NCBI GenBank assembly: GCA_019752015.1
Contig: JAIEMQ010000005.1
Coordinates: forward strand, 1 to 64,000
Reading direction: 5' to 3'
Length of the DNA: 64,000 nucleotides
From: Cyanobacteriota bacterium
GTDB lineage: Bacteria; Acidobacteriota; Vicinamibacteria; Vicinamibacterales; UBA2999
In this document: piece by piece, positions 1-64,000 of the stretch
How the letters are laid out: the number at the start of each line of letters is the position of its first letter
How positions within the stretch are numbered: position 1 is the stretch's first letter
Position numbers and translations under genes: made by a program
The notes under the pieces: model-generated
The model's input: the letters and a program-made list of their open reading frames with translations, nothing else
Told to the model about the DNA's origin: nothing
The model's database searches: none

Positions 1-129
1 ATCATGAGAACGAAGAAAGAACGACGAAGAACTCAAACAGCGTAACTAAACCGTCCACTGAATCGGATCAGGCCTAGTTTAGACCGTATCCGACTTAAAG
101 AGGAAGACTGTCGCAGGTTCTCGAAAGAC
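1..129. other. Left-edge intergenic stretch
   Basis: No gene is supported here. The first 40 bases are purine-rich with a loose 9-10 nt periodicity of GAACGAAGA-like words, which resembles the short tandem repeats found at gene ends elsewhere in the window, but the copy is too degenerate to assign. Confidence 0.4.
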
Positions 130-369
130 TTGAAAACCGCGTTGGGTTCTCAGCTTTCGGCCAAATGGGATCACCAAGACGGCGACGATGTGTCCGAGCC
201 TCTGGGTCGCTATTGCATAGAAGTAACTGAGAGTGGCCGTTTAGATTTAGTCAGTCACCCGACGAAGCTCGTTGAATTTGCTCAGACAGGGTTCACCGAG
301 CTCTTCGAACTGACCGCTGCCGTGGACGAAATGCTACGGAAGTATCGCGAACCGCGTCGAGAACTTTAG
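130..369 (+). CDS. Hypothetical protein, 79 aa
   Basis: A 79-residue acidic protein with a TTG start. No motif, signal peptide or membrane segment is seen; the second half (from about residue 40) looks helical and ends in a charged EMLRKYREPRREL tail. The composition is protein-like rather than the Arg/Ala/Pro-rich make-up of shadow frames. Base composition around it is less GC-rich than the rest of the window, matching the accessory character of 1-3000. The family is not recognised. It stands alone, about 480 bases before the RusA-like gene. Confidence 0.45.
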   Translation: MKTALGSQLSAKWDHQDGDDVSEPLGRYCIEVTESGRLDLVSHPTKLVEFAQTGFTELFELTAAVDEMLRKYREPRREL

Positions 370-843
370 ATGGCCTCGATAGCCACGTCTATTTTGTATT
401 GGCGATCACATCCATCGAGTTCGTCGCCGGCTAGACACTGCACTGGCCACTGTCGACCTTTTTACGTACTTGGTTGCTTGCCCACCGCTATCGCCCAGAG
501 GGAGTAAAGTGATGCGTATGGTGGGTCTAACTGTTAACCCTCAGCCTCGTAATCCGTTGGAGTCATCCAGCACCTCCAGCAAGCCGAGGGACTTCATTTC
601 GAGTTGTCACTCCGCGCTGCTGTGGTTGTGCGCTCGAGCGACGACACGCTTTGTTGCATCGAGGTGGTGGCGCCCGCGAGCTGGGCAACCACTTCTGCCA
701 TGCTTTCGCCCATTGATGAGACAACGCTTTCTGTGCGCGCCGCTACGCGAGACAGCTCGCATCATACGTCCAAGCATGGCGTTCGGTGACCGGCGAGGAT
801 GTGACATCGCTGATCGTTCCCGCGCGTTTACCTGAAACGAAAG
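370..843. other. Gene-poor stretch with a possible frameshifted small gene
   Basis: No intact gene is convincing over these 474 bases. An ATG at 512 behind a GGGAG sequence opens a short frame that looks protein-like for about 16 residues and then becomes Ser/Arg-rich. The +2 frame from 553 to 789 looks protein-like instead, with ...QHLQQAEGLHFELSLRAAVVV... and ...DTLCCIEVVAPASW..., but has no start codon before a TTG at 604. One frameshift near 550 would join them into a protein of about 90 residues. This is a weak pseudogene candidate. Confidence 0.25.
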
Positions 844-852
844 GTGATTAGG

Positions 853-1224
853 ATGGCAAAGAGTCGCGTCATTCGCGTCAAGCTGCCGGCGCTCATCGTT
901 CGCGACAAGTCTGCGTGGCGCCAGGCGATTCACAAGGCTGTAAGAGCAGCGAAGGTTAACTACGCTCCAAAGACCCAATTGGAGATCGATGTGCTGTTCT
1001 ATCTAAGCAAAGGCAAAGGTGTGATTACCCGCGACGTAGACAATCTAGTCAAGCATGTGCTCGACGCGCTTCAAGCTCGATACGGATCGACAAGAGGAGT
1101 TGATGCGTTTATCGCGAACGACAATTGCGTCCAACGTGTGGTTGTTGAGAAGCAGCCGCGACCGAAGAATCTCGATCATACGTATGGCGGGAAATTACTA
1201 ATCAGGCCTTACGTCAGACATTGA
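853..1224 (+). CDS. RusA-family Holliday junction resolvase-like endonuclease
   Basis: A 123-aa protein of RusA-like size. RusA enzymes are small homodimeric nucleases that cut Holliday junctions, usually carried by phages and mobile DNA. The diagnostic run is present: RDVDNLVKHVLDAL at about residues 60-73, giving acidic residues D61 and D63, N64, K67 and D71, followed by an AND/N pair at 90-91 where RusA has its third acidic site. I chose the ATG at 853, which has AAGGTG seven bases upstream; a GTG three codons earlier at 844 is possible. No phage structural genes are nearby, so it is an isolated accessory or domesticated copy. Family assignment rests on the motif; activity is inferred. Confidence 0.8.
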   Translation: MAKSRVIRVKLPALIVRDKSAWRQAIHKAVRAAKVNYAPKTQLEIDVLFYLSKGKGVITRDVDNLVKHVLDALQARYGSTRGVDAFIANDNCVQRVVVEKQPRPKNLDHTYGGKLLIRPYVRH

Positions 1225-1290
1225 CAGCCGCTGCGAGCCGTTGCTTCTTGGCATAGTCCCGTAAGCGCGACGTGAGTATACTGGCGCGCC

Positions 1291-2034
1291 ATGTCACGAG
1301 GTAGCCGCAAGCACGTGCTCGATTGGACCAGTCGGCCGAACTTCCTGGTCGAATTACTGCAATTGGTTTCGCCGGTGGAGTGCAAACTCACGGCGGCGAC
1401 GAAGTGGATGCCTCAAGGGCACGAACGCCCGCAAGAAGCCCGTCTCGAGTCGTTCGACTTTCTGCCGCACGACGTTCGCGCGAGACTGCAGAAATGGTGG
1501 CTCGCTCATGACGTGGGCGCTAATACCCCGAACTGGGACATCGCCGTCGGGTGCCAGATTGAAGGGAAAGCTGGCCTAATCCTCGTCGAGGCGAAGGCCA
1601 ACGTTCCCGAGATGAGCTCACTCGGGAAGAAACTTGGTGACGATGCATCCGAACGCAGCGTTGCAAACCATGGCCGCATCACCGAGGCGATTGACGAAGC
1701 GTGCGAGGGATTGCGACGGGCAGGCGCGATGACCTCTATCAAGGCTGATCGGCACTATCAACTCGCGAACCGCGTCGCGTTCGCCTGGAAGTTAGCTGAC
1801 CTAGGCCTAGGCGTGCCAATAGTGTTGATATATCTGGGATTTACCGGTGACGAAGGCATTCGTGACGCTGGTGAGCCGTTTCGCGATCACGAGCATTGGG
1901 AGTCCGCCTTCCACGCATACGCAGATTCAACGGTACCTAAGAACTTGTTTGGATCGCGCATCGACTGCGGCAAGAGCGGTACGTGGTTTCTGGTTCGCTC
2001 CCGACGAGTGCTGGAAATTTCGCCGCTGCGGTAA
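1291..2034 (+). CDS. Hypothetical protein with PD-(D/E)XK-like nuclease motif
   Basis: A 247-aa soluble protein. Residues 81-103 read NWDIA...(14)...LILVEAKAN, which fits the D-x(n)-E-x-K core of the PD-(D/E)XK nuclease fold: D83 at the end of one strand, then E100 and K102 on the next hydrophobic strand. The rest alternates helices and strands with no signal peptide. It follows the RusA-like gene by 66 bases on the same strand and converges on the HEPN-like gene, with only 21 bases between their ends. It could be a restriction-like nuclease, but I cannot name a family. The motif is seen; nuclease activity is inferred. Confidence 0.65.
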   Translation: MSRGSRKHVLDWTSRPNFLVELLQLVSPVECKLTAATKWMPQGHERPQEARLESFDFLPHDVRARLQKWWLAHDVGANTPNWDIAVGCQIEGKAGLILVEAKANVPEMSSLGKKLGDDASERSVANHGRITEAIDEACEGLRRAGAMTSIKADRHYQLANRVAFAWKLADLGLGVPIVLIYLGFTGDEGIRDAGEPFRDHEHWESAFHAYADSTVPKNLFGSRIDCGKSGTWFLVRSRRVLEISPLR

Positions 2035-2055
2035 TCGACGGTTGCACCGTGCTCG

Positions 2056-3000
2056 TTAATTGTTACGTCTGACGGTTGTCAGATCGCGGACCACCCTGAT
2101 CGCCGCGATCATCTCCTCGGCCTCACGGTGATCGAGCGGCCGTGCGTGAACGGCCCGATTTCGTAACGCGCGACACCGTTGCCACGCACCGCGAAGGTGT
2201 CCTGGCGCTGTGCCCTCAATGATCGAGTCGAGATCGTTCTTCGCCCATCGATTGCCGGCATAGCCGCGGATTGCGCGTTCGTATTCCAGCGCCAGAAGAT
2301 CGGAGGCAATCTCGAGCCGTTCGAATGACAGCGCCTCGGCCAAGTCGAGTATCGACATGGACCCATAGAGCGCGTCCGCCAGATTGTTGGCCCTGATGCC
2401 GCGAAGGAACTTGTCGCGTTGATGTTGTTTCTTGAGTTGGTCGGTATCATCGAGGCGCCCGCCGTACACCCCGACCTGTAGGGTCCACAAGGCTTGGTCG
2501 ACCAGAGCGGCGGTCTTGAAGTTGCGCTTGTCGCGAATGACGCGCAAGTTCGAGACGTAGTTCATGTAGCGGTCGATCGATTCCGAGGCCGGCTGGATAC
2601 CCAGCACGTGTTCAACAGGAGTGCTGAGAATGCCGTAGTGTTCGGGAACAACGAATCGCAACACAACCGAAACCGCCTCAAACGTCTTGAAAACGCCGCG
2701 CAGCTTTCTGATCAGCGGCTTCTCGTTCTTTGGCAGGTTCCACAGATCGAGCTCTTCGTTGCCCAACGCCGACTGCATCTCGGAGGCCGACGGCCACGTC
2801 CAGAATTTCTGCGCACCGCTGAAATCAGGGGATTCAATGATCTTCTTCAGAGCGTCATGAGTCAGCTTGCGGCTGCTACGGACGCCCTCTACGGCCCGCT
2901 CGACCGATTCCAGTCGTTCGGCCTTGCCGGACAGGCGCTGAAGCAGCGTCGGATGAAGGTGTGCGCAAGTATGGAGATAATCCTCAGGCGCAGTAGCCAA
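2056..3000 (-). CDS. Hypothetical protein with C-terminal HEPN-like motif
   Basis: A 314-aa soluble protein. Near the C-terminus it has LRNRAVHARPL (R280 to H285), the R-x4-H pattern of HEPN domains, which are RNase or nucleotide-transfer partners common in defence and toxin-antitoxin loci. The N-terminal 180 residues are helical with a conserved-looking FRFVVPEHYGILSTPVEHVLG-like segment around 110-130. The TTG start at 3000 is supported by a perfect GGAGGT Shine-Dalgarno about five bases upstream. It lies 17 bases behind the tannase stop, so it could be read from that gene's transcript. The R-x4-H motif is visible, but the full HEPN fold is inferred. Confidence 0.65.
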   Translation of the reverse strand: MATAPEDYLHTCAHLHPTLLQRLSGKAERLESVERAVEGVRSSRKLTHDALKKIIESPDFSGAQKFWTWPSASEMQSALGNEELDLWNLPKNEKPLIRKLRGVFKTFEAVSVVLRFVVPEHYGILSTPVEHVLGIQPASESIDRYMNYVSNLRVIRDKRNFKTAALVDQALWTLQVGVYGGRLDDTDQLKKQHQRDKFLRGIRANNLADALYGSMSILDLAEALSFERLEIASDLLALEYERAIRGYAGNRWAKNDLDSIIEGTAPGHLRGAWQRCRALRNRAVHARPLDHREAEEMIAAIRVVRDLTTVRRNN

Positions 3001-3017
3001 TGAGACCTCCGGCGGGA

Positions 3018-4523
3018 TTATTTACAAACGAAGCTGCCAGCCTCGTCGCTACCGCCAACGCCCTTATAGCTCGCCACCAGCGGATGCGGACAGAGAGGCC
3101 GGGTGCGGTCGACAACTCCATTCGACGTGTGCGACGCGACGATCTGCGCGGGCTTTGTCGCTTTCTCCACCCATTGCTCGAGCGCGCTGACAGCATCGAA
3201 AGTGTTTGGGCCAACCCCACCCGAGCAGTGCTGCATCCCAGGCGCCATGAACAGGCGCACGAAGTCGTCGGTGTCGCGTATGCCTAGCTTCTTCTGCACG
3301 GACGTGCAGTAGTCGATTGAGTTGTACGGCTGAATCAGCTGATCGTTCCAGCCGTGATACATGATCAGCTTGCCGCCGCGCTTTTTGAAGGCGCTGAGGT
3401 CGGGATCAACAGCATTCAACAGCTTCGCGAACTTCTCATCCGCGAGGTCGACGTCTTTGTCGAAGTCGAAGGTTTTCCAGTCCCAGTTCGGATCCGAATA
3501 GACGAAATACTTGTAGAACTCGACGGGGATCTGGAACGGGTTCGGGCCGCCGGCCATCGCGGTCCACGTGATCTCGCTGCCGGGCGCCATGCCGGGGAAG
3601 ATCTTCTCCTTCGTTCGCGGATTGTAGGAGTAGGCGTAGATCTTCCTGGCCGCGTCGATCTGAGGTTGCGTGAGGCAGGCGTCGGTCTCAGGCGGGTCTG
3701 AAGGCGGGTCTAAAGACCCGCCTCTACGACAGAGTAGTGTTCCCGGATCGAATTCGCAGGCGAGTGGGTTGCTGATCAATCCATCGGCGACACCATCGCC
3801 GGCGTCACACGCGGCGAGGGCGCCTTTGTTGAGTGCGGCGAGTTTTGCGAGCGAGAGGCGAGTGGCTTCATCATTCAGCGTCGCCGCAGCAGGCCACAAC
3901 GATCCCGCAAGCAGGTGCGTGAAGTAATTCGCCGGCGCGCCGGCAATGATGCCGTCGTAGTCGGCAGGGAAGCGCTGCGCTTCCATCAGGCCCTGGCGGC
4001 CGCCGGTGGAGCAGCCGACGAAATACGAGCGGTTGGGAGCGTTGCCGTAGAACTTCTCGACGATCAGCTTCGACTTAATCGTCATCTCGTGAATGGCGCG
4101 CCAGGCGTAGTCGACGATCAGATCAGGACGATTGAGCGCCCACGAGCCGCCAGGCGTGTTGTGGCCGGTGTCCGTCGACGCCGTCGCGTAGCCGCGGCCG
4201 AGCGCGGTGGCCATGGCGCCGTAACTGATCACACCCGCAAAGCCGCCGCCGCCGACTCCCTGAAACTTGCCGTTCCAGTTCGACGCTGGTAGCCACACTT
4301 CGAAGTTCACCTGCGGCTTGACGACGCCGGCCACGCGGCACATTTCGACGGGGATCTGAAGCGGCCGCGGGTTCTGCGCGGCAGGCGTTATCGGAGGAGT
4401 GAAGGCGCCGGCCGGGACCAGGTCGGCGGACAGAATCGTGGTCTCGGGAAGGGAGAGCGACTTCAGGCTCTCGCACGCCGCCGCGTTCGCCGCAAACGCC
4501 AACTCTAGTAGCATGGCGCGCAT
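3018..4523 (-). CDS. Tannase/feruloyl esterase family protein
   Basis: A 501-aa secreted esterase that hydrolyses ester bonds of gallate or hydroxycinnamate conjugates. The N-terminal MRAMLLELAFAANAAA is a signal peptide. The nucleophile motif GCSTGGRQG places the catalytic Ser at 172, Asp at about 394 (GWNDQ) and His at about 432 (GMQHC). A Cys/Asp-rich loop around 238-266 (CDAGDGVADG...) matches the calcium-binding lid of the family. Residues about 265-279 are encoded by a palindromic repeat copy and look like an insertion in the lid. The ATG at 4523 is chosen because it begins the signal peptide; 4514 is also possible. It is head to head with the MFS gene, which overlaps its 5' end by about 10 bases. 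Confidence 0.9.
   Translation of the reverse strand: MRAMLLELAFAANAAACESLKSLSLPETTILSADLVPAGAFTPPITPAAQNPRPLQIPVEMCRVAGVVKPQVNFEVWLPASNWNGKFQGVGGGGFAGVISYGAMATALGRGYATASTDTGHNTPGGSWALNRPDLIVDYAWRAIHEMTIKSKLIVEKFYGNAPNRSYFVGCSTGGRQGLMEAQRFPADYDGIIAGAPANYFTHLLAGSLWPAAATLNDEATRLSLAKLAALNKGALAACDAGDGVADGLISNPLACEFDPGTLLCRRGGSLDPPSDPPETDACLTQPQIDAARKIYAYSYNPRTKEKIFPGMAPGSEITWTAMAGGPNPFQIPVEFYKYFVYSDPNWDWKTFDFDKDVDLADEKFAKLLNAVDPDLSAFKKRGGKLIMYHGWNDQLIQPYNSIDYCTSVQKKLGIRDTDDFVRLFMAPGMQHCSGGVGPNTFDAVSALEQWVEKATKPAQIVASHTSNGVVDRTRPLCPHPLVASYKGVGGSDEAGSFVCK
3689..3727. repeat. Palindromic repeat copy inside the tannase gene
   Basis: Contains the perfect inverted repeat GGCGGGTCTAAAGACCCGCC at 3703-3722 (9-bp arms), preceded by an extra half copy. 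The same element with the same flanks (TCA before, TCTAC after) recurs at 13647-13675, where it follows a stop codon. Here it is read through in frame as RGGSLDPPSDPP. Confidence 0.85.
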
Positions 4524-5703
4524 TCTAATGCCGAAGCTGCTGATCACGCTCGTCGCCCTCGCCATCGTTTTCGACGGCGTCGACAACCAGCTGCTCGGCG
4601 TGGCGATCCCGTCGATCATGCGGGAATGGTCGGTGCCGCGCGCGGCGTTTGCGCCGGTGGTGTCGATCGGCTACTTCGGCATGATGATCGGCGGCGCCGT
4701 GGCCGGACTCGCCGGCGATCGATTCGGGCGCAAATCAGCGCTGCTGGCCAGCATGATGATCTTCGGCGCAACGACGGCGTTGACCGCGTTCGTGTCGACG
4801 CCGATGCAGCTCGCATTTCTGCGATTGATCGCCAGCGCCGGACTCGGCGGCGCGATTCCGAATGCGGCGGCACTCGCGGCTGAGTACGTGCCGACGCGCA
4901 TGCGTCCCGTTGCCGTGACGCTGACCATCGTCTGCGTGCCGGTCGGCGGCACCATTGCCGGATTGCTCGGCGTGCGGCTGCTGCCCGTGCTCGGCTGGCA
5001 CACGCTCTTCGTCGTCGGCGGTGTCATTCCATTCGTGTACGCGCTGGTGTTGATGCGCGCGCTCCCGGAATCGCCCATCTATGTCGCGCGCGAATGGACG
5101 CGGTGGGATGAATCGATTCGCGAGGTGTTCAAGCGCGACTTCCTTCGCGATACGCTCGCGCTGCTGTTCGCATTCTTCTCGTGCCTGCTGGCCGTCTATC
5201 TTTGTTTCAGCTGGCTGACGTCGCTGCTGACGAGCGCCGGATTCGATCCGGCCACGGCGAACATCGGCATCACCGCCTTTAATCTCGGAGGAGTTGCCGG
5301 CGCGCTGGCGGGCAGTATGGTGATTGCGCGATTCGGTTCACGCATGCCGATGATGCTGATGGCCGCAGCGGCGGCTTGCACAGGAATCGGACTGGCGACG
5401 ATGACGATTGATGCGTCGCAGGTGGTGCCGGTGATGGCCATGCTGACGCTGATCGGCGTGCTGATCAACGGCGTGCAGGTGGCGCTGTATGCGCTGGCCG
5501 CGCACATCTATCCAAGCGTCGTGCGCGCGACGGGCGTGGGTACGGCATCGACAGTAGGACGCCTCGGCGCGATCGTCAGCGGATACGCGGGCGCATGGGC
5601 GATCGACTATCGCGGCAGCGCGTCCTACTTCACGTTGATTGCTGTCGCCATGGTATCGACCTTAGTCGCGCTCACGTTCATCAAGCGGCATGTTGACCGG
5701 TAA
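4513..5703 (+). CDS. MFS transporter, aromatic acid:H+ symporter-like
   Basis: A 396-aa inner-membrane permease with 12 predicted helices. FDGVDNQLLGVAIPSI in helix 1, the loop 2-3 motif GDRFGRK and LPESPIYVAR after helix 6 are typical of the aromatic acid:H+ symporter branch of the major facilitator superfamily. The start is the ATG at 4513 or the one at 4528 (MPKLL), just before the first helix. It is divergent from, and at the 5' end overlapping, the tannase gene. Tannases release gallate-type aromatic acids, so this permease plausibly imports the product. The exact substrate is inferred from that context. Confidence 0.85.
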   Translation: MARILMPKLLITLVALAIVFDGVDNQLLGVAIPSIMREWSVPRAAFAPVVSIGYFGMMIGGAVAGLAGDRFGRKSALLASMMIFGATTALTAFVSTPMQLAFLRLIASAGLGGAIPNAAALAAEYVPTRMRPVAVTLTIVCVPVGGTIAGLLGVRLLPVLGWHTLFVVGGVIPFVYALVLMRALPESPIYVAREWTRWDESIREVFKRDFLRDTLALLFAFFSCLLAVYLCFSWLTSLLTSAGFDPATANIGITAFNLGGVAGALAGSMVIARFGSRMPMMLMAAAAACTGIGLATMTIDASQVVPVMAMLTLIGVLINGVQVALYALAAHIYPSVVRATGVGTASTVGRLGAIVSGYAGAWAIDYRGSASYFTLIAVAMVSTLVALTFIKRHVDR

Positions 5704-5732
5704 TCAGCTTCGTCAGCCCAAAGGAGTTTTCG

Positions 5733-5770
5733 GTGTTTCTGTGATTCCGTGATTCCGTGATTCCGTGTAT
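5733..5770. repeat. Short tandem repeat, CACAGAATCA family
   Basis: Four to five imperfect copies of a 10-nt unit TGATTCCG(TG) run from 30 bases after the MFS stop to the beginning of the broken PAS gene. The same sequence forms the right arm of the large hairpin at 9286-9413. Confidence 0.85.
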
Positions 5771-6150
5771 GTTTTTAGTTTCAAAAGCATCTACGAAGCC
5801 ACCAGTGTCCAGCCCGTCATCGCCATCAATCGCCGCAACTCGGAGATGTTCGGCATCTCGCACGTCGACGCGGTCGGGCTGAAGACGACGGATTACTACG
5901 CCGACATTTCGCATCGCGAACGGCTGCGCGAGCCGCTGGAGAAAACCGGCAAGGCCGACAACATCCTGCTGCACCTCGGAAGCCGAACGGCGAAACGTTC
6001 TGGGCGCGAGCGTCGGCGCGGCTGATCACCTGGGACAACGAACAGGCCGTGCTGACGTTGATCGAAGACATCAGCACGCCGCGAAAACCAACGTCGATAA
6101 CGTGCGGGGTGCCGCTGACGAGCCAGGGAATCGCGCGCTTCCAGCGCTGA
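5765..6150 (+). pseudogene. Frameshifted PAS-domain fragment
   Basis: The first frame (5765 to about 5977) encodes ...QPVIAINRRNSEMFGISHVDAVGL..., the N-terminal half of a PAS sensor domain. Moving to the next frame at about 5977 continues it as RKPNGETFWARASARL...VLTLIEDIS, the C-terminal PAS strands, ending at a TGA at 6148-6150. One missing base therefore breaks a PAS domain of about 115 residues. There is no kinase, output domain or credible start codon, and the 5' end merges into a tandem repeat, so this is a remnant of a larger sensor protein. A sequencing error could explain the frameshift but not the missing domains. Confidence 0.7.
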
Positions 6151-6226
6151 ACATCGCGCCCGGACTGTACGCAAATTCTGTTTCTTGCGATTCGCAGGCG
6201 ACGATGCCATCGTCGTCTGGTGACGA

Positions 6227-6273
6227 TTGCATGTGAGAATACCAATGGTATAACTGAGTTATACTACTGGTAT
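6227..6273 (+). promoter_or_regulatory. Promoter and operator of the toxin-antitoxin pair
   Basis: A -35-like TTGCAT (6227-6232) and a -10-like TATAAC (6249-6254) are 16 bases apart. A perfect 13-bp palindrome ATACCAATGGTAT (6239-6251) overlaps the -10, and an imperfect second copy ATACTACTGGTAT (6261-6273) runs into the ATG of the antitoxin at 6272. The two copies are centred 22 bases apart, about two helical turns, as expected for cooperative binding by a ribbon-helix-helix antitoxin. The 5' leader would be very short. Confidence 0.75.
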
Positions 6274-6508
6274 GAAAACGGCCGTGTCGATTCCTGACGC
6301 GATCTTCGAGCGCGCCGAGCAGCTGGCAAAACGCGGCCGGCGTTCGCGCAGCGATCTGTACAGCGCCGCCCTGCAGGAATACATCGAGCGCCACGCGCCG
6401 GAGGACGTGACGGACGCGATGAATCGCGTGTGTGACGCCATCGGCGGCGAGCGGGGCGGTTTCACGACGGCCGTCGCGCGGCGTGTCCTGGAGCGGACGG
6501 AGTGGTAA
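6272..6508 (+). CDS. Ribbon-helix-helix antitoxin (MazE/CopG-like)
   Basis: A 78-aa DNA-binding antitoxin. The N-terminal MKTAVSIPDAIFERAEQLAKRGRRSRSDLYSAAL gives the strand (residues 2-6) and two helices of a ribbon-helix-helix fold; the C-terminal part, rich in helix and acid, should wrap the toxin. Its stop overlaps the start of the downstream mazF-like toxin by 7 bases, the usual translational coupling. The palindromes directly upstream imply autoregulation. I see no strong Shine-Dalgarno, in keeping with a short leader. Confidence 0.85.
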   Translation: MKTAVSIPDAIFERAEQLAKRGRRSRSDLYSAALQEYIERHAPEDVTDAMNRVCDAIGGERGGFTTAVARRVLERTEW

Positions 6509-6846
6509 TCGCGCAAGGAGAAGTCTGGTGGGCCGAGTTGCCGAAGCCGCGGCGCTCCGGTCCCGGCTACCGCCGGCCGGTGCTGGTCGTCCAGTCGGAT
6601 GCCATCAACCGCAGCCGGATCTCGACGGCGATTTGCGTGCCGCTGACCAGCAATTTGAAGTGGGGTGACGCGCCAGGCAATGTCGATTTGCCGGCACATC
6701 TGACGAACTTGCCGAAAGATTCCGTTGCCAACGTGTCGCTGGTGACCGCAGTCGACAAGGAATTCCTCACGGGACGCGTCGGCAAACTGCCGCGTGCCAA
6801 GCTGGAATTAGTGCTAACCGGCATCGGCGTCATGCTGGGGAGATAG
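6502..6846 (+). CDS. MazF/PemK family mRNA interferase toxin
   Basis: A 114-aa ribosome-independent endoribonuclease toxin. It begins with GEVWWAELP, followed by GPGYRRPVLVVQSDAIN and STAICVPLTSNLKW, which are the hallmark strands of the MazF/PemK/Kid SH3-like barrel; the conserved Arg (RRPVLVV) and Thr/Ser after the VPLTSN strand are present. The GTG start at 6502 overlaps the antitoxin stop. The gene is intact, so the pair is likely functional. The cleavage sequence cannot be read from the protein. Confidence 0.92.
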   Translation: MVIAQGEVWWAELPKPRRSGPGYRRPVLVVQSDAINRSRISTAICVPLTSNLKWGDAPGNVDLPAHLTNLPKDSVANVSLVTAVDKEFLTGRVGKLPRAKLELVLTGIGVMLGR

Positions 6847-6871
6847 CGCGTCTACGGCTACAATCCTTTCC

Positions 6872-9277
6872 ATGTCCGACTGGATCGCCGCCTTCAAGTA
6901 CGCGCTCCGCACCCTCCGTCGGCAACCGACGTTCGCGTTCGTCGCGATCCTGACGCTCGCGCTCGGCATTGGCGCGAACACCGCCATCTTCAGCGTCATC
7001 AAAACCGTCGTCCTCAACCCGCTCCCGTATGACGCGCCGGAGAAGATCGCGATCCTCTGGGAAGTGAATCCGGACGGCAATCAGGGTCCGGTGTCCGTTC
7101 CAACGTTCGAAGATTGGAAGCGCGAGGCGAAGTCGTTCGAATCGCTCGCGGCATATCGGCACGTCGATCTCTCCTTCAAGGGCACCGGCGATCCGCAGAA
7201 CGTGCCGGCGCTGAAGGCGACGCCGGATCTGTTCAACGTCCTCAAGAGCCAGGCGGCGCTCGGCCGCACGTTCACCACGGACGAAGCGGTCGTCGGCAAC
7301 GATCGCGTTGTCGTGCTCAGCCACGGCTTCTGGTCGCGCGCGTTGGCGGCGGATGCGTCGATTATCGGGAAGACGATTCAACTCGACTCCGTTCCTTACA
7401 CCGTCGTGGGCGTGATGCCGCCGGCGTTCGAATTCCCGACCAGCACCAACGTGGAAGCGTGGACGCCGCTGGCGTTCGATCCGAAGGACATGCACGGACG
7501 ATCGCGACGCGCGCGATCGCTCACCGTGGTCGGACGGATGGCGTCGAACGTGACTGCTCAACAGGCCCAACAGGACGTGAGCCTGATTGCGTCGAGGATC
7601 GCGACTGAATTCAAAGACAGCAATGCCGGATGGAACGCGCGCGTTGTTGCTGCTCACGATCAACTGGTCGGCGCGTCGAGACCGGCGCTGATGGTGCTGA
7701 TGGGCGCGGTGGGATTCCTGCTGCTGATCGTGTGCGCCAACATGGCGAACCTGCTGCTGGCGCGTCTCTCGAGCCGTCGCCGTGAGATGGCGGTGCGCGG
7801 TGCACTCGGTGCGTCGCGATGGGAAGTGGCGCGGCCGGTCCTAGCTGAAAGCCTGCTGCTGTCGTTCGTTGGCGGCGCCCTCGGATTGATCGGCGCCGTC
7901 GTCGGCCTGCGCATGCTCGGAACGATGGAGGAAGCGCAGCTGCCACGAATGGATCAGATCCAGCTCGATGGCGGCGTGCTGCTGTTCACGACGATCGTCT
8001 CGATCGGCGTCGCGCTCGCGTTCGGATTGCTGCCGGCGCTGCACGCATCGCGACAGGATCTGCGCGAACATATGCAGGAGTCCTCTGGCGGCACCGCGAC
8101 TCCGTTCGCGCGCAGACTGCTAAGCGGCCTCGTGGTCGTCGAAGTCGCCCTTGCGCTGGTGTTGCTCGTTGGGGCGGGTCTAATGACGCGCAGCTTTGCC
8201 AAGCTGCTGCAGGTGAGCCCCGGATTCGATGCGACCAACCTCGTTGCCGCGCGCGTGCTGCTGCCGACCACAAAGTATCAGCGCGCGAACCAGGTGAAGT
8301 TCTACGAGAGCGTGCTCGAGCGGGTGAAGCGGGAGCCGGGCATCACTAACGCATCAGCGGTCTCCGCGATGCCGCTGCACGATGTCGGCGCCGCCGGCGC
8401 GCTGCCGTTCAACGTTGAAGGGCAGCAGCCGCCGCCGACCGAAGATCCCCTGGCTGATGTTCGCATTGTCGCGCCCGGCTACTTCGAGACGATGAAGATC
8501 AAGCTGCTCGCGGGACGCTTCCTCGACGAGCGCGATGCGGAAGTGGGCCCGCGCACCAGCGTCATCAACGAGACGATGGCGCGGCGATATTTCCCGGACA
8601 CCAGCCCGCTTGGCCGCATCATCCAGAATCCGCACGGCAAGAGCGAAGTGGTGGGCGTTGTCGGCGACGTGCACAACCAGGGACTCGATCGAGAGCCGCG
8701 CAAGCAGGTCTATCTGCCGCTGAAGCAGAGTCCGACGGCGGGCATGGCACTCGTTGCGCGTACGGAGCGCGACGCCGCGACGTTCGGCAACGCGATCCAG
8801 CGCGCGATCTGGGAGGTGGATCCGGCGCAGCCGATCTACGAGCTGAGCACGATGGATCAGATTCTTGCCCGCGCCGTCTTCCTGCCGCGACTCAGCACGA
8901 CGCTGCTGGCGCTGTTCGCGCTCGCGGCATTGCTGCTCGCCGCGCTCGGCATCTACGGTGTGCTCTCGTATTCGGTGTCGCAGCGGACAAAGGAGATCGG
9001 CCTCCGCATGGCGCTCGGCGCATCGGGCGGAAATACGGTGGCGATGATCGTCCGCAGCAGCGTCTTGATGGTGGCGATCGGCGGCGTGATTGGACTGGTC
9101 GCGGCCGTCCTGCTCGCACGATCGATGGCGGGGATTCTCTACGGTGTCGGACCGTTCGACGTGCCCGCCTTCGCACTCGCTCTCGTCACGCTATTGATCG
9201 CCGGTATTGTTGCCAGTCTCTTACCAGCCTTGCGTACTACACGGGTCGATCCCGTGATTGCGTTACGCGAGCAATAA
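6872..9277 (+). CDS. ADOP-type duplicated MacB/FtsX ABC permease
   Basis: An 801-aa inner-membrane protein made of two MacB-PCD plus FtsX repeats. Residues 17-45 hold the first helix with the signature LTLALGIGANTAIFSV; periplasmic domains lie at about 50-260 and 460-650; FtsX helix triplets lie at about 265-400 and 670-795. The second FtsX ends with ALRTTRVDPVIALREQ, typical of the family. No ATPase gene is adjacent, as is common for these permeases in Acidobacteria. Substrate unknown: MacB relatives move peptides, antibiotics or lipoproteins. It starts 25 bases after the toxin gene and ends 8 bases before a large hairpin. Confidence 0.88.
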   Translation: MSDWIAAFKYALRTLRRQPTFAFVAILTLALGIGANTAIFSVIKTVVLNPLPYDAPEKIAILWEVNPDGNQGPVSVPTFEDWKREAKSFESLAAYRHVDLSFKGTGDPQNVPALKATPDLFNVLKSQAALGRTFTTDEAVVGNDRVVVLSHGFWSRALAADASIIGKTIQLDSVPYTVVGVMPPAFEFPTSTNVEAWTPLAFDPKDMHGRSRRARSLTVVGRMASNVTAQQAQQDVSLIASRIATEFKDSNAGWNARVVAAHDQLVGASRPALMVLMGAVGFLLLIVCANMANLLLARLSSRRREMAVRGALGASRWEVARPVLAESLLLSFVGGALGLIGAVVGLRMLGTMEEAQLPRMDQIQLDGGVLLFTTIVSIGVALAFGLLPALHASRQDLREHMQESSGGTATPFARRLLSGLVVVEVALALVLLVGAGLMTRSFAKLLQVSPGFDATNLVAARVLLPTTKYQRANQVKFYESVLERVKREPGITNASAVSAMPLHDVGAAGALPFNVEGQQPPPTEDPLADVRIVAPGYFETMKIKLLAGRFLDERDAEVGPRTSVINETMARRYFPDTSPLGRIIQNPHGKSEVVGVVGDVHNQGLDREPRKQVYLPLKQSPTAGMALVARTERDAATFGNAIQRAIWEVDPAQPIYELSTMDQILARAVFLPRLSTTLLALFALAALLLAALGIYGVLSYSVSQRTKEIGLRMALGASGGNTVAMIVRSSVLMVAIGGVIGLVAAVLLARSMAGILYGVGPFDVPAFALALVTLLIAGIVASLLPALRTTRVDPVIALREQ

Positions 9278-9285
9278 GTGGACAA

Positions 9286-9413
9286 ACATACACAGAAACA
9301 CAGAATCACAGAATCACAGAAGCTTTTTTCTAAATGCCAGTGCCGCTTAGCGGCAGTGGTATTTACCAAAAAATGCTTCCGTGTTTCTGTGGTTCCGTGA
9401 TTCTGTGTATGGT
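9286..9413. terminator. Nested hairpin between convergent genes
   Basis: The left arm 9286-9323 (ACACAGAAACACAGAATCAC-like) and right arm 9375-9413 are imperfect reverse complements of about 38 bp, each built from 9-10 nt tandem units. Inside is a second hairpin (9337-9359, GTGCCGC-TTA-GCGGCA core) followed on each strand by a T- or A-run. It lies between the stops of the permease and the hemerythrin gene, so it most likely ends transcription in both directions. Confidence 0.8.
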
Positions 9414-9426
9414 TTTGGCGACCAAA

Positions 9427-10164
9427 CTATCTTTCAAGCTCACTCTTCAGCGCGCGCATTTTGGCGCCGAGGGCCAGCAACTCCTCTTTCGGCAGCACGC
9501 CGCGGGCGGCGGGGAACATGCGGTTCTCCTCCTCCGAAATGTGATGCTCGACGCTCTCCTTCAACACGCTGAACTTCGCGCCCCACTTCTCATCGTCTGT
9601 GGCGACGTCGTGCAGCTCCTTGATCTGCGTGTCGGCAACGTGATGCTCCTCGATGCTTTCGAGGACGATGTCGTGCGCTTCGGCGTGGGGCCGTAGCGCG
9701 GGGTAGAGGACCTGCTCCTCGATCGCCTCGTGCACGTTGAGCTCGCTGGTCAGCGCCTTGAGGATCTCGCGCCGGCCTTTCTTCGCACGCTCGGTGGTCG
9801 CCTCGCCTTCCTTCAGCAGGTTCTCGAAGCGGCGATGATCGGTCTTGAGAAGCTCGATCGGATCGTTCTCATTCTTCGCCCACGGCAGGCGCTTGGTGAT
9901 CTCGTCCATGGCGAGGAGCGCGAAACCGGTCGCGACCTTGGCCGCGCTCGCCAGTGCCGACGGCTTTGGAGCCGGCTGGTCCTTGCGGGTGGCGGCGGCT
10001 CGAGCGGCCACCTTGGTCTTCGAGGCTTTGGTCGGTCTCGGCTTGGGTGGAGCCTTCTTCGCTGCACGCTTTGTTGCAGGTTTCTTTGCACGCTTTGCGG
10101 CGGCGCGTTTGACCGGTCGTTTGACGGTCTTCTTCTTGGCTTTCCTTGCGGCTTTCTTTGCCAC
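9427..10164 (-). CDS. Hemerythrin HHE-domain protein with histone-like Lys/Ala tail
   Basis: A 245-aa protein. Residues 1-70 are a Lys/Ala/Pro-rich low-complexity tail resembling histone H1 C-termini. Residues about 100-235 form a four-helix hemerythrin domain with di-iron ligand candidates in HRRFE, EEQVLYPAL, EEHHV and HHISEEENRMFP. Such domains sense or store O2, NO or iron. I chose the GTG at 10164 because AGGAG lies eight bases upstream. The basic tail may bind nucleic acid; that is inference. The gene converges with the ADOP permease across the 9286-9413 hairpin. Confidence 0.85.
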   Translation of the reverse strand: MAKKAARKAKKKTVKRPVKRAAAKRAKKPATKRAAKKAPPKPRPTKASKTKVAARAAATRKDQPAPKPSALASAAKVATGFALLAMDEITKRLPWAKNENDPIELLKTDHRRFENLLKEGEATTERAKKGRREILKALTSELNVHEAIEEQVLYPALRPHAEAHDIVLESIEEHHVADTQIKELHDVATDDEKWGAKFSVLKESVEHHISEEENRMFPAARGVLPKEELLALGAKMRALKSELER

Positions 10165-10190
10165 AGTTGCTCCTCTGCAGTGCCAGAACA

Positions 10191-10208
10191 ATCCGGCTCA
10201 AGCCGGAT
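10191..10208. repeat. Short perfect palindrome in divergent promoter region
   Basis: ATCCGGCTCAAGCCGGAT has 8-bp arms around a 2-base centre. It lies between the divergent starts of the hemerythrin and DoxX genes and could be an operator or a REP-like element; there is only one copy here, so the role is open. Confidence 0.5.
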
Positions 10209-10292
10209 GCTACTCTGCCGGCTCAACTTGATGCGAACTCAATGCCATCATCAGCGGTAAGCAGATGGGTTGAGCTGGGCGTAAGCCCGTAT

Positions 10293-10673
10293 ATGCAGAA
10301 GGCGGTCGGGCGTTTTTCCCCTTATCTCTACGCGGCGCTCCGGATCATCGCGGGGCTGGCGTTTGCGCAGCACGGCGCGCAGAAACTGTTCGGCTTGCTC
10401 GGCGGCAAGGCCGTGCCGCTGGCGTCGCAGTTCGGGCTTGCCGGCATCATCGAATTCGTCGGCGGCATCATGATCGCGCTCGGACTGTTTACGAGCCCGG
10501 TGGCGTTCATCGCGAGCGGCGAAATGGCGTGGGCCTATTTCCAGTCACACGCGCCGCGGGGCTTCTGGCCGATCCAGAACGGCGGTGAGCTGGCCGTTCT
10601 CTACTGCTTCATCTTCTTATATCTCGCTGCCGTAGGATCCGGGCGGCTTAGTATTGATTCCATCCGGAAGTGA
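10293..10673 (+). CDS. DoxX family membrane protein
   Basis: A 126-aa inner-membrane protein with four helices (about residues 10-30, 45-65, 70-90 and 105-120). LRIIAGLAFAQHGAQKLFG near the N-terminus and EFVGGIMIALGLFTSPVAF are typical DoxX signatures. DoxX proteins are associated with thiol and redox homeostasis. The ATG at 10293 is taken because the family begins just before this first helix; the frame is open further upstream. Its stop overlaps the GTG of the PIG-L gene by 4 bases, so the two are translationally coupled. Confidence 0.85.
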   Translation: MQKAVGRFSPYLYAALRIIAGLAFAQHGAQKLFGLLGGKAVPLASQFGLAGIIEFVGGIMIALGLFTSPVAFIASGEMAWAYFQSHAPRGFWPIQNGGELAVLYCFIFLYLAAVGSGRLSIDSIRK

Positions 10674-13186
10674 ACAAGAAGATTCTGTTGACGGTAGCCG
10701 CCCTGTCGGCTCTGGGCACGATGTCCCAGGGCCAGGCCGTTGGCGCGGCGGAGGCGTGGCTCAAGATCAACAAGCTGCGCAACACCGTCAGCGTGATGCA
10801 CATCACCGCGCATCCTGATGACGAGCACGGCGGCGTGCTGGCGAAATTGAGTCACGGCGACGGCGCGCGCGTGACGTTGCTGACACTCAATCGCGGTGAG
10901 TCGGGCGACAACGCGATCGGACCACAATTGTTCGATGCGCTCGGCTTGATTCGTAGCGAAGAACTGCTCGCCGCCGATCGCTACTACGGCGTCGATCAGC
11001 AGTACTTCACCTCGGTCGTCGATTACGGTTTCTCCAAGACGCTCGAAGAGTCGATGTCGCAGTGGGGCAGGGACACGGTGCTGCGCGACGTGGTCCGCAT
11101 CATCCGGATGGAACGCCCGATGATCCTGCTGTCGCGCTTCCGGGGCAACGCGCGCGATGGCCACGGCAACCACCAGGCGGCAGGGCTGATGGCGCGCGAA
11201 GCGTTCCGCGCCGCGGGCGATGCGAGCCGCTATCCCGAACAGCTCAAGGAAGGTTTGCGCCCGTGGCAGCCGATGAAGCTCTTCATCGGCGGCGTCCGCG
11301 AGAACGAGGAGTGGACGGTGCGCATCGACAGCGGCGAGTACTCGCCGATCCTCGGCGACTCGTACGCCAACATCGCTCGGCGTGGATTGAGTTTCCAGCG
11401 GTCGCAGAATGGCGGGAGCTTTACGCCGTCCGCCGGTCCTTCGTATTCGTATTACGTCGAAGAGCCAAAGAGCGGAGCGCTCCACGATGTCAACGCCACG
11501 TTCTTCGATGGCCTGCCGACGACGATGGAGAGAACGTTTGGTGCGGCGGGACAGTCCATCGATGAAGCGGTGCAGGCGGCGGTCAACGCATTTTCGATCA
11601 GCGATCCGTCCGCAAGCGCGAAGCCGCTCGCCGAAGGATTGCGGCTGACGCGGCTGGCGCTGGCCGCGGCGATCGGCGACGCAGATCGCATGATCTTTCT
11701 CCAGAGGAAAGAGCTCCAGTTTCAGGATGCGATCAATGCGTCCGTCGGCGCGGCGCTGACGGCCGTCACCAATCCACCGGTGATGAGTACGCCGGTGGCT
11801 GGACAGACGTTCAACGTCGATGCGAGGCTGGAGATTCGCGGCACGCTGGCCTTGACGCCTTCGGCACCGGTTCTGACTGGTGCGCCTGGATGGAAGATTG
11901 ACGGTTATCGAGTCACCGTGGGTGACGATGCGGCGGTCAGTACGAAGCCGTATTACTTCCGGAAGGGATTGCAGGAGAGTCGATACACGTTGATCGACGC
12001 AACGCAGTTTGGGAAGCCGAACGCTTCGGCGCCGTTGATCGCGACGGCCTCCTATACCATCGATGGAGTTCCGGTCGAGATCAGGGAATCGGTAAAGCGA
12101 AGGGAAGCGAAGCTTCCGTACGGGGAGGTCGTTCGGGAAGTTCGCACCGTTCCACGACTCGCCGTCAGTCTGACTCCGTCGAATGCCATTGTTCCCCTTC
12201 CCGGCCAGCCTCTACGCATGGAAGTCACTGTTCTTCACAATGGTGAAACGGCTTCGACAGGCCAGCTGACGTTGAAGTTGCCCGCCGGATGGAAGTCGGA
12301 GCCGGCTTCGCAGGCCTTCACCTTTGCCCGCGCGGGTGAGCGCGCGTCGTATTCATTTGCGGTCAAACCGGCATCGATCGATGCGAAGACGTACACGGTC
12401 GAAGCGGTGGCGACGGCAGCGGGAAAGGAATATCGAGAAGGCTACGAGCTGATCGATCACCGCGATCTCGGACTGCAGTACCTGTATCGCCCATCGATCG
12501 CTGAAGTCCGCGGCGTCAACGTCTCGACGGTCGCGGGGTTGAAGGTCGGCTACGTCATGGGGATCGGCGATTCAGTGCCGCAAGGATTGCAGCAGCTGGG
12601 CGCGCAGGTGACGCTGCTCGACGAGCGCGCATTGGCGTCGGCCGATCTCTCCGCCTTCGACACGATCATGACCGGCACGCGCGCGTATGCGGTGCGGGAG
12701 GATCTCAGGACCTACAACTCGCGGCTGCTCGACTACGTGAAGGCGGGCGGCAATATGATCGTCCTCTACAACACGCAGGAGCTGGTGCCGAACACGTTTG
12801 CGCCGTTCCCGGGCGATCTGCCGCGAAACGCCGAAGAAGTATCGGAAGAGAATTCACCGGTGACGATCCTGGCGCCGTCCCATCAATCGTTCACGTGGCC
12901 CAACAAGATCACGGCCGCGGACTTCGACGGCTGGATCGAACAGCGCGGCTCGAAGTTCTTTACGAAATGGGATGCCGCCTACACGCCGATGATCTCGACG
13001 TTCGACAAGGGACAGGCCCCGCAAAGCGGCGGCTGGCTGACCGCGAAGGTCGGTAAGGGGAACTGGACCTACTTCGCCTACGCGTTACATCGACAGCTAC
13101 CCTACGGCGTTCCCGGGGCCTATCGCATCACCGCCAACCTGCTGGCGCTGAACAAACAACCGGTAGGCGGCAAGCCCGGCCAGTAA
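10670..13186 (+). CDS. Secreted PIG-L/LmbE-type deacetylase, large form
   Basis: An 838-aa exported protein. Residues 1-26 are a signal peptide. The N-terminal domain has the zinc motif AHPDDEHGG (H48, D50, D51) and a second histidine-bearing HGNHQAAG at about 164-171, the LmbE/PIG-L N-acetylglucosaminyl de-N-acetylase signature. Residues about 370-590 look like beta-sandwich modules, and about 620-830 like a glutamine-amidotransferase-type fold (DTIMTGTRAYAVRED, NMIVLYNTQE). This three-part architecture is frequent in Acidobacteria and Bacteroidetes. The substrate is probably an acetylated amino sugar. It is coupled to the DoxX gene by a 4-base overlap. Confidence 0.85.
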   Translation: MNKKILLTVAALSALGTMSQGQAVGAAEAWLKINKLRNTVSVMHITAHPDDEHGGVLAKLSHGDGARVTLLTLNRGESGDNAIGPQLFDALGLIRSEELLAADRYYGVDQQYFTSVVDYGFSKTLEESMSQWGRDTVLRDVVRIIRMERPMILLSRFRGNARDGHGNHQAAGLMAREAFRAAGDASRYPEQLKEGLRPWQPMKLFIGGVRENEEWTVRIDSGEYSPILGDSYANIARRGLSFQRSQNGGSFTPSAGPSYSYYVEEPKSGALHDVNATFFDGLPTTMERTFGAAGQSIDEAVQAAVNAFSISDPSASAKPLAEGLRLTRLALAAAIGDADRMIFLQRKELQFQDAINASVGAALTAVTNPPVMSTPVAGQTFNVDARLEIRGTLALTPSAPVLTGAPGWKIDGYRVTVGDDAAVSTKPYYFRKGLQESRYTLIDATQFGKPNASAPLIATASYTIDGVPVEIRESVKRREAKLPYGEVVREVRTVPRLAVSLTPSNAIVPLPGQPLRMEVTVLHNGETASTGQLTLKLPAGWKSEPASQAFTFARAGERASYSFAVKPASIDAKTYTVEAVATAAGKEYREGYELIDHRDLGLQYLYRPSIAEVRGVNVSTVAGLKVGYVMGIGDSVPQGLQQLGAQVTLLDERALASADLSAFDTIMTGTRAYAVREDLRTYNSRLLDYVKAGGNMIVLYNTQELVPNTFAPFPGDLPRNAEEVSEENSPVTILAPSHQSFTWPNKITAADFDGWIEQRGSKFFTKWDAAYTPMISTFDKGQAPQSGGWLTAKVGKGNWTYFAYALHRQLPYGVPGAYRITANLLALNKQPVGGKPGQ

Positions 13187-13208
13187 GAACGCAAACGAGA
13201 ACAGCTCG

Positions 13209-13631
13209 CTAAACATTCGCGCTCTTCAGTTTCGCCGAGCGAATCGCAAAGTAGAAGAGGAGACCGATCGGCCCGAGCATGAAGGTCATGATCAGGCAGG
13301 GAATCACGACGAGGTGCGGGATGCCGTGCTGCTGGGAATCGCGCACTTCCCAGCCGCCGATGAAGAGATCGAAGCAGAGATAGTGAATCCAGCCGGCCAG
13401 CAGCAGCTCGCGCTTCTGAAACAGCGTGGCGACATCGGCAAGCGACCCGAAGCCGCCCTCGGCGCCGCGGATGTTCATGGCGATGAAGTAGAGATAGATC
13501 GCCGCCAGGATCAGCGGAAAGAAAACGCCCGCGACATGGACTGCCAGCGGGCGCTTTGGAACGACGATGAGAAACAGCCAGCCGACGTCGGCGATGACGC
13601 TCGCCAGAGAGAAAGTCCGCTCCAAGTCCAT
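13209..13631 (-). CDS. ABA4-like family membrane protein
   Basis: A 140-aa inner-membrane protein with four helices. GWIHYLCFDLFIGGWEVRDSQ followed by GIPHLVVIPCL and TFMLGPIGLLFYF match the ABA4-like family, named after the plant protein needed for neoxanthin formation; bacterial members have no settled function. The ATG at 13631 is used; the longer frame upstream reads through a palindromic repeat and is rejected. It lies 40 bases downstream of the M14 peptidase on the same strand, with the hairpin repeat between them. Confidence 0.8.
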   Translation of the reverse strand: MDLERTFSLASVIADVGWLFLIVVPKRPLAVHVAGVFFPLILAAIYLYFIAMNIRGAEGGFGSLADVATLFQKRELLLAGWIHYLCFDLFIGGWEVRDSQQHGIPHLVVIPCLIMTFMLGPIGLLFYFAIRSAKLKSANV

Positions 13632-13646
13632 GGCGCGGATCTTATC

Positions 13647-13675
13647 CTCAGGCGGGTCTAAAGACCCGCCTCTAC
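13647..13675 (-). terminator. Palindromic repeat at the stop of the M14 peptidase gene
   Basis: The inverted repeat GGCGGGTCTAAAGACCCGCC (13651-13670) begins two bases after the TAG of the M14 gene; the TAG itself lies in the conserved flank GTAGAGGCGG. It matches the copy inside the tannase gene. The position suggests a terminator-like role, though no T-run follows. Confidence 0.7.
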
Positions 13676-16503
13676 TGCTGCGAAGCGGTCGTCGTGGCCG
13701 CCGGCGCGCCTGTGGTTGTCGACGTTCCGTAGAAGATCGAGTTGAAGAGGAACTTGAAGGTGCCGTGCGGCTGCGCGCGGAAGGTGATTTCCGGTCCGAA
13801 CAGGAACACCTTGCCCTTGCCCAGCGTCGCTTCGACCGCGGCGGTGCCGCCTTCGAGGTAATGCTCACCCCACGCCCAACCGGAGCGCAGCGTCTTCTTC
13901 GAATCGAACCACGCCACCGGCTTCACACCCATCAGCGATGAGTTCGGCGCCAGCTCCATGACCGGGCTGTTCTCGAAGAACACGTCGACCTTCTTCTCGA
14001 AGCCGAACGCGAGCGGATTGGTGTTGTCTACCGCAACGCTGAGGATCGATCCGGGGATGTAGTACTTCTCGCGCGGGATGGCGCGCTCGGTGCCGTTCTG
14101 CTGAATCTCGACGAGGTGATCGCTCACCGGCAATCCAAGGTGACGGCCGAGCACCGCCGAGCCGCCGAACGCAACGATCACGCCGCCGGCTTCAGCGAAT
14201 TCCTTCAGCTTGGGCACCGTGTTCTTGATCGTGACGCGGCCAAGGTGCGCGCGATATTCCTCAGGCACTTCGTTCGCGGTCGGGGCGCGGCCGCCGAAGC
14301 CGCCGCCGGCTGCGTCCGTCTCCGGAATGCCGCCGTCGGGGAAGAGCAGCACGTCGAACTTCGCCTTCAGGTTGCCGGCGTCGAGCGCCTGCGGGAAGAC
14401 GCGCTCGAAGTCGAACTCGAACTGCTCGAGCAGCCAGCGCACGTGTCCCGACGGCATGGAGCCACCGTAGACGTCAGCAAGGCCGATGCGCGGCTTGGTC
14501 AGCTTGTACATCGCGCCGCTGGGACGCGCGGTCACCGCGGTGAAGTTGAGGCCGAGATCCATTGCGGCCTTATCGAGCACCGCTTTCGTCGTCGGCTTCG
14601 CGGTGATGAAGATCACGCCGGTGCCGTCGCTGCTCTGATAGCGGCGATCGCCGACGAAGAACGCTTCCTCATTCGCCTTCAGCAGGCGATTGACGGCGAT
14701 CATCGCGTCGTTGTTCTTGTGATTGACGACGAAGCCGACGGCGCCGGTGGCATCGGTGACCTTGCCGGCGGGCGGCTTGATCACGTCGGGGATCTTCTCG
14801 AACGGGCCATCGAACGCTTCGAGGATGCGATCGAACTTCAATCCCATCTGGTAGGCGAGCGTCCAGCCGGCATTGTCGTACGGGGGAATCGGCGGACCGC
14901 CGGGATACTGGAAGTCGTTGGGATGATCCTGCGGCTCGAACATGTCGAGCAGGTGCGGGCGGAACGCCTGCGCGCCCTTGAACACGTAGCTGCCGGCCGG
15001 ATACTGCTTGCCCGCGACCGTGAACGGCGCCGTTGCGCGATGCGCGGTGAGCCCGCTCTTGATCATGATGTTGACGAACTTCGTCGCGGTGAGGAAGTCG
15101 CCTTCATTCGCCGACAGGATGTAGCCGCGCGGATCGCGATACTCGGGCTTCGTGACAATGCCGTAGTACTTGTCGGGCACCGTGGCAATGCGGCCGCCGC
15201 TGACCATGCGCGAGTCGGTGTTGCCGGTCGATGCCGCCGCGTCCTTCGCAATCGCATCCTTCACTTCGGCAATGCGGCGCGGATAGATCGTCCAGTTGTC
15301 CTTGTTGCCGCGGGCAATGCTGTTCTTGCCGGCAACGTAAATGTTGTAGAGCAGGCTTTCGCGATAGCGCTGCGCGAAGTCGAGCACCGCGTAGTTGGCG
15401 GTGAGCGAGTAGTCGATCGACTGCCGGAAGTGCCATACCTGCGGCATGATCGGGAACGGCAGATCGCCGCGCGCGATCACGCGATCCGGAACGAAGCCGA
15501 TCGTCTCCGGCGTCGGATTGCCGATCGATTCCGTCAGCAGGCCGACCTGGTTGTGGAAGTAGACCATGGTGCGCAGGCCGCCGTTCCACCACGTCGAGTA
15601 GTTCGAGCCTGAGCGAGTCGTGACACCGGGCTTACCTTCAACGTCGAAGCGCGTGTGCATGGCCGCGCCGACCTGGTCCAGGGTGTTGACGATGATCGGG
15701 TCGTAGACGTAGTTGAACGGATCGCGGAAGGGCGGCGAGAACATCACGGTGCCGGTGGGTCCGGTCTGGTGATGGTTGTAGACGATCTGCGGATTCCACT
15801 CGCGATACAGGATGCGGTTGATGTTCACCGACTCCGGCTGGTTCATCATGTAGAAGTCGCGGTTGTTGTCGTGGCCGACGTACTTCTGATAGAGCCGCGG
15901 CAACGCGCCGGTGCTGCGCTGCTGCTGGTTCGGATTGCGCATGTACCAATCGGAGACGAGCTCCATGCCGTCTGGATTGGCGTGCGCCACGAGCATGATC
16001 GTGTCGCGCAGGATCCTCATGGTCTCTTCGTCGGTCTTGCTGGCGAACTGCCAGATGGTTTCGATCAGCTGCTGCGCGCCGAGGACTTCGGTGGCGTGCA
16101 GGCCGCCGTCGATCCAGATCACCGCCTTGCCTTCTTTCGCGAGCGCCTTGGCCTGATCGTCGGTGAGCCCTTCGGCGAGCGCGAGCCGGCGCGAGATCTC
16201 CTTGTAGCGCTCGAGCTTCTTGAAGTTCTCGGGCGCCGTGATGATCGCCATCAGCTGATCGCGGCCCTCGGCGGTCTTGCCGATCGACTGGACGATCATG
16301 CGATCGGATTCGGCGTCGAGCTTCTTCACGTACTCGGTGAACTTGGTGTAGTTCGGCAACACGTAGTCAGCGCCGATGTCGTGACCGAAGAATGTCTTGG
16401 GCGAGGTGACCTTGGGCGCCGCCGGGGCCTGCGCCTCGGGCGCGGCCATCGAAAGCGTCAGGGCAAGAATGACGAAGGCAATGGAACGAAGGCGTAATTG
16501 CAT
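13672..16503 (-). CDS. Secreted M14-family zinc carboxypeptidase-like protein
   Basis: A 943-aa exported peptidase. The signal peptide is residues 1-25. The M14 zinc site appears as GGLHATE (H136, E139) with a third histidine in YNHHQTG (about 244-245); NPDG (176-179) and NRDFY (214-218) are family landmarks, and LLTESIG around 325 supplies the likely catalytic Glu. The C-terminal half (about 550-900) is an extra region with an amidotransferase-like part (DVLLFPDGGIPE, GGVIVAFGGSAV). It should trim peptides in the periplasm or outside the cell. The next gene upstream on this strand, the amidase, ends 35 bases away. Confidence 0.9.
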   Translation of the reverse strand: MQLRLRSIAFVILALTLSMAAPEAQAPAAPKVTSPKTFFGHDIGADYVLPNYTKFTEYVKKLDAESDRMIVQSIGKTAEGRDQLMAIITAPENFKKLERYKEISRRLALAEGLTDDQAKALAKEGKAVIWIDGGLHATEVLGAQQLIETIWQFASKTDEETMRILRDTIMLVAHANPDGMELVSDWYMRNPNQQQRSTGALPRLYQKYVGHDNNRDFYMMNQPESVNINRILYREWNPQIVYNHHQTGPTGTVMFSPPFRDPFNYVYDPIIVNTLDQVGAAMHTRFDVEGKPGVTTRSGSNYSTWWNGGLRTMVYFHNQVGLLTESIGNPTPETIGFVPDRVIARGDLPFPIMPQVWHFRQSIDYSLTANYAVLDFAQRYRESLLYNIYVAGKNSIARGNKDNWTIYPRRIAEVKDAIAKDAAASTGNTDSRMVSGGRIATVPDKYYGIVTKPEYRDPRGYILSANEGDFLTATKFVNIMIKSGLTAHRATAPFTVAGKQYPAGSYVFKGAQAFRPHLLDMFEPQDHPNDFQYPGGPPIPPYDNAGWTLAYQMGLKFDRILEAFDGPFEKIPDVIKPPAGKVTDATGAVGFVVNHKNNDAMIAVNRLLKANEEAFFVGDRRYQSSDGTGVIFITAKPTTKAVLDKAAMDLGLNFTAVTARPSGAMYKLTKPRIGLADVYGGSMPSGHVRWLLEQFEFDFERVFPQALDAGNLKAKFDVLLFPDGGIPETDAAGGGFGGRAPTANEVPEEYRAHLGRVTIKNTVPKLKEFAEAGGVIVAFGGSAVLGRHLGLPVSDHLVEIQQNGTERAIPREKYYIPGSILSVAVDNTNPLAFGFEKKVDVFFENSPVMELAPNSSLMGVKPVAWFDSKKTLRSGWAWGEHYLEGGTAAVEATLGKGKVFLFGPEITFRAQPHGTFKFLFNSIFYGTSTTTGAPAATTTASQQ

Positions 16504-16516
16504 AGCCAGTCAGTAT

Positions 16517-16556
16517 AGGTGCCTGGGTGCCTGCGTGCCTAGGGTGCGTGCGGTGC
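16517..16556. repeat. Tandem repeat, GGTGCCT family
   Basis: Four to five copies of an 8-nt unit GGTGCCTG with variants. It covers the stop of the amidase gene (TAG read on the minus strand, within CCTAGG) and lies just upstream of the M14 peptidase start. Confidence 0.85.
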
Positions 16557-17831
16557 AAAGGTGCGGGCGAATTGTAAGAGTTTGTCGTCCTCGCCGCGTT
16601 TCGCAACCAGCTGCACTCCCACGGGCAACTTTGCGGTCGTCAACGGGATCGAAACGGCCGGGTTTCCGGCGGCGTTGAACGGCCACGTGTTTCTGAGGAT
16701 CTTCATGCCGTCAATCGGTCCTTCGATCAGAGGTGCGACGACGGGCACCGTGGGCGTAATGATGACGTCGACCTGATCGAAGAGCTTGTCGACGGCGGCT
16801 TGATACTCTTTCAGCGCGGCGAGGCCTTCTTCGTACTGCGCGATCGACGGGCGCGGCGTCGAGAAGAAGCCGGCCATTGATTTCGAAAAGGATCCGGGAT
16901 TCGTCCGCCAGTCGGCGCCAAAGCGTCCCCACATTTCGAACGAAAAAACCGGGTCGAACACACGCGCCATCGTCTTCGCGTCGATCGGGAAATCGATGTC
17001 GGGATAGTTGAAATTGAATGCGGCCGCGACAGCGGGATCGAGATCGTCGCAGAAATACTTCCGCGCAATGGCCATGCGGCTTTTCCGGCTCCCGACTCCC
17101 GGCTCCCGGCTCCCGGTAATTATCTGCATGTCTTCGACGGTGCGGGTCAGGAAGCCAACGTGATCGAATGTCGGGGACGCGGCGATCAGTCCCTGCGTGC
17201 TGAATTTGCCGTGCGTCGGTTTGAAGCCGACGCAGCCGCAGAACGCGGCCGGGATGCGCACGCTGCCGCCGGTGTCACTGCCGGTCGCCGCGGCGCACAG
17301 GTGCGCGACGACAGCGGCGGCGGATCCGCCACTCGATCCGCCGGGGATTCGCGTGCGATCGACAGGATTTCGCGTCGTCCCATAGAACGGATTGATCGTG
17401 GTCACGCCGCCGCCGAGCTCGTGGGTATTGGTCTTGCCGAGCAACACCGCGCCGGCGTCTTCGAGCTGCTGGACGATGGCGGCGTTCTGCGCGGGGATGT
17501 AGTCCTCGAAGAGGCGCGAGCCGGCGGTGGTGAGGATGCCTTTCGTCTCGAACAGGTCCTTGTGCGCGATCGGAATTCCCCACATCGGGCCCTTCGGATC
17601 GTCGTCGAGCGCTCGCGCTTCGCGACGAGCAAGATCGGTCGTGACCGTGACGAAGGCGTTGAGATCCTGGTTGAGCGAATTGATGCGCGCGAGATACGCG
17701 TTGGCGAGCTGCAGCGGCGTAATCGATCGCGACGCCAGCCGGCGCGATGCTTCCGCGATGGTCAGCGACGTCAGGTCTCCGGATTGCGCGAACGCCGATG
17801 CAAGGAGGATCAGCGCCTCCCGTCTCGTCAT
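16539..17831 (-). CDS. Amidase signature family hydrolase
   Basis: A 430-aa amidase. The Ser-cisSer-Lys triad is visible: K91 in PIAHKDLF, Ser166/167 in RIPGGSSGGS and S190 in TGSDTGGSVRIPAA. The N-terminus MTRREALILLASAFAQ is a signal peptide with twin arginines, so export is likely. Residues about 239-251 (TGSREPGVGSRKS) are encoded by a tandem repeat and look like an insertion after the catalytic core; the frame stays open. The substrate cannot be told from sequence: aryl amides, peptide amides or wax-like amides are all possible. The gene is divergent from the S9 peptidase at 17860. Confidence 0.88.
   Translation of the reverse strand: MTRREALILLASAFAQSGDLTSLTIAEASRRLASRSITPLQLANAYLARINSLNQDLNAFVTVTTDLARREARALDDDPKGPMWGIPIAHKDLFETKGILTTAGSRLFEDYIPAQNAAIVQQLEDAGAVLLGKTNTHELGGGVTTINPFYGTTRNPVDRTRIPGGSSGGSAAAVVAHLCAAATGSDTGGSVRIPAAFCGCVGFKPTHGKFSTQGLIAASPTFDHVGFLTRTVEDMQIITGSREPGVGSRKSRMAIARKYFCDDLDPAVAAAFNFNYPDIDFPIDAKTMARVFDPVFSFEMWGRFGADWRTNPGSFSKSMAGFFSTPRPSIAQYEEGLAALKEYQAAVDKLFDQVDVIITPTVPVVAPLIEGPIDGMKILRNTWPFNAAGNPAVSIPLTTAKLPVGVQLVAKRGEDDKLLQFARTFAPHAP
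17085..17116. repeat. CGGGAGC tandem repeat inside the amidase gene
   Basis: Four copies of the 8-nt unit CGGCTCCC, one of them altered to CGACTCCC, lie in frame within the coding region. The same words build the intergenic hairpin at 43563-43636. Confidence 0.85.
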
Positions 17832-17859
17832 GCGCGGATTCTAATAGAGAATAGGGGTG

Positions 17860-19710
17860 ATGCTGGTTCCGTACGGCTCATGGCCTTCTCCTCTCACCGC
17901 GGCGCGGGTGACCGCCGGCGGTTTGCGGCTCGATCAGATTCAGCTCGACGGCAATGACGTGTATTGGCTCGAGGGACGCGCGTCCGAGGGCGGGCGCAAC
18001 GTGATCGTCAAGCGACTGCCGTCGGGCGAGATCAAGGACGTCACCCCCGCGGGCTTCAACGTGCGATCGCGTGTGCACGAATACGGCGGCGGCGCCTACA
18101 CCGTCCATCGGCACACGGTCTTTTTCTCGAACTTCGCCGACCAGCGCGTGTATCAGCAGGATCCCGGCGGCGAGCCGCAGGCGATCACGAGTGACGGTGG
18201 CAGCTACGCGGACTTCCGGATGGACGCGCCTCGATCGCGACTGATTGGCGTGCGCGAGAAAGACGGCGAGAACACGATCGTCGCGATCCCCGGCGATGTG
18301 CTGGTCTCCGGCGCGGATTTCTATTCCGATCCGATCGTCAGTCCCGACGGCAAGTTCCTGGCATGGATCCAGTGGAATCATCCGAACATGCCGTGGGACG
18401 GCACCGAGCTGATGGTCGCGGTCATCAACGCGGACGGCTCGATCGGCGCGCGCGAAAAGATCGCCGGCGGCAGCGAGGAGTCGATCTTCCAGCCGGAATG
18501 GTCGCCGGACGGCGCGCTGTTCTTCGTCTCGGACCGCACCGGCTGGTGGAATCTCTATCGCTGGCGCGGTCTGTCGATCGAGGCGGTGCATCCCATGGCG
18601 GCGGAGTTCGGCAAGCCGCAGTGGACGTTCAGCATGGTGACGTATGCGTTCATGGACGAGAACCGCATCGCGGCCACCTATACCGAGGGCGGACGGTGGA
18701 AGCTCGCGCTGATCGATCCGGATGCGAAGCGATTCACGCCGCTTGATCTGACGGTCGAACCGATCGAATCGATCAAAGCCAACGCCGACAGCATTTACTT
18801 CATCGGCGGATCACCGACTGAGGCGACGTCGGTTTACTGCTATTCGAAGGGCGGACAGCTGCGCGTCTTCCGGTCGGCGGCGACCGGGCCGATCGCGCGT
18901 GAGTGGATTTCCGTGCCGGAGGCCGTCACGTTCCGCGCCGGCGATCGCGACGTGCACGCGTTCTACTATCCGCCCGCGAATCCCGGCGTCACTGCGCCGA
19001 ACGACACGCAGCCGCCGCTGATCGTCGTCACCCACGGCGGCCCGACCGGTGCCACCCTCGATGTGCTCGATCCGAAAGTGCAGTTCTGGACCAGCCGCGG
19101 CTTCGCGGTGCTGGACGTGAACTACAGCGGCAGCACCGGCTATGGGCGGCCGTATCGTGATCGATTGAAAGGGCAGTGGGGCATCGTCGATGTCGAGGAC
19201 GCCGTCGCCGGGGCGAAGGCGATGGTGGCGGCGAAGAAGGCGGATCCGAATCGCCTGATCATCCGCGGCGGCAGCGCCGGCGGCTACACCACGCTCGCCG
19301 CGCTGACGTTTCACGACACGTTCAAGTCGGGCGCGAGCTACTACGGCATCAGCGATCTCGAAGTGCTGCAGCAGGACACGCACAAATTCGAGGCGCGCTA
19401 CAATGATTCCCTGATCGGGCCATATCCGGAAGCCAAGGACATCTATCGCGCGCGCTCACCGATCCACTTCACCGATCGGCTGTCGTGCCCGATCATCCTG
19501 TTCCAGGGCCTCGAGGACAATGTGGTGCCGCCGAATCAGTCGGAGATGATGGCGGAGGCGGTGAGGAAGAAGGGCTTGAAGGTGAAGTACGTCGCTTTCG
19601 AAGGGGAGCAACACGGATTTCGAAAGGCCGAAAACATCATCCGCTCGCTCGATGAAGAGCTCGCCTTTTACCGCGACGTTTTCGGTATGATCGAGACATC
19701 GCCTCGATGA
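17860..19710 (+). CDS. S9 family peptidase (acylaminoacyl-peptidase/DPP-like)
   Basis: A 616-aa cytoplasmic-looking serine peptidase (no signal peptide). Residues about 30-350 form a beta-propeller with WD40-like TolB strands (SPDGKFLAWIQW, PEWSPDGALFFVSD). The alpha/beta-hydrolase domain follows, with HGGPTG around the oxyanion hole, nucleophile motif GGSAGGY (Ser near 472), acid in LEDNVVPP and histidine in GEQHGF. Such enzymes clip N-terminal acyl-amino acids or dipeptides. I chose the ATG at 17860; a GTG directly before it is possible. Its stop overlaps the start of the MBL-rhodanese gene (ATGA), opening a five-gene plus-strand run. Confidence 0.9.
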   Translation: MLVPYGSWPSPLTAARVTAGGLRLDQIQLDGNDVYWLEGRASEGGRNVIVKRLPSGEIKDVTPAGFNVRSRVHEYGGGAYTVHRHTVFFSNFADQRVYQQDPGGEPQAITSDGGSYADFRMDAPRSRLIGVREKDGENTIVAIPGDVLVSGADFYSDPIVSPDGKFLAWIQWNHPNMPWDGTELMVAVINADGSIGAREKIAGGSEESIFQPEWSPDGALFFVSDRTGWWNLYRWRGLSIEAVHPMAAEFGKPQWTFSMVTYAFMDENRIAATYTEGGRWKLALIDPDAKRFTPLDLTVEPIESIKANADSIYFIGGSPTEATSVYCYSKGGQLRVFRSAATGPIAREWISVPEAVTFRAGDRDVHAFYYPPANPGVTAPNDTQPPLIVVTHGGPTGATLDVLDPKVQFWTSRGFAVLDVNYSGSTGYGRPYRDRLKGQWGIVDVEDAVAGAKAMVAAKKADPNRLIIRGGSAGGYTTLAALTFHDTFKSGASYYGISDLEVLQQDTHKFEARYNDSLIGPYPEAKDIYRARSPIHFTDRLSCPIILFQGLEDNVVPPNQSEMMAEAVRKKGLKVKYVAFEGEQHGFRKAENIIRSLDEELAFYRDVFGMIETSPR

Positions 19711-21056
19711 TTGTCAAACGTTTCTTCGAGCCGCTCATCGCGCAGAACAGTTACCTCGTCGCCTGTGGCGACAGTCACGAAGCGATCGTCATCGATCCGA
19801 ACGTCAACGCGCAGCAGTACATCGATGCGGCCGCCGCGCAGCACCTGCGGATCACCCATGTCACCGAGACTCACATCCACGCGGACTTCCTGTCGGGAGC
19901 ACGCGAGCTGGCGCAGAGGACGGGCGCCAGTCTTTGTCTCAGCGACGAGGGCGACGCGAGCTGGAAGTATCAATTTCCGCACGATCGCAAGCTGAAGAAC
20001 GGCGATCGCATCACGATCGGCAACGTGAGCGTAGACGTGCTGCATACGCCCGGGCACACGCCGGAGCACATCACCTTCCTGATCACCGACGGCGCCGTCG
20101 CCGATCAGCCGATCGCCGCGGTGACCGGAGATTTCGTTTTCGTCGGCGATGTCGGGCGCCCGGATCTCCTCGAGAAGGCGGCGAAGATCGCCGGGACGAT
20201 GGAGAGCAGTGCGAGGACGTTGTGGAAAAGCCTGCAGCTCTGGAAGCCGTATCCCGATTGGCTGCAGCTCTGGCCGGGACACGGCGCGGGATCGGCGTGC
20301 GGAAAAGGCATCAGCGCCGTGCCGCACAGCACGCTCGGCTACGAGCGGCTCTTCAACTGGGCGTTCAACGCGAAATCCGAAGACGAATTCGTCAAGAAAG
20401 TCCTGACCGGACAGCCCGATCCACCGCCGTATTTCGCGATCATGAAGCGCCTGAACAAGACGACACAGACGGCACCGGCTGCAGCGGGCAAGGCGTCACC
20501 AACGCTCGAGGAAGTCCTCGCCGCAGGTCATCTCGTCGTCGACACGCGACCCGCCGAGGTGTTCGCACAAGGTCATCGTCACGGAGCGCTCAACATTCCG
20601 CTGGGCGGATCGTTCGTGACCTGGGCGGGATGGTTGATTCCGTACGACCGCGACTTCTACGTGATCACCGATCGCCTTGACGAGGTGAAGCGGGCGCTGG
20701 CGCTGATTGGACTCGATCGCGTCGCCGGACATTTCTCGGAGTTTGCCGGCCGCGGCGGCGAAGAAGTGCGGCAGATCTCGGTCAACGACCTCAAGGCGCA
20801 GCAGCCATCGAACGGCCTGGTCGTGATCGACGTCCGCTACGACAACGAGTGGAACGAAGGGCACATTCCAAACGCGCTCCACATCCCGCTCGGACAGCTT
20901 GCGCAACGCATCAACGAAGTCCCCGCCAACGAAAACGTGGTCGTCCACTGCCAGGGCGGCGGCCGGTCGGCGATCGCGGCGTCGCTGCTGCAGAAACTCG
21001 GACGGAAAAACGTCGCCAATCTTACCGGCGGATACAAAGCGTATAAGGCGACATGA
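19707..21056 (+). CDS. MBL-fold persulfide dioxygenase-like protein with two rhodanese domains
   Basis: A 449-aa protein. Residues 1-240 are a metallo-beta-lactamase domain of the ETHE1/persulfide dioxygenase type: TETHIHADFLSG, HTPGHTPEHITF, GDFVFVGDVGRPDL and WPGHGAGSACGK carry the metal ligands. Two rhodanese modules follow. The first (about 265-345) lacks the active-site Cys; the second (about 355-449) has HCQGGGRS with the Cys and ends in NLTGGYKAYKAT. It should oxidise or transfer sulfane sulfur. It overlaps both neighbours by ATGA junctions, so it is co-translated with the S9 peptidase and the next gene; the functional link to those is unclear. Confidence 0.88.
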   Translation: MIVKRFFEPLIAQNSYLVACGDSHEAIVIDPNVNAQQYIDAAAAQHLRITHVTETHIHADFLSGARELAQRTGASLCLSDEGDASWKYQFPHDRKLKNGDRITIGNVSVDVLHTPGHTPEHITFLITDGAVADQPIAAVTGDFVFVGDVGRPDLLEKAAKIAGTMESSARTLWKSLQLWKPYPDWLQLWPGHGAGSACGKGISAVPHSTLGYERLFNWAFNAKSEDEFVKKVLTGQPDPPPYFAIMKRLNKTTQTAPAAAGKASPTLEEVLAAGHLVVDTRPAEVFAQGHRHGALNIPLGGSFVTWAGWLIPYDRDFYVITDRLDEVKRALALIGLDRVAGHFSEFAGRGGEEVRQISVNDLKAQQPSNGLVVIDVRYDNEWNEGHIPNALHIPLGQLAQRINEVPANENVVVHCQGGGRSAIAASLLQKLGRKNVANLTGGYKAYKAT

Positions 21057-21721
21057 AAAAAGTCCTTGCCGGCTGTCTGATCGTCATCGCGATCGCGATT
21101 GTGGGTTTCGGCGTCGCCGCGTTCTACGCGTATCGCGCGATGAAGCCGGTGATCGACAACGCCAGCAACTACATGGACAAGGCGCGCGAAGTGGCGCGGC
21201 TTGGCGAAGAGATCAAGATCAGGACGCCGTATGAGGAGCCGAAGAACGGCGAGCTGACCAGCTCGCAGGTCGAGCGCTTCCTGGCGGTGCAGACGCGCGT
21301 CCGCTCCGACCTGGGCGACCGATGGGCGGAGATCGAGAAGAAGTCCGCCGACCTCAAAGCGAAAGCGAGCGGGAAGCGACAGGACTGGACGCTCGCCGAA
21401 TTCACCAGCGTGTTCTCCGAGATCGGCAACATCTGGGTCGAGGCGCGCCGGTCGCAGGTCAACGCGATCAACATCCAGCGCTTCTCGGAAGAGGAATACG
21501 AATGGGTGCGGGCGCGCGTCTACGAGGCCGCCGGCGTCGAGCTGGTTGGCGGGATGGACCTCTCGAAGATCGAAGGCCTCGCGCGCGAGAACGCCAGCAA
21601 GCAAGGCGTCGACATTCCGAAGATGGATCTGCCCGAGGTGCCCGCCGCGAACATCGCGCTGGTCAAGCCGCACATCGCGAAGATCAAAGAGTGGATGCCG
21701 ATGGCCGCTTTGGGACTTTAG
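21053..21721 (+). CDS. Hypothetical membrane-anchored protein
   Basis: A 222-aa protein with one N-terminal membrane helix (about residues 4-28, LAGCLIVIAIAIVGFGVAAFYAY) and an exported, mostly helical, charged domain rich in Glu, Lys and Arg. The cysteine at residue 8 is too early for a standard lipobox. No family is recognised. It overlaps the MBL-rhodanese gene by 4 bases and is followed immediately by the ABC ATPase gene, so it may be an accessory part of that transporter or simply share the operon. Confidence 0.7.
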   Translation: MKKVLAGCLIVIAIAIVGFGVAAFYAYRAMKPVIDNASNYMDKAREVARLGEEIKIRTPYEEPKNGELTSSQVERFLAVQTRVRSDLGDRWAEIEKKSADLKAKASGKRQDWTLAEFTSVFSEIGNIWVEARRSQVNAINIQRFSEEEYEWVRARVYEAAGVELVGGMDLSKIEGLARENASKQGVDIPKMDLPEVPAANIALVKPHIAKIKEWMPMAALGL

Positions 21722-21736
21722 GTGTCTAATGCGGGC

Positions 21737-22501
21737 ATGCTCGAAGCCCGCTCGCTGACCAAATACTACGGGCCGCTGCCGGCGCTGCGCGACGCGTCAT
21801 TCATCGCCAAACCCGGCCAGATCCTCGGCTATCTCGGCCCCAACGGATCGGGGAAATCGACGACGGTCCGCATGCTCGTGGGCCTGATGGAGCCCAGCAA
21901 CGGCGATGTGCTGTGGAAAGGGCAGTCGATCTTCAAGGACCTGCCCGGCTACCGCAAGCAGCTGGGCTACGTTCCGGAAGAACCGTTCCTTTACACGCAT
22001 CTGACCGCGCCCGAATATCTGCGACTCGTCGGGGGACTGCGCGGCGTAGACGACGCGGTGCTCGAAGCGAAGATCAAACGCTTCCTGGCGCTGCTCGGGC
22101 TCGAAGATGACAAGTACTCGACGCTGTCGGCGTTTTCGAAAGGCATGCGGCAGAAGGTGCTGCTGGCATCGGCGCTGCTGCACAATCCCGAGCTGATCAT
22201 CCTCGACGAGCCCTTCTCCGGACTCGATGTCGCCGCGGCGCTGATGCTGCGCAACGTGATCCGATCGCTTGCCGACGAAGGCCGCACGATCCTGATGAGC
22301 TCACACGTCATCGAAGTCGTCGAGCAGATGTGCACGGATGTCGTGATCCTCTCGGACGGTCATGTCGTCGCCCACGATCGCGTCGACAAGTTGCGTGGCC
22401 TGCAACAGGACGAGTCTTTGTCGAATGTCTTCGTCAAGCTCGCCGTGCGCGAGAACACAGAAAACACGGCGAACGCGATTCTCGAAACCGTCAAACTGTG
22501 A
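21737..22501 (+). CDS. ABC transporter ATP-binding protein
   Basis: A 254-aa ATPase with Walker A GPNGSGKST (about residues 38-46), Q-loop region at LGYVPEEP, signature FSKGMRQK in place of the usual LSGGQ, and Walker B LIILDEPFSGLD. The SKGM signature and DEPFSGLD are typical of ABC-2 type exporters. The start could be the GTG at 21722, which abuts the previous stop; the ATG at 21737 fits family starts better (MLEARSLTKYYG). Its stop overlaps the permease start, forming a two-component exporter. Confidence 0.92.
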   Translation: MLEARSLTKYYGPLPALRDASFIAKPGQILGYLGPNGSGKSTTVRMLVGLMEPSNGDVLWKGQSIFKDLPGYRKQLGYVPEEPFLYTHLTAPEYLRLVGGLRGVDDAVLEAKIKRFLALLGLEDDKYSTLSAFSKGMRQKVLLASALLHNPELIILDEPFSGLDVAAALMLRNVIRSLADEGRTILMSSHVIEVVEQMCTDVVILSDGHVVAHDRVDKLRGLQQDESLSNVFVKLAVRENTENTANAILETVKL

Positions 22502-24207
22502 TCTCCCGCCACACCAAAGCGCTCGCCCGCGTCTTCTTCGGACGCCTCTTCGAGAACGACGTCTTCTCGTCGTCTGTGGCGGCGTCGTCGAGCGTGTTGT
22601 GGCTGCTCGCGTTTCTCGCCATTCCGGGCGTGATGTTCAGTTTCTCGCAGCTGTTTGCCTACGCGCACCTGCGTCACCAGCCGTTCGAAGTCATCGACCG
22701 CACGTTGCTGCAGCGCGAAACGTTTCACATTGATTTCGTCATGGGCGTCGCCGGGCTGATCACGATGATGGTGTGGAGCTCGCTGACGCCGGATCGCCGC
22801 GATGCGCACGTGCTCGGGCCGCTGCCGATCACGTCGCGGCAACAGGCGCTGGCGCGTTTGCTGGCGCTGTTCACGTTCTTCGGACTCTTCATCGCCGCGA
22901 TGGCGGTGCCGACGGGCATTGCGCATCCGTTCGTGACGGTCGGCGCCGAGAACATCGCCGAGCTGCCGGGGCGCATCGTGGGCCACATCCTGAGCGCGAC
23001 GTTCGCGGGCGGATTCGTCTTCTTCATCCTCGTCAACGCGCAGTTGATCCTCGCGGCGCTGTTTGGTCCCGGCGCGATCAGGGCCGCGACGCTGCCGCTG
23101 CAGATGCTGGCCATGGCCGGCATGATCCTCGGGTTGATCTCGTCCGGGTCGATCACCAATCTCTTGATCGCGCATGCCAACGACGCGGGCGGCGGCCTGC
23201 TCTGGAATCCTGCGGCGTGGTTCGTCGGCATCTATCGATGGGTCGCGGGCGACCCGCGGCCGGTATTCGGGATGCTGGCAGTCCGCGGTGCCCTCGCGGG
23301 CGCCGGCATCGTCCTGTTCACGCTCGTCCTCTATCCGCTCGCGTACGAGCGCTGTCTTCGCAACGTGATTGCGGCGGAAGGGAAACGGACCACGGCGATG
23401 TCGCGAGGATGGGCATCGCTCGCGGCGCGCATGCTGCGGCCGCTGTTGCCGTGGCCGCTGCAGCGCGGCATCGCCGCGTTCATGCTGGCGACGCTCGGCC
23501 GCAGCCAGACGCATCGCTTCATCCTTGGCCTCTACGCGGGCCTCGCGTTCATGCTGTCGTTGCCGCTGATGGATCGATTGTCGGAGCTGCCGACCACCGG
23601 CCATTACATCTACGGGTGGTTCGCGATTCCGCTCGGCTATGTGTTCTGGGCGGTGTGCGGGCTTCGCTACTCGCTGATGATGCCGGTCGAGCCGGTCGCC
23701 AACTGGATCTTCAAGCTGACCGAGCCCGTCGACAAGAGGAAGGTGCTGACGACGGTCGTGACGGTGTTGATGTCGATCACGGCGCTGCCGATCGCCGCGG
23801 CGTTTGCCGCGGCAGCGCTGCTGCTCGGATTCGAGCGGCTCGCGGTGAATATCTTCCTGATCGTCTTCCTCGCTGGACTGTGTCTCGTTGAACTGCTGAC
23901 GCTGACGATGAAGACGGTGCCGTTCTCGTGCACGTATCTTCCGGGTCAACTGAAGCTGCGGATCTACTGGGCGCCGTTCTTTTTCCTCTGGCTGAATTTC
24001 GTCTTCACGCTGTCGAACTGGTGCCTGTGGGCGGTGCAGCGATGGCAGCACACCGCGCGCCTGTGCGGAGCGTTACTCGCGGTCTGGATCGTGCTCCGCG
24101 TGTGGCACATGGCGAGGGCGAGAAAGATCCGCGGCTTCGTTTATGACGAACAGGAAGACGCGCTCGTCACGACGATGGAGATCTCGACGATGATGCGTCA
24201 GGTCTAG
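22498..24207 (+). CDS. ABC-2-like transporter permease
   Basis: A 569-aa polytopic protein with about 12 predicted helices (for example SSSVLWLLAFLAIPGVMFSF, ITMMVWSSL, IFLIVFLAGLCLVELLTL). The GTG at 22498 overlaps the ATPase stop by 4 bases. Length and helix number suggest a full permease or fused half-permeases working with the adjacent ATPase. The substrate is unknown. The stop TAG at 24205-24207 is the first element of a GGTGCCT repeat block shared with the converging gene. Confidence 0.8.
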   Translation: MISRHTKALARVFFGRLFENDVFSSSVAASSSVLWLLAFLAIPGVMFSFSQLFAYAHLRHQPFEVIDRTLLQRETFHIDFVMGVAGLITMMVWSSLTPDRRDAHVLGPLPITSRQQALARLLALFTFFGLFIAAMAVPTGIAHPFVTVGAENIAELPGRIVGHILSATFAGGFVFFILVNAQLILAALFGPGAIRAATLPLQMLAMAGMILGLISSGSITNLLIAHANDAGGGLLWNPAAWFVGIYRWVAGDPRPVFGMLAVRGALAGAGIVLFTLVLYPLAYERCLRNVIAAEGKRTTAMSRGWASLAARMLRPLLPWPLQRGIAAFMLATLGRSQTHRFILGLYAGLAFMLSLPLMDRLSELPTTGHYIYGWFAIPLGYVFWAVCGLRYSLMMPVEPVANWIFKLTEPVDKRKVLTTVVTVLMSITALPIAAAFAAAALLLGFERLAVNIFLIVFLAGLCLVELLTLTMKTVPFSCTYLPGQLKLRIYWAPFFFLWLNFVFTLSNWCLWAVQRWQHTARLCGALLAVWIVLRVWHMARARKIRGFVYDEQEDALVTTMEISTMMRQV

Positions 24208-24230
24208 GTGCCTGGGTGCCTAGGTGCTGT
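24204..24230. repeat. GGTGCCT repeat carrying stop codons of two convergent genes
   Basis: Three 8-nt units TAGGTGCC/TGGGTGCC/TAGGTGCT. The first TAG ends the permease on the plus strand; the CTAG at 24220-24223 gives the minus-strand TAG ending the four-helix-bundle gene. The two coding ends are only 12 bases apart. Confidence 0.85.
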
Positions 24231-24645
24231 CAGGATCTTTCTCGTCTTCCTTCTTATACCGGGGCGGGGGCGGGTCGGGTGTCGATTCCAGCCATTGCAT
24301 CAGTCGCGTCGTTGCCTTGATCGCGCGCCGGGCGAGGGAGACGCAGTCTGCTAGTTCGGCCCGGCTAATCAGCTTCTGGTCGTGCGCATCGATCAAGTGG
24401 TTTAGTACTTCGCCCAGCGAGCCGCGCGCGACTCTCAGAAACAGTGCGAACTCCTTATGTTTGAATCCGCGCATGTGCCCCTCGGCGATATTTCGCGGAG
24501 CGGAGCGGACTGAGTCCGACAGTTGATCGACGTACTTGTACTTGCGCTTGAATTCGGGACGCGCCATGAAGGCGTCGACGCGCAATTTCAGAGTGCGCGA
24601 GAGCTGCCAGGCAATGATGTCTTGAAATTTTCTGAATCCGGCCAT
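24220..24645 (-). CDS. Four-helix bundle protein, 23S rRNA intervening-sequence type
   Basis: A 141-aa protein with FRKFQDIIAWQLSRTLKL at the N-terminus, SDSVRSAPRNIAEGHMRG in the middle and FLRVARGSLGEVLNHL after it: the signature of the S23/IVP four-helix bundle family, first found encoded in insertions of 23S rRNA but often free-standing as here. The last 20 residues (PDPPPPRYKKEDEKDPDST) are disordered. Function unknown; family members may bind RNA or partner proteins. It converges with the ABC permease gene. Confidence 0.88.
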   Translation of the reverse strand: MAGFRKFQDIIAWQLSRTLKLRVDAFMARPEFKRKYKYVDQLSDSVRSAPRNIAEGHMRGFKHKEFALFLRVARGSLGEVLNHLIDAHDQKLISRAELADCVSLARRAIKATTRLMQWLESTPDPPPPRYKKEDEKDPDST

Positions 24646-24803
24646 GCCGTCAAATAGAGCAATCGGCTGGCCGCCTTCAAATTCGCGAATTCGTTAATGA
24701 TCCGATTGACGGCTCCTGATCACGTAGCAGGTCTTGCGCTGCGCGTTGGCCGCGGGTATCGTAAATTTTGCCACTTGCCGTCCGGGCGAATTAGGATCGC
24801 AGC

Positions 24804-25241
24804 ATGAGTCGCCTGGAGAAGATCTGGATCAAGCGCGTTCGCCGCGGGCCGATGGATCCCGTAGATCGCGCGAAGGTGGTCAAAGGGCGCGGCATTGTCG
24901 GTAACGCCAACCAGGGCGGGAAACGCCAAGTGACCATCGTCTCGGCGAAACATTGGAACGACGTCACCGCGCCGTTGGGCGCAGTTCCAGACGCTCGCGT
25001 GCGCCGCGCGAACCTGCTGGTTTCAGATTTCGATTTCTCGAATGCGCGCGGGAAGACGTTGAGGATTGGCTCCGTTCGCGTGCGTATCTACGGCGAGACG
25101 CGCCCCTGCGAACAGATGGAAGCAGCGATCCCCGGATTACGAGGTGCGATGAGCGTGGATTGGGGTGGCGGCGCTTTCGGAGAGATTCTCGACGACGGCG
25201 AGATCGCAATTGGCGATCCCGTCGTCCTCGAAAGCACCTAG
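24804..25241 (+). CDS. MOSC domain protein
   Basis: A 145-aa protein matching a single MOSC domain, the beta-barrel found at the C-terminus of molybdenum cofactor sulfurases: residues 10-30 GPMDPVDRAKVVKGRGIVGNA, then RRANLLVSDFDF, IRIYGETRPCEQM with the conserved Cys near 110 in the expected position, and GEIAIGDPVVL at the end. It may bind or transfer sulfur or molybdopterin. The free-standing small form is common in soil bacteria. The gene ends in the amber codon of the CCTAGG that opens a long repeat array. Confidence 0.85.
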   Translation: MSRLEKIWIKRVRRGPMDPVDRAKVVKGRGIVGNANQGGKRQVTIVSAKHWNDVTAPLGAVPDARVRRANLLVSDFDFSNARGKTLRIGSVRVRIYGETRPCEQMEAAIPGLRGAMSVDWGGGAFGEILDDGEIAIGDPVVLEST

Positions 25242-25375
25242 GCACCCCCAGGCACCCTGGCACCCCAGGCACCCTGGCACCCCAGGCACCCAGGCACCCA
25301 GGCACCCCAGGCACCCAGGCACCCAGGCACCCCAGGCACCCAGGCACCCAGGCACCCAGGCACCCAGGCACCCGA
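25235..25375. repeat. Long (C)AGGCACCC tandem array between convergent genes
   Basis: About 15 units of 8-9 nt (CAGGCACCC, with CTGGCACCC variants) fill the whole space between the MOSC and DUF4097-like genes. The stop of the MOSC gene is inside the first unit. There are no spacers, so this is not a CRISPR array. Confidence 0.95.
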
Positions 25376-26506
25376 TTACCGTCGACGGATGGTCACGCCA
25401 CCATTGGTAGTTCGCGCGCGGATGAGCGGGCCGCCCGAGCCGAGTGTCGTGCTGAGGCCGCGGCGCGACGTCAGCTCGCCCTGCACGGTGATCGGAAAAT
25501 CAATGCGCAGGCCGCCGTTGACCGTGCGCGTCTCGAGCTCGGCGTTGTAGCCGTCGGGAATCAGCAGGTTGACGCCGCCGTTGCTGGTCTCGACGTCGAG
25601 ACCCTCGCCATCCCACTTCGATCCGTTCAGCGTCACGTTCAATCCGCCGTTGCGCGTCTCGCCGTTGACGCGGCCGCCGATGTCGGCGAGGCGCACGCCG
25701 CCGTTGGTCGTGTCGAAGCGCATGTTGCCGGTGACGCCGACGATCGTGATGCCGCCGTTGCTGGCGCGCAGATCGAGATCGTTCCTGCGCGGCACGTTGA
25801 TGCGATAGCTCACCGACCACCACTCGCGGCGGCCGTTCTCCGGACCGGTCGCGTAAACGCGTCCGCCGCCCGCCTGCACCTGCACCTGCCCGGCGAGGCT
25901 GCGCGCATCCGCCGCTTCGCGCGCCGACGTCTGCACGATGGCGCGCACGCGGATCTCGTTGCGATCCCAGCCCTCAACCGACACGCCGCCGTTCTGGCCC
26001 GCATCCACGTTCAGCGGCCCCGCCGGCATGGTCGACTCGCGCACTTCGCAGTGACGCTCGTAATCGCGATCGCGCGAGTTGTTGTCGCGGCACGGATCGG
26101 CATCGCTGCCCACCTGGCGCTCGGCGCCGGCGTTCTCCGCGCTGCGGCTGTTGTAGGAGTAGGTGTTACGCAACAAATTGCGGTTCCACATCATTTCGTT
26201 GCGGATCTGCGTGCGCACCTGCGCCTGCACGCGCGTGCGAACGTCGCGCTCGATCAGCCGCGCGCGAAGGTTGGCGCTGCGCTCGGCCTGCGCGAGGATG
26301 CGCTCCGCGTTCCGCCGCGCCTGTGCGGCCACGCGTTCGGCCGTGCGCCGGGCCTGTGACGCCACACGTGCGGCGTTTCGCGCCGCGCGCGGCTCGGCGT
26401 CGTAGGTGCGTCCGGCCTGCCAGGTGAAGACTTGGGCGCTCGGCGCGGCGGCCAATCCCACCAGGATGGCCAGGGTGAAGAGGATGCGAAGGGAGGTCGT
26501 CTTCAT
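25376..26506 (-). CDS. DUF4097-like beta-strand repeat surface protein
   Basis: A 376-aa exported protein. Signal peptide at 1-24. Residues 35-110 are an Arg/Ala/Gln-rich helical, probably coiled-coil segment. The C-terminal half (about 165-376) contains regularly spaced NGGV/NGGI/NGGL turns (SNGGITI, TNGGVRL, RNGGLNV, SNGGVNL, VNGGLRI, TNGGVTI), typical of the DUF4097 adhesin-like beta-helix. Function unknown; members are placed on the cell surface or linked to envelope stress. The stop TAA is two bases from the long tandem array. Confidence 0.8.
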   Translation of the reverse strand: MKTTSLRILFTLAILVGLAAAPSAQVFTWQAGRTYDAEPRAARNAARVASQARRTAERVAAQARRNAERILAQAERSANLRARLIERDVRTRVQAQVRTQIRNEMMWNRNLLRNTYSYNSRSAENAGAERQVGSDADPCRDNNSRDRDYERHCEVRESTMPAGPLNVDAGQNGGVSVEGWDRNEIRVRAIVQTSAREAADARSLAGQVQVQAGGGRVYATGPENGRREWWSVSYRINVPRRNDLDLRASNGGITIVGVTGNMRFDTTNGGVRLADIGGRVNGETRNGGLNVTLNGSKWDGEGLDVETSNGGVNLLIPDGYNAELETRTVNGGLRIDFPITVQGELTSRRGLSTTLGSGGPLIRARTTNGGVTIRRR

Positions 26507-26548
26507 GGCTGGTTGGACGGCAACCGCCGCCGAACCGTTGGCTACACC

Positions 26549-27397
26549 TCAGTCCTCGGTTGTGGCCTTGGGGCGGGAGGGGTCCGAGCTCCATTCGGAC
26601 CAGGATCCGGGGTAAATCTTGACTCCGTGAATCCCCGCATGTTCTAGAGCCAGAAGGTTATGGCACGCCGTGACCCCCGACCCGCAATAGACCACGACGT
26701 CGCGGGGGTCGCGGCCCTTGATGATGGCGTCCCACTGGGTCTTCAGGTCGTCGGGGTCCTTGAAGGTCTTGTCCGCGGTCAGGTTCTGCTGGAAGAAGTA
26801 ATTCGATGCGCCGGGGATGTGGCCGCCGACAGGATCGAGAGTTTCGTTGATGCCGCGATAGCGCTCCGGCGTCCGCGAATCCACGAGCAGCTTCAACGGA
26901 TTGCCCAGTTCCCTGACGACCTCGTCGACCACCATCCGCCAGCCCGGCCTCGGCGAACCCTTGAAGTTGCCCTTGGTGGACGTCTCGACGCCGCCGCGCA
27001 CCGGATGTCCTTCGCGCTGCCATCGCGCCAGCCCGCCATCGAGCACGGCCACGGCATCGTGCCCCATCCATCGCAGCATCCACCACAATCGCGCCGCGTA
27101 CATGCCGCTGTCCGCATCGTATGCAACGACCTGCATGCCCGGCGAGATGCCGATATCGCTGAAGTTGCGGACGATCATTTCCAGGTCGGGCAGGGGATGC
27201 CGCCCGTTCCTGCCCGTCTTCGGTCCCGAGAGATGGCGATCGAGATGCGCATAGCGCGCGCCGGGAATATGACCCTCGCGATACTGCTCCTCGCCTTTTT
27301 CAGGATTCGTGAGATCGAAACGGCAGTCGACGATCACCCAGTTGGGATCGCCGAGGCGCGGCGCAAGCGTGGCGGGATCGATCAGCGTCTTCAACAT
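26549..27397 (-). CDS. Thiosulfate/3-mercaptopyruvate sulfurtransferase
   Basis: A 282-aa two-domain rhodanese. The N-terminal inactive domain has WVIVDCRFD and GHIPGARYAHLDRHLSG; the C-terminal catalytic domain has LLVDSRTPERYRG and active-site Cys238 in YCGSGVTAC, the CGSGVTA loop of 3-mercaptopyruvate sulfurtransferases. It transfers sulfane sulfur to cyanide or thiol acceptors in the cytoplasm. The start lies one base from the stop of the LOR/SDH-type gene upstream, making a three-gene minus-strand operon with htpX. Confidence 0.92.
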   Translation of the reverse strand: MLKTLIDPATLAPRLGDPNWVIVDCRFDLTNPEKGEEQYREGHIPGARYAHLDRHLSGPKTGRNGRHPLPDLEMIVRNFSDIGISPGMQVVAYDADSGMYAARLWWMLRWMGHDAVAVLDGGLARWQREGHPVRGGVETSTKGNFKGSPRPGWRMVVDEVVRELGNPLKLLVDSRTPERYRGINETLDPVGGHIPGASNYFFQQNLTADKTFKDPDDLKTQWDAIIKGRDPRDVVVYCGSGVTACHNLLALEHAGIHGVKIYPGSWSEWSSDPSRPKATTED

Positions 27398-27398
27398 C

Positions 27399-28637
<1,239 letters not shown>

Positions 28638-28646
28638 CGACCAATA

Positions 28647-29531
28647 TTATCGAAGAGTCGGCCGCTGCAGGGCGGCGATGCGCTCCTCGAGCGGGGGGTG
28701 CGTCATCAGCAACGCGCGCAGGCCGGTCGCCTTGCCGCCGCTGATCTTCATCGTCGCCAGCTGAGGCTGTGAGTGGTCGACGAGCGCCTGGTTGACCTGC
28801 AGGCGCTGCAGCGCGGCGATCATGTTGTTCGGGCTCGACAGCACCGCGGCGCCGGCGTCGGCGCGGAACTCGCGGGCGCGCGAGAACCAGGCGACCACCA
28901 TCATGCCGAGGAAGCTGAAGACGATGTCGAACACGATCGTCGTGATGAAGAAGACGAGGCCCGAGATGCGCTCGTCGACCAGCTGCCGCACGATGTTGGC
29001 GATGACGCGCGAGAAGAAGATCGAGAACGCGTTCACCACACCCTGGATCAGCGTCATGGTGACCATGTCGCCGTTCTGGATGTGGGAGACCTCGTGCGCG
29101 AGGACGCCTTCGATCTCTTCGCGGCGCATCGAGCGCATCAGGCCGCTCGACACCGCCACGAGGCTCGAGCGCTTGCTCGGGCCGGTCGCGAAGGCGTTCA
29201 CCTCAGCGGAGTCGTAGATGCCGACTTCCGGCATCGGCAGCCCGGCCTTCTGCGTGAGGCGCTGGACGGTGGTGTGCAGCCAGTCGAGCTCGGCCTGGCC
29301 GGTGCGGCCGTCGACGAGCTGGACGCCCATCGCGGTCTTCGCCATCCAGCGCGACATCAGCAGCGAGATCGCCGCGCCGCCGAAGCCCCAGACCAGCGAG
29401 AACACCATCAGCGTGGCGTAATCGAGGCCGTCGGCCGTGAGATAGCCCGTGACACCCAGCAGGCTCAGCACGATCGACAGCGTGATCATGATCGCGAAGT
29501 TGGTGGCGACGAACAGGAAAATGCGTTTCAT
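28647..29531 (-). CDS. htpX: Membrane zinc metalloprotease HtpX
   Basis: A 294-aa M48B protease that degrades misfolded inner-membrane proteins. Two helices at about 8-30 and 38-60 precede the catalytic domain; the zinc motif HEVSH is at 146-150, with the third ligand Glu in REFRADAGA near 220; GVYDS/IYDSAEVNAFATG is the usual family segment. Two further helices lie at about 158-178 and 190-215. Length is standard. The gene is first in an operon with the LOR/SDH-type and sulfurtransferase genes. Confidence 0.95.
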   Translation of the reverse strand: MKRIFLFVATNFAIMITLSIVLSLLGVTGYLTADGLDYATLMVFSLVWGFGGAAISLLMSRWMAKTAMGVQLVDGRTGQAELDWLHTTVQRLTQKAGLPMPEVGIYDSAEVNAFATGPSKRSSLVAVSSGLMRSMRREEIEGVLAHEVSHIQNGDMVTMTLIQGVVNAFSIFFSRVIANIVRQLVDERISGLVFFITTIVFDIVFSFLGMMVVAWFSRAREFRADAGAAVLSSPNNMIAALQRLQVNQALVDHSQPQLATMKISGGKATGLRALLMTHPPLEERIAALQRPTLR

Positions 29532-29606
29532 AGAGGATAGGATAGCAAACGGCGGGGCGTCCGAAAAATCAGAATTTTCGCTGCGATCCTGCGGAAAAGA
29601 CGAACA

Positions 29607-30368
29607 CTACTGCTGAGTTCTTGCGTAACCCTCGGCGAGCTTCCTGCGAGCGGCTTCGACGTCGCGGTGAAACACGAACAGCACGTCGGCATTGTCGTTC
29701 TTGTCCGTGAAGTTCCACGTCTTGCCGCCCTTCTGCTTCACGCGCAGGTTCTTCTGCAGGTAGTCGACGACGAAGCTTTCGACCTGCGCGTAGGGCAGCG
29801 CGAACGCATCGCCCTTGTTGCTGGTGTCGTAGCGCAGGCCGTCGAGCGTGGCGCTCAGCTGCCCGTCGCACGATCCCATGGCGTGCTTGTGGACGACGGT
29901 GGTCCTGGCGTTGAGGCTGACTTCCTTGACGCGGATGGTGATCGCGTTCGGACCGGGATTGAGCTCGATCGTTTTCTGGACGCTGTCGAATCCGGTGGCG
30001 GTGATCTGCACGCGCTTGCTGCCGGGTTCGAGCTTGTCGAGTGAGAGCGGCGTGTTGCCCACGAACTGGCGATCGATGAACACCGAAGCGCCGGGGACGT
30101 CGGTCTCGAGGCTCAGTGATGCGAGCGTTGGCGCCGCAGCCGGCGCGGGTTTCGGCGCCTCGGGCTCGGCCTTCTTCGGCGGCGCCTTCCGCGGAGGTTC
30201 GGCGACCGGCCTCGCCCGCGTCGGCACCGGCGCATCTTTCTTGGGGACGATTCGCGGGGCGGCCGTCGGCGCTTCGACGACAGGCGCGGGCTTGCTGCCC
30301 CGGAACAGGAGGATGCCTCCGGTAATCAACACGACGGCGGCGGCGCCACTCAGGAGGCCTCGATTCAT
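29607..30368 (-). CDS. PEGA domain membrane-anchored protein
   Basis: A 253-aa protein: N-terminal membrane helix (residues 5-23), a Pro/Ala/Lys-rich linker (25-85), a PEGA domain (about 88-150; ETDVPGASVFIDRQFVGNTPLSLDKLEPGSKRV), and a C-terminal domain with VVHKHAMGSCDGQLSATLDGLRYDT that resembles PH-like folds. PEGA domains are surface beta-sheet modules that often accompany Ser/Thr kinases. The kinase at 31936 is three genes away, but no direct link is shown. A CGAAAA/TTTTCG hairpin lies just past its stop. Confidence 0.8.
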   Translation of the reverse strand: MNRGLLSGAAAVVLITGGILLFRGSKPAPVVEAPTAAPRIVPKKDAPVPTRARPVAEPPRKAPPKKAEPEAPKPAPAAAPTLASLSLETDVPGASVFIDRQFVGNTPLSLDKLEPGSKRVQITATGFDSVQKTIELNPGPNAITIRVKEVSLNARTTVVHKHAMGSCDGQLSATLDGLRYDTSNKGDAFALPYAQVESFVVDYLQKNLRVKQKGGKTWNFTDKNDNADVLFVFHRDVEAARRKLAEGYARTQQ

Positions 30369-30381
30369 TGCAGAGATTGTA

Positions 30382-30652
30382 GCCGCAGAGGCGCAGAGAC
30401 GCAGACAAGGTCATCCACAGATTTACACCGATTACACCGATGGCGCGCAGGCGGCCGGTCGAAGACCGGCCGGGCAGGACGGACACAGGCCGGGGATCAA
30501 GAGCTCGATGGCTTTGTTCCGCTCTTGAATCCCCGGCCTGTGTCCGTCCTGCCGTCGGCCCTTCGGGCCGACGCCTGCGCGTCGTCTTGCCTCGGCTCTC
30601 TGCGTCTCTGCGGCGTCCAATCAATCGGTGTAATCCGTGTAATCTGTGGATG
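30382..30652. repeat. Nested composite inverted repeat in a divergent promoter region
   Basis: Five paired segments are nested: GCAGAG/CTCTGC words (30382-30405 with 30596-30614), CCACAGATT-type words (30412-30441 with 30624-30652), GCGCAGGCG (30445-30454 with 30573-30582), and a 32-bp near-perfect arm pair (30472-30504 with 30521-30553). Two simple hairpins flank the last pair: GGCCGGTC-GAA-GACCGGCC at 30453-30471 and GTCGGCCC-TTC-GGGCCGAC at 30554-30572. The region separates the divergent PEGA and PQQ genes. Confidence 0.85.
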
Positions 30653-30658
30653 AAATAT

Positions 30659-31897
30659 ATGAGAGCACGACTGTTCATCGCGGCGGTTGCAGCAGCCTCG
30701 ATGCTGCCGATCACTGCGGCGCAGCAGACCGCGCCGGCGGACTGGTCGCAGTGGCGCGGGCCGAATCGCGACGGCATCTCGGCGGAGACCGGCCTGCTGC
30801 AGACGTGGCCGAAAGCCGGGCCGCCGCTGCTGTGGCGCATCAACGGCGTCGGTAACGGGTATTCATCGTTCTCATCCTCGGACCGACGCCTGTATACGCT
30901 CGGCGCGCGCGCGGGCGTTGAGTACGTCATCGCCCTCGATCGCGCGACCGGCAAGAAACTCTGGGAAACGCAGAACGGGCGGCGCTTCGAAAACGATCGC
31001 GGCGACGGACCGCGCAGCACGCCGACGGTCGAGGGCGATCGCCTCTACGTCCTCGGCGGCAGCGGCGACCTCACGTGTCTCAACAACGCCACCGGCCAGA
31101 AGATCTGGTCGATCAACATCGTCTCGAAATTCGGCGGCGTCAATCCGTACTGGGGCTACAGCGAATCGCCGTTGATCGTCGGCGATCGCATCCTGATCAA
31201 CACCGGCGGACGTCAGGCGGGGATCGTCGCCGTCGCAAAGGCGGACGGCTCCACGCTGTGGCAACAGCACAGCGACGGCGCCGGGTATTCATCGCCCGTG
31301 CTGATGCGCACGGGCAGCCTCAACCAGGTGATCTTCTTCACCGAAGATCGCACGATGGCGGTCGATCCGCGCGACGGCCGCTTGCTGTGGTCCTACAACA
31401 AGGCCAACAACGGCACCGCGAACATTGCGACGCCGATCGTGCGCGGCACGCGCGTGTTCGTTTCTTCCGACTACGGCACGGGCGGCGCCTTGCTCGACGT
31501 GCGCGCGGCGGGCAACATCGCCACGGCGAACGAGGTCTATTTCACGCGCGACATGCGCAACCATCATTCATCGTCGGTGCTGATCGGCGATCACCTGTAT
31601 GGATTCAACAGCAGCATCCTGACGGCGCTGAAGTTCGACACCGGCACGATCGCGTGGCGCGATCGCAGCGTCGGCAAGGGCTCGCTGATCTTCGCGGACA
31701 ATCGGCTCTACCTCTACAGTGAAGATGGCGTCGTCGGTCTCGCGGATGCCGCACCTGATGCGTACCGCGAGCGCGGCCGATTCACACTTTCGCAACAAAG
31801 CGGCCTGCCCACCTGGAGCCACCCGATCATCACCGGCGGCGTGCTGGTAATGCGGGATCAAGAGGCCGTCTATGCCTACAGCGTCCGGGCGCGGTAA
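30659..31897 (+). CDS. PQQ-binding-like beta-propeller protein
   Basis: A 412-aa exported protein. Signal peptide MRARLFIAAVAAASMLPITAAQQ, then ADWSQWRGPNRDGIS, the standard start of this family in Planctomycetes and Acidobacteria. Repeats with ALDRATGKKLWE, CLNNATGQKIWS, VAKADGSTLWQ and KFDTGTIAWRD are the four-stranded blades of a quinoprotein-like/BamB-like propeller. No dehydrogenase residues are evident, so it is probably a structural or binding protein. The ATG at 30659 is preferred over 30650 because the signal peptide begins there. It follows the nested inverted repeat. Confidence 0.85.
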   Translation: MRARLFIAAVAAASMLPITAAQQTAPADWSQWRGPNRDGISAETGLLQTWPKAGPPLLWRINGVGNGYSSFSSSDRRLYTLGARAGVEYVIALDRATGKKLWETQNGRRFENDRGDGPRSTPTVEGDRLYVLGGSGDLTCLNNATGQKIWSINIVSKFGGVNPYWGYSESPLIVGDRILINTGGRQAGIVAVAKADGSTLWQQHSDGAGYSSPVLMRTGSLNQVIFFTEDRTMAVDPRDGRLLWSYNKANNGTANIATPIVRGTRVFVSSDYGTGGALLDVRAAGNIATANEVYFTRDMRNHHSSSVLIGDHLYGFNSSILTALKFDTGTIAWRDRSVGKGSLIFADNRLYLYSEDGVVGLADAAPDAYRERGRFTLSQQSGLPTWSHPIITGGVLVMRDQEAVYAYSVRAR

Positions 31898-31935
31898 TGG
31901 GCGCGCGTGCGCGATAATGTCACTGCCCCCAACCG

Positions 31936-35046
<3,111 letters not shown>

Positions 35047-37702
35047 CCGGCGCGAAGTCGACCGACTGGTCGATGGCGGCGATCGCGCTCGCCGCCATCT
35101 GGTCCTGTCCGGCCGGCCCTTCCGTTTCCAGGCACGACTGGCAATCCGGATCGGCGCCGTCAATCAAGCCGTCGCCGTCGTCATCGACGCCGTTGCCGCA
35201 GTTCTCCACCGCGCGGAAGCTGCCGCCTTCGATGAACACCCATGAGTCGTAGCCCGAGTCGCCCGCGTCCGCGATGGCGAGCTTCATGGTGTGCAGCTGG
35301 CCGGGCGTCACGGTCGCGGTCAGCGTCAGCACCACCGTCAATCCATCGGCCTCGATGTTGATGGTCGCAGCAGGATCGTTCGGATCGTTGTTGCGATAGA
35401 GGTGCGTGTTTCGCGCGGTGATCGTACCGAACGGATTGCCGCCGTTGATCGAATTGATCGTCACCGGTTCCTCGGTATTCGGCACGAGCGCGAAGTTACG
35501 CTTGACGCCGTTTGGATCCGTGATGAAGAAGCCGAACGCGTCGTTGTACTGGCTCGCGACGAATTCGTTGTATTCCTCGGATCCGAACACGTAGCGGAAG
35601 CTGACCGTGTCGCCCGATGGCACGAAATCAAATTCCAGCACCGTGGCGTCGTGCGTGACGACGCTGGCGTTGGTGCCGGTCGAACGCGCCAGCGCGGTCA
35701 GATCGTCGTCGCCGTCCGTGGCTTCGCCGACGCGGAGATCGACGCTGGTATTGTCGGAATCGTTCGGTCCCTTCGCAAGATGAACCGACCCGGAGCTCAG
35801 CATGATGCCCGTGTCGATGCCGAGGATGCCGGCCGCGCCTTCGAACACGCCGGCGCCGATATAGCTGCCTTCGATGACGCTCTGGCCGTTCAAGCGGATG
35901 TTCGACACCGACACACCCTGGCCGAGCAGCGAGGTCACGACGTTTTCGATGGTGAGGCCTTCACCGATCGAGGCCGTGCTCAGCTGGGTCGCGAGCGGCA
36001 GCCGCACGGTGACGCAGACCGTCAGCGTGTCTGACGATCCCAGCGAATCCTGCGCCCGCACGGTGAAGGTGAACGCGCCGGTTGCCGTCGGCGTCCCCGA
36101 AAGCGCGCCCAGCTCTGGATTGAACGACAGCCCTGTCGGAAGCGAGCCGCCAAGCAGGCTCCACGTGTAAGGCGCGGTTCCGCCGCCCGCCAGGAACGTC
36201 AACGCATACGGCACGCCCGACTGCGCGGTGCGCTCGCCAATCGACGGCATCGCGATGTCAACGGGCGTGCGCACCTCGGTGGATTCCGCCGCCGTGTTGT
36301 TGCTGATCGGATCCGCCTCGATCGCCGCCACGCTGGCGGTGTTTTCGATCGTGCCCGGATCGCGCGGGCTCACGACGATCGTGACTTGCGCCGCGTTCAA
36401 CGGCCCGAGCAATCCCAGCGCGCACGACACCACACCCGTCTCCGACCACTGGCATCCCTCTGATGCAGAGACGAAGTTGACCGACGACGGCAGGGTATCG
36501 GTCACCGTCACGTTGGTCGCCGTGGACGGTCCGGCATTGGCAACGGTGATCGTGTAGGTCAGCGGCGCATTGGTATCCACCGGATCGGGCGAGTCCGACA
36601 ACCCGAGCGATAGATCGGCCATCGCCACCACTGCGATGCTCAACGAACGTGTTGCGCTATGCGGCGGCACGTTGACGTCCTGCACGCGCACCACGAAGTT
36701 GTAGGTGCCGCGCGCGAGCGGGCTGATCGTTCCGCTGATGCCGCCGGTCGCCACATTCAGCGTCAGACCGGGCGGCAGTGAGCCGTCGGCCACGCTCCAG
36801 GTGCGCGCCACACCGACGCCGCCCGTCGATTGCACGGTCTCGATATACGGCAAGCCCGCGGTGCCGGCGCTCAGCGCGGTGGTGACGATCGCCAGAGGAC
36901 CACTGATCGTGAACGGCAACGACGTCGCGGTGGCGATCGATCCATTCGCCAGCGCCGACGCGACCAGTGTGTAACCCTCGCCCGGTGCGCTGATCGTGAG
37001 CGCGGGGAACGTCGCGATGCCCGTGACATCCGAGATCGCTGCGTTACCCGCAATCGTCGCCGCACCCGGATTGCTGCCGAGTGCCAGCGTCACCGTCGCG
37101 TTCGCTACCGGCGTGCCGGTGAGGTTGTCGCGTACTTGCACTGACAGCGGCGGCGACAGCGGCTCACCGCTGGTTCCCAGCGCCGGCATGTGCAGGAAGA
37201 ACAGGTTCGCGCCGGTCGGCGTGACGAGCGGCGGATCGGTCTTGCCGGCCGCCTTGTCATCGGTGCCGACGCCTTGCGAAGACACCGTCGGCGTAATGCT
37301 GGCGGTCGGCGCGAACGCGGGATCGATGCTGATGGTGCTGCCGTCGGGCTTGGTGATGATCAGGTTGTTCGACAGGTCATCGTCGATGACGCGGAGCGTG
37401 ATGCGCCCCTCTTCGCCAGGCGCGAGCCACATCGTGGGGTTCTTCTCAGACGGATCGTTTTGATCGAACGGGCCGCCGCCGGACGGCTGGATGAAGGCCG
37501 GGTTGAGGATGCTGCTGATCAGGACGTTGCGGGTCTGGAAACCAAGCTGGCAGCCGTTCGGCACGGTGACCGGCGTGCGGTAGGTCTTGTACAGGATCAG
37601 CTGCGTCTTGATGCCCGCCGGGATGGTCTGCTGCGCGAGGAACACGTTGACGTTGAACGCGGCGGTGGTATTGCCGGTGTTGCCGACCTGCCAGGTCACG
37701 TC

Positions 37703-38062
37703 CGCGATCGCGCCGTTCTCGACATCGGGATTCTCGACGTCCGGATTTTCGACATCAGGATTTTCAACGTCGGGGTTCTCGACGTCCGGATTCGTGATGG
37801 TGAGATTCTCGATGTCGGGATTCGCGACGCGCACGTTCTCGACATCCGGGTTCTCGACATCCGGGTTCTCGACATCGGGGTTCTCCACGTCCGGATTGGC
37901 GATGCGCGCGCTCAGGACGCCTGGGTTCTCGACATCCGGGTTCTCGACGTCCGGATTCTCGACGTCGGGGTTGTAGACCTCGGCGTTCTCGACATCCGGA
38001 TTGGCCGGATTGGTGTTCTCCGTATCCGGATTCTCGACATCCGGATTCTCGACGTCGGGATT
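37703..38062 (-). repeat. 15-nt coding minisatellite encoding NPDVE pentapeptides
   Basis: Exactly 360 bases, equal to 24 units of 15 nt without any break in register. Fifteen units encode NPDVE exactly; the others are variants (NPDTE, NPDIE, NPGVL, NAEVY, SARIA, NVRVA, NLTIT, NTNPA, NPANP-type, NGAIA) that mostly keep the hydrophobic fourth position. Confidence 0.95.
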
Positions 38063-40426
38063 CAGCACCACGGTGCCGCCCAGGTTCAACGACGGCGTGC
38101 CCGGCGAAGCGATTTCGATCACGTCGACGATGATGTTCGCGTCGGCGTTGGTGGACGTCGCGTAGACGGTTCGTGACGCGGTCGAGCGCGGTGGAATCGC
38201 CATGTCGAGCCCGACCACCGGCACGCCGCCAAACTGCTCGAACGAGGCGCGCCCGCCCGGCGGCTGGCTGCGGATCGTCATGCGGAAACGACGGAGCTCG
38301 GCCGTCGAGTTCTGCGCGAAGACGACGAAGCCGCGCTGCAGCGCCGTCGACAACGGCTTCGCGTTGCCCGGCGACCCGACCAGCAGCCCCTGCGTGATAC
38401 GCGACGAGTAGACGTTCTGGTTGCGTGAGCCGGCGTTGCCGTCTTCGCATTGCGGCACGGTGACCGATGGATCGAACAAGCTCGGGCGGCCCGGCGGTGT
38501 GGAGCTCATTCGCGCCGGCGTGTACTGGGTCCAGTCGCCGTTCTTCGGCGGCCTGACGTCGCGATTGTCGGTCCAGGCCGCGTGGAACACCGGCTTGAAG
38601 GCCGTGTCGGCGGCCGTGTTGTACCCCCACTTGCCGTTGCCGATCGGCACAAACGCGGGCGCCGCCGCGACGTCGATGTAATCGCCCATGAACGGCGTGG
38701 TGCCCTGGCGGAACATCGGCAGGTTCGGCGGATTCACCTGCAGCGCCTGCGCGAGACCGGTCTTCGGATTGAGTCCCATCAGGTAGTCCGACACTTTCAC
38801 CGACGGCGCGAAATGCGGATCATCTCCGGGTGATGCCATGGCGGCGCGAATGTCGATCGTCTGGCGCAGGCCGCTGATGGTGTTTTGATCGCTGACGAAC
38901 TTCGCGTGCGTACCGGCGCGGGTTTCGCGCAGGTCGTAGTAGACGAGCATCAGCTTGCCGCCGGCGAACGCCAGCGTCGGCATCAGCTGGTGACCGAGCT
39001 GGGCGTTATTGTCCGCGGCGCGCGGCTGCGTAAAGGTGCGGCCATCGCGAGTGGTCGCAATCAGGATGCGCGCGCCTTCACTGGCGGAGGTATCGGTGGG
39101 GAACCCGCGCTGGGTCCACGCCACGTAGACGCGGCCCGTGCCATCCGCCGTCATCGTCGGGTAGGCGTTGGTGCGGAACGTGAAGCTCGTGCTGCCTTGA
39201 TCGAACTCCGAGACGTCTCCAGCCTCCGCAGCCCTGGGCGCGTATTTCTCTCGCTCTCTTTCCTGCTTGTCTTTCCGGCGGTGCTCGAACAACTCTTCCA
39301 GCTCGTGCAGCGTCCGCCGCACCTTCGGTTTCGGAAAGTCATGGACCTTGGACGGCGGATCGAACTTTTTCCCGCCGAAGGGCAGCCGCGCCACCATGAT
39401 CGCGTCGTTGTCCGGCGGATTCGGGTTCTGCGCGGTGGTGAACGGCGAGAAGCGCCGCCAGGCGACAAACACCGCGCCGGTGCGCGGATCGATCGTGATG
39501 TTCGTTCCCTGGTTGATGCCGTCTTCCGGGCGGCTGACCTTCAACGGCGTCGACCACGTCTGGCCGCAATCCATCGAGCGCGTCAGGTAGATTTCCGACT
39601 TGAGCCCGGTGCCTTCGCCGGTGATCGAGCTGAAGGACACGTAGACCGCGCCGGCAGGAATACGTTGAACCTCGTTGGGTGTTGACACGTGAGGCTTCTT
39701 ACGCCGCCACCATCGGCTCTTGTGCACGGGCTGGTGGGTCGAGAGCACGTTGTCTGCCGACACGTAACAGGTGACCGCATCGCCGCGCGGGATGTCGACG
39801 GTCATCCACGGCTTGTCCAGGAACCGCGCGCCGGTGGAGGCGGCGACGATGGTCGTGCCGAGGTAGGCGATCGGATCGCCGTTTTCCTTGTTGTTGTTGT
39901 CGATGAAGCGCGCGAGGAAAATTGCGCTCTTGCCGTTCTCGCCGCGATTGAAGGCGAGACCCGAGTAATAAAACAGTCCATGCGTGCCGGCGCGGACGAC
40001 CGGATCGGCGCCGGCCTGGTAGCCCTTGAGCGGCGACGCGAGGCCGGCCACCGACTGATCCTGCGGGTACCCTGGCAGCAAACCGCTCTTCCACCGTTGC
40101 CCGCCATCGGTTGACTTGAACAACCCGAGCCAGGCATCCCCGGTTTCTTCCTCGCCGTCATCTGGAAACGGAATGTCGACCGTGCGATAGTCGTTCGATC
40201 CCGCCATGAGGTGCAGCGGATTGCGAGTCGACGCCGCCAGCGACGGCTCGTTCTGACGCTGCAAGTGCGGATCGCCGTCGGGGTATGTCGTCCCCGACAC
40301 CATGTTGACGTTGCGTCCGGGCTGCTGCGCCGACATCGTAGTGAGCGCAAGGGCCAACGCAACGGCAATTCCGGACAAAAGACGAACCAACGCACTACGC
40401 GGCGCGGGGGGCACGTACCGGCGCAT

Positions 40427-40806
40427 GACGCCTCCAAAGTGGCGAACTCAAATTGCGGTTACCCAGGACTTCCAGGCGGAATTACAAGGACAACCGAGTG
40501 ATTACAAGGGTGTTGCAGTGTAAGCCAGCCCGGGGTTTTGCACAATCACCCAAAAACGTGATCAGGAACTGTGCAGATGTGATCGCTGTTTCAGCTTTTT
40601 CCTGGGCCACCGAACGTTTTTGCGGTGATTGATGCGACCTTTCATCGAACACCAGCCTTTCCAACTGGTACTCGTCGGTCGGTGTTACGTGGCCGGCGGG
40701 TGAGTTATTCGAAGTAGACGTGGCGTGTCGTCCCAATGTTTCGAAGACTCAAAATCTCTATTTTCAGGCCCAAAATGGACGAACGAGCCCGTGTATCATG
40801 TGACCG
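40427..40806. other. Divergent intergenic region, 380 bases
   Basis: It separates the divergent 1814-aa gene and the phytase-like gene. The base composition is lower in GC than the flanking genes, as expected of promoter DNA. The short frames in it are Ser/Arg-rich and unsupported. I see no convincing operator, RNA or terminator. Confidence 0.4.
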
Positions 40807-41904
40807 TTGTTTCGAGACTCCCTCATCGTCCTGGCTACGGTCGCGCAGATTGGCTGCGGACCGAAAACGCCGCCTGCATTTTTCACGAATCCATTTCCGC
40901 TGCTGACCTGGCTCGGGGAATTCACGCGTCCGGCAGGCACGGTGTATCCGCAGCTCGCCGACAGCTCCAAATACGGAAGCCTTTCCGGCCTTTCGCCCGA
41001 TCCGCAAACCAGACAGTGGATCGGCGTCGTCGACGATCGCGAGCGCTCACGTGTGGTGTGGCTGACGATCAATTTCGGCACGTCGGGTCTTGAAGTCGCG
41101 CCCGTGCGCATGCAGGAGCTTGCCGCGGGCCCGGGCGTTGACGCGGCGCGAGTCACGCAGGCCGATCTCGAAGCGATCGTCGCGCTTCCCGACGGCCGGT
41201 TCGTGATGGCCGAGGAGGGACACCTGACCGACGCCGGCGCGTGGCAACCCGCGCTGCTGGTGGCGAAGAACGACGGCGTCGTGACGGACGTGATCGACTT
41301 TCCGAAAGAGTTTCAGATCACGGGCGACGGGAAGAGGGGGCTGCGCGACAACCAGGGCTTCGAAGGGCTCGCGATCACGCCGGGCGGGCATCTGATTGCC
41401 GGTCTCGAGCAGCCGCTGATCGAGGACGGCACCGTGACGTTCGATCGCGGCGGGACCGGCCGGCTGGTGGAGTTTGCGCCGTCAGGATCGACGTTCCGCG
41501 TCGCGCGCCAGTGGCGATATCAGATCTCGCCGACGCCGATCGTCGAGACCTTCGACGCGACGTGCAGCGACGGTGAGAACGGCCTCGTGGAATTACTCGC
41601 GCTGAGCGAGACGCATTTGATCTCGATGGAGCGGTCGTGCCTGATGACGAAGGACAAGCAGTTCACCGCGAACACGGTGCAGCTGTTTGCCGTCGAGCTC
41701 GTGGCCGGCGACGCGCGCAAGCGGCTACTGCTCAACTTCGACGACATCACGTTCCGGTTGTCGTCGGCGTTATCGCGGCTGGAGAATTTCGAGGCGCTGT
41801 CGTTCGGCCCGATCGTCAACGGCATGCCGACGCTGTTGATCGGATCGGATGACAACTTCAGGACCACGCAGAAGACGTCGTTCCTGTTGTTTGGGATGAA
41901 GTAA
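40807..41904 (+). CDS. Esterase-like activity of phytase family protein
   Basis: A 365-aa secreted protein. The short N-terminal helix MFRDSLIVLATVAQIGCG ends in a lipobox-like IGCG, suggesting a lipoprotein. The body has the phytase-like beta-propeller features YGSLSGLSPDP, DLEAIVALPDGRFVMAEEG, DNQGFEGLAITPGG and LENFEALSFGP, matching the family named for esterase-like activity of phytase. The start is a TTG at 40807, because ATG codons in frame occur only inside the propeller. The enzyme activity is not proven for most members. It converges on the response regulator gene across a repeat hairpin that begins two bases after its stop. Confidence 0.8.
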   Translation: MFRDSLIVLATVAQIGCGPKTPPAFFTNPFPLLTWLGEFTRPAGTVYPQLADSSKYGSLSGLSPDPQTRQWIGVVDDRERSRVVWLTINFGTSGLEVAPVRMQELAAGPGVDAARVTQADLEAIVALPDGRFVMAEEGHLTDAGAWQPALLVAKNDGVVTDVIDFPKEFQITGDGKRGLRDNQGFEGLAITPGGHLIAGLEQPLIEDGTVTFDRGGTGRLVEFAPSGSTFRVARQWRYQISPTPIVETFDATCSDGENGLVELLALSETHLISMERSCLMTKDKQFTANTVQLFAVELVAGDARKRLLLNFDDITFRLSSALSRLENFEALSFGPIVNGMPTLLIGSDDNFRTTQKTSFLLFGMK

Positions 41905-41906
41905 GG

Positions 41907-41976
41907 GAATCTGTTGATCTTGTGAGCTCGTGATCTCTTGATCAAAAGATCAACAGATCAAAAGCTCAACAGATTC
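41907..41976. terminator. GATCAACA-repeat hairpin between convergent genes
   Basis: Two arms of about 35 nt (41907-41943 and 41940-41976), each made of 9-10 nt words such as GATCAACA and GATCTCTT, pair around a central TTGATCAA. The right arm reaches into the stop codon of the response regulator gene. It probably stops transcription from both sides. Confidence 0.8.
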
Positions 41977-42667
41977 AGGTGACAAACTTATACCCCACAC
42001 CCCTTACGGTCACGAGGTGTTTGGGCTTCGTTGGATCTTCTTCCAGGTATCGCCGCAATCTCACGATGAAATTATCGATCGCGCGCGTGTCGGTGTCCTC
42101 GTGTAAGTCCCACACGTCCTCGAGGATCGACTTGCGCGAGACGGCCTTGCCGGCGTTCTTCACCAGGTACTGCAGCAGATCGCACTCCATCTGCGTCAGC
42201 TGATATTTCTTCTCGCCGACGTGCAGCTCGAGTGCTTCGAGATCGAGCTTCTTTCCCGCGAACGAGACGGTGTCGTGCTCGTGCTCCTGCGCGAGCCATT
42301 CCTTGCGGCGCAGCAGTCCGCGCAGGCGCGCGAGCAGGATCTGCAGCTCGAACGGCTTCGGCAGGTAGTCATCCGCGCCGGCTTCGAATCCCTGCAGCAC
42401 GTCTTCGGGGCGGCTTCGCGCCGTCAGCATCAGCACCGGCACGTAGTGGCCTTCGGTGCGCAGCTGCTTCACCACCGAGAAGCCATCCTTTCCCGGGAGC
42501 ATCACGTCGAGGACCACGGCGTCGTAGCGGGCGCGATCCGCGAGCAGGCGATCGAGCGCCTGCTTGCCGTCGCCATCCACGTCAACGTCGTGGCCTTCGG
42601 CTTCGAGGTTGAAGCGAAGGCCGTCGGCGAGGTGCGTCTCGTCTTCGACGATCAGGATTCGACTCAT
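41975..42667 (-). CDS. OmpR/PhoB-family response regulator
   Basis: A 230-aa two-domain regulator. The receiver domain (1-120) has acidic pair E8/D9 (IVEDE), phospho-acceptor D54 (VVLDVMLPGKDG), T/S in LMLTARS and K in LPKPFE. The winged-helix domain (about 135-230) ends with KHLVTVRGVGYKFVT, the typical OmpR wing. The ATG at 42667 overlaps the stop of the kinase gene (ATGA). Targets unknown. The stop TGA is embedded in the repeat hairpin downstream. Confidence 0.95.
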   Translation of the reverse strand: MSRILIVEDETHLADGLRFNLEAEGHDVDVDGDGKQALDRLLADRARYDAVVLDVMLPGKDGFSVVKQLRTEGHYVPVLMLTARSRPEDVLQGFEAGADDYLPKPFELQILLARLRGLLRRKEWLAQEHEHDTVSFAGKKLDLEALELHVGEKKYQLTQMECDLLQYLVKNAGKAVSRKSILEDVWDLHEDTDTRAIDNFIVRLRRYLEEDPTKPKHLVTVRGVGYKFVT

Positions 42668-43560
42668 CTGACGACTCTCGGCAGTTCGAGCGTGAATGTG
42701 GCGCCCTTGTTCTCGCCCGTGCTCTCGGCGAAGACGCGCCCGTTGTGACGCTTGGCGATCGATCGCACGATGTAGAGGCCGAGGCCGGTGCCCTTGACCT
42801 TCGAGCCGCGCGGCTGAAAGCGGTAGAAGCGATTGAAAATGCGTCCCAGCTGCGCCTTGGGAATGCCGATGCCGGCGTCCTTGACGCGCACCCACACGGT
42901 GTCGGGCGTGGGGCCCGCGGCCTGCACGGTGATCTGCGGCGTGCCGTTCGAATACTTGACGGCGTTATCGAGCAGGTTGCTCACCGCCGTGCGCAGATCG
43001 TCCACGTCGCCGTTGACGACGAGCGGCGTGTTGAGATCGCTCTCCACGATCGTGATCGCATCCTCGGCGAGGTGATGCCGCGTGCGCGCGGTATCAACGC
43101 ATTCCTGGACCAGCCAGCCAAGATCGACGGGGCCGCGTTGTTCGAGCTTGCGCTTCTGCCGCGCCACGCCGGCTCGCAACACCTGTTCGACCGTGTGCTG
43201 CAGACGATCGGCGTCCTGCAGCATGATTCGATAAAACTCTTTCCGCTGCGCGTCGCCGACTTCGCGCGATTGCAGCGTTTCGAGATACAGGCGGATCGAC
43301 GCGATCGGCGTCTTGAGCTCGTGTGTAACTGAATTGAGGAAGCTGTCCTGCTGCTCGGTGATGCCCATCTCACGCACCAGGAACACCGTGTAGACGATCA
43401 GGCCGGCGATGATCAGCGAGAAAGTGGTGACGCCGAAAATGAGCGGCGCGACGCGCCGCCCATTGGCGAAAATCCAGCCGATGTTGAGAGTAACAGCGGC
43501 GGCGACGAGGACAATGCAGAGGACGACGAAGACGATCGAGGCGGTCTGCCTTCTGGTCAT
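42664..43560 (-). CDS. Sensor histidine kinase
   Basis: A 298-aa membrane kinase paired with the downstream regulator. Two helices (about 9-30 and 41-63) flank a very short loop, so it has almost no periplasmic sensor. H80 in SVTHELKTPIAS is the phospho-acceptor. The ATPase domain has the N box LLDNAVKYS, G1 DAGIGIP, F box FNRFYR and G2 KGTGLGLYIV. The lack of an external sensor suggests it reads the membrane or a partner protein. It is coupled by a 4-base overlap to the regulator. Confidence 0.95.
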   Translation of the reverse strand: MTRRQTASIVFVVLCIVLVAAAVTLNIGWIFANGRRVAPLIFGVTTFSLIIAGLIVYTVFLVREMGITEQQDSFLNSVTHELKTPIASIRLYLETLQSREVGDAQRKEFYRIMLQDADRLQHTVEQVLRAGVARQKRKLEQRGPVDLGWLVQECVDTARTRHHLAEDAITIVESDLNTPLVVNGDVDDLRTAVSNLLDNAVKYSNGTPQITVQAAGPTPDTVWVRVKDAGIGIPKAQLGRIFNRFYRFQPRGSKVKGTGLGLYIVRSIAKRHNGRVFAESTGENKGATFTLELPRVVR

Positions 43561-43562
43561 TG

Positions 43563-43636
43563 TCGGGAACCGGGATCCGGGAACGGGGATCCGGAAGGGC
43601 TCTTCCGATTCCCGGCTCCCGGCTCACGGATCCCGA
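43563..43636. repeat. CGGGATCC/CGGGAGCC repeat hairpin
   Basis: Two inverted blocks of 8-nt words (CGGGAACC, CGGGATCC on the left; CCCGGCTC on the right) fill the space between the desaturase stop and the histidine kinase start. Together they can pair over about 35 bp. Confidence 0.85.
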
Positions 43637-43638
43637 TC

Positions 43639-44502
43639 TTACGCCGCTTCCTCTTCCGGCACCGGCGTGCGGATTTTCGCGACCTTGACGTCCCACGCGA
43701 GGCCGAGGGCCTTGAGGACGCTGATGCCGATCCAGTTGAAGTCGATCTCATACCAGGCCAGGCCGTGGCGCGCCGACACCGGGTGCGCGTGATGGTTGTT
43801 GTGCCAGCCCTCGCCGAACGTCATCATCGCGACCCAGAAGCTGTTGCGTGAATCGTCGCGCGTCTGGAAGCGGCGCTTGCCCCACAGGTGCGTCGCCGAG
43901 TTGACCAGCCACGTGCAGTGCAGGCCGTAGGTGGTGCGGAAGAACGTGCCCCACAGCACGTAGGTCCAGCCGCCGAACGCCAGCAGCGCGAGGCCGACAA
44001 CCACCTGCGGAATCCAGTGCCACGTCGTGAGCGCGACGTGGAAACGATCCTTGCTGAGATCCGGCGTGTAGCGCGCGAGCACCTCGGTGTCGTGGTGCAT
44101 CGCCTTGCCGGTCATGATCCAGCCCATGTGCGCCCAGTAGGTGCCTTCGCGGGGCGTGTGCGGATCGCCGTCGTGATCGGAATGCTGGTGATGAATGCGG
44201 TGCGTGGCGACCCAGAAGATCGGTCCGCCTTCGAGTGCGAGCGTGCCGCAGAGGGTGAGGAAGTACTCCATCCACTTCGGCGTCTTGTAGCCGCGGTGCG
44301 TCAGCAGGCGGTGATAGCCCATGCCGATGCCGAGCGAGCCGGCGACCCACCAAAGCAGGACGGCCATCGCAATGGCGCCCCAATCAATGAAGAAAAATGC
44401 GGCGACGGCGCCGACGTGGAACGCGGTCATGGCAATGGCCGTGATCCAGTTGATCTGGCCGTCGGAGGCCTTTCGGCCATAGATCTCGGTAACAGGAATC
44501 AT
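43639..44502 (-). CDS. Acyl-CoA/fatty acid delta-9-type desaturase
   Basis: A 287-aa integral membrane di-iron desaturase that introduces a double bond into acyl chains using O2. The three His boxes are present: HRLLTH (64-69), HRIHHQH (101-107) and HNNHH near 238. Four helices lie at about 20-60 and 160-190. The size is standard for bacterial stearoyl-CoA desaturases. It lies upstream of the histidine kinase gene on the same strand, separated by a hairpin repeat; cold or membrane-fluidity control by that system is a guess. Confidence 0.93.
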   Translation of the reverse strand: MIPVTEIYGRKASDGQINWITAIAMTAFHVGAVAAFFFIDWGAIAMAVLLWWVAGSLGIGMGYHRLLTHRGYKTPKWMEYFLTLCGTLALEGGPIFWVATHRIHHQHSDHDGDPHTPREGTYWAHMGWIMTGKAMHHDTEVLARYTPDLSKDRFHVALTTWHWIPQVVVGLALLAFGGWTYVLWGTFFRTTYGLHCTWLVNSATHLWGKRRFQTRDDSRNSFWVAMMTFGEGWHNNHHAHPVSARHGLAWYEIDFNWIGISVLKALGLAWDVKVAKIRTPVPEEEAA

Positions 44503-44645
44503 GTCGGAAGCAACACTATCAGGCCTGAAACGACGCTTCTGTAATACTTATGTCGTCTCAGCAAGTATTATGTTTTCAACAAGTTAGCATCCATCGGAGG
44601 TCTCGCCTCGAGGCAAAGGGCATGATCGACGGGCGCCGGGTCACC

Positions 44646-44692
44646 AGATCAACAGATCAACAGATCAACAGATCAACAGATCAACAGATTCA
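44646..44692. repeat. AGATCAACAG tandem repeat at the stop of a VWA gene
   Basis: Five copies of a 9-10 nt unit AGATCAACA end in AGATTCA, whose TCA is the minus-strand TGA stop of the VWA gene. The sequence matches the right arm of the hairpin at 41907-41976. Confidence 0.9.
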
Positions 44693-47488
44693 GCGTCCCA
44701 ACACCGCTCTTCGCCAAGTCTCCACGATGGCGCGATCGGGACCGCCAAGCTTCTGATGCCGCTCGACGTAGCTGCGGAATCGCCGCAGGTTGTCCTCGCT
44801 CAGGCTCTTGTCCTGCTGATGCAACCTGTACAGCACCTGGATCGCCACGAACAGCATCGGCTGATCGTCGTTCCTGGTGTTGTCGAGTTGATCCTTCAGC
44901 TTCGGCAGCGCGCCGCTGAAATCGCCGAGCATGGCGAGCGCGATCGCTTCGCGCTTCAGGCGCTCGTTGTCGTTGGGCCACGCGCTGGGGGCCTCTTCGA
45001 GGATGTCGAGCGCCTCGCGCCCGTCGCCGGTGCGCAGCAACGCATCGACCAGCACCGGATACACGGCGCCGGGGTTCTCGCTGAGCAGCGCCATTTCCCA
45101 CGCGCCGATGGCTTCCTTGTCGCGCCCGCTGACCGCGTGCGTGGCGCCGAGATAAAACGCCGCGCCCAGGAAGTCGGAGGCGCCCTTGAGCGTCTGCTGG
45201 AACCATGCCGCGGCCTGCGCGATTTCACCCTTGCTGAGCGCGCCGAGGCCGCGCACGAACGCAAGGTTCAGCTCGTCGTCAGCGGTGGCGCCGCGATCCG
45301 CGGGCGCATCGTAATTTCCGGACTTTGCTTTCTCGATCACCGCTTCAACTTCCGGCGTCGTCGGCGGATGCATGTCCGACAGTCCCTCGAGGAACGGCAT
45401 CACGACTTCGGGAGTGAGAATCGTCCGCGCCGAGAATCGGGGCACTGGCGCCAGGATCTTCGACGCCGCGATCGGCGCCGGCGGCGCATCGGGATCGAGC
45501 GGGACGCCGAGGTCGGGCGGCGGAGTAGAGGTATCCGCGACCGGCGACAGCATGAACGCGCGCGTCAGGCGCATTTCCGGTTGGCCCGGCGGCGCGATCA
45601 CCGCGCGCGCGACGTATTCACCAGGCGGCAACACGCCGAGCCGCATCTGCGCCGCGAACGCCCGTACGTTGCCGCGCGCGGCCTGTTTCGCTTCGACATT
45701 GACGAGCGGGTTGCCGTTTTCCGCGTCGGAGATCTGCAGCGTGACTTTCGTCCTGCCGAGCACGCCCTGATCGGGGCCCGTCATTTCGATCATCGCCGAG
45801 ACCATCTCGCTGTCGATCACGGTCGTCGGCCGCGGGCGCGGCAGCTCGCCGGCGACCGGCGGCTGTGCCACGAGCATCAAGTCCGACACGTGGAGGCCGC
45901 TCGGGCCGCGATTGAGGCGCGCATGGATCGAGTGGTGCACGCTGCCGCCGCGTCCGGTGTCGTCGACGGCGGCGACGCGCAGCGTGTAGTCGCCGGGATC
46001 GAGCGCCACCGAGGTGAGCAACAAGCGCGGCGACTCCATGCCCTTGCTCGCGGGCTGCAGCGTGAAAATGCCGCCGCGATTGACGACGATCTTGTCGTTC
46101 TTGTCCAGCACGATGACGCCGATCGGCCACTCGGCGGGCGTGGTCGCGGGGTCGCCGACTTCCGCGGTGATGACGACGCGGACCTTGCCGCCGCTTTCGA
46201 TCGAGGAATAACTCGCCACCCGCATCGGCAGGCCGCGCATCGGCAGCGGCGACTTGAGGACGTCGCCAAGCTGCTGCATCGGCGTCATGGCGGCGGTTGC
46301 TTTCGTAGTCTCTGCTGCGGCGACCGGCACCACGAACGTTGGCCGCGATCGCACCGTGAGGCCGCGCGGTTTCACCGACACCTTGATGCGCCGCTCGCGG
46401 CCGGTGCGATCCGATTCCATCGGCTCGAAGCCGAGCAGGTAATAGCCGGACAGCTCGCGGCCGAGGCGATCGAAGGCGATCGTGCCGTCGCCGGTCACCG
46501 TGCTCATCGAGCCGCGCGTTTGTCCCGCGACCTGTTCCAATCCCTCGCTCATCAACCCATCGTCGAAGAATCGCGACGAGCCGCCGCCGGGGGCGCGATC
46601 CTCGACGTCGAAGAATTGCTGCGACGGGCGGATCACGTGAATGGTGGCGCGAGCTTCCGCGGCGACCCGGCCGAGCGCCGTCATGCTGACGCGATCGCGC
46701 GCCACGAACATGCCCTCCGACATCAGCACGATGTTGACCGGCATCTTCAGCTGGACGAGATTCTTCAGCAGGGCCTCGAGCGCCTGCAGCGTGGCGCGCG
46801 CCCGGCCGCTGGCTTCGAGCAGCATGGCTCGCGCATCGCCTTCGATCTGATTGCGGCAGGCTTCGAGCTCCGGCCCGCTCATGCCGTTGCACTCGCGATC
46901 GACCGCGTTCTGGAACGTGCCGGAATCGTTGTTCTCGAGCGCCCACGCTTCGCTGATGTTGATGTGGTTCATGCCGATGCGCGAGCTGGCGGCGCCGGTG
47001 ACGCGCATGAGCGCATCGGAGACGCGTGTGCGATCGGCGGTGAACTCGACGCCGCCGAAGCCGGTCGGCAGGCGGGCGAGGCCAACGAGATCGCCGGGCG
47101 CGAGGCGATCGAACAGCGACTGCGCCGCGCGCAGGATCGAGCGATTGGCGCCGGCGCGCAGGCTGCCCTCATCGACCACGAAGAGCAGGAGTCGCCCGGT
47201 TGTCTGGGTCTCGTTCGAGGTGTATGCGGCCTCGCGCGGTGTCGCCGGCGTGGTTTCCGTCGCCGTCGTGGAGATGAATTGCACCGACTCGATCTTGCGC
47301 GGCTGGCCGTTGACCTCGAGCTCGAAGTCGGCGTCGGTCAGCGCCGGCACCGGCTTGGCCTCGCGATCGACGACGTTCACGTCCACGAGGACGATCTCGG
47401 CCTTGGTCTCGAACGACGGCCGCGGCACTTGCGGCGCGGGCTGCTGCGCAAAGAGACCGACCGAGCACACCACGGCAATCGCCGTCAC
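44690..47488 (-). CDS. Secreted VWFA-related protein with TPR-like C-terminus
   Basis: A 932-aa exported protein of the acidobacterial VWFA-related type. A signal peptide (TAIAVVCSVGLFAQQ) starts at the GTG chosen here; the frame stays open to a GTG at 47545, but those extra 19 residues are repeat-derived (KVKGERQKAEGRR). VWYYLVDVNVVDREAKPVPALTDADF-like early strands, then a VWA domain whose metal-site motif is degenerate (VVDEGSLR instead of DxSxS), several beta-sandwich parts and a helical repeat end (about 790-930). It lies directly downstream of a second VWA gene. Confidence 0.85.
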   Translation of the reverse strand: MTAIAVVCSVGLFAQQPAPQVPRPSFETKAEIVLVDVNVVDREAKPVPALTDADFELEVNGQPRKIESVQFISTTATETTPATPREAAYTSNETQTTGRLLLFVVDEGSLRAGANRSILRAAQSLFDRLAPGDLVGLARLPTGFGGVEFTADRTRVSDALMRVTGAASSRIGMNHINISEAWALENNDSGTFQNAVDRECNGMSGPELEACRNQIEGDARAMLLEASGRARATLQALEALLKNLVQLKMPVNIVLMSEGMFVARDRVSMTALGRVAAEARATIHVIRPSQQFFDVEDRAPGGGSSRFFDDGLMSEGLEQVAGQTRGSMSTVTGDGTIAFDRLGRELSGYYLLGFEPMESDRTGRERRIKVSVKPRGLTVRSRPTFVVPVAAAETTKATAAMTPMQQLGDVLKSPLPMRGLPMRVASYSSIESGGKVRVVITAEVGDPATTPAEWPIGVIVLDKNDKIVVNRGGIFTLQPASKGMESPRLLLTSVALDPGDYTLRVAAVDDTGRGGSVHHSIHARLNRGPSGLHVSDLMLVAQPPVAGELPRPRPTTVIDSEMVSAMIEMTGPDQGVLGRTKVTLQISDAENGNPLVNVEAKQAARGNVRAFAAQMRLGVLPPGEYVARAVIAPPGQPEMRLTRAFMLSPVADTSTPPPDLGVPLDPDAPPAPIAASKILAPVPRFSARTILTPEVVMPFLEGLSDMHPPTTPEVEAVIEKAKSGNYDAPADRGATADDELNLAFVRGLGALSKGEIAQAAAWFQQTLKGASDFLGAAFYLGATHAVSGRDKEAIGAWEMALLSENPGAVYPVLVDALLRTGDGREALDILEEAPSAWPNDNERLKREAIALAMLGDFSGALPKLKDQLDNTRNDDQPMLFVAIQVLYRLHQQDKSLSEDNLRRFRSYVERHQKLGGPDRAIVETWRRAVLGR

Positions 47489-47528
47489 GATCCTTCTGCC
47501 TTCTGCCTTCTGCCTTTCGCCTTTCACC
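47489..47528. repeat. AAGGCAG tandem repeat at a gene junction
   Basis: Four to five 7-8 nt units (CTTCTGC/CTTTCGC on the plus strand) start right at the TAA of the upstream VWA gene and end at the GTG chosen for the next one. Confidence 0.85.
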
Positions 47529-48680
47529 TTATGACCCCGGTGCACGATAGCCCTGCCGCGCGCGCACGTTGTAGTTGGTGCCGGGGATCTCCAGCTTCAC
47601 TTCGCGCCAGCTGCCGTTGCGCGCGGTGTTCTTCGACTCGTAGCCGATGATGTATTGGTTCGACAGCTCCTCGAGAATGTCCGCGAAGGGCTCGTCGAGC
47701 TGATCGCTGCGCTCGACGAACAGCGCGCGGCCGCCGCTCAATTCGACCAGCCGCTCGATTCCCGATTTGAGCTGTGCTTCCTTGACGCCGCGGCCGAGGG
47801 CGACCATGAACAGCGTGGCGTCGTTGGCACGCACCGCCTGTTCGACGGCATGAATCGTCGCGTGGCTGGTGCGATCGTCGCCGTCGCTGAACACCACGAG
47901 CACGCGCCGGCCCGGCTGCTTCGACAGTTGTTGCACGCCGCGGATGATGACGTCGTAGAGCGCCGTGCCGCCCCATGCGCTCAAGCGATCCACCGCGCGC
48001 GTCCGCTGCTGCGCGTTGGTCTCGCGCCTGGTCAGCGTGAACATATTGTCGTTGAAAGCGGCGAGCGTGACCTGGTCTTCGGCGCCGAGCGCGTTCAGGA
48101 ATTTCTTGACCGAGTTCTTGAGCTGCGGCATCGCCGTCGTCATGCTTTCGCTGACGTCGATCGCGACGACGATCTCGAGCGGCGATCCTTCGGAGGAGAA
48201 GTGGCCGATCGTTTGCGGCACGCCGTCTTCGAACAGGCGGAAGACTTTCCGTTCGAGGCCCGACACGAATCGCCCGTGATCGGTGACGACCGCGGTGACC
48301 TGCACGACATCGACGGACACCTTCTCGACCTGATTGAGGCCTTTCGTTCGCGAGCTCGCGATGATGCGGCCGCCGCCGATCAGGTTGCCGACCACGCGCA
48401 GCACGTGCGGGCGAACTTCAGCGCCGGCATCCCACTCGCACTCGGCCGCGATCGGATCGAGCACGTTGCAGACCTGCTTGCCGTCGGCGAAAAACAAAAT
48501 CTGCCCGACGCGCGTCGCCAACATCTTCGGAAGGACTTCCGCTTTCAGCCTGGTGAGGCCGCTGACGTACGAATCCGCCTCGGGAATGATGATGCGGATC
48601 GCGAGCTCCGCCGGGGGTTGCTGCGGCTCTTGTGCTGAAACAGCAATCGTGAGTGCGAGAAGAACGCCCATGGTCCGCAT
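47529..48680 (-). CDS. Secreted VWA domain protein (VWFA-related type)
   Basis: A 383-aa exported protein. Signal peptide 1-16. An N-terminal Ig-like part (25-110) is followed by the VKVSVDVVQVTAVVTDHGRFVSGLERKVFRLFEDG-type segment that opens VWFA-related domains, then the VWA domain with an intact metal site (DVSES, about 173-177; TAL at the GGTALYD loop; DGDD). The C-terminal QYIIGYESK...VRARQGYRAPG tail is shared with the protein at 62737. Binding partner unknown. It is upstream of and in tandem with the larger VWA gene. Confidence 0.9.
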   Translation of the reverse strand: MRTMGVLLALTIAVSAQEPQQPPAELAIRIIIPEADSYVSGLTRLKAEVLPKMLATRVGQILFFADGKQVCNVLDPIAAECEWDAGAEVRPHVLRVVGNLIGGGRIIASSRTKGLNQVEKVSVDVVQVTAVVTDHGRFVSGLERKVFRLFEDGVPQTIGHFSSEGSPLEIVVAIDVSESMTTAMPQLKNSVKKFLNALGAEDQVTLAAFNDNMFTLTRRETNAQQRTRAVDRLSAWGGTALYDVIIRGVQQLSKQPGRRVLVVFSDGDDRTSHATIHAVEQAVRANDATLFMVALGRGVKEAQLKSGIERLVELSGGRALFVERSDQLDEPFADILEELSNQYIIGYESKNTARNGSWREVKLEIPGTNYNVRARQGYRAPGS

Positions 48681-48695
48681 AAGACAAAGTCAAAA

Positions 48696-48764
48696 GTAAG
48701 AACGAAAAACGAAAAACCGAAAGCGTTATACCTTTTTCCTTCTGCCTTTTTCGTTTTTCCTTAC
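48696..48764. terminator. GAAAAAC-repeat hairpin after the 865-aa gene
   Basis: Inverted blocks of GAACGAAAAAC-type words (48696-48720) and TTTTTCGTTTTTCC-type words (48731-48764) pair around GCGTTATAC. The TAA of the 865-aa gene is the outer base pairs of one arm. Confidence 0.75.
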
Positions 48765-51358
48765 CGCGGCCTCAAGGGGCCGCCGCCGGCCAGGGCGGCC
48801 ACGTAATCTTCTACCCGCGACGGCGAAAGCGCCAGTGCCTGTCGCACCATCGCCGGCCAGTCGTCGGGGAAGCGGGATTCGACGTCGTGCCAGTAATCCT
48901 GCGCCGCATACATGAGCAAACCGGGGACCAGTTGCGCCGGGAGCTTCAGGCGGGCGGTCTCATCGGCCATTCTCAACACGAGATCCGGCGCCTGCGTCGC
49001 GACCAGGCCGCCGTCGGCCCGGCCGCCGAAATTCTCCCACGGCGCCGGCGGCGGCATCGCCGTCTTCAACCGGCTCTCCAGCGTCTCCGCATAGATGCCC
49101 CAGCGATCCAGCGCCGCGCGCGGAAGGTCGGGCTTGCCGAGCCACATCACGTCGCGCAGGCCGAAGAGCGACGGCACCGCATCCGGCGTGCGCGTGACCG
49201 TCCACGCCAATGTCTGGCGGACCGCCGGCGATAATCGCGCTTCTTCCGCCAGCGCCGTGACGGCCGGCAAATTCGCGCCGGCGGCTTTCAGGCGCTCGAC
49301 GCCGCGTGCAATCGCGGCGACGATGCGATCGCGATCCTGGTCGCGGAGCGCGCGCGGATTGGTCGTCATCACCGTTCGCGCAAACGTCAGCTGATCGTTG
49401 AGGTTGATCGTCGGCGCGACCGGCATCTCGTTGTCGGCAATGCGCCGCAGCGCGAGACGCGCGAGCGCGATGTCGAGACCGAGGATCGATCCCTCCACGT
49501 GCCACGGCGATCCGTCTCCGACCTGCTCCTTCGGCACCGCCCACGCCACGAAATCGCGCCGCATGCCGGCGGGACCGACCAGGCCGAAGTTATGGCGCTG
49601 CGCAATGTCGCCGCCGAGCAGCGCCGGGCCTTCAGGATCGCCCAGCGCCGGCGTGTAGATCAGCGTCAATAACGCATCGGCGATCTTGTCGGCATCGTCG
49701 GCCGCAATCGCCGCGTCGAGTCCCGGTGATTCGATCTGCTCGCGAATGCGCTTCACGCGCCCGTGCTCGCCGCCGAACCAGTCGACGCGGTACTCGAGCC
49801 CTTCCCACTTCAGCGTCGGCGCGCTCGGATCGGTCGGCCGTCCCGCCAGCGCCTGCAGCAATCGCGACTCATACGCCGTCTTCGGCGTGGTCCACTCGTC
49901 GGGCTGCACGAGCGGCGGCAGCGCGTCGAGCATGGTGGTGAGCATCCACTGCGTGATCGCGGCGAACGGCCGCGTCTTCGACACCGCGTCGCCGGGTGGA
50001 TCGATGACGTCGGCGATCGAGAGCAGGAGTTTCTCCGCCGTCGCCGTGTCGATCTCCTCCGTCAGCCGCGCGCGCTCGAGGATCGCGATCGCCGCCTGCA
50101 CCGCGACCACCGAGTTGCGCTCGTCGCGTCCCGACAGCTCCTCGTCAAGATGCCGCGCCGCCTCGATCACCCGCGCATACACGCGCGGGGCGGTGATGCC
50201 CATGCGGTCCAGCGTCAGCAGCGCGGCACGGTAGCGGCGATAGCCGCCGAGCGCGATCAGCGCGTCGACGGCGCGATCGCCTTCGACGCTCGTGAACACG
50301 CCCTGCGCGAAGCGCACCATCTCAAAGCGATCGCGCCGCTCCTTCGCCGTCGATTCCGAAATCTTCTGCACCAGCCACGCCAGCGACGCCGGCGTTGACG
50401 CGGACTCGCGGACCACCGACGTCGCCGTCCGGCGCGTGATTTCCGATCGATCGAACAGCGCGTCCCAGAACCACTCATCGGCAGGCGGGGCAACCGCGCC
50501 GTCGATCAGCTCGAGTTGCGTCGAGACGATCCACGGATCGGTCGTGCCGCGAAGGAAGGGATGCTCCTCGATCTTCCAGTTCGAATCGGCGGAACGAAAC
50601 GCGCTGTAGAAGAGGCGGGCGCGACCGACTTGCACGGCGATCGATCCGCCGCCGAACGCCGCCGCCAGCCGCTCCGGCGATACCGACCCCATCGTGTCGT
50701 AAAACCACGCGAGGCGGCCGGAGTCTTTCGCCAGCAGCGCGCGGAAGAAATCAGCGGGCCTGGTCACCTTGACCTCGACGAGCCCTTCCCAAATCGGCTC
50801 CGCGGCGGTGCCGCCGGGAACGATGACGCGATCCTTGTCCACCTTGAAGCTGCGCGCCGCGATCCAGAACGCCGCCGGCGTGGTCTTGACGACCCATTTC
50901 AGCAGCCCGCGATCGCGCTCGAGGAATGCGCGCATTGATGGATCGGCCGCCATGGTGCCGGCGCACACGAGAATCGCGGATCGATTCGAGATCAGCGATG
51001 CGAACACATCCGCCCTGCCGGTCAGCTCCATCGCATCGCGCCAGTGATCCGCGGTGAGCGGCGCCGCAATGGTCAGCGGCCGCGTGTCGGCGGCGATTTC
51101 CTGCTCCTTGCCGGCGACTGAAATCTGCCCGATGAAGTTGCGGACCGCATTCGATCTTTCGATCGCGGCGGCGCTCTGCGTGAACATCTCACGCGCCAGC
51201 AGGGAAATGGCCTGGCCGCGCTCCTCCGGATGGAGGCCGAGCATGTCGTAGGTGGCCGTGCCGCCGGTGACGGGCAAGTCAAAAAAGCCGGCAACCGGCG
51301 TCCGATCGTCTGTTGTGACGAACAACATGACGAGCGTCGCCATCAGGAGGCGAATCAA
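48761..51358 (-). CDS. Hypothetical exported protein, 865 aa
   Basis: A large protein with a signal peptide (MIRLLMATLVMLFVTT) and otherwise no recognised domain. It is Ala/Leu/Asp/Arg-rich and mostly helical with short hydrophobic stretches, for example SAILVCAGTMAADPSMRAFLERDRGLLKWVV at about 120-150. No catalytic motif stands out. The stop lies in a repeat hairpin that separates it from the VWA genes; the start is 51 bases from the divergent decayed permease gene. The gene is long, intact and codon-consistent, so it is certainly real. Confidence 0.75.
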   Translation of the reverse strand: MIRLLMATLVMLFVTTDDRTPVAGFFDLPVTGGTATYDMLGLHPEERGQAISLLAREMFTQSAAAIERSNAVRNFIGQISVAGKEQEIAADTRPLTIAAPLTADHWRDAMELTGRADVFASLISNRSAILVCAGTMAADPSMRAFLERDRGLLKWVVKTTPAAFWIAARSFKVDKDRVIVPGGTAAEPIWEGLVEVKVTRPADFFRALLAKDSGRLAWFYDTMGSVSPERLAAAFGGGSIAVQVGRARLFYSAFRSADSNWKIEEHPFLRGTTDPWIVSTQLELIDGAVAPPADEWFWDALFDRSEITRRTATSVVRESASTPASLAWLVQKISESTAKERRDRFEMVRFAQGVFTSVEGDRAVDALIALGGYRRYRAALLTLDRMGITAPRVYARVIEAARHLDEELSGRDERNSVVAVQAAIAILERARLTEEIDTATAEKLLLSIADVIDPPGDAVSKTRPFAAITQWMLTTMLDALPPLVQPDEWTTPKTAYESRLLQALAGRPTDPSAPTLKWEGLEYRVDWFGGEHGRVKRIREQIESPGLDAAIAADDADKIADALLTLIYTPALGDPEGPALLGGDIAQRHNFGLVGPAGMRRDFVAWAVPKEQVGDGSPWHVEGSILGLDIALARLALRRIADNEMPVAPTINLNDQLTFARTVMTTNPRALRDQDRDRIVAAIARGVERLKAAGANLPAVTALAEEARLSPAVRQTLAWTVTRTPDAVPSLFGLRDVMWLGKPDLPRAALDRWGIYAETLESRLKTAMPPPAPWENFGGRADGGLVATQAPDLVLRMADETARLKLPAQLVPGLLMYAAQDYWHDVESRFPDDWPAMVRQALALSPSRVEDYVAALAGGGPLRPR

Positions 51359-51409
51359 GGCATCAACTTATACTCGAACCCTTCGGCGTTCCAGCCCGTC
51401 AAAGCCCCC

Positions 51410-53084
51410 ATGAACTTCGATAATCTCCGGCAGGATATTCGTCTCGCGGCGCGCGGCCTGCTGCGCGCCCCGCCGTTCGCGGCCATCACGATCCTGACCC
51501 TGGCGCTCGGAATCGGGGCCAATACCGCGATTTTCTCGATCGTCAACGGCGTAATCCTGCGCCCGCTCGGCTACCCGAAGCCCGAGCATCTCATGTACTT
51601 GACGACGCAGTTCCCGGCGTTCAACTTCGATCAGTTCCGGGTGTCGCCGCCGGAATATTTCGAGTTCCGCGAGCTCAACCAGTCGTTCGCGGCGGTCGGC
51701 GCATACACGACCGGCGAGGTCAATCTCACCGCGGGCGATCGGCCATTGCGCGTGCTCGGCCTCGAGCGCACCGGCCAGAAAACCCACGTGTTCGCGCCGC
51801 TGCCGAAGACCGCTGAAGAGCGAAGACCAACTTCGGCCACATCCTGCAGATGCATCCGGTCCAGGAACAGATCGTCGGCGGTGCGAGCCGCGCGATCTCG
51901 GTGCTGCAGGCGGCGGTGGGATTCGTGTTGTTGATCGCGTGTGCGAACCTCGCGAAACTGCTGCTGGCGAGAGCGGAGACGCGTCATCGCGAATTCGCCG
52001 TGCGCACCGCGCTCGGCGCCGGCCGCGCACGATTGCTCCGTCAATTCATGACCGAAGGCGTGATGCTGTCGGTGATCGGCGGCCTGCTCGGTCTGTTGCT
52101 GGCGCGTGCCGGCGTGCAGGCGCTGATTCGCGTCTATCCCAACAGCCTGCCGCGCACCGCCGATGTTGCCGTCGATCCGATCGCGCTGTTCTTCACGCTC
52201 GGCGTGTCGATCGCGACCGGTCTCGTGTTCGGTCTCGCGCCGCTCATGCACACGCGCGTCAAGGGACTCGCGCTGGCGTTGAAGGAAGGCGGCGCTCGTG
52301 GCGCGACTGCCGGGTCGGCGCGTCACCACATTCGCCGCGGACTGGTGATGGCTGAAGTCGCGCTCGCCGTGATGCTCGTGATCGGCTGCGCCCGAGCTCG
52401 GGGCAGAAGGATCCGCCGTGGTTCACCGTGATCGGCGTCGCGAAGGATGTGAAGCAGGGCGGCATCGACAAGAAGACCGGCACCGAGATGTACTTCTTCG
52501 TCGATCAGACGGCGCTCGTGCCGCCGCCGTTTGGCGGCGCACCCGGCACCATGAATCTCGTGCTGCGCACGACGCTGCCGCCGGCGACGCTTCGCACCGC
52601 GATTGAAAGCGCCGTGCGCGAAGCGGATGCGTCCGTGCCGGTCGTGCGGCTGCGCGACATGAACGGCGTCTTCGAAGAATCGATCACGCGCCCGCGGCTG
52701 CTCGCGCAGCTGCTCGGCGGCTTTGCCGGACTGGCGTTGCTGCTCGCCGCGATCGCCACCTACGGTGTGCTCTCCTACATGGTCGCGGAACGCCGCCGCG
52801 AGATCGGCATCCGCATGGCGCTCGGCGCCGATCAGGGCAGCGTGCTCGGCCAGGTGATGAAGCAGGGATTGACGCTGACGACGATCGGCATCGTCGTCGG
52901 GCTGGCGAGCGCGATTGCGCTGAACAGATTGATTGCGTCGCTGTTGTTTGGCGTGCAGCCGACCGACGCCGTCACGATCGTCGCCGTCGTCGCGACGATC
53001 ACGCTGGTGGCCGCGATCGCGTGTGTGCTTCCGGCATGGCGCGCGTCGAGAGTGGATCCGAACGTCGTGTTACGGGACGATTGA
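51410..53084 (+). pseudogene. ADOP-type ABC permease, broken by two internal deletions
   Basis: Three pieces in three frames match consecutive parts of an ADOP permease. Piece 1 (51410 to about 51825) is the N-terminus with LTLALGIGANTAIFSIV. Piece 2 (about 51828-52390) begins at QMHPVQEQIVGGASRAI and includes the first FtsX domain. Piece 3 (about 52385-53084) begins at PPWFTVIGVAKDVKQGG and ends with the second FtsX (ASRVDPNVVLRDD). Compared with the usual 800 residues, roughly 130 are missing at the first joint and 250 at the second. It cannot make a working permease. The start is the ATG at 51410. Confidence 0.88.
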
Positions 53085-53111
53085 CGGGGACCTGACGACC
53101 TGTCAAGTTCC

Positions 53112-53553
53112 CTAATCTCGCTCGACTCCGGTCGGTCGCGATCGGCAGCGAATGCCGGACGGCGCGACGCCGAGCCCTCGTCTGAATGCGCGGTCCATGG
53201 CGCTTGTGCTTCGAAAACCGACACGTGCGGCTACCTCCTTGACCGACAAGAACGGCTCACACAGCAACAGGTCTTCAGCCCTCGTGATTCGAACGGCTGC
53301 AAGGATCAACGGAAACGAGCAACCTAACGACATGGTTAAACAGCCTCGACAAGTGATGCCGTGTCAGCCGAACTTCGACGGCCAGACTGCCTATCGACAA
53401 CTCAGCATCGTCATAGCTCGAGTCGATGCGCCAAAGGGCATGATGCACGCGGCGATCCAGACCGTTTGGATTCGTCACCACATCGCGCAAGGTGCGCGCG
53501 ATTTGTCTTGCGCTGCGCGCCGCGAGTTCCTGGTGGCTCGCCGTCAGATTCAT
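53112..53553 (-). pseudogene. Frameshifted AraC-family regulator
   Basis: Two overlapping frames reconstruct one C-terminal AraC DNA-binding domain. The first (53553 to about 53326) carries helix-turn-helix 1, SIGSLAVEVRLTRHHLSRLF. The second (from about 53324 to 53112) carries VAARVGFRSTSAMDRAFRRGLGVAPSGIR, helix-turn-helix 2. Removing a single extra base at about 53325 joins them as ...FNHVVGCSFPLILAA. The reconstructed protein is about 146 residues, DNA-binding domain only. It lies convergent to the decayed permease. Confidence 0.8.
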
Positions 53554-53830
53554 TGAACTGTTAGATTCGTATCACACTCCTCAGGCCGCTTTGCACACAA
53601 TGCAAGCGACTAAAACGTCTTGCGTCTGACCTGAATGTTGTCACTGGGAGCCATTTCGCATTTCACCATTCCGCTCTCGTGCGGCAAGAAACCGCGCCAT
53701 CACAAACTGCCAATACTTCGCACAAAAAGACGTCGGAGATTGATTGAAGCTCACGACCGTTAGGAGCAGACTCCGAGCGACGGTGACGCAGTGATCCATT
53801 CGCCGTCATATCAGTCCACCTGGAGGAGAT
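53554..53830. other. Promoter region of the Cys-rich peptide cluster
   Basis: 277 bases without a gene, between the decayed regulator and the cluster. An imperfect inverted repeat GCTTTGCA-CACAA-TGCAAGC lies at about 53588-53610 and could be an operator. A strong Shine-Dalgarno (GGAGGAGA) ends the region. Confidence 0.45.
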
Positions 53831-54583
53831 ATGCCGACCGGCACGCATCCAGCAACACGCTCGTTCATCTCGGGCCTGGCTTCACTCGTATTCGGTCCCC
53901 TGAAACAGGTCGGCGCGTCGGATTCGGGCGGCCGGTGGCGAGGGCGCGTTGTCAGCGTTCTTCTGGTCGCGGCCTTTCTCGCATTCACCGCGGGGTCGTA
54001 CTTTGCATTCAACCTGCTTCGCCAACAGCTGCGGCCTCTCGCCAATGCCATCGCCTCAGCCGGCGCCACTCCATACAGTCCCGCTACGGGTACCTACCTG
54101 ATCGCGTATGTCGTGACCGCATCGGATTGTGGCTGGTCGAATGAACAACACATGAAAAGTTTGTTCAGGACCATCCGTCCACAGCTGCGTACGAAGTACG
54201 GTGACACCTACGCACAGATCACCGTCGTCGCCGTGGATATGGATCAGGACCTCGACGCGGGATTGCGATTTTTGTCCGAGCTTGGCGGCGGATCGCCGGG
54301 GAACGCCTTCGATCAAATCGTCCTGGGCGGCCTCTGGCTCAACGAACAGCTCGTGCGGTTCATCTGGCGCGAGAACGTCACCGAGGCCCTGACGCCTCAA
54401 ATCGTTCTCGTTGAACCTCCCGTTGATGCGTCCACTTATCCGGTGGATTTCAAGCTTGGCGTGCAGGCGGACAAGGTCATCGCCAAGAAGAAGGGCGCCA
54501 GCGAGATCAAGAAGTGGCTCAGCGACGGTGCTCCTCTCGAGACGTCAACGGCCGCAGCGCAACCGTCGACAGGTCCGCGCTGA
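53831..54583 (+). CDS. Membrane-anchored thioredoxin-like protein with CXXS motif
   Basis: A 250-aa protein with one membrane helix (about residues 40-62). The exported part has a thioredoxin-like order: strand YLIAYVVTASDCGWS with C100-G101-W102-S103 at the position of the usual CXXC, helix EQHMKSLFRTIRPQL, strand ITVVAVDMD, and a C-terminal GASEIKKWLSDG helix. It ends in a disordered Ser/Pro/Thr tail. The single cysteine suggests a monothiol reductase, isomerase or binding role rather than a dithiol oxidase. A strong GGAGGAGA sits before the ATG. It heads a plus-strand run with two Cys-rich peptide genes. The fold is inferred from the pattern. Confidence 0.65.
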   Translation: MPTGTHPATRSFISGLASLVFGPLKQVGASDSGGRWRGRVVSVLLVAAFLAFTAGSYFAFNLLRQQLRPLANAIASAGATPYSPATGTYLIAYVVTASDCGWSNEQHMKSLFRTIRPQLRTKYGDTYAQITVVAVDMDQDLDAGLRFLSELGGGSPGNAFDQIVLGGLWLNEQLVRFIWRENVTEALTPQIVLVEPPVDASTYPVDFKLGVQADKVIAKKKGASEIKKWLSDGAPLETSTAAAQPSTGPR

Positions 54584-54633
54584 CAGGTTCCCGAATGAAT
54601 CGGAGAGTTTTCAATCACTGGATAGGAGGTCAC

Positions 54634-54846
54634 ATGTCACTTGCTCGAACCTTGCTCGGCTCGGCCATCCGTGGAATGCTGCTCGGGGCGTTCCTCGCGC
54701 TGGTCGCACCGGAGTCGCAGATGTCAGCCGGAGACGACGGCTGCAAGTGCGATGACGCCGGCTCCGGAAGCTACGCGTGCAACGCCGCTCAAACCGCCTG
54801 TGGGAACGGCGTCGAGGACTGCATCCTGAACTGCACGAGTAGCTAA
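54634..54846 (+). CDS. Cys-rich small secreted peptide 1
   Basis: A 70-aa precursor. A hydrophobic leader (about 5-25) ends with VAPES, followed by a small acidic core with six cysteines (C37, C39, C49, C56, C63, C67). GCKCDD, GSGSY and QTAC mark the core; the C-terminus is CTSS. The spacing fits up to three disulfides. Leader cleavage is not certain: no ideal AXA site is seen. A perfect GGAGG lies five to nine bases before the ATG. The family is not recognised; a bacteriocin-like, redox or signalling peptide is possible. It is 63% identical to the next peptide over the full length. Confidence 0.75.
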   Translation: MSLARTLLGSAIRGMLLGAFLALVAPESQMSAGDDGCKCDDAGSGSYACNAAQTACGNGVEDCILNCTSS

Positions 54847-54906
54847 TCGTCGCGCTGCGACAGGGCGCAATCTCAAGACGTCTCAATCACCGGATAGGAG
54901 GCTCCC

Positions 54907-55119
54907 ATGTCAGTTGCTCGAACGATTCTCAGCCTGGCCGTACGCGGCGCTGTGCTCGGCGCGTTGCTTGCCGCCGTCGCGCCCGAGTCACGCATTTCGG
55001 CCGGAGAGGAGGGCTGCAAGTGTGATGACAGCGGCTCGGGCGGCTACTCCTGCAGCTACGATCAGACGGCCTGCCTGGGCGGCGCAGAGCGGTGCCGCCT
55101 GGAGTGCATCTCCTCGTAA
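54907..55119 (+). CDS. Cys-rich small secreted peptide 2
   Basis: A 70-aa paralogue of the preceding peptide, with the same length and no gaps: 44 of 70 residues are identical. All six cysteines (37, 39, 49, 56, 63, 67), the VAPES leader end and GCKCDD are conserved. The variable positions are in the core between Cys49 and Cys67, including charge changes (Asp to Arg). The upstream Shine-Dalgarno segment TCAATCACCGGATAGGAGG is also duplicated. The two genes therefore arose by tandem duplication that included the translation signal. No function is recognised. Confidence 0.75.
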   Translation: MSVARTILSLAVRGAVLGALLAAVAPESRISAGEEGCKCDDSGSGGYSCSYDQTACLGGAERCRLECISS

Positions 55120-55191
55120 ACGCATCGACGCGTGAAACCGACGGGGCCGGCTGGCAACCGATCCCGTCGTTCATTCAGGTAGACTCTGCGT

Positions 55192-57642
55192 ATGTCAGCG
55201 GGACTGGTGACCTCACTGAGCGCTGAAGTGCCGAGAGGCATTCGCGAGCTGCTCCGGTCGCCCGGTTTTGCCGTCCTCGCCGTGACCACGCTGTCGATCG
55301 GCTTGGGCATCACAACGGCGATGTTCGCCGTCATGGACGCCTTGTTGTTCCGCCCTCCCTTCCATGTGGCAGACGCGGACCACGTCGTGCGCGTGCAGTT
55401 CAGGGTCAGGGGCGAGCCGTCCTTAATCGAACGCACTCATTACCCTCACTTCCAGACGTTGCGGGCAAGCGGAGCGTTCCATGCGGTCGCGGCTTATACG
55501 ATCGCTTCGGTCTCGATCGGTTCGGGTACCCAGGCGGAACTGGGCACGGCCATGCTGGTGTCAACCGAATTCTTTGGCGCACTTGGCACCACACCTCATC
55601 GCGGGACGTTCGTCACTGACCAGGCTGGCGCGGCCGATGGTGGTGACCGCGCGATCATTTCTCATGCGTTCTGGCAGAGCCGCTTCGCGGGGACACCGAC
55701 GGCGGTCGGCTCGAGCCTCACGATCGATCGCAAGACGTATGTGATTACCGGCGTAACACCGCCGACATTTCAAGGACTGAGCGCACGGCCCATCGACGTA
55801 TGGTTGCCGCTCGAGCACGCCTCGCTCGCCGGCGTGGCGCCGGCCAATTGGCGCGTTAATGCACGCCCGTTCTGGCTGTCGCTCGTGGCCCGGCAGCCCC
55901 GTGGCAGCAACCGCATCGTGTCCGAACAACGCGCCACTGCCGTGCTTCACGCCCAGCGTGCGGCGGGCGACAAGAGCCCGGTGCTGGACGTGGCGACGGC
56001 ATCCATCGTTCCCGGGCGTGGCGGAAACCGGACGCTCGAGGGCCGAGTGTCCCTCTGGCTCTCGGCACTCTCAGCCCTGGTGCTGTTGATCGCGTGTGCG
56101 AACGTCACCAATCTGTTTTTGGTGAGAGCCGCAATGCGGCAGCGCGAGCACGCAGTCAGGCTGACGCTCGGCGCATCGCGGTGGCACCTTGCCTGGCGGG
56201 TGCTCTTTGATACCGGCACCATCGTCATGGCCAGCGTCGCGCTCGCGCTACTCCTCTCGGCGCTCATTCGTCAGGCCGTCGCTGGACTTCTGCTCGGCGA
56301 CATTCCGCTGTCGCGGGAACTGCTCGATCCACGAACGGCGGCCATCACGACGGCGAGCGGAGTGCTCGTGTTCATCTTGGTCGCCGCGATTTCGCTCTCG
56401 CAGCTGCTAACCGCTGAACGGCGTCTCGACTTGCTAGCGCGCAGCACGCACGCGCGTGGGTTCGGCGCCGGCACTCGCCGCATTCTCCTGGCCGTCCAGG
56501 GATGCCTGTGCTTCATTCTGGTGTTCGTCGCAGCGTTGTTCGAATCGAGCCTACGGCGAGTCAACGCCCTGGATCTGGGAGTCGAACTGGATCAGACCAT
56601 TCAGTTGTCGATCACCGGCGGAGGCAGTGTGCGCAGCGCCGATGAGAACCGCCGGATTTTCGAATCCATCCGTGCTGAGCTGTCGCGCCATCCGGCAGTC
56701 GAGCGGGTGACCTTGACGGAGGGCTCGCCCTTCATGTCCGGAAGCGGAGCCGGCCCCTGGACCAGGGAACGAAGCGCCAAGGAGTTGTGGGGTCAGGGCA
56801 ACGAGGTGGCGTATCGCAGCGCCGTAGGCTCCGGCTTTTTCGCGACCGTCGGAGCACGCACCCTGCGTGGACGCGATATCACCACCGCGGACACGGCTGG
56901 CGCCGAACGGATCGCTGTGATCAATGCGCCTCTCGCCAAGTACTTGTGGCCCGGCAAGGACGCCCTCGGCGAATGCATGTGGCTTGATGACGAGCCGTCG
57001 TGTCTGCGTATCGTCGGCGTGCAGGAAGGCGTGTGGAAATTCCGCATGCTCGAGCGGAACCAGATGGCCGTGTACTTGCCGCTGGCGCAGGCCGGAGATT
57101 CGGTGCCAAGTGCCGTGTTCATCAGGCCGCGGGGCGACGCGCGGGAGTTTCTTCCGCAGGTTCGGGCCATCGTTCAGACGCTTTACCCGGATCTTCCTGC
57201 GGTGAGGGCGGTGATCGTGCGCGACGTTGCCGATCCCGAATCCCGGCCGTGGCGCCTCGGCACAGTCGTCTTCACCGCGATGGGGGCGGTCGCACTCCTG
57301 ATCGCGTCGGTCGGTCTCTACAGCATCGTGGCCATGGGCACCACGGCCCGAATCAAGGAGCTGGGCATTCGTACCGCGCTCGGCGCGCGATGGAGACATT
57401 TGACACGAGTCGTGGTCTGGGAAGGGTTGGGATCCGTGGGGATCGGGCTCCTGGTGGGTGCCGTTGCCGTTGCCGGAATCAGTGACTGGCTAGCCGGTGC
57501 TTTGTATCAGACGCCTCCGAGAGATCCCGCGATCTTCATCGAGACCGTCATCGTGATGCTTGGGGTGTCTGTCGCAGCCGTCGTCACGCCGGCGGTTCGC
57601 GCGATCATCCTGGATCCCGCGACGGTTCTCCGTTCTGAATAG
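55192..57642 (+). CDS. ADOP-type duplicated MacB/FtsX ABC permease
   Basis: An 816-aa inner-membrane permease with both MacB-PCD and FtsX repeats. It begins EVPRGIRELLRSPGFAVLAVTTLSIGLGITTAMFAV; FtsX helices at about 290-310 (LVLLIACANVTNLFLV), 340-365 and 385-410, then 700-720 and 755-810. It ends PAVRAIILDPATVLRSE. The N-terminal TLSIGLGITTAM differs from the usual TLALGIGANTAI of the family. Its position behind the Cys-rich peptides makes it a candidate exporter for them, but no ATPase is next to it; one at a distance, such as the gene at 21737, would be needed. The start is ATG at 55192. Confidence 0.88.
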   Translation: MSAGLVTSLSAEVPRGIRELLRSPGFAVLAVTTLSIGLGITTAMFAVMDALLFRPPFHVADADHVVRVQFRVRGEPSLIERTHYPHFQTLRASGAFHAVAAYTIASVSIGSGTQAELGTAMLVSTEFFGALGTTPHRGTFVTDQAGAADGGDRAIISHAFWQSRFAGTPTAVGSSLTIDRKTYVITGVTPPTFQGLSARPIDVWLPLEHASLAGVAPANWRVNARPFWLSLVARQPRGSNRIVSEQRATAVLHAQRAAGDKSPVLDVATASIVPGRGGNRTLEGRVSLWLSALSALVLLIACANVTNLFLVRAAMRQREHAVRLTLGASRWHLAWRVLFDTGTIVMASVALALLLSALIRQAVAGLLLGDIPLSRELLDPRTAAITTASGVLVFILVAAISLSQLLTAERRLDLLARSTHARGFGAGTRRILLAVQGCLCFILVFVAALFESSLRRVNALDLGVELDQTIQLSITGGGSVRSADENRRIFESIRAELSRHPAVERVTLTEGSPFMSGSGAGPWTRERSAKELWGQGNEVAYRSAVGSGFFATVGARTLRGRDITTADTAGAERIAVINAPLAKYLWPGKDALGECMWLDDEPSCLRIVGVQEGVWKFRMLERNQMAVYLPLAQAGDSVPSAVFIRPRGDAREFLPQVRAIVQTLYPDLPAVRAVIVRDVADPESRPWRLGTVVFTAMGAVALLIASVGLYSIVAMGTTARIKELGIRTALGARWRHLTRVVVWEGLGSVGIGLLVGAVAVAGISDWLAGALYQTPPRDPAIFIETVIVMLGVSVAAVVTPAVRAIILDPATVLRSE

Positions 57643-57699
57643 GCAGCGGTTTCGGTCCGCGGAACCCCGGCACCTTGGGGCCGCGGTATCATCCCGCGC

Positions 57700-58872
57700 A
57701 TGGATCGTCGCTCTTTGATCAAATTTGGCGGGATGGCGGCACTCGGATTCGCACTCGAGGGCTGCGCCCCGACGACAGCGAAGCCCCAACTCGCTCCAAA
57801 GCGCCCGCAGCTTCGGCTGCCGCCGGTGAACATTTCCTACGATCGCATCATCCGCACCACGATCGGATTGCGCCCGCATCGGCCGTCCGGCTTCGTCCTG
57901 AAGGCCGACAAGCTCGATGGCAAGACGCTGATTCACAACTTCGGCCACGGTGGCTCGGGCATGTCGCTGTCGTGGGGCACGGCATCGATGGCGACCGATC
58001 TTGCGCTGCCGCACACCGAGCGCAAGGCGGCCGTCCTCGGGTCGGGCGTCGTCGGTCTCACATCCGCGCGTGAGCTGCAGCGTCACGGCTTCGACGTCAC
58101 GATCTACGCGGCGACGGTTCCACCCGACACGACGTCGAACATGTCGCTCGCGGGATGGACGCCGACATCAGGTCTCGTCGACAACCAGCTGCGAACAACC
58201 GAGTGGGATCTGCAAGTGCGGCAGGCCGCGCGGATCGCGTATCGACGATTGCAGCTGCTCGCCGGCTCGCACTACGGCGTTTCGTGGATCAAGCAGTACC
58301 AGCCCACCGACAACGATCCGTCGACGCCGAATCCGAATCCCAATCCCAATCCGATCCTGCCGCTGGAGCTGCAAGGCCCGCGCGTCGTGCTTGGGCCCGG
58401 CGAACATCCGTTCCAGACGCGCTATTGCGTCGAGCGCGACGAGATGCGCATCGAACCGTCGATCTATCTCGACGCCTTGATGACCGACTTCCTGAACTGG
58501 GGCGGCAAGGTCGTGATTCGGAAGTTCGCGTCGCCGGCGGAGATCGCGACGCTCAGTGAGAACGTGATCGTCAACTGCACCGGCCTTGGCGCGAAAGAGA
58601 TCTTCAAGGATCCGGAACTCGTACCCCTTAAGGGTCAGCTCGTCGTCCTGATCCCGCAGGCCGAGATCAATTACGGGACCAACGGCATCGGCCGGCAGCT
58701 GCCGCCGGACTCGGGATTCGTGCACATGATGCCGCGATCGGACGGCATCATCCTGGGCGGCACCTCGATTCGTGACAACTGGTCGCTCGATGTCGAGGAA
58801 AAAGAGCGGCAGCGGGTCGTCGATCTGCACATCGAGTTATTCAACTCGATGAGGAGCGCGCGCCGAACCTGA
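57700..58872 (+). CDS. Tat-lipoprotein FAD oxidoreductase with circularly permuted DAAO motifs
   Basis: A 390-aa protein. The N-terminus has the Tat motif RRSLIKF (3-9) and a lipobox LEGC (Cys22). The D-amino-acid-oxidase C-terminal motifs come first: GLRPHRPSG (57-65) and HNFGHGGSGMSLSWGTA (79-95). The dinucleotide-binding GSGVVGLTSARELQRHG (114-130) follows, then substrate-domain features and PRSDGIILGGT near the C-terminus. The usual order is the reverse. It should oxidise an amino acid or amine with FAD on the outside of the membrane. It lies 57 bases behind the permease and is likely part of the same run. Confidence 0.85.
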   Translation: MDRRSLIKFGGMAALGFALEGCAPTTAKPQLAPKRPQLRLPPVNISYDRIIRTTIGLRPHRPSGFVLKADKLDGKTLIHNFGHGGSGMSLSWGTASMATDLALPHTERKAAVLGSGVVGLTSARELQRHGFDVTIYAATVPPDTTSNMSLAGWTPTSGLVDNQLRTTEWDLQVRQAARIAYRRLQLLAGSHYGVSWIKQYQPTDNDPSTPNPNPNPNPILPLELQGPRVVLGPGEHPFQTRYCVERDEMRIEPSIYLDALMTDFLNWGGKVVIRKFASPAEIATLSENVIVNCTGLGAKEIFKDPELVPLKGQLVVLIPQAEINYGTNGIGRQLPPDSGFVHMMPRSDGIILGGTSIRDNWSLDVEEKERQRVVDLHIELFNSMRSARRT

Positions 58873-58947
58873 GCGAGCCTGCCTGGCCGAAGCGTCTTCG
58901 CGAAGGCTGGCATACGCCTTGCTCTGACGAGCGCGAAGGTGTTTGCC

Positions 58948-59367
58948 ATGAACTTGATTACTGCCCCGGAATTGCGGAAACGCAACAAAGTTCGCTCTGC
59001 CTGGATCTCGTTTGCCGGCCGAATCGCCGCCCAAATCATCGGTGCGATTGCCACTGTGACGCTTGGAGTCGTCGTCCTCGGCGGGCGCCAGGCGCCCGCG
59101 GCGGCCGCGACCGCCGCCGAGCCGACTGTCCTCGTGGCGACACCGATTCGCACTCATGGGGAGACAGTCATCGTCATGCTGCCCGTTGGGAAGGACGGCC
59201 GCGTCGACCAGGCACTTGCACGGAATGTCGCGGAGTCGTTTGAAAAAACTAAGGCAACGGCCGGACGCCAAGATGCTGCGCCGCAAACGCCCATTGATCC
59301 GCCCGCTCCGCAATCAGCCGATCCGTCGGTCGATACGCGTGCGAGCCTTGAGTTTCCACGCGAATGA
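58948..59367 (+). CDS. Hypothetical membrane protein
   Basis: A 139-aa frame. Residues about 24-50 (AGRIAAQIIGAIATVTLGVVVLG) form a membrane helix; the rest is an Ala/Pro-rich exported tail. No family is recognised. The start ATG at 58948 follows the oxidoreductase by 75 bases. The last 119 bases overlap the S9 gene on the other strand, and the tail there is low complexity, so either the true C-terminus is shorter or the frame has been extended by decay. Confidence 0.5.
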   Translation: MNLITAPELRKRNKVRSAWISFAGRIAAQIIGAIATVTLGVVVLGGRQAPAAAATAAEPTVLVATPIRTHGETVIVMLPVGKDGRVDQALARNVAESFEKTKATAGRQDAAPQTPIDPPAPQSADPSVDTRASLEFPRE

Positions 59368-61315
59368 GCACCGGGCGCTCGCAGGCCTGCGCCGCCTGCA
59401 GCGCCGCGATGAACTTGAACGAGTGGCTCGGCACGACGCGATCGTCGTGATCGGCCGTCGTCACCAGCGTCGCCGGGTAGCACGTGCCGGCGCGCACGTT
59501 GTGCAGCGGCGAATACTTGATCAGGAACGCGAACTGTTTCGGATCGGATGACGATCCATACTCCGTCGCCCACAGCTTGCCGCCGGTGAACTGGTCGTAG
59601 CGGAGCATGTCCATGACGCCGACGGCGGGAAGGGCGACCGCGAATAGATCAGGGCGTTGTTCCATCACCGCGCCGACCAGCAACCCGCCGTTCGATCCGC
59701 CCATGATGCCGAGCCGATCGGGCGAGGTGAACTTCTGCTTCACCAGATGTTCGGCGACCGCGATGAAGTCGTCGAACACGTTCTGCTTCTTCTCGAGATA
59801 GCCGGCCTTGTGCCACGCCTCGCCGTATTCGGCGCCGCCGCGAATGTTCACCGACACGAACACGCCGCCCAGCTCGAGCCACGCCGGCACGTCCGATCGA
59901 TAGAACGGCAGCACGCTGATCGAGAAGCCGCCGTATCCATACAGCACGATCGGATTACGTCCGTCCTGCTTCAATCCTTTCCGGCTGGTCATGAAGAAGG
60001 GCACGCGCGTGCCGTCTTTGGACGTGGCGACCATCGCGCGCGTCTCGAACAGCGACGGATCGATCGGCGGTTGCGGCGCTTCGAACGGGACGCGCGAACG
60101 TGAGGCGAGGTCGTATCGATAGACGGTTACCGGCGACAGCGGCGAGCTGAACGAGAACCACACGTCGTATGAATCGGCTCGCCCGTAGAGATCCGTAACC
60201 GCGCCGACGCCGGGCAGCGGAATTTCGCCTTCGCGCGCGCCGTCGAGGTTGAACACGTCAATGCGGCTCTGCACGTCGGCGAGCGAGTGGATCACGATGC
60301 GGCCGCCGGCCAGCGCCGCGTCCTCGATCGCGTGCGCCTGCTCGGGAACCACGACCTTCCACGCCGACGGATGCGGGTTCTCGAGATCGATCGCGATGAT
60401 GCGGCGCTTCGCCGCGTCCTTGTCGGATCTCAGGTAGACGCGCGTGTGATAGTTGCCGATCGGCGTGTATTCGGCGTCGATGCTTTCGACGATCGGCTTG
60501 ATCTCGGCGGTCACCTTCGGGCTGGCCGGATTGCCGAGATTGATGAAGTGCAGCTGGTTGTTGTTGTCGGCGCCTCGATACGTGCGAATGAAAACGTAGC
60601 GCCCGTCCTCGCTGACCGTCGCGTTGACGATCCACGACGGATGATCCTGCCGCTGATAAATCAGGATGTCGTCGGATTGCGGCGTGCCGACGACGTGGTA
60701 GTAGATCGCCTGGTGAGCGAGCGCCGCCTCGAGCACTTTCCCCGCCGGCGGCTCGGGATAGCGCGAGTAGAAGAAGCCGCGCGAATCGTGCGTCCACGCG
60801 ATCTCCGAAAATCGTACCCACGCCACTGTGTCCACGAGATCGGCGCCGCTGGCGACGTTGCGGATGCGCAGCGTCTCCCAATCGGCGCCGCCTTCGGCGA
60901 TGCCGTAGACGATCAGCCTTGCATCAGGAGAAGGAGCGTATTGCGCGAGCGAGACCGATCCGTCAGGCGACAGCAGGTTCGGATCGATCACCATCGACGG
61001 CGGATCGAACAATCCGGTCCGCACATAGATCGGTGATTGCCGCTGCAGGCCGGTGTTGCGCGCGTAGAACAGCCGGCCGTTCTCGACGACCGGCAGGCTG
61101 GTGCGGGCGTAGTCCCACAGCTCGGTCAGCCGGTTTTTCAAATGTTCGCGGAGCGGCAGCCTTTCGAGATGCGCGAAGGTGGCCGCGTTCTGCGCGCCCA
61201 CCCAGGCAGCAACTTCAGGCGAATCGAGATCCTCCAGCCAGCGATACGGATCGGCAACGCTGATTGACCCGTATTGGTCGACGACCTCGCCCTGGCGAGT
61301 CTCCGGATAACGCAC
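59249..61315 (-). CDS. Prolyl oligopeptidase (S9A)
   Basis: A 688-aa peptidase cleaving short peptides after proline. The N-terminal segment RYPETRQGEVVDQYGSISVADPYRWLED and the propeller (about 70-405) are followed by the alpha/beta-hydrolase domain with GYGGF, GGSNGGLLVGA (Ser near 538) and DHDDRVVP (Asp). The last motif residue is the His in ETQGSHAYRPTDRLI. There is no signal peptide, so the enzyme is probably cytoplasmic. The start lies three bases from the M20 gene upstream, so they are co-transcribed. The 3' end overlaps the preceding convergent frame by 119 bases. Confidence 0.92.
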   Translation of the reverse strand: MRYPETRQGEVVDQYGSISVADPYRWLEDLDSPEVAAWVGAQNAATFAHLERLPLREHLKNRLTELWDYARTSLPVVENGRLFYARNTGLQRQSPIYVRTGLFDPPSMVIDPNLLSPDGSVSLAQYAPSPDARLIVYGIAEGGADWETLRIRNVASGADLVDTVAWVRFSEIAWTHDSRGFFYSRYPEPPAGKVLEAALAHQAIYYHVVGTPQSDDILIYQRQDHPSWIVNATVSEDGRYVFIRTYRGADNNNQLHFINLGNPASPKVTAEIKPIVESIDAEYTPIGNYHTRVYLRSDKDAAKRRIIAIDLENPHPSAWKVVVPEQAHAIEDAALAGGRIVIHSLADVQSRIDVFNLDGAREGEIPLPGVGAVTDLYGRADSYDVWFSFSSPLSPVTVYRYDLASRSRVPFEAPQPPIDPSLFETRAMVATSKDGTRVPFFMTSRKGLKQDGRNPIVLYGYGGFSISVLPFYRSDVPAWLELGGVFVSVNIRGGAEYGEAWHKAGYLEKKQNVFDDFIAVAEHLVKQKFTSPDRLGIMGGSNGGLLVGAVMEQRPDLFAVALPAVGVMDMLRYDQFTGGKLWATEYGSSSDPKQFAFLIKYSPLHNVRAGTCYPATLVTTADHDDRVVPSHSFKFIAALQAAQACERPVLIRVETQGSHAYRPTDRLIAERADQWAFAAQHLGVRPLP

Positions 61316-61318
61316 GCG

Positions 61319-62725
61319 TTACTTGGCGCGCGCGAGATCGACGACGGCGTCCCAGTTGAAGCGCACGAATCGATAGAGCTCGCTCTCGAGAATGCGCTCC
61401 TGATCGCTGTGCGCGCCGAAGCCCTTCGGGCCGTCCTCGCTGTCGGTCGCGGGGCCGATGCCGTAGCACTGCATGCCCTTGCGGCGCAGGAACGCCATGT
61501 CGGTCGCGCCCGTGCTCATCGTCGGCAGCGTCACCGCCTTGTAGTGCTTGGTGATGTTGGACTCGAGCGCCTTGAACGCGTCGGAATCGAGCTTCGCCGT
61601 CGGCGTCGACGGGCGCGTATCGCGCGCGCCGTAGCTGACTTCGACCTGCGGATCGTTTACGACCTGCTTCACCAGCTCCAGGAACTTCGCCGGATCCTCA
61701 TCGGGCGCGAGGCGCGTGTCGATTGTCGCGGTGCCTTCCGACGGAATGACGTTCGTGCGATAGCCGCCGCCGATGATCGTCGGCGACAGCGACGTCCGCA
61801 GCATCGACCAGTGGCGCGGCTCGTTCTTGCGCATGTAGTCGTTCGCGGGGCCCGACACTTTCGGATCCGGGCTCAGCAGCGCCTGGTAGCGCTTCGCTTC
61901 TTCCGGCGACGACACCGAGGCGAGGCGCTTGAAATAGGCCGCGGTCGTTTCGTTGATGCGCATCGGCGGCGTCCACGCGGCGATCTTGCCGACCGCTTCG
62001 CCGAGGTGCGCGAGCGCGTTGTCTTCGAGCGGCACCGAGCCGTGGCCGGCGACACCGCGCGACGTGACCGTAATCGCACGCGGGATCTTCTCGACGGTCT
62101 GGATCGACGCGAACTTCACCACGCCGCCGGTGCGCGTGACGCTGCCGCCTTCGGCGTAGCAGAACTCGGCGTCGATGGCGTCGTAGTGCTCGTTGGCCAT
62201 GAACTGGATGCCGAGGCTCGACGTTCCTTCCTCGCCGGCTTCGAAGAGCGCGATCACATCGCGCTCGAGCGCGACGTTCATGCGCTTCAGGCTCAGCATC
62301 GTCATCAGCGTCGCGATGACGTTGTCCTTGTCGTCAACGGTGCCGCGGCCGTAGATGTAGCCGCCTTCGCGATCGGCGGAGAACGGCGGGTGCGACCACT
62401 TCTTCTCATCGACGTTGACCGTGTCGGTATGTCCCATCAGCAACAGCGGCCGTTTCGCGCCATTGCCCTTGATCCGCGCGACGAGATTGGGCCGATTGGG
62501 ATCCTTGAGGACGAAGGTTTGCGTCGGAATGCCCTCGGCTTCGAGCACCTGCCGGAGATAGTCGACGACGGGCTTCTCACCGCCCGGCGGATCGGTGCTG
62601 TTCATCTTGATGATGGCCTGAAAGTGCTCGAGGGACTCGGCGTCGATGGCCGGCCAGTTCGGTTGTTGTCCCTGCGCGAGGAGGGACGTCGACAGCATCG
62701 CAGCAATCAAAAGCGTCTTTCGCAT
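61319..62725 (-). CDS. Secreted M20 family peptidase
   Basis: A 468-aa zinc exopeptidase. Signal peptide MRKTLLIAAMLSTSLLAQGQ. Metal and catalytic sites are visible: GHTDTVNVDEKKW (H, D), GRGTVDDKDNV (D), EAGEEGTSSLG (E, E) and GHGSVPLEDNAL in the lid domain. The family includes carboxypeptidases and dipeptidases; the large lid matches the acidobacterial subgroup. The ATG at 62725 starts the signal peptide; a longer open frame upstream is rejected. It is between the VWA gene and the prolyl oligopeptidase gene in one minus-strand operon. Confidence 0.92.
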   Translation of the reverse strand: MRKTLLIAAMLSTSLLAQGQQPNWPAIDAESLEHFQAIIKMNSTDPPGGEKPVVDYLRQVLEAEGIPTQTFVLKDPNRPNLVARIKGNGAKRPLLLMGHTDTVNVDEKKWSHPPFSADREGGYIYGRGTVDDKDNVIATLMTMLSLKRMNVALERDVIALFEAGEEGTSSLGIQFMANEHYDAIDAEFCYAEGGSVTRTGGVVKFASIQTVEKIPRAITVTSRGVAGHGSVPLEDNALAHLGEAVGKIAAWTPPMRINETTAAYFKRLASVSSPEEAKRYQALLSPDPKVSGPANDYMRKNEPRHWSMLRTSLSPTIIGGGYRTNVIPSEGTATIDTRLAPDEDPAKFLELVKQVVNDPQVEVSYGARDTRPSTPTAKLDSDAFKALESNITKHYKAVTLPTMSTGATDMAFLRRKGMQCYGIGPATDSEDGPKGFGAHSDQERILESELYRFVRFNWDAVVDLARAK

Positions 62726-62736
62726 AGCCGGTAAAT

Positions 62737-63639
62737 CTACCTCACTACGCCTCGTCTGGCGCGGACTGTGTAGGCCTTGTTCGTGACCCTGACGCGAATC
62801 GTGTGATACCTGCCATCGCCGCGCGCTGCGGGCGTGTAGCCAATCACGTATTGATGATTCAGCTCCTCGGCGATCCGCTCGGTGGCGGGCCCGAGCTCCT
62901 CGGTGCTGTGGATGATCTCGGTGTAGCCGCCGCCCTGGCTGGTCAGCTCCTGCAGCGCGAACGGATTGATGCGCGTCGAGTTCCGCGCGTCGATGGTGTC
63001 GATGCCGATCGCATACAGGAACACGTCGCTGCGCACCAGCTTCTGCTTCAGCTCCGTCGTCGAGATGTCGCTCGCCGTGTCGCGGCCGTCGGACACCACC
63101 AGCAGCGCCGCGCGCGGATGCTGGCGCGATTCGAACAACGGCAACGCCGCATCGATCGCGTCGAACATCGCCGTCCCGCCGGTCGGCCGGATCGCCTCGA
63201 GCTTGGCGCGCATGCCGGCGCGCTCCGTCGTCCACTGCGCGAGCATGCGCGTCTCGTGATTGAAGCCCAGCAGCGACGCCTCGTCTTCGACCGCGAGGAG
63301 CTTGTCCAGAAAATGCGCCAGCGCGCCGCGCGCGTCGGCAATGCGCTGGCCGCGCATGCTGTCGCTGATGTCGAGCGACAACGACAGGCTGACCGGCACG
63401 CGCTCCCTGGTGAACTGCGTGATCGGCTGCGCCACGCCGTCTTCTTCGATGATGAAATCGGCTTGCTCGAGGTTGGTGACGAGGCGTCCGTCAACATCGC
63501 GTACGGTGACGGCGGTCGTGACGAGCTCGGATGCCGCGCGGAAGGGAGCCTGTTGGCGCGCGTCAACCTTCTGACCTTCGACACGCTCGTCGAGGACCAC
63601 AACCGACAACGCCGCGACGAGAAGAACGCTACTTCGCAA
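62737..63639 (-). CDS. Secreted VWA domain protein (VWFA-related type)
   Basis: A 300-aa exported protein. The signal peptide LRSSVLLVAALSVVVLDERVEGQ follows a TTG start at 63639 that overlaps the stop of the upstream gene; the frame remains open to 63711 but those residues lie in the other gene. The VWA domain has an intact metal site (DISDSMRG) and GGTAMFDAID, and ends with NHQYVIGYTPAARGDG and YTVRARRGVVR. It shares this ending with the protein at 47529. Function unknown; its partner could be the PQQ protein upstream. Confidence 0.85.
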   Translation of the reverse strand: MRSSVLLVAALSVVVLDERVEGQKVDARQQAPFRAASELVTTAVTVRDVDGRLVTNLEQADFIIEEDGVAQPITQFTRERVPVSLSLSLDISDSMRGQRIADARGALAHFLDKLLAVEDEASLLGFNHETRMLAQWTTERAGMRAKLEAIRPTGGTAMFDAIDAALPLFESRQHPRAALLVVSDGRDTASDISTTELKQKLVRSDVFLYAIGIDTIDARNSTRINPFALQELTSQGGGYTEIIHSTEELGPATERIAEELNHQYVIGYTPAARGDGRYHTIRVRVTNKAYTVRARRGVVR

Positions 63640-64000
63640 AGTTGTAAAGTGCGCTTCGCGTCCGGATAAAGAGCTCGCCGTCGGCGGGCACCGGCGTGGC
63701 GAACACTTCATCGTCGAGCGTGTTGACCTGCAGCGCTTCCCAGTCGCCCTTCGCGCTGATCACCGACACGGTGCCGTCCTGGCTGACCAGCCAGATCTTT
63801 CCATCGGCGCCGATCGGCGACGCGAAGTACTTGTCGATCGCGCCCTTCAGGCGTCCCTGCTTGATGACGTTGCCGGTGGCGGGATCGAACGAGATCAGAA
63901 TCCCGCTGTCGTTCACCATGTAGAGCACGCCTTGATAGAGCACCGTCGAGGGGACCTGCGGTACGGGCCGCAGGTATTTCCACTTCAGCGCGGTCGCGGT
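63629..64000 (-). CDS. PQQ-like beta-propeller protein, C-terminal part
   Basis: A gene entering the window from the right, of which the last 123 residues are seen. Blades of a quinoprotein-type propeller are visible: VNDSGILISFDPATGNVIKQ, FASPIGADGKIWLVSQDGTVSVI and ATPVPADGELFIRTRSALYNFAK at the end. The frame is open to base 64000. Its stop overlaps the TTG start of the VWA gene, giving a translationally coupled operon: this gene, VWA, M20 peptidase, prolyl oligopeptidase. Confidence 0.85.
   Translation of the reverse strand, partial: TATALKWKYLRPVPQVPSTVLYQGVLYMVNDSGILISFDPATGNVIKQGRLKGAIDKYFASPIGADGKIWLVSQDGTVSVISAKGDWEALQVNTLDDEVFATPVPADGELFIRTRSALYNFAK

What the first reader, a model, noticed from the sequence alone, without database searches (positions are those of the whole stretch)
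53831..57642. Cluster with a CXXS thioredoxin-like anchor, two paralogous six-Cys peptides and a MacB-like permease
Seen: four genes on one strand with gaps of 50-72 bases; two 70-aa peptides with 63% identity and identical Cys positions (37, 39, 49, 56, 63, 67); duplicated Shine-Dalgarno segments. Known: MacB/FtsX permeases can export peptides, and thioredoxin-like proteins handle disulfides. Inference: a secreted disulfide-rich peptide system with its own thiol helper and exporter. I do not know a described system with this set.
Basis: partly seen in the sequence, partly recalled or inferred. Interest (0 to 1): 0.88.

Follow-up and report, generated by a model that had tools for sequence, protein, structure and literature searches.

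The report
Secreted six-cysteine peptides with thiol partner
A bacterium of the phylum Acidobacteriota carries two small exported peptides, probably stapled by three disulfide bonds, next to a membrane thioredoxin-like protein; the same pairing, in many sequence variants, occurs in other bacterial phyla, is in no family library we searched, and has no known function.

Summary
The peptides show coding signs and are not unique. A genome of the Gemmatimonadota group (G668) holds five clear homologs and a weaker sixth, two of them in tandem after a related thiol gene at the same spacing as here. The thiol protein (CGWS; weak thioredoxin-like signal; in no Pfam or NCBIfam family) anchors a wider, apparently undescribed module. 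Of 43 loci with it, 32 have a signal-like, mostly six-Cys peptide on the same strand within 5.2 kb, and 34 a propeller-model match within 3 kb. With 1.5 kb flanks, 19 of 43 thiol loci but 0 of 29 other permease loci of the genome have a candidate peptide. The exporter idea is the weak part: the permease is an orphan ADOP type without ATPase, one of 72 matches in the genome, and it follows the thiol gene in 3 of 43 loci, 3 of 5 acidobacterial ones. Most likely: Sec export, signal peptidase I cleavage, three disulfides formed with help from the dedicated thiol protein, and an extracytoplasmic job (antagonism or signalling) still unknown.

The parts
53831..54583 (+). Thioredoxin-like CXXS protein, 250 aa, one N-terminal membrane helix by eye (about residues 40-61), rest presumed periplasmic
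   Evidence: family of 37 aligned relatives in A5; tree clade 100/100 with L127, L128, L132
54128..54139 (+). CGWS motif codons (C100-S103), the only Cys of the protein
54620..54629 (+). Shine-Dalgarno segment GGATAGGAGG of peptide 1
   Evidence: duplicated upstream of peptide 2
54634..54846 (+). Peptide 1, 70 aa: signal-like N-terminus (taken as residues 1-32 by analogy with peptide 2; the script's site pattern fitted after residue 25) and six-Cys core (about 54730-54843)
   Evidence: homologs L127, L132
54892..54901 (+). Shine-Dalgarno segment GGATAGGAGG of peptide 2
54907..55119 (+). Peptide 2, 70 aa: signal-like N-terminus (residues 1-32, site pattern ISA) and six-Cys core (55003-55116)
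   Evidence: homologs L127, L132
55192..57642 (+). ADOP-type orphan permease (two MacB_PCD and two FtsX stretches, no ATPase); membership in the module uncertain

Best explanation
The cluster is a lineage-specific copy of a small module that makes a secreted, disulfide-stapled peptide. Shown from sequence: peptides with coding signs, an N-terminal hydrophobic stretch, a loose xxA site and a core of six conserved Cys; a membrane-anchored protein of a distinct family with one conserved Cys (mostly CXXS); recurrent pairing of the two across three phyla. Inferred: the peptides leave the cytoplasm by Sec and are cut by signal peptidase I near residue 32, giving a core of about 38 residues; the membrane thiol protein meets them in the periplasm and, through its single Cys, helps form or shuffle three disulfides (an isomerase or holdase role, with oxidation by general Dsb enzymes); the folded core then acts outside the cytoplasm, as a weapon against close competitors or as a signal. 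In Acidobacteriota an ADOP-type permease was added to the module; a role in extraction or release of the peptide is possible but not shown.
For: Pairing: 32 of 43 thiol loci have a peptide-profile match on the same strand within 5.2 kb (33 either strand), 10 have two or more. That profile was built from most of these peptides, so 104 is partly circular. The rule-based scan gives 26 of 43 (28 either strand); in the same 43 loci it gives 39 candidates in 371 kb within 5.2 kb of the thiol gene (one, L112_1117, looks spurious) against 1 in 184 kb farther away. With 1.5 kb flanks it is 19 of 43 thiol loci against 0 of 29 other ADOP loci. Homology of this subtype: a model of the five strongest G668 peptides finds the window pair at E 2e-19 and 4e-19; G668 has six matches to the subtype model, the sixth weaker; tandem peptides lie 480 and 756 bases from the thiol gene, centre to centre, in L127 and 488 and 761 here. 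The thiol proteins of window, L127, L128, L132 form a 100/100 clade. Coding: dN<dS in six of seven peptide pairs, dS saturated in the seventh; the L125/L126 pair has only five differences. Processing: a loose [AVSTIL]xA site in 35 of 35; signal peptidase I model match beside 4 of 43 loci, one of them confirmed with TIGR02227 (L056). Disulfides: six Cys with conserved end spacings (x4 in 24 of 35 first, 26 of 35 last pairs); DsbA-like genes within 7 kb in 4 of 41 loci, two confirmed by Pfam. Thioredoxin-like: Thioredoxin_8 match E 6.6e-6 in one divergent relative, just under the cut-off.
Against: The thiol protein of the window matches no Pfam model and no NCBIfam model better than E 0.08, PDB matches are insignificant (3gl3 DsbE E 0.47), comparison with a TlpA-like protein aligns the Cys but with hhalign probability 2.4% (E 0.019), and the only structure model was poor (pLDDT 41). 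CXXS can also mean a non-redox binding protein. The signal evidence is not independent: candidates were selected for a hydrophobic stretch, and the xxA pattern is loose (peptide 1 fits it only at residue 25). Ten of 43 loci have no profile peptide (one of these, L140, has a rule-based one), and the two remotest acidobacterial relatives (L068, L069) show no peptide, propeller or permease, L069 being cut by a contig end. The window has no propeller match. The broad C-x4-C peptides and the window GCKC subtype are linked by architecture and neighbourhood only: a model of 28 broad peptides does not find the window peptides (E 0.46 and 1.4). No evidence bears directly on activity, and most cores are acidic (27 of 35 net negative), unlike cationic antimicrobial peptides.
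Confidence: 0.6

Rival explanations
1. The CXXS protein is not a folding helper but the receptor, immunity or carrier partner of the peptide (a thioredoxin fold that lost redox chemistry), and the disulfides are made by the general Dsb system.
For: CXXS in 24 of 37 and CXXC in only 5 of 37; 27 of 37 aligned segments hold a single Cys, and two of 37 (L069, L134) have none at the aligned site; separate DsbA-like genes lie near 4 of 41 loci.
Against: The one Cys is among the columns conserved in 90% or more of the 37 rows, which fits chemistry better than mere binding; a minority keeps CXXC.
Confidence: 0.25
2. The peptides are structural or metal/redox-handling surface proteins that work with the lipoprotein-like 6-bladed propeller, not released effectors or signals.
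For: A propeller-model match lies within 3 kb on the same strand in 34 of 43 loci; cores are mostly acidic.
Against: The window locus has no propeller match in 64 kb yet has the peptides; loops between Cys vary strongly while the Cys stay; two or more peptides occur in 10 of 43 loci.
Confidence: 0.2
3. The ADOP permease is the peptide exporter.
For: ADOP directly downstream of the thiol gene (after the peptides here) on the same strand in window, L049 (ATGA overlap) and L056 (overlapping frames). With 72 ADOP matches in 5.9 Mb I estimate under 1% chance per locus, if the other genomes have a like density.
Against: 0 of the 38 loci from the Gemmatimonadota group and the Rhodothermales genome has one (three of these, L111, L117, L125, hold under 1 kb downstream and L063 1.1 kb); the peptides have their own signal-like N-terminus; no ATPase domain; the window ADOP is not sister to the other two in the tree, though one origin is not ruled out, and it scores higher with other ADOPs of its own genome than with that of L049 (243 against 142 bits, by different programs).
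Confidence: 0.15
4. Chance: spurious small frames beside unrelated genes.
For: GC-rich DNA has many long random frames; credible homologs were not found in 396 phylum genomes and 43 family genomes.
Against: Codon-position pattern and dN<dS, homologs in another phylum with the same gene order, near-empty controls.
Confidence: 0.02

Closest known systems
NVEALA peptides (Pfam PF14055) with DUF5128 propellers in Bacteroidota (recalled; no paper found)
   Same: Small signal-bearing Cys-containing peptides near 6-bladed propeller genes (recalled); of the 2 propellers tested here one passes the PF17170/DUF5128 cut-off and one falls just under it
   Different: None of the 35 peptides lists PF14055 or a convincing Pfam family; different leader and Cys pattern (recalled); the CXXS family is the constant partner here
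Disulfide-bearing bacteriocins with a dedicated thiol-disulfide oxidoreductase, such as sublancin with BdbB (recalled, not looked up)
   Same: Ribosomal peptide with disulfides and a helper thiol protein encoded beside it
   Different: Signal-like N-terminus with xxA site instead of a double-glycine leader and peptidase-type ABC exporter; CXXS not CXXC; mostly acidic cores
ADOP-family duplicated permeases (TIGR03434)
   Same: The fourth gene matches over nearly its full length (E 3e-154)
   Different: Below the curated cut-off (515 against 622 bits) and the longest end branch among 32 ADOPs compared
Periplasmic thioredoxin-like proteins (TlpA/DsbE/DsbA)
   Same: Membrane anchor, Cys motif after a first strand-like segment, TPQ before a late strand-like segment (cis-Pro-like; inference by eye), weak similarity
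   Different: CXXS, own conserved FDE...GR.W and TPQ motifs, no model in Pfam or NCBIfam

Membership tests
NVEALA peptides (PF14055) | Match to the Pfam model | tested here: not met
   Not among the families listed for 35 peptides at E<=0.1, nor at E<=1; that the library copy holds PF14055 was presumed, not checked
Thioredoxin superfamily, redox-active | CXXC active site | tested here: not met
   Window CGWS; 24 of 37 CXXS, 5 of 37 CXXC
Thioredoxin superfamily | Thioredoxin fold or model match | tested here: inconclusive
ADOP permease (TIGR03434) | Score above the curated cut-off | tested here: not met
   515.1 against 622.3 bits, residues 15-816, E 3.1e-154
ADOP/FtsX permease fold | MacB_PCD and FtsX domains, each twice | tested here: met
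   87.9 and 68.1 bits, two stretches each, above the cut-offs for the whole protein
MacB ABC exporter | N-terminal ATPase domain | tested here: not met
   No ABC ATPase domain among the Pfam matches
Cationic antimicrobial peptide / defensin | Net positive core | tested here: not met
   27 of 35 negative, 5 positive; window -4 (peptide 2) and -6 (peptide 1, with the longer cut)
Double-glycine-leader bacteriocin | GG leader and peptidase-containing ABC transporter | tested here: inconclusive
   Hydrophobic signal-like N-terminus and loose xxA site instead; no peptidase or ATPase domain in the fourth gene; the rest of the genome was not searched for such a transporter
Peptide-thiol-propeller module described here | 6-bladed propeller (PF17170-like) beside the thiol gene | tested here: not met
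   No propeller-model match in the 64 kb window; within 3 kb in 34 of 43 loci
Peptide-thiol-propeller module described here | Signal-like six-Cys peptide on the same strand within 5.2 kb | tested here: met
   Two in the window; 32 of 43 loci

The most novel reading that the evidence does not exclude
A previously undescribed class of Sec-exported three-disulfide bacterial peptides, hypervariable in their loops and spread patchily over at least three phyla, each dedicated to a membrane-anchored single-Cys thioredoxin-like protein that folds or escorts it; the peptides mediate antagonism or signalling between cells of little-studied environmental phyla, and the window copy reached Acidobacteriota by transfer of, or shared ancestry with, a Gemmatimonadota-type cluster.
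Probability: 0.4. Interest if true: 0.88.

Novelty: new variant of a known kind. Interest (0 to 1): 0.77.

Why it matters
Small frames of 65-110 aa are often missed or left unnamed. This one anchor family uncovers about forty candidate exported Cys-rich peptides in the loci held here, in phyla from which few bioactive peptides are known (background, recalled). It offers a directly testable question: what does a single-Cys thioredoxin-like protein do with a six-Cys peptide? It also offers a handle (the FDE...GR.W and TPQ motifs) to collect more. If the peptides act on other cells they are a new source of stable disulfide scaffolds; if they are signals, they would be secreted disulfide signals in diderm bacteria.

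Tried and rejected
Direct search for the peptides in relatives failed. 396 phylum genomes: 28 genomes, own included, with a match at E<=0.1, all weak apart from the own copies; 20 places were read. The best (L011, E 0.011) is a frame antisense to a long frame that I read as phytoene-desaturase-like and was rejected as chance; several others hold stops. 43 family genomes: own copies and one match with a stop (L030). Genome contigs with the two-peptide alignment: 149 pattern matches, none confirmed. ADOP at E<=1e-150 in 193 class genomes: own gene only; the threshold was too strict to show orthologs. Thiol protein in 60 relatives: 11 other genomes with E 0.016 or worse, not pursued except L004, whose frame looked unrelated. 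In one search, 18 of 396 genomes, own included, matched at E<=0.05; G421 (2.5e-7) was followed at once, G170 later when a better profile raised it to 6e-21; the rest were not followed. G170 (L068) and G412 (L069) show no peptide, propeller or ADOP. Plasmids: 3 weak records at E<=10, none at E<=0.001 with the L127 thiol protein; phages none at E<=0.001 with the L062 one.

Considered and rejected: spurious frames; MacB exporter with ATPase; one shown clade of the three module-linked ADOPs (L049 and L056 pair with 100/97 but on long branches, the window one elsewhere with weak support; one origin not excluded); broad sequence homology of all peptides (model A fails). In that test 61 of 4000 shuffled window peptides reached E<=1 with model C, best 0.009, against 7e-7 and 4e-6 for the real ones. 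The promoter scan gave nothing: 0 promoter-like sites, 6 terminator-like against 3.5 expected, none of them just after the peptide genes.

Left out of the 35-peptide set: the second L110 peptide, L112_3970 (8 Cys), L112_1117 (looks spurious), L062 (C-terminus differs from L064), L063 (8 Cys), the L128 pair (8 Cys), a third L127 peptide, L109_5895, L119_8757, L121 (copy of L122), L125 (near copy of L126), L141 and the L115 fusion. Left out of the 37-row thiol alignment: L114, L122 (near copy of L121), L133, L136, L137, L141 (partial hits or frames with stops nearby); L069, L134, L138, L140 were further left out of the tree. The 43 loci include near copies (L121/L122, L125/L126) and several contig ends, so counts are not of independent events.
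Full report
Observation. The two 70-aa peptides share 63% of residues and all six Cys positions; the DNA duplication includes the upstream GGATAGGAGG. Differences between the copies are commonest at third codon positions, with dN below dS, so both are or were translated. They are the only copies found in the genome. Pfam and NCBIfam know neither the peptides nor the thiol protein; the fourth gene is an ADOP-like permease with MacB_PCD and FtsX stretches and no ATPase.

From one locus to a family. Searches with the peptides alone found nothing credible. Searching with the thiol protein gave one distant relative at E 2.5e-7 (G421), whose gene overlaps by four bases (ATGA) an ADOP-like permease gene. 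A two-row profile then found G444 (1e-11), where the order is six-Cys signal peptide, thiol protein, ADOP-like permease, signal peptidase I. G444 is in the window's class and G421 in its order, so the window is from Acidobacteriota, class Vicinamibacteria (inference). With eight rows, 19 of 150 genomes drawn from the phylum of G546 (the Gemmatimonadetes genome of L065, itself counted) matched at E<=1e-8, some with several copies; the Rhodothermales genome has five matches and one Gemmatimonadetes genome three at E<=1e-5, three of these eight with in-frame stops.

What sits around the thiol gene. I held 43 loci. A rule-based scan (hydrophobic stretch, at least five later Cys, Shine-Dalgarno) found a peptide on the same strand within 5.2 kb in 26 of 43, 28 counting both strands. 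In the same loci it found 39 candidates in 371 kb near the thiol gene, one of them (L112_1117) probably spurious, and 1 in 184 kb farther away. With 1.5 kb flanks, which is what the control loci have, it is 19 of 43 against 0 of 29 other ADOP genes of the window's genome and 0 of 28 other loci. A profile from those peptides gave 32 of 43 same strand, 33 either strand, 10 with two or more (partly circular). A model from seven propellers picked by eye found a match within 3 kb on the same strand in 34 of 43, within 300 bases in 27; a signal peptidase I model matched in 4 (L056, L062, L064 were its seeds; L119 is new); ADOP directly downstream in 3. DsbA-like genes recur in 4 of 41 loci within 7 kb. 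Of two propellers tested, one passes the PF17170 (6-bladed beta-propeller) cut-off and one falls just under it.

The window's own subtype. In one genome of the Gemmatimonadota group (G668) two clusters carry GCKC peptides: two in tandem after the thiol gene (L127), at 480 and 756 bases from it, centre to centre, against 488 and 761 here, and three in L132. phmmer with window peptide 1 gives 4e-15 and 1e-14 for the L127 pair; a model of the five peptides gives 2e-19 and 4e-19 for the window pair. In the thiol tree the window, L127, L132 and L128 form one clade (100/100) apart from the other Acidobacteriota. Among 102 genomes searched in the family of G668 only G668 itself had the subtype at E<=1e-5, with six matches, the sixth weaker (5.6e-7). 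The distribution is patchy, which suggests transfer or frequent loss (inference).

The peptides. In 35 peptides aligned, all have a loose [AVSTIL]xA site within 16 residues before the first core Cys; since they were chosen for a hydrophobic stretch, the signal evidence is not independent, and peptide 1 of the window fits the pattern only after residue 25. The first Cys pair is C-x4-C in 24 and the last C-x4-C in 26; the window subtype has C-x1-C and C-x3-C. Cores are mostly acidic: 27 of 35 net negative, 5 positive. Of seven peptide pairs compared, six have dN<dS and one has saturated dS. No Pfam or NCBIfam family fits and no solved structure matches significantly (best E 0.031, a UQCRH chain). 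The subtype and the broad class are joined only by design and neighbourhood, not by significant sequence similarity (model A).

The thiol protein. One Cys is conserved; the motif is CXXS in 24 of 37, CXXC in 5, CXXA in 4, other in 4. Support for a thioredoxin fold is modest: Thioredoxin_8 at 6.6e-6, just under its cut-off, in one divergent relative (L069) that is joined to the family by profile (E 2e-11); a Cys-on-Cys alignment with a TlpA-like protein at E 0.019 but probability 2.4%; and insignificant PDB matches including a DsbE.

The permease. The genome holds 72 ADOP-like matches at E<=1e-20, so an ADOP neighbour is not rare, but finding one directly downstream on the same strand in all three of the stronger acidobacterial loci is more than I would expect by chance. 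The two weaker acidobacterial relatives lack it (L068; L069 has only 163 bases held downstream), and so do all 38 loci of the Gemmatimonadota group and the Rhodothermales genome, four of which hold under 1.5 kb downstream. In the tree the three module-linked ADOPs are among the four longest end branches of 32 and do not form one clade, though a single origin is not ruled out. I treat it as an acidobacterial add-on of unknown role, not as the general exporter.

How it likely works. Sec export, signal peptidase I cleavage, disulfide formation with a dedicated membrane thiol protein, and action outside the cytoplasm. The first three follow from sequence features and the known biology of such features; the last step, the nature of the action, is open. 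Variable loops on a fixed Cys frame, multiple peptides per locus and a patchy spread fit an arms race or private signalling better than housekeeping (inference), but the acidic charge argues against a classic membrane-active antimicrobial.

Literature. Ten full-text searches of the held PMC library found nothing on such a module: NVEALA 0 papers, DUF5128 0, the ADOP phrase 1, a Dyadobacter description seen in the listing only; searches returned none; one search listed 1 and searches listed 15 of 58, 12 of 79 and 12 of 211, with no on-topic title. No paper was opened. Bacteroidota NVEALA clusters and sublancin/BdbB are named from recall.

Verdict. The thiol partner is likely right, the exporter part doubtful, and a propeller is the more usual third partner elsewhere.

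Noticed in passing
window 51413-53081: A second ADOP-like permease just upstream is split over three frames, so it looks decayed or carries frameshifts.
   Followed up: partly
window 53112-53553, - strand: Possible remnant of an AraC-type regulator: the 73-aa frame matches HTH_18 (1.6e-12); the neighbouring frame 53275-53553 has no significant match.
   Followed up: no
L115 9705-10415 (G564): A six-Cys peptide domain with signal seems fused in frame to a longer helical-looking C-terminal part.
   Followed up: partly
L049 1757-2629, - strand (G421): Protein after the thiol-ADOP pair ending in four Cys (CVMSACQMGRWCEYDGC), possibly a variant peptide carrier; no Pfam match at E<=1.
   Followed up: partly
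L128 10027-10503 (G592): Two nearly identical 65-aa, 8-Cys signal-like peptides on the strand opposite to a thiol gene of the window's clade.
   Followed up: partly
L065, L116, L117: Two adjacent propeller genes before one thiol gene; L065 and L116 also have two different Cys-rich peptides, which may mean one propeller per peptide.
   Followed up: no
window 47145-47534: The only other candidate of the peptide scan in the 64 kb window, a long frame with weaker Cys clustering.
   Followed up: no
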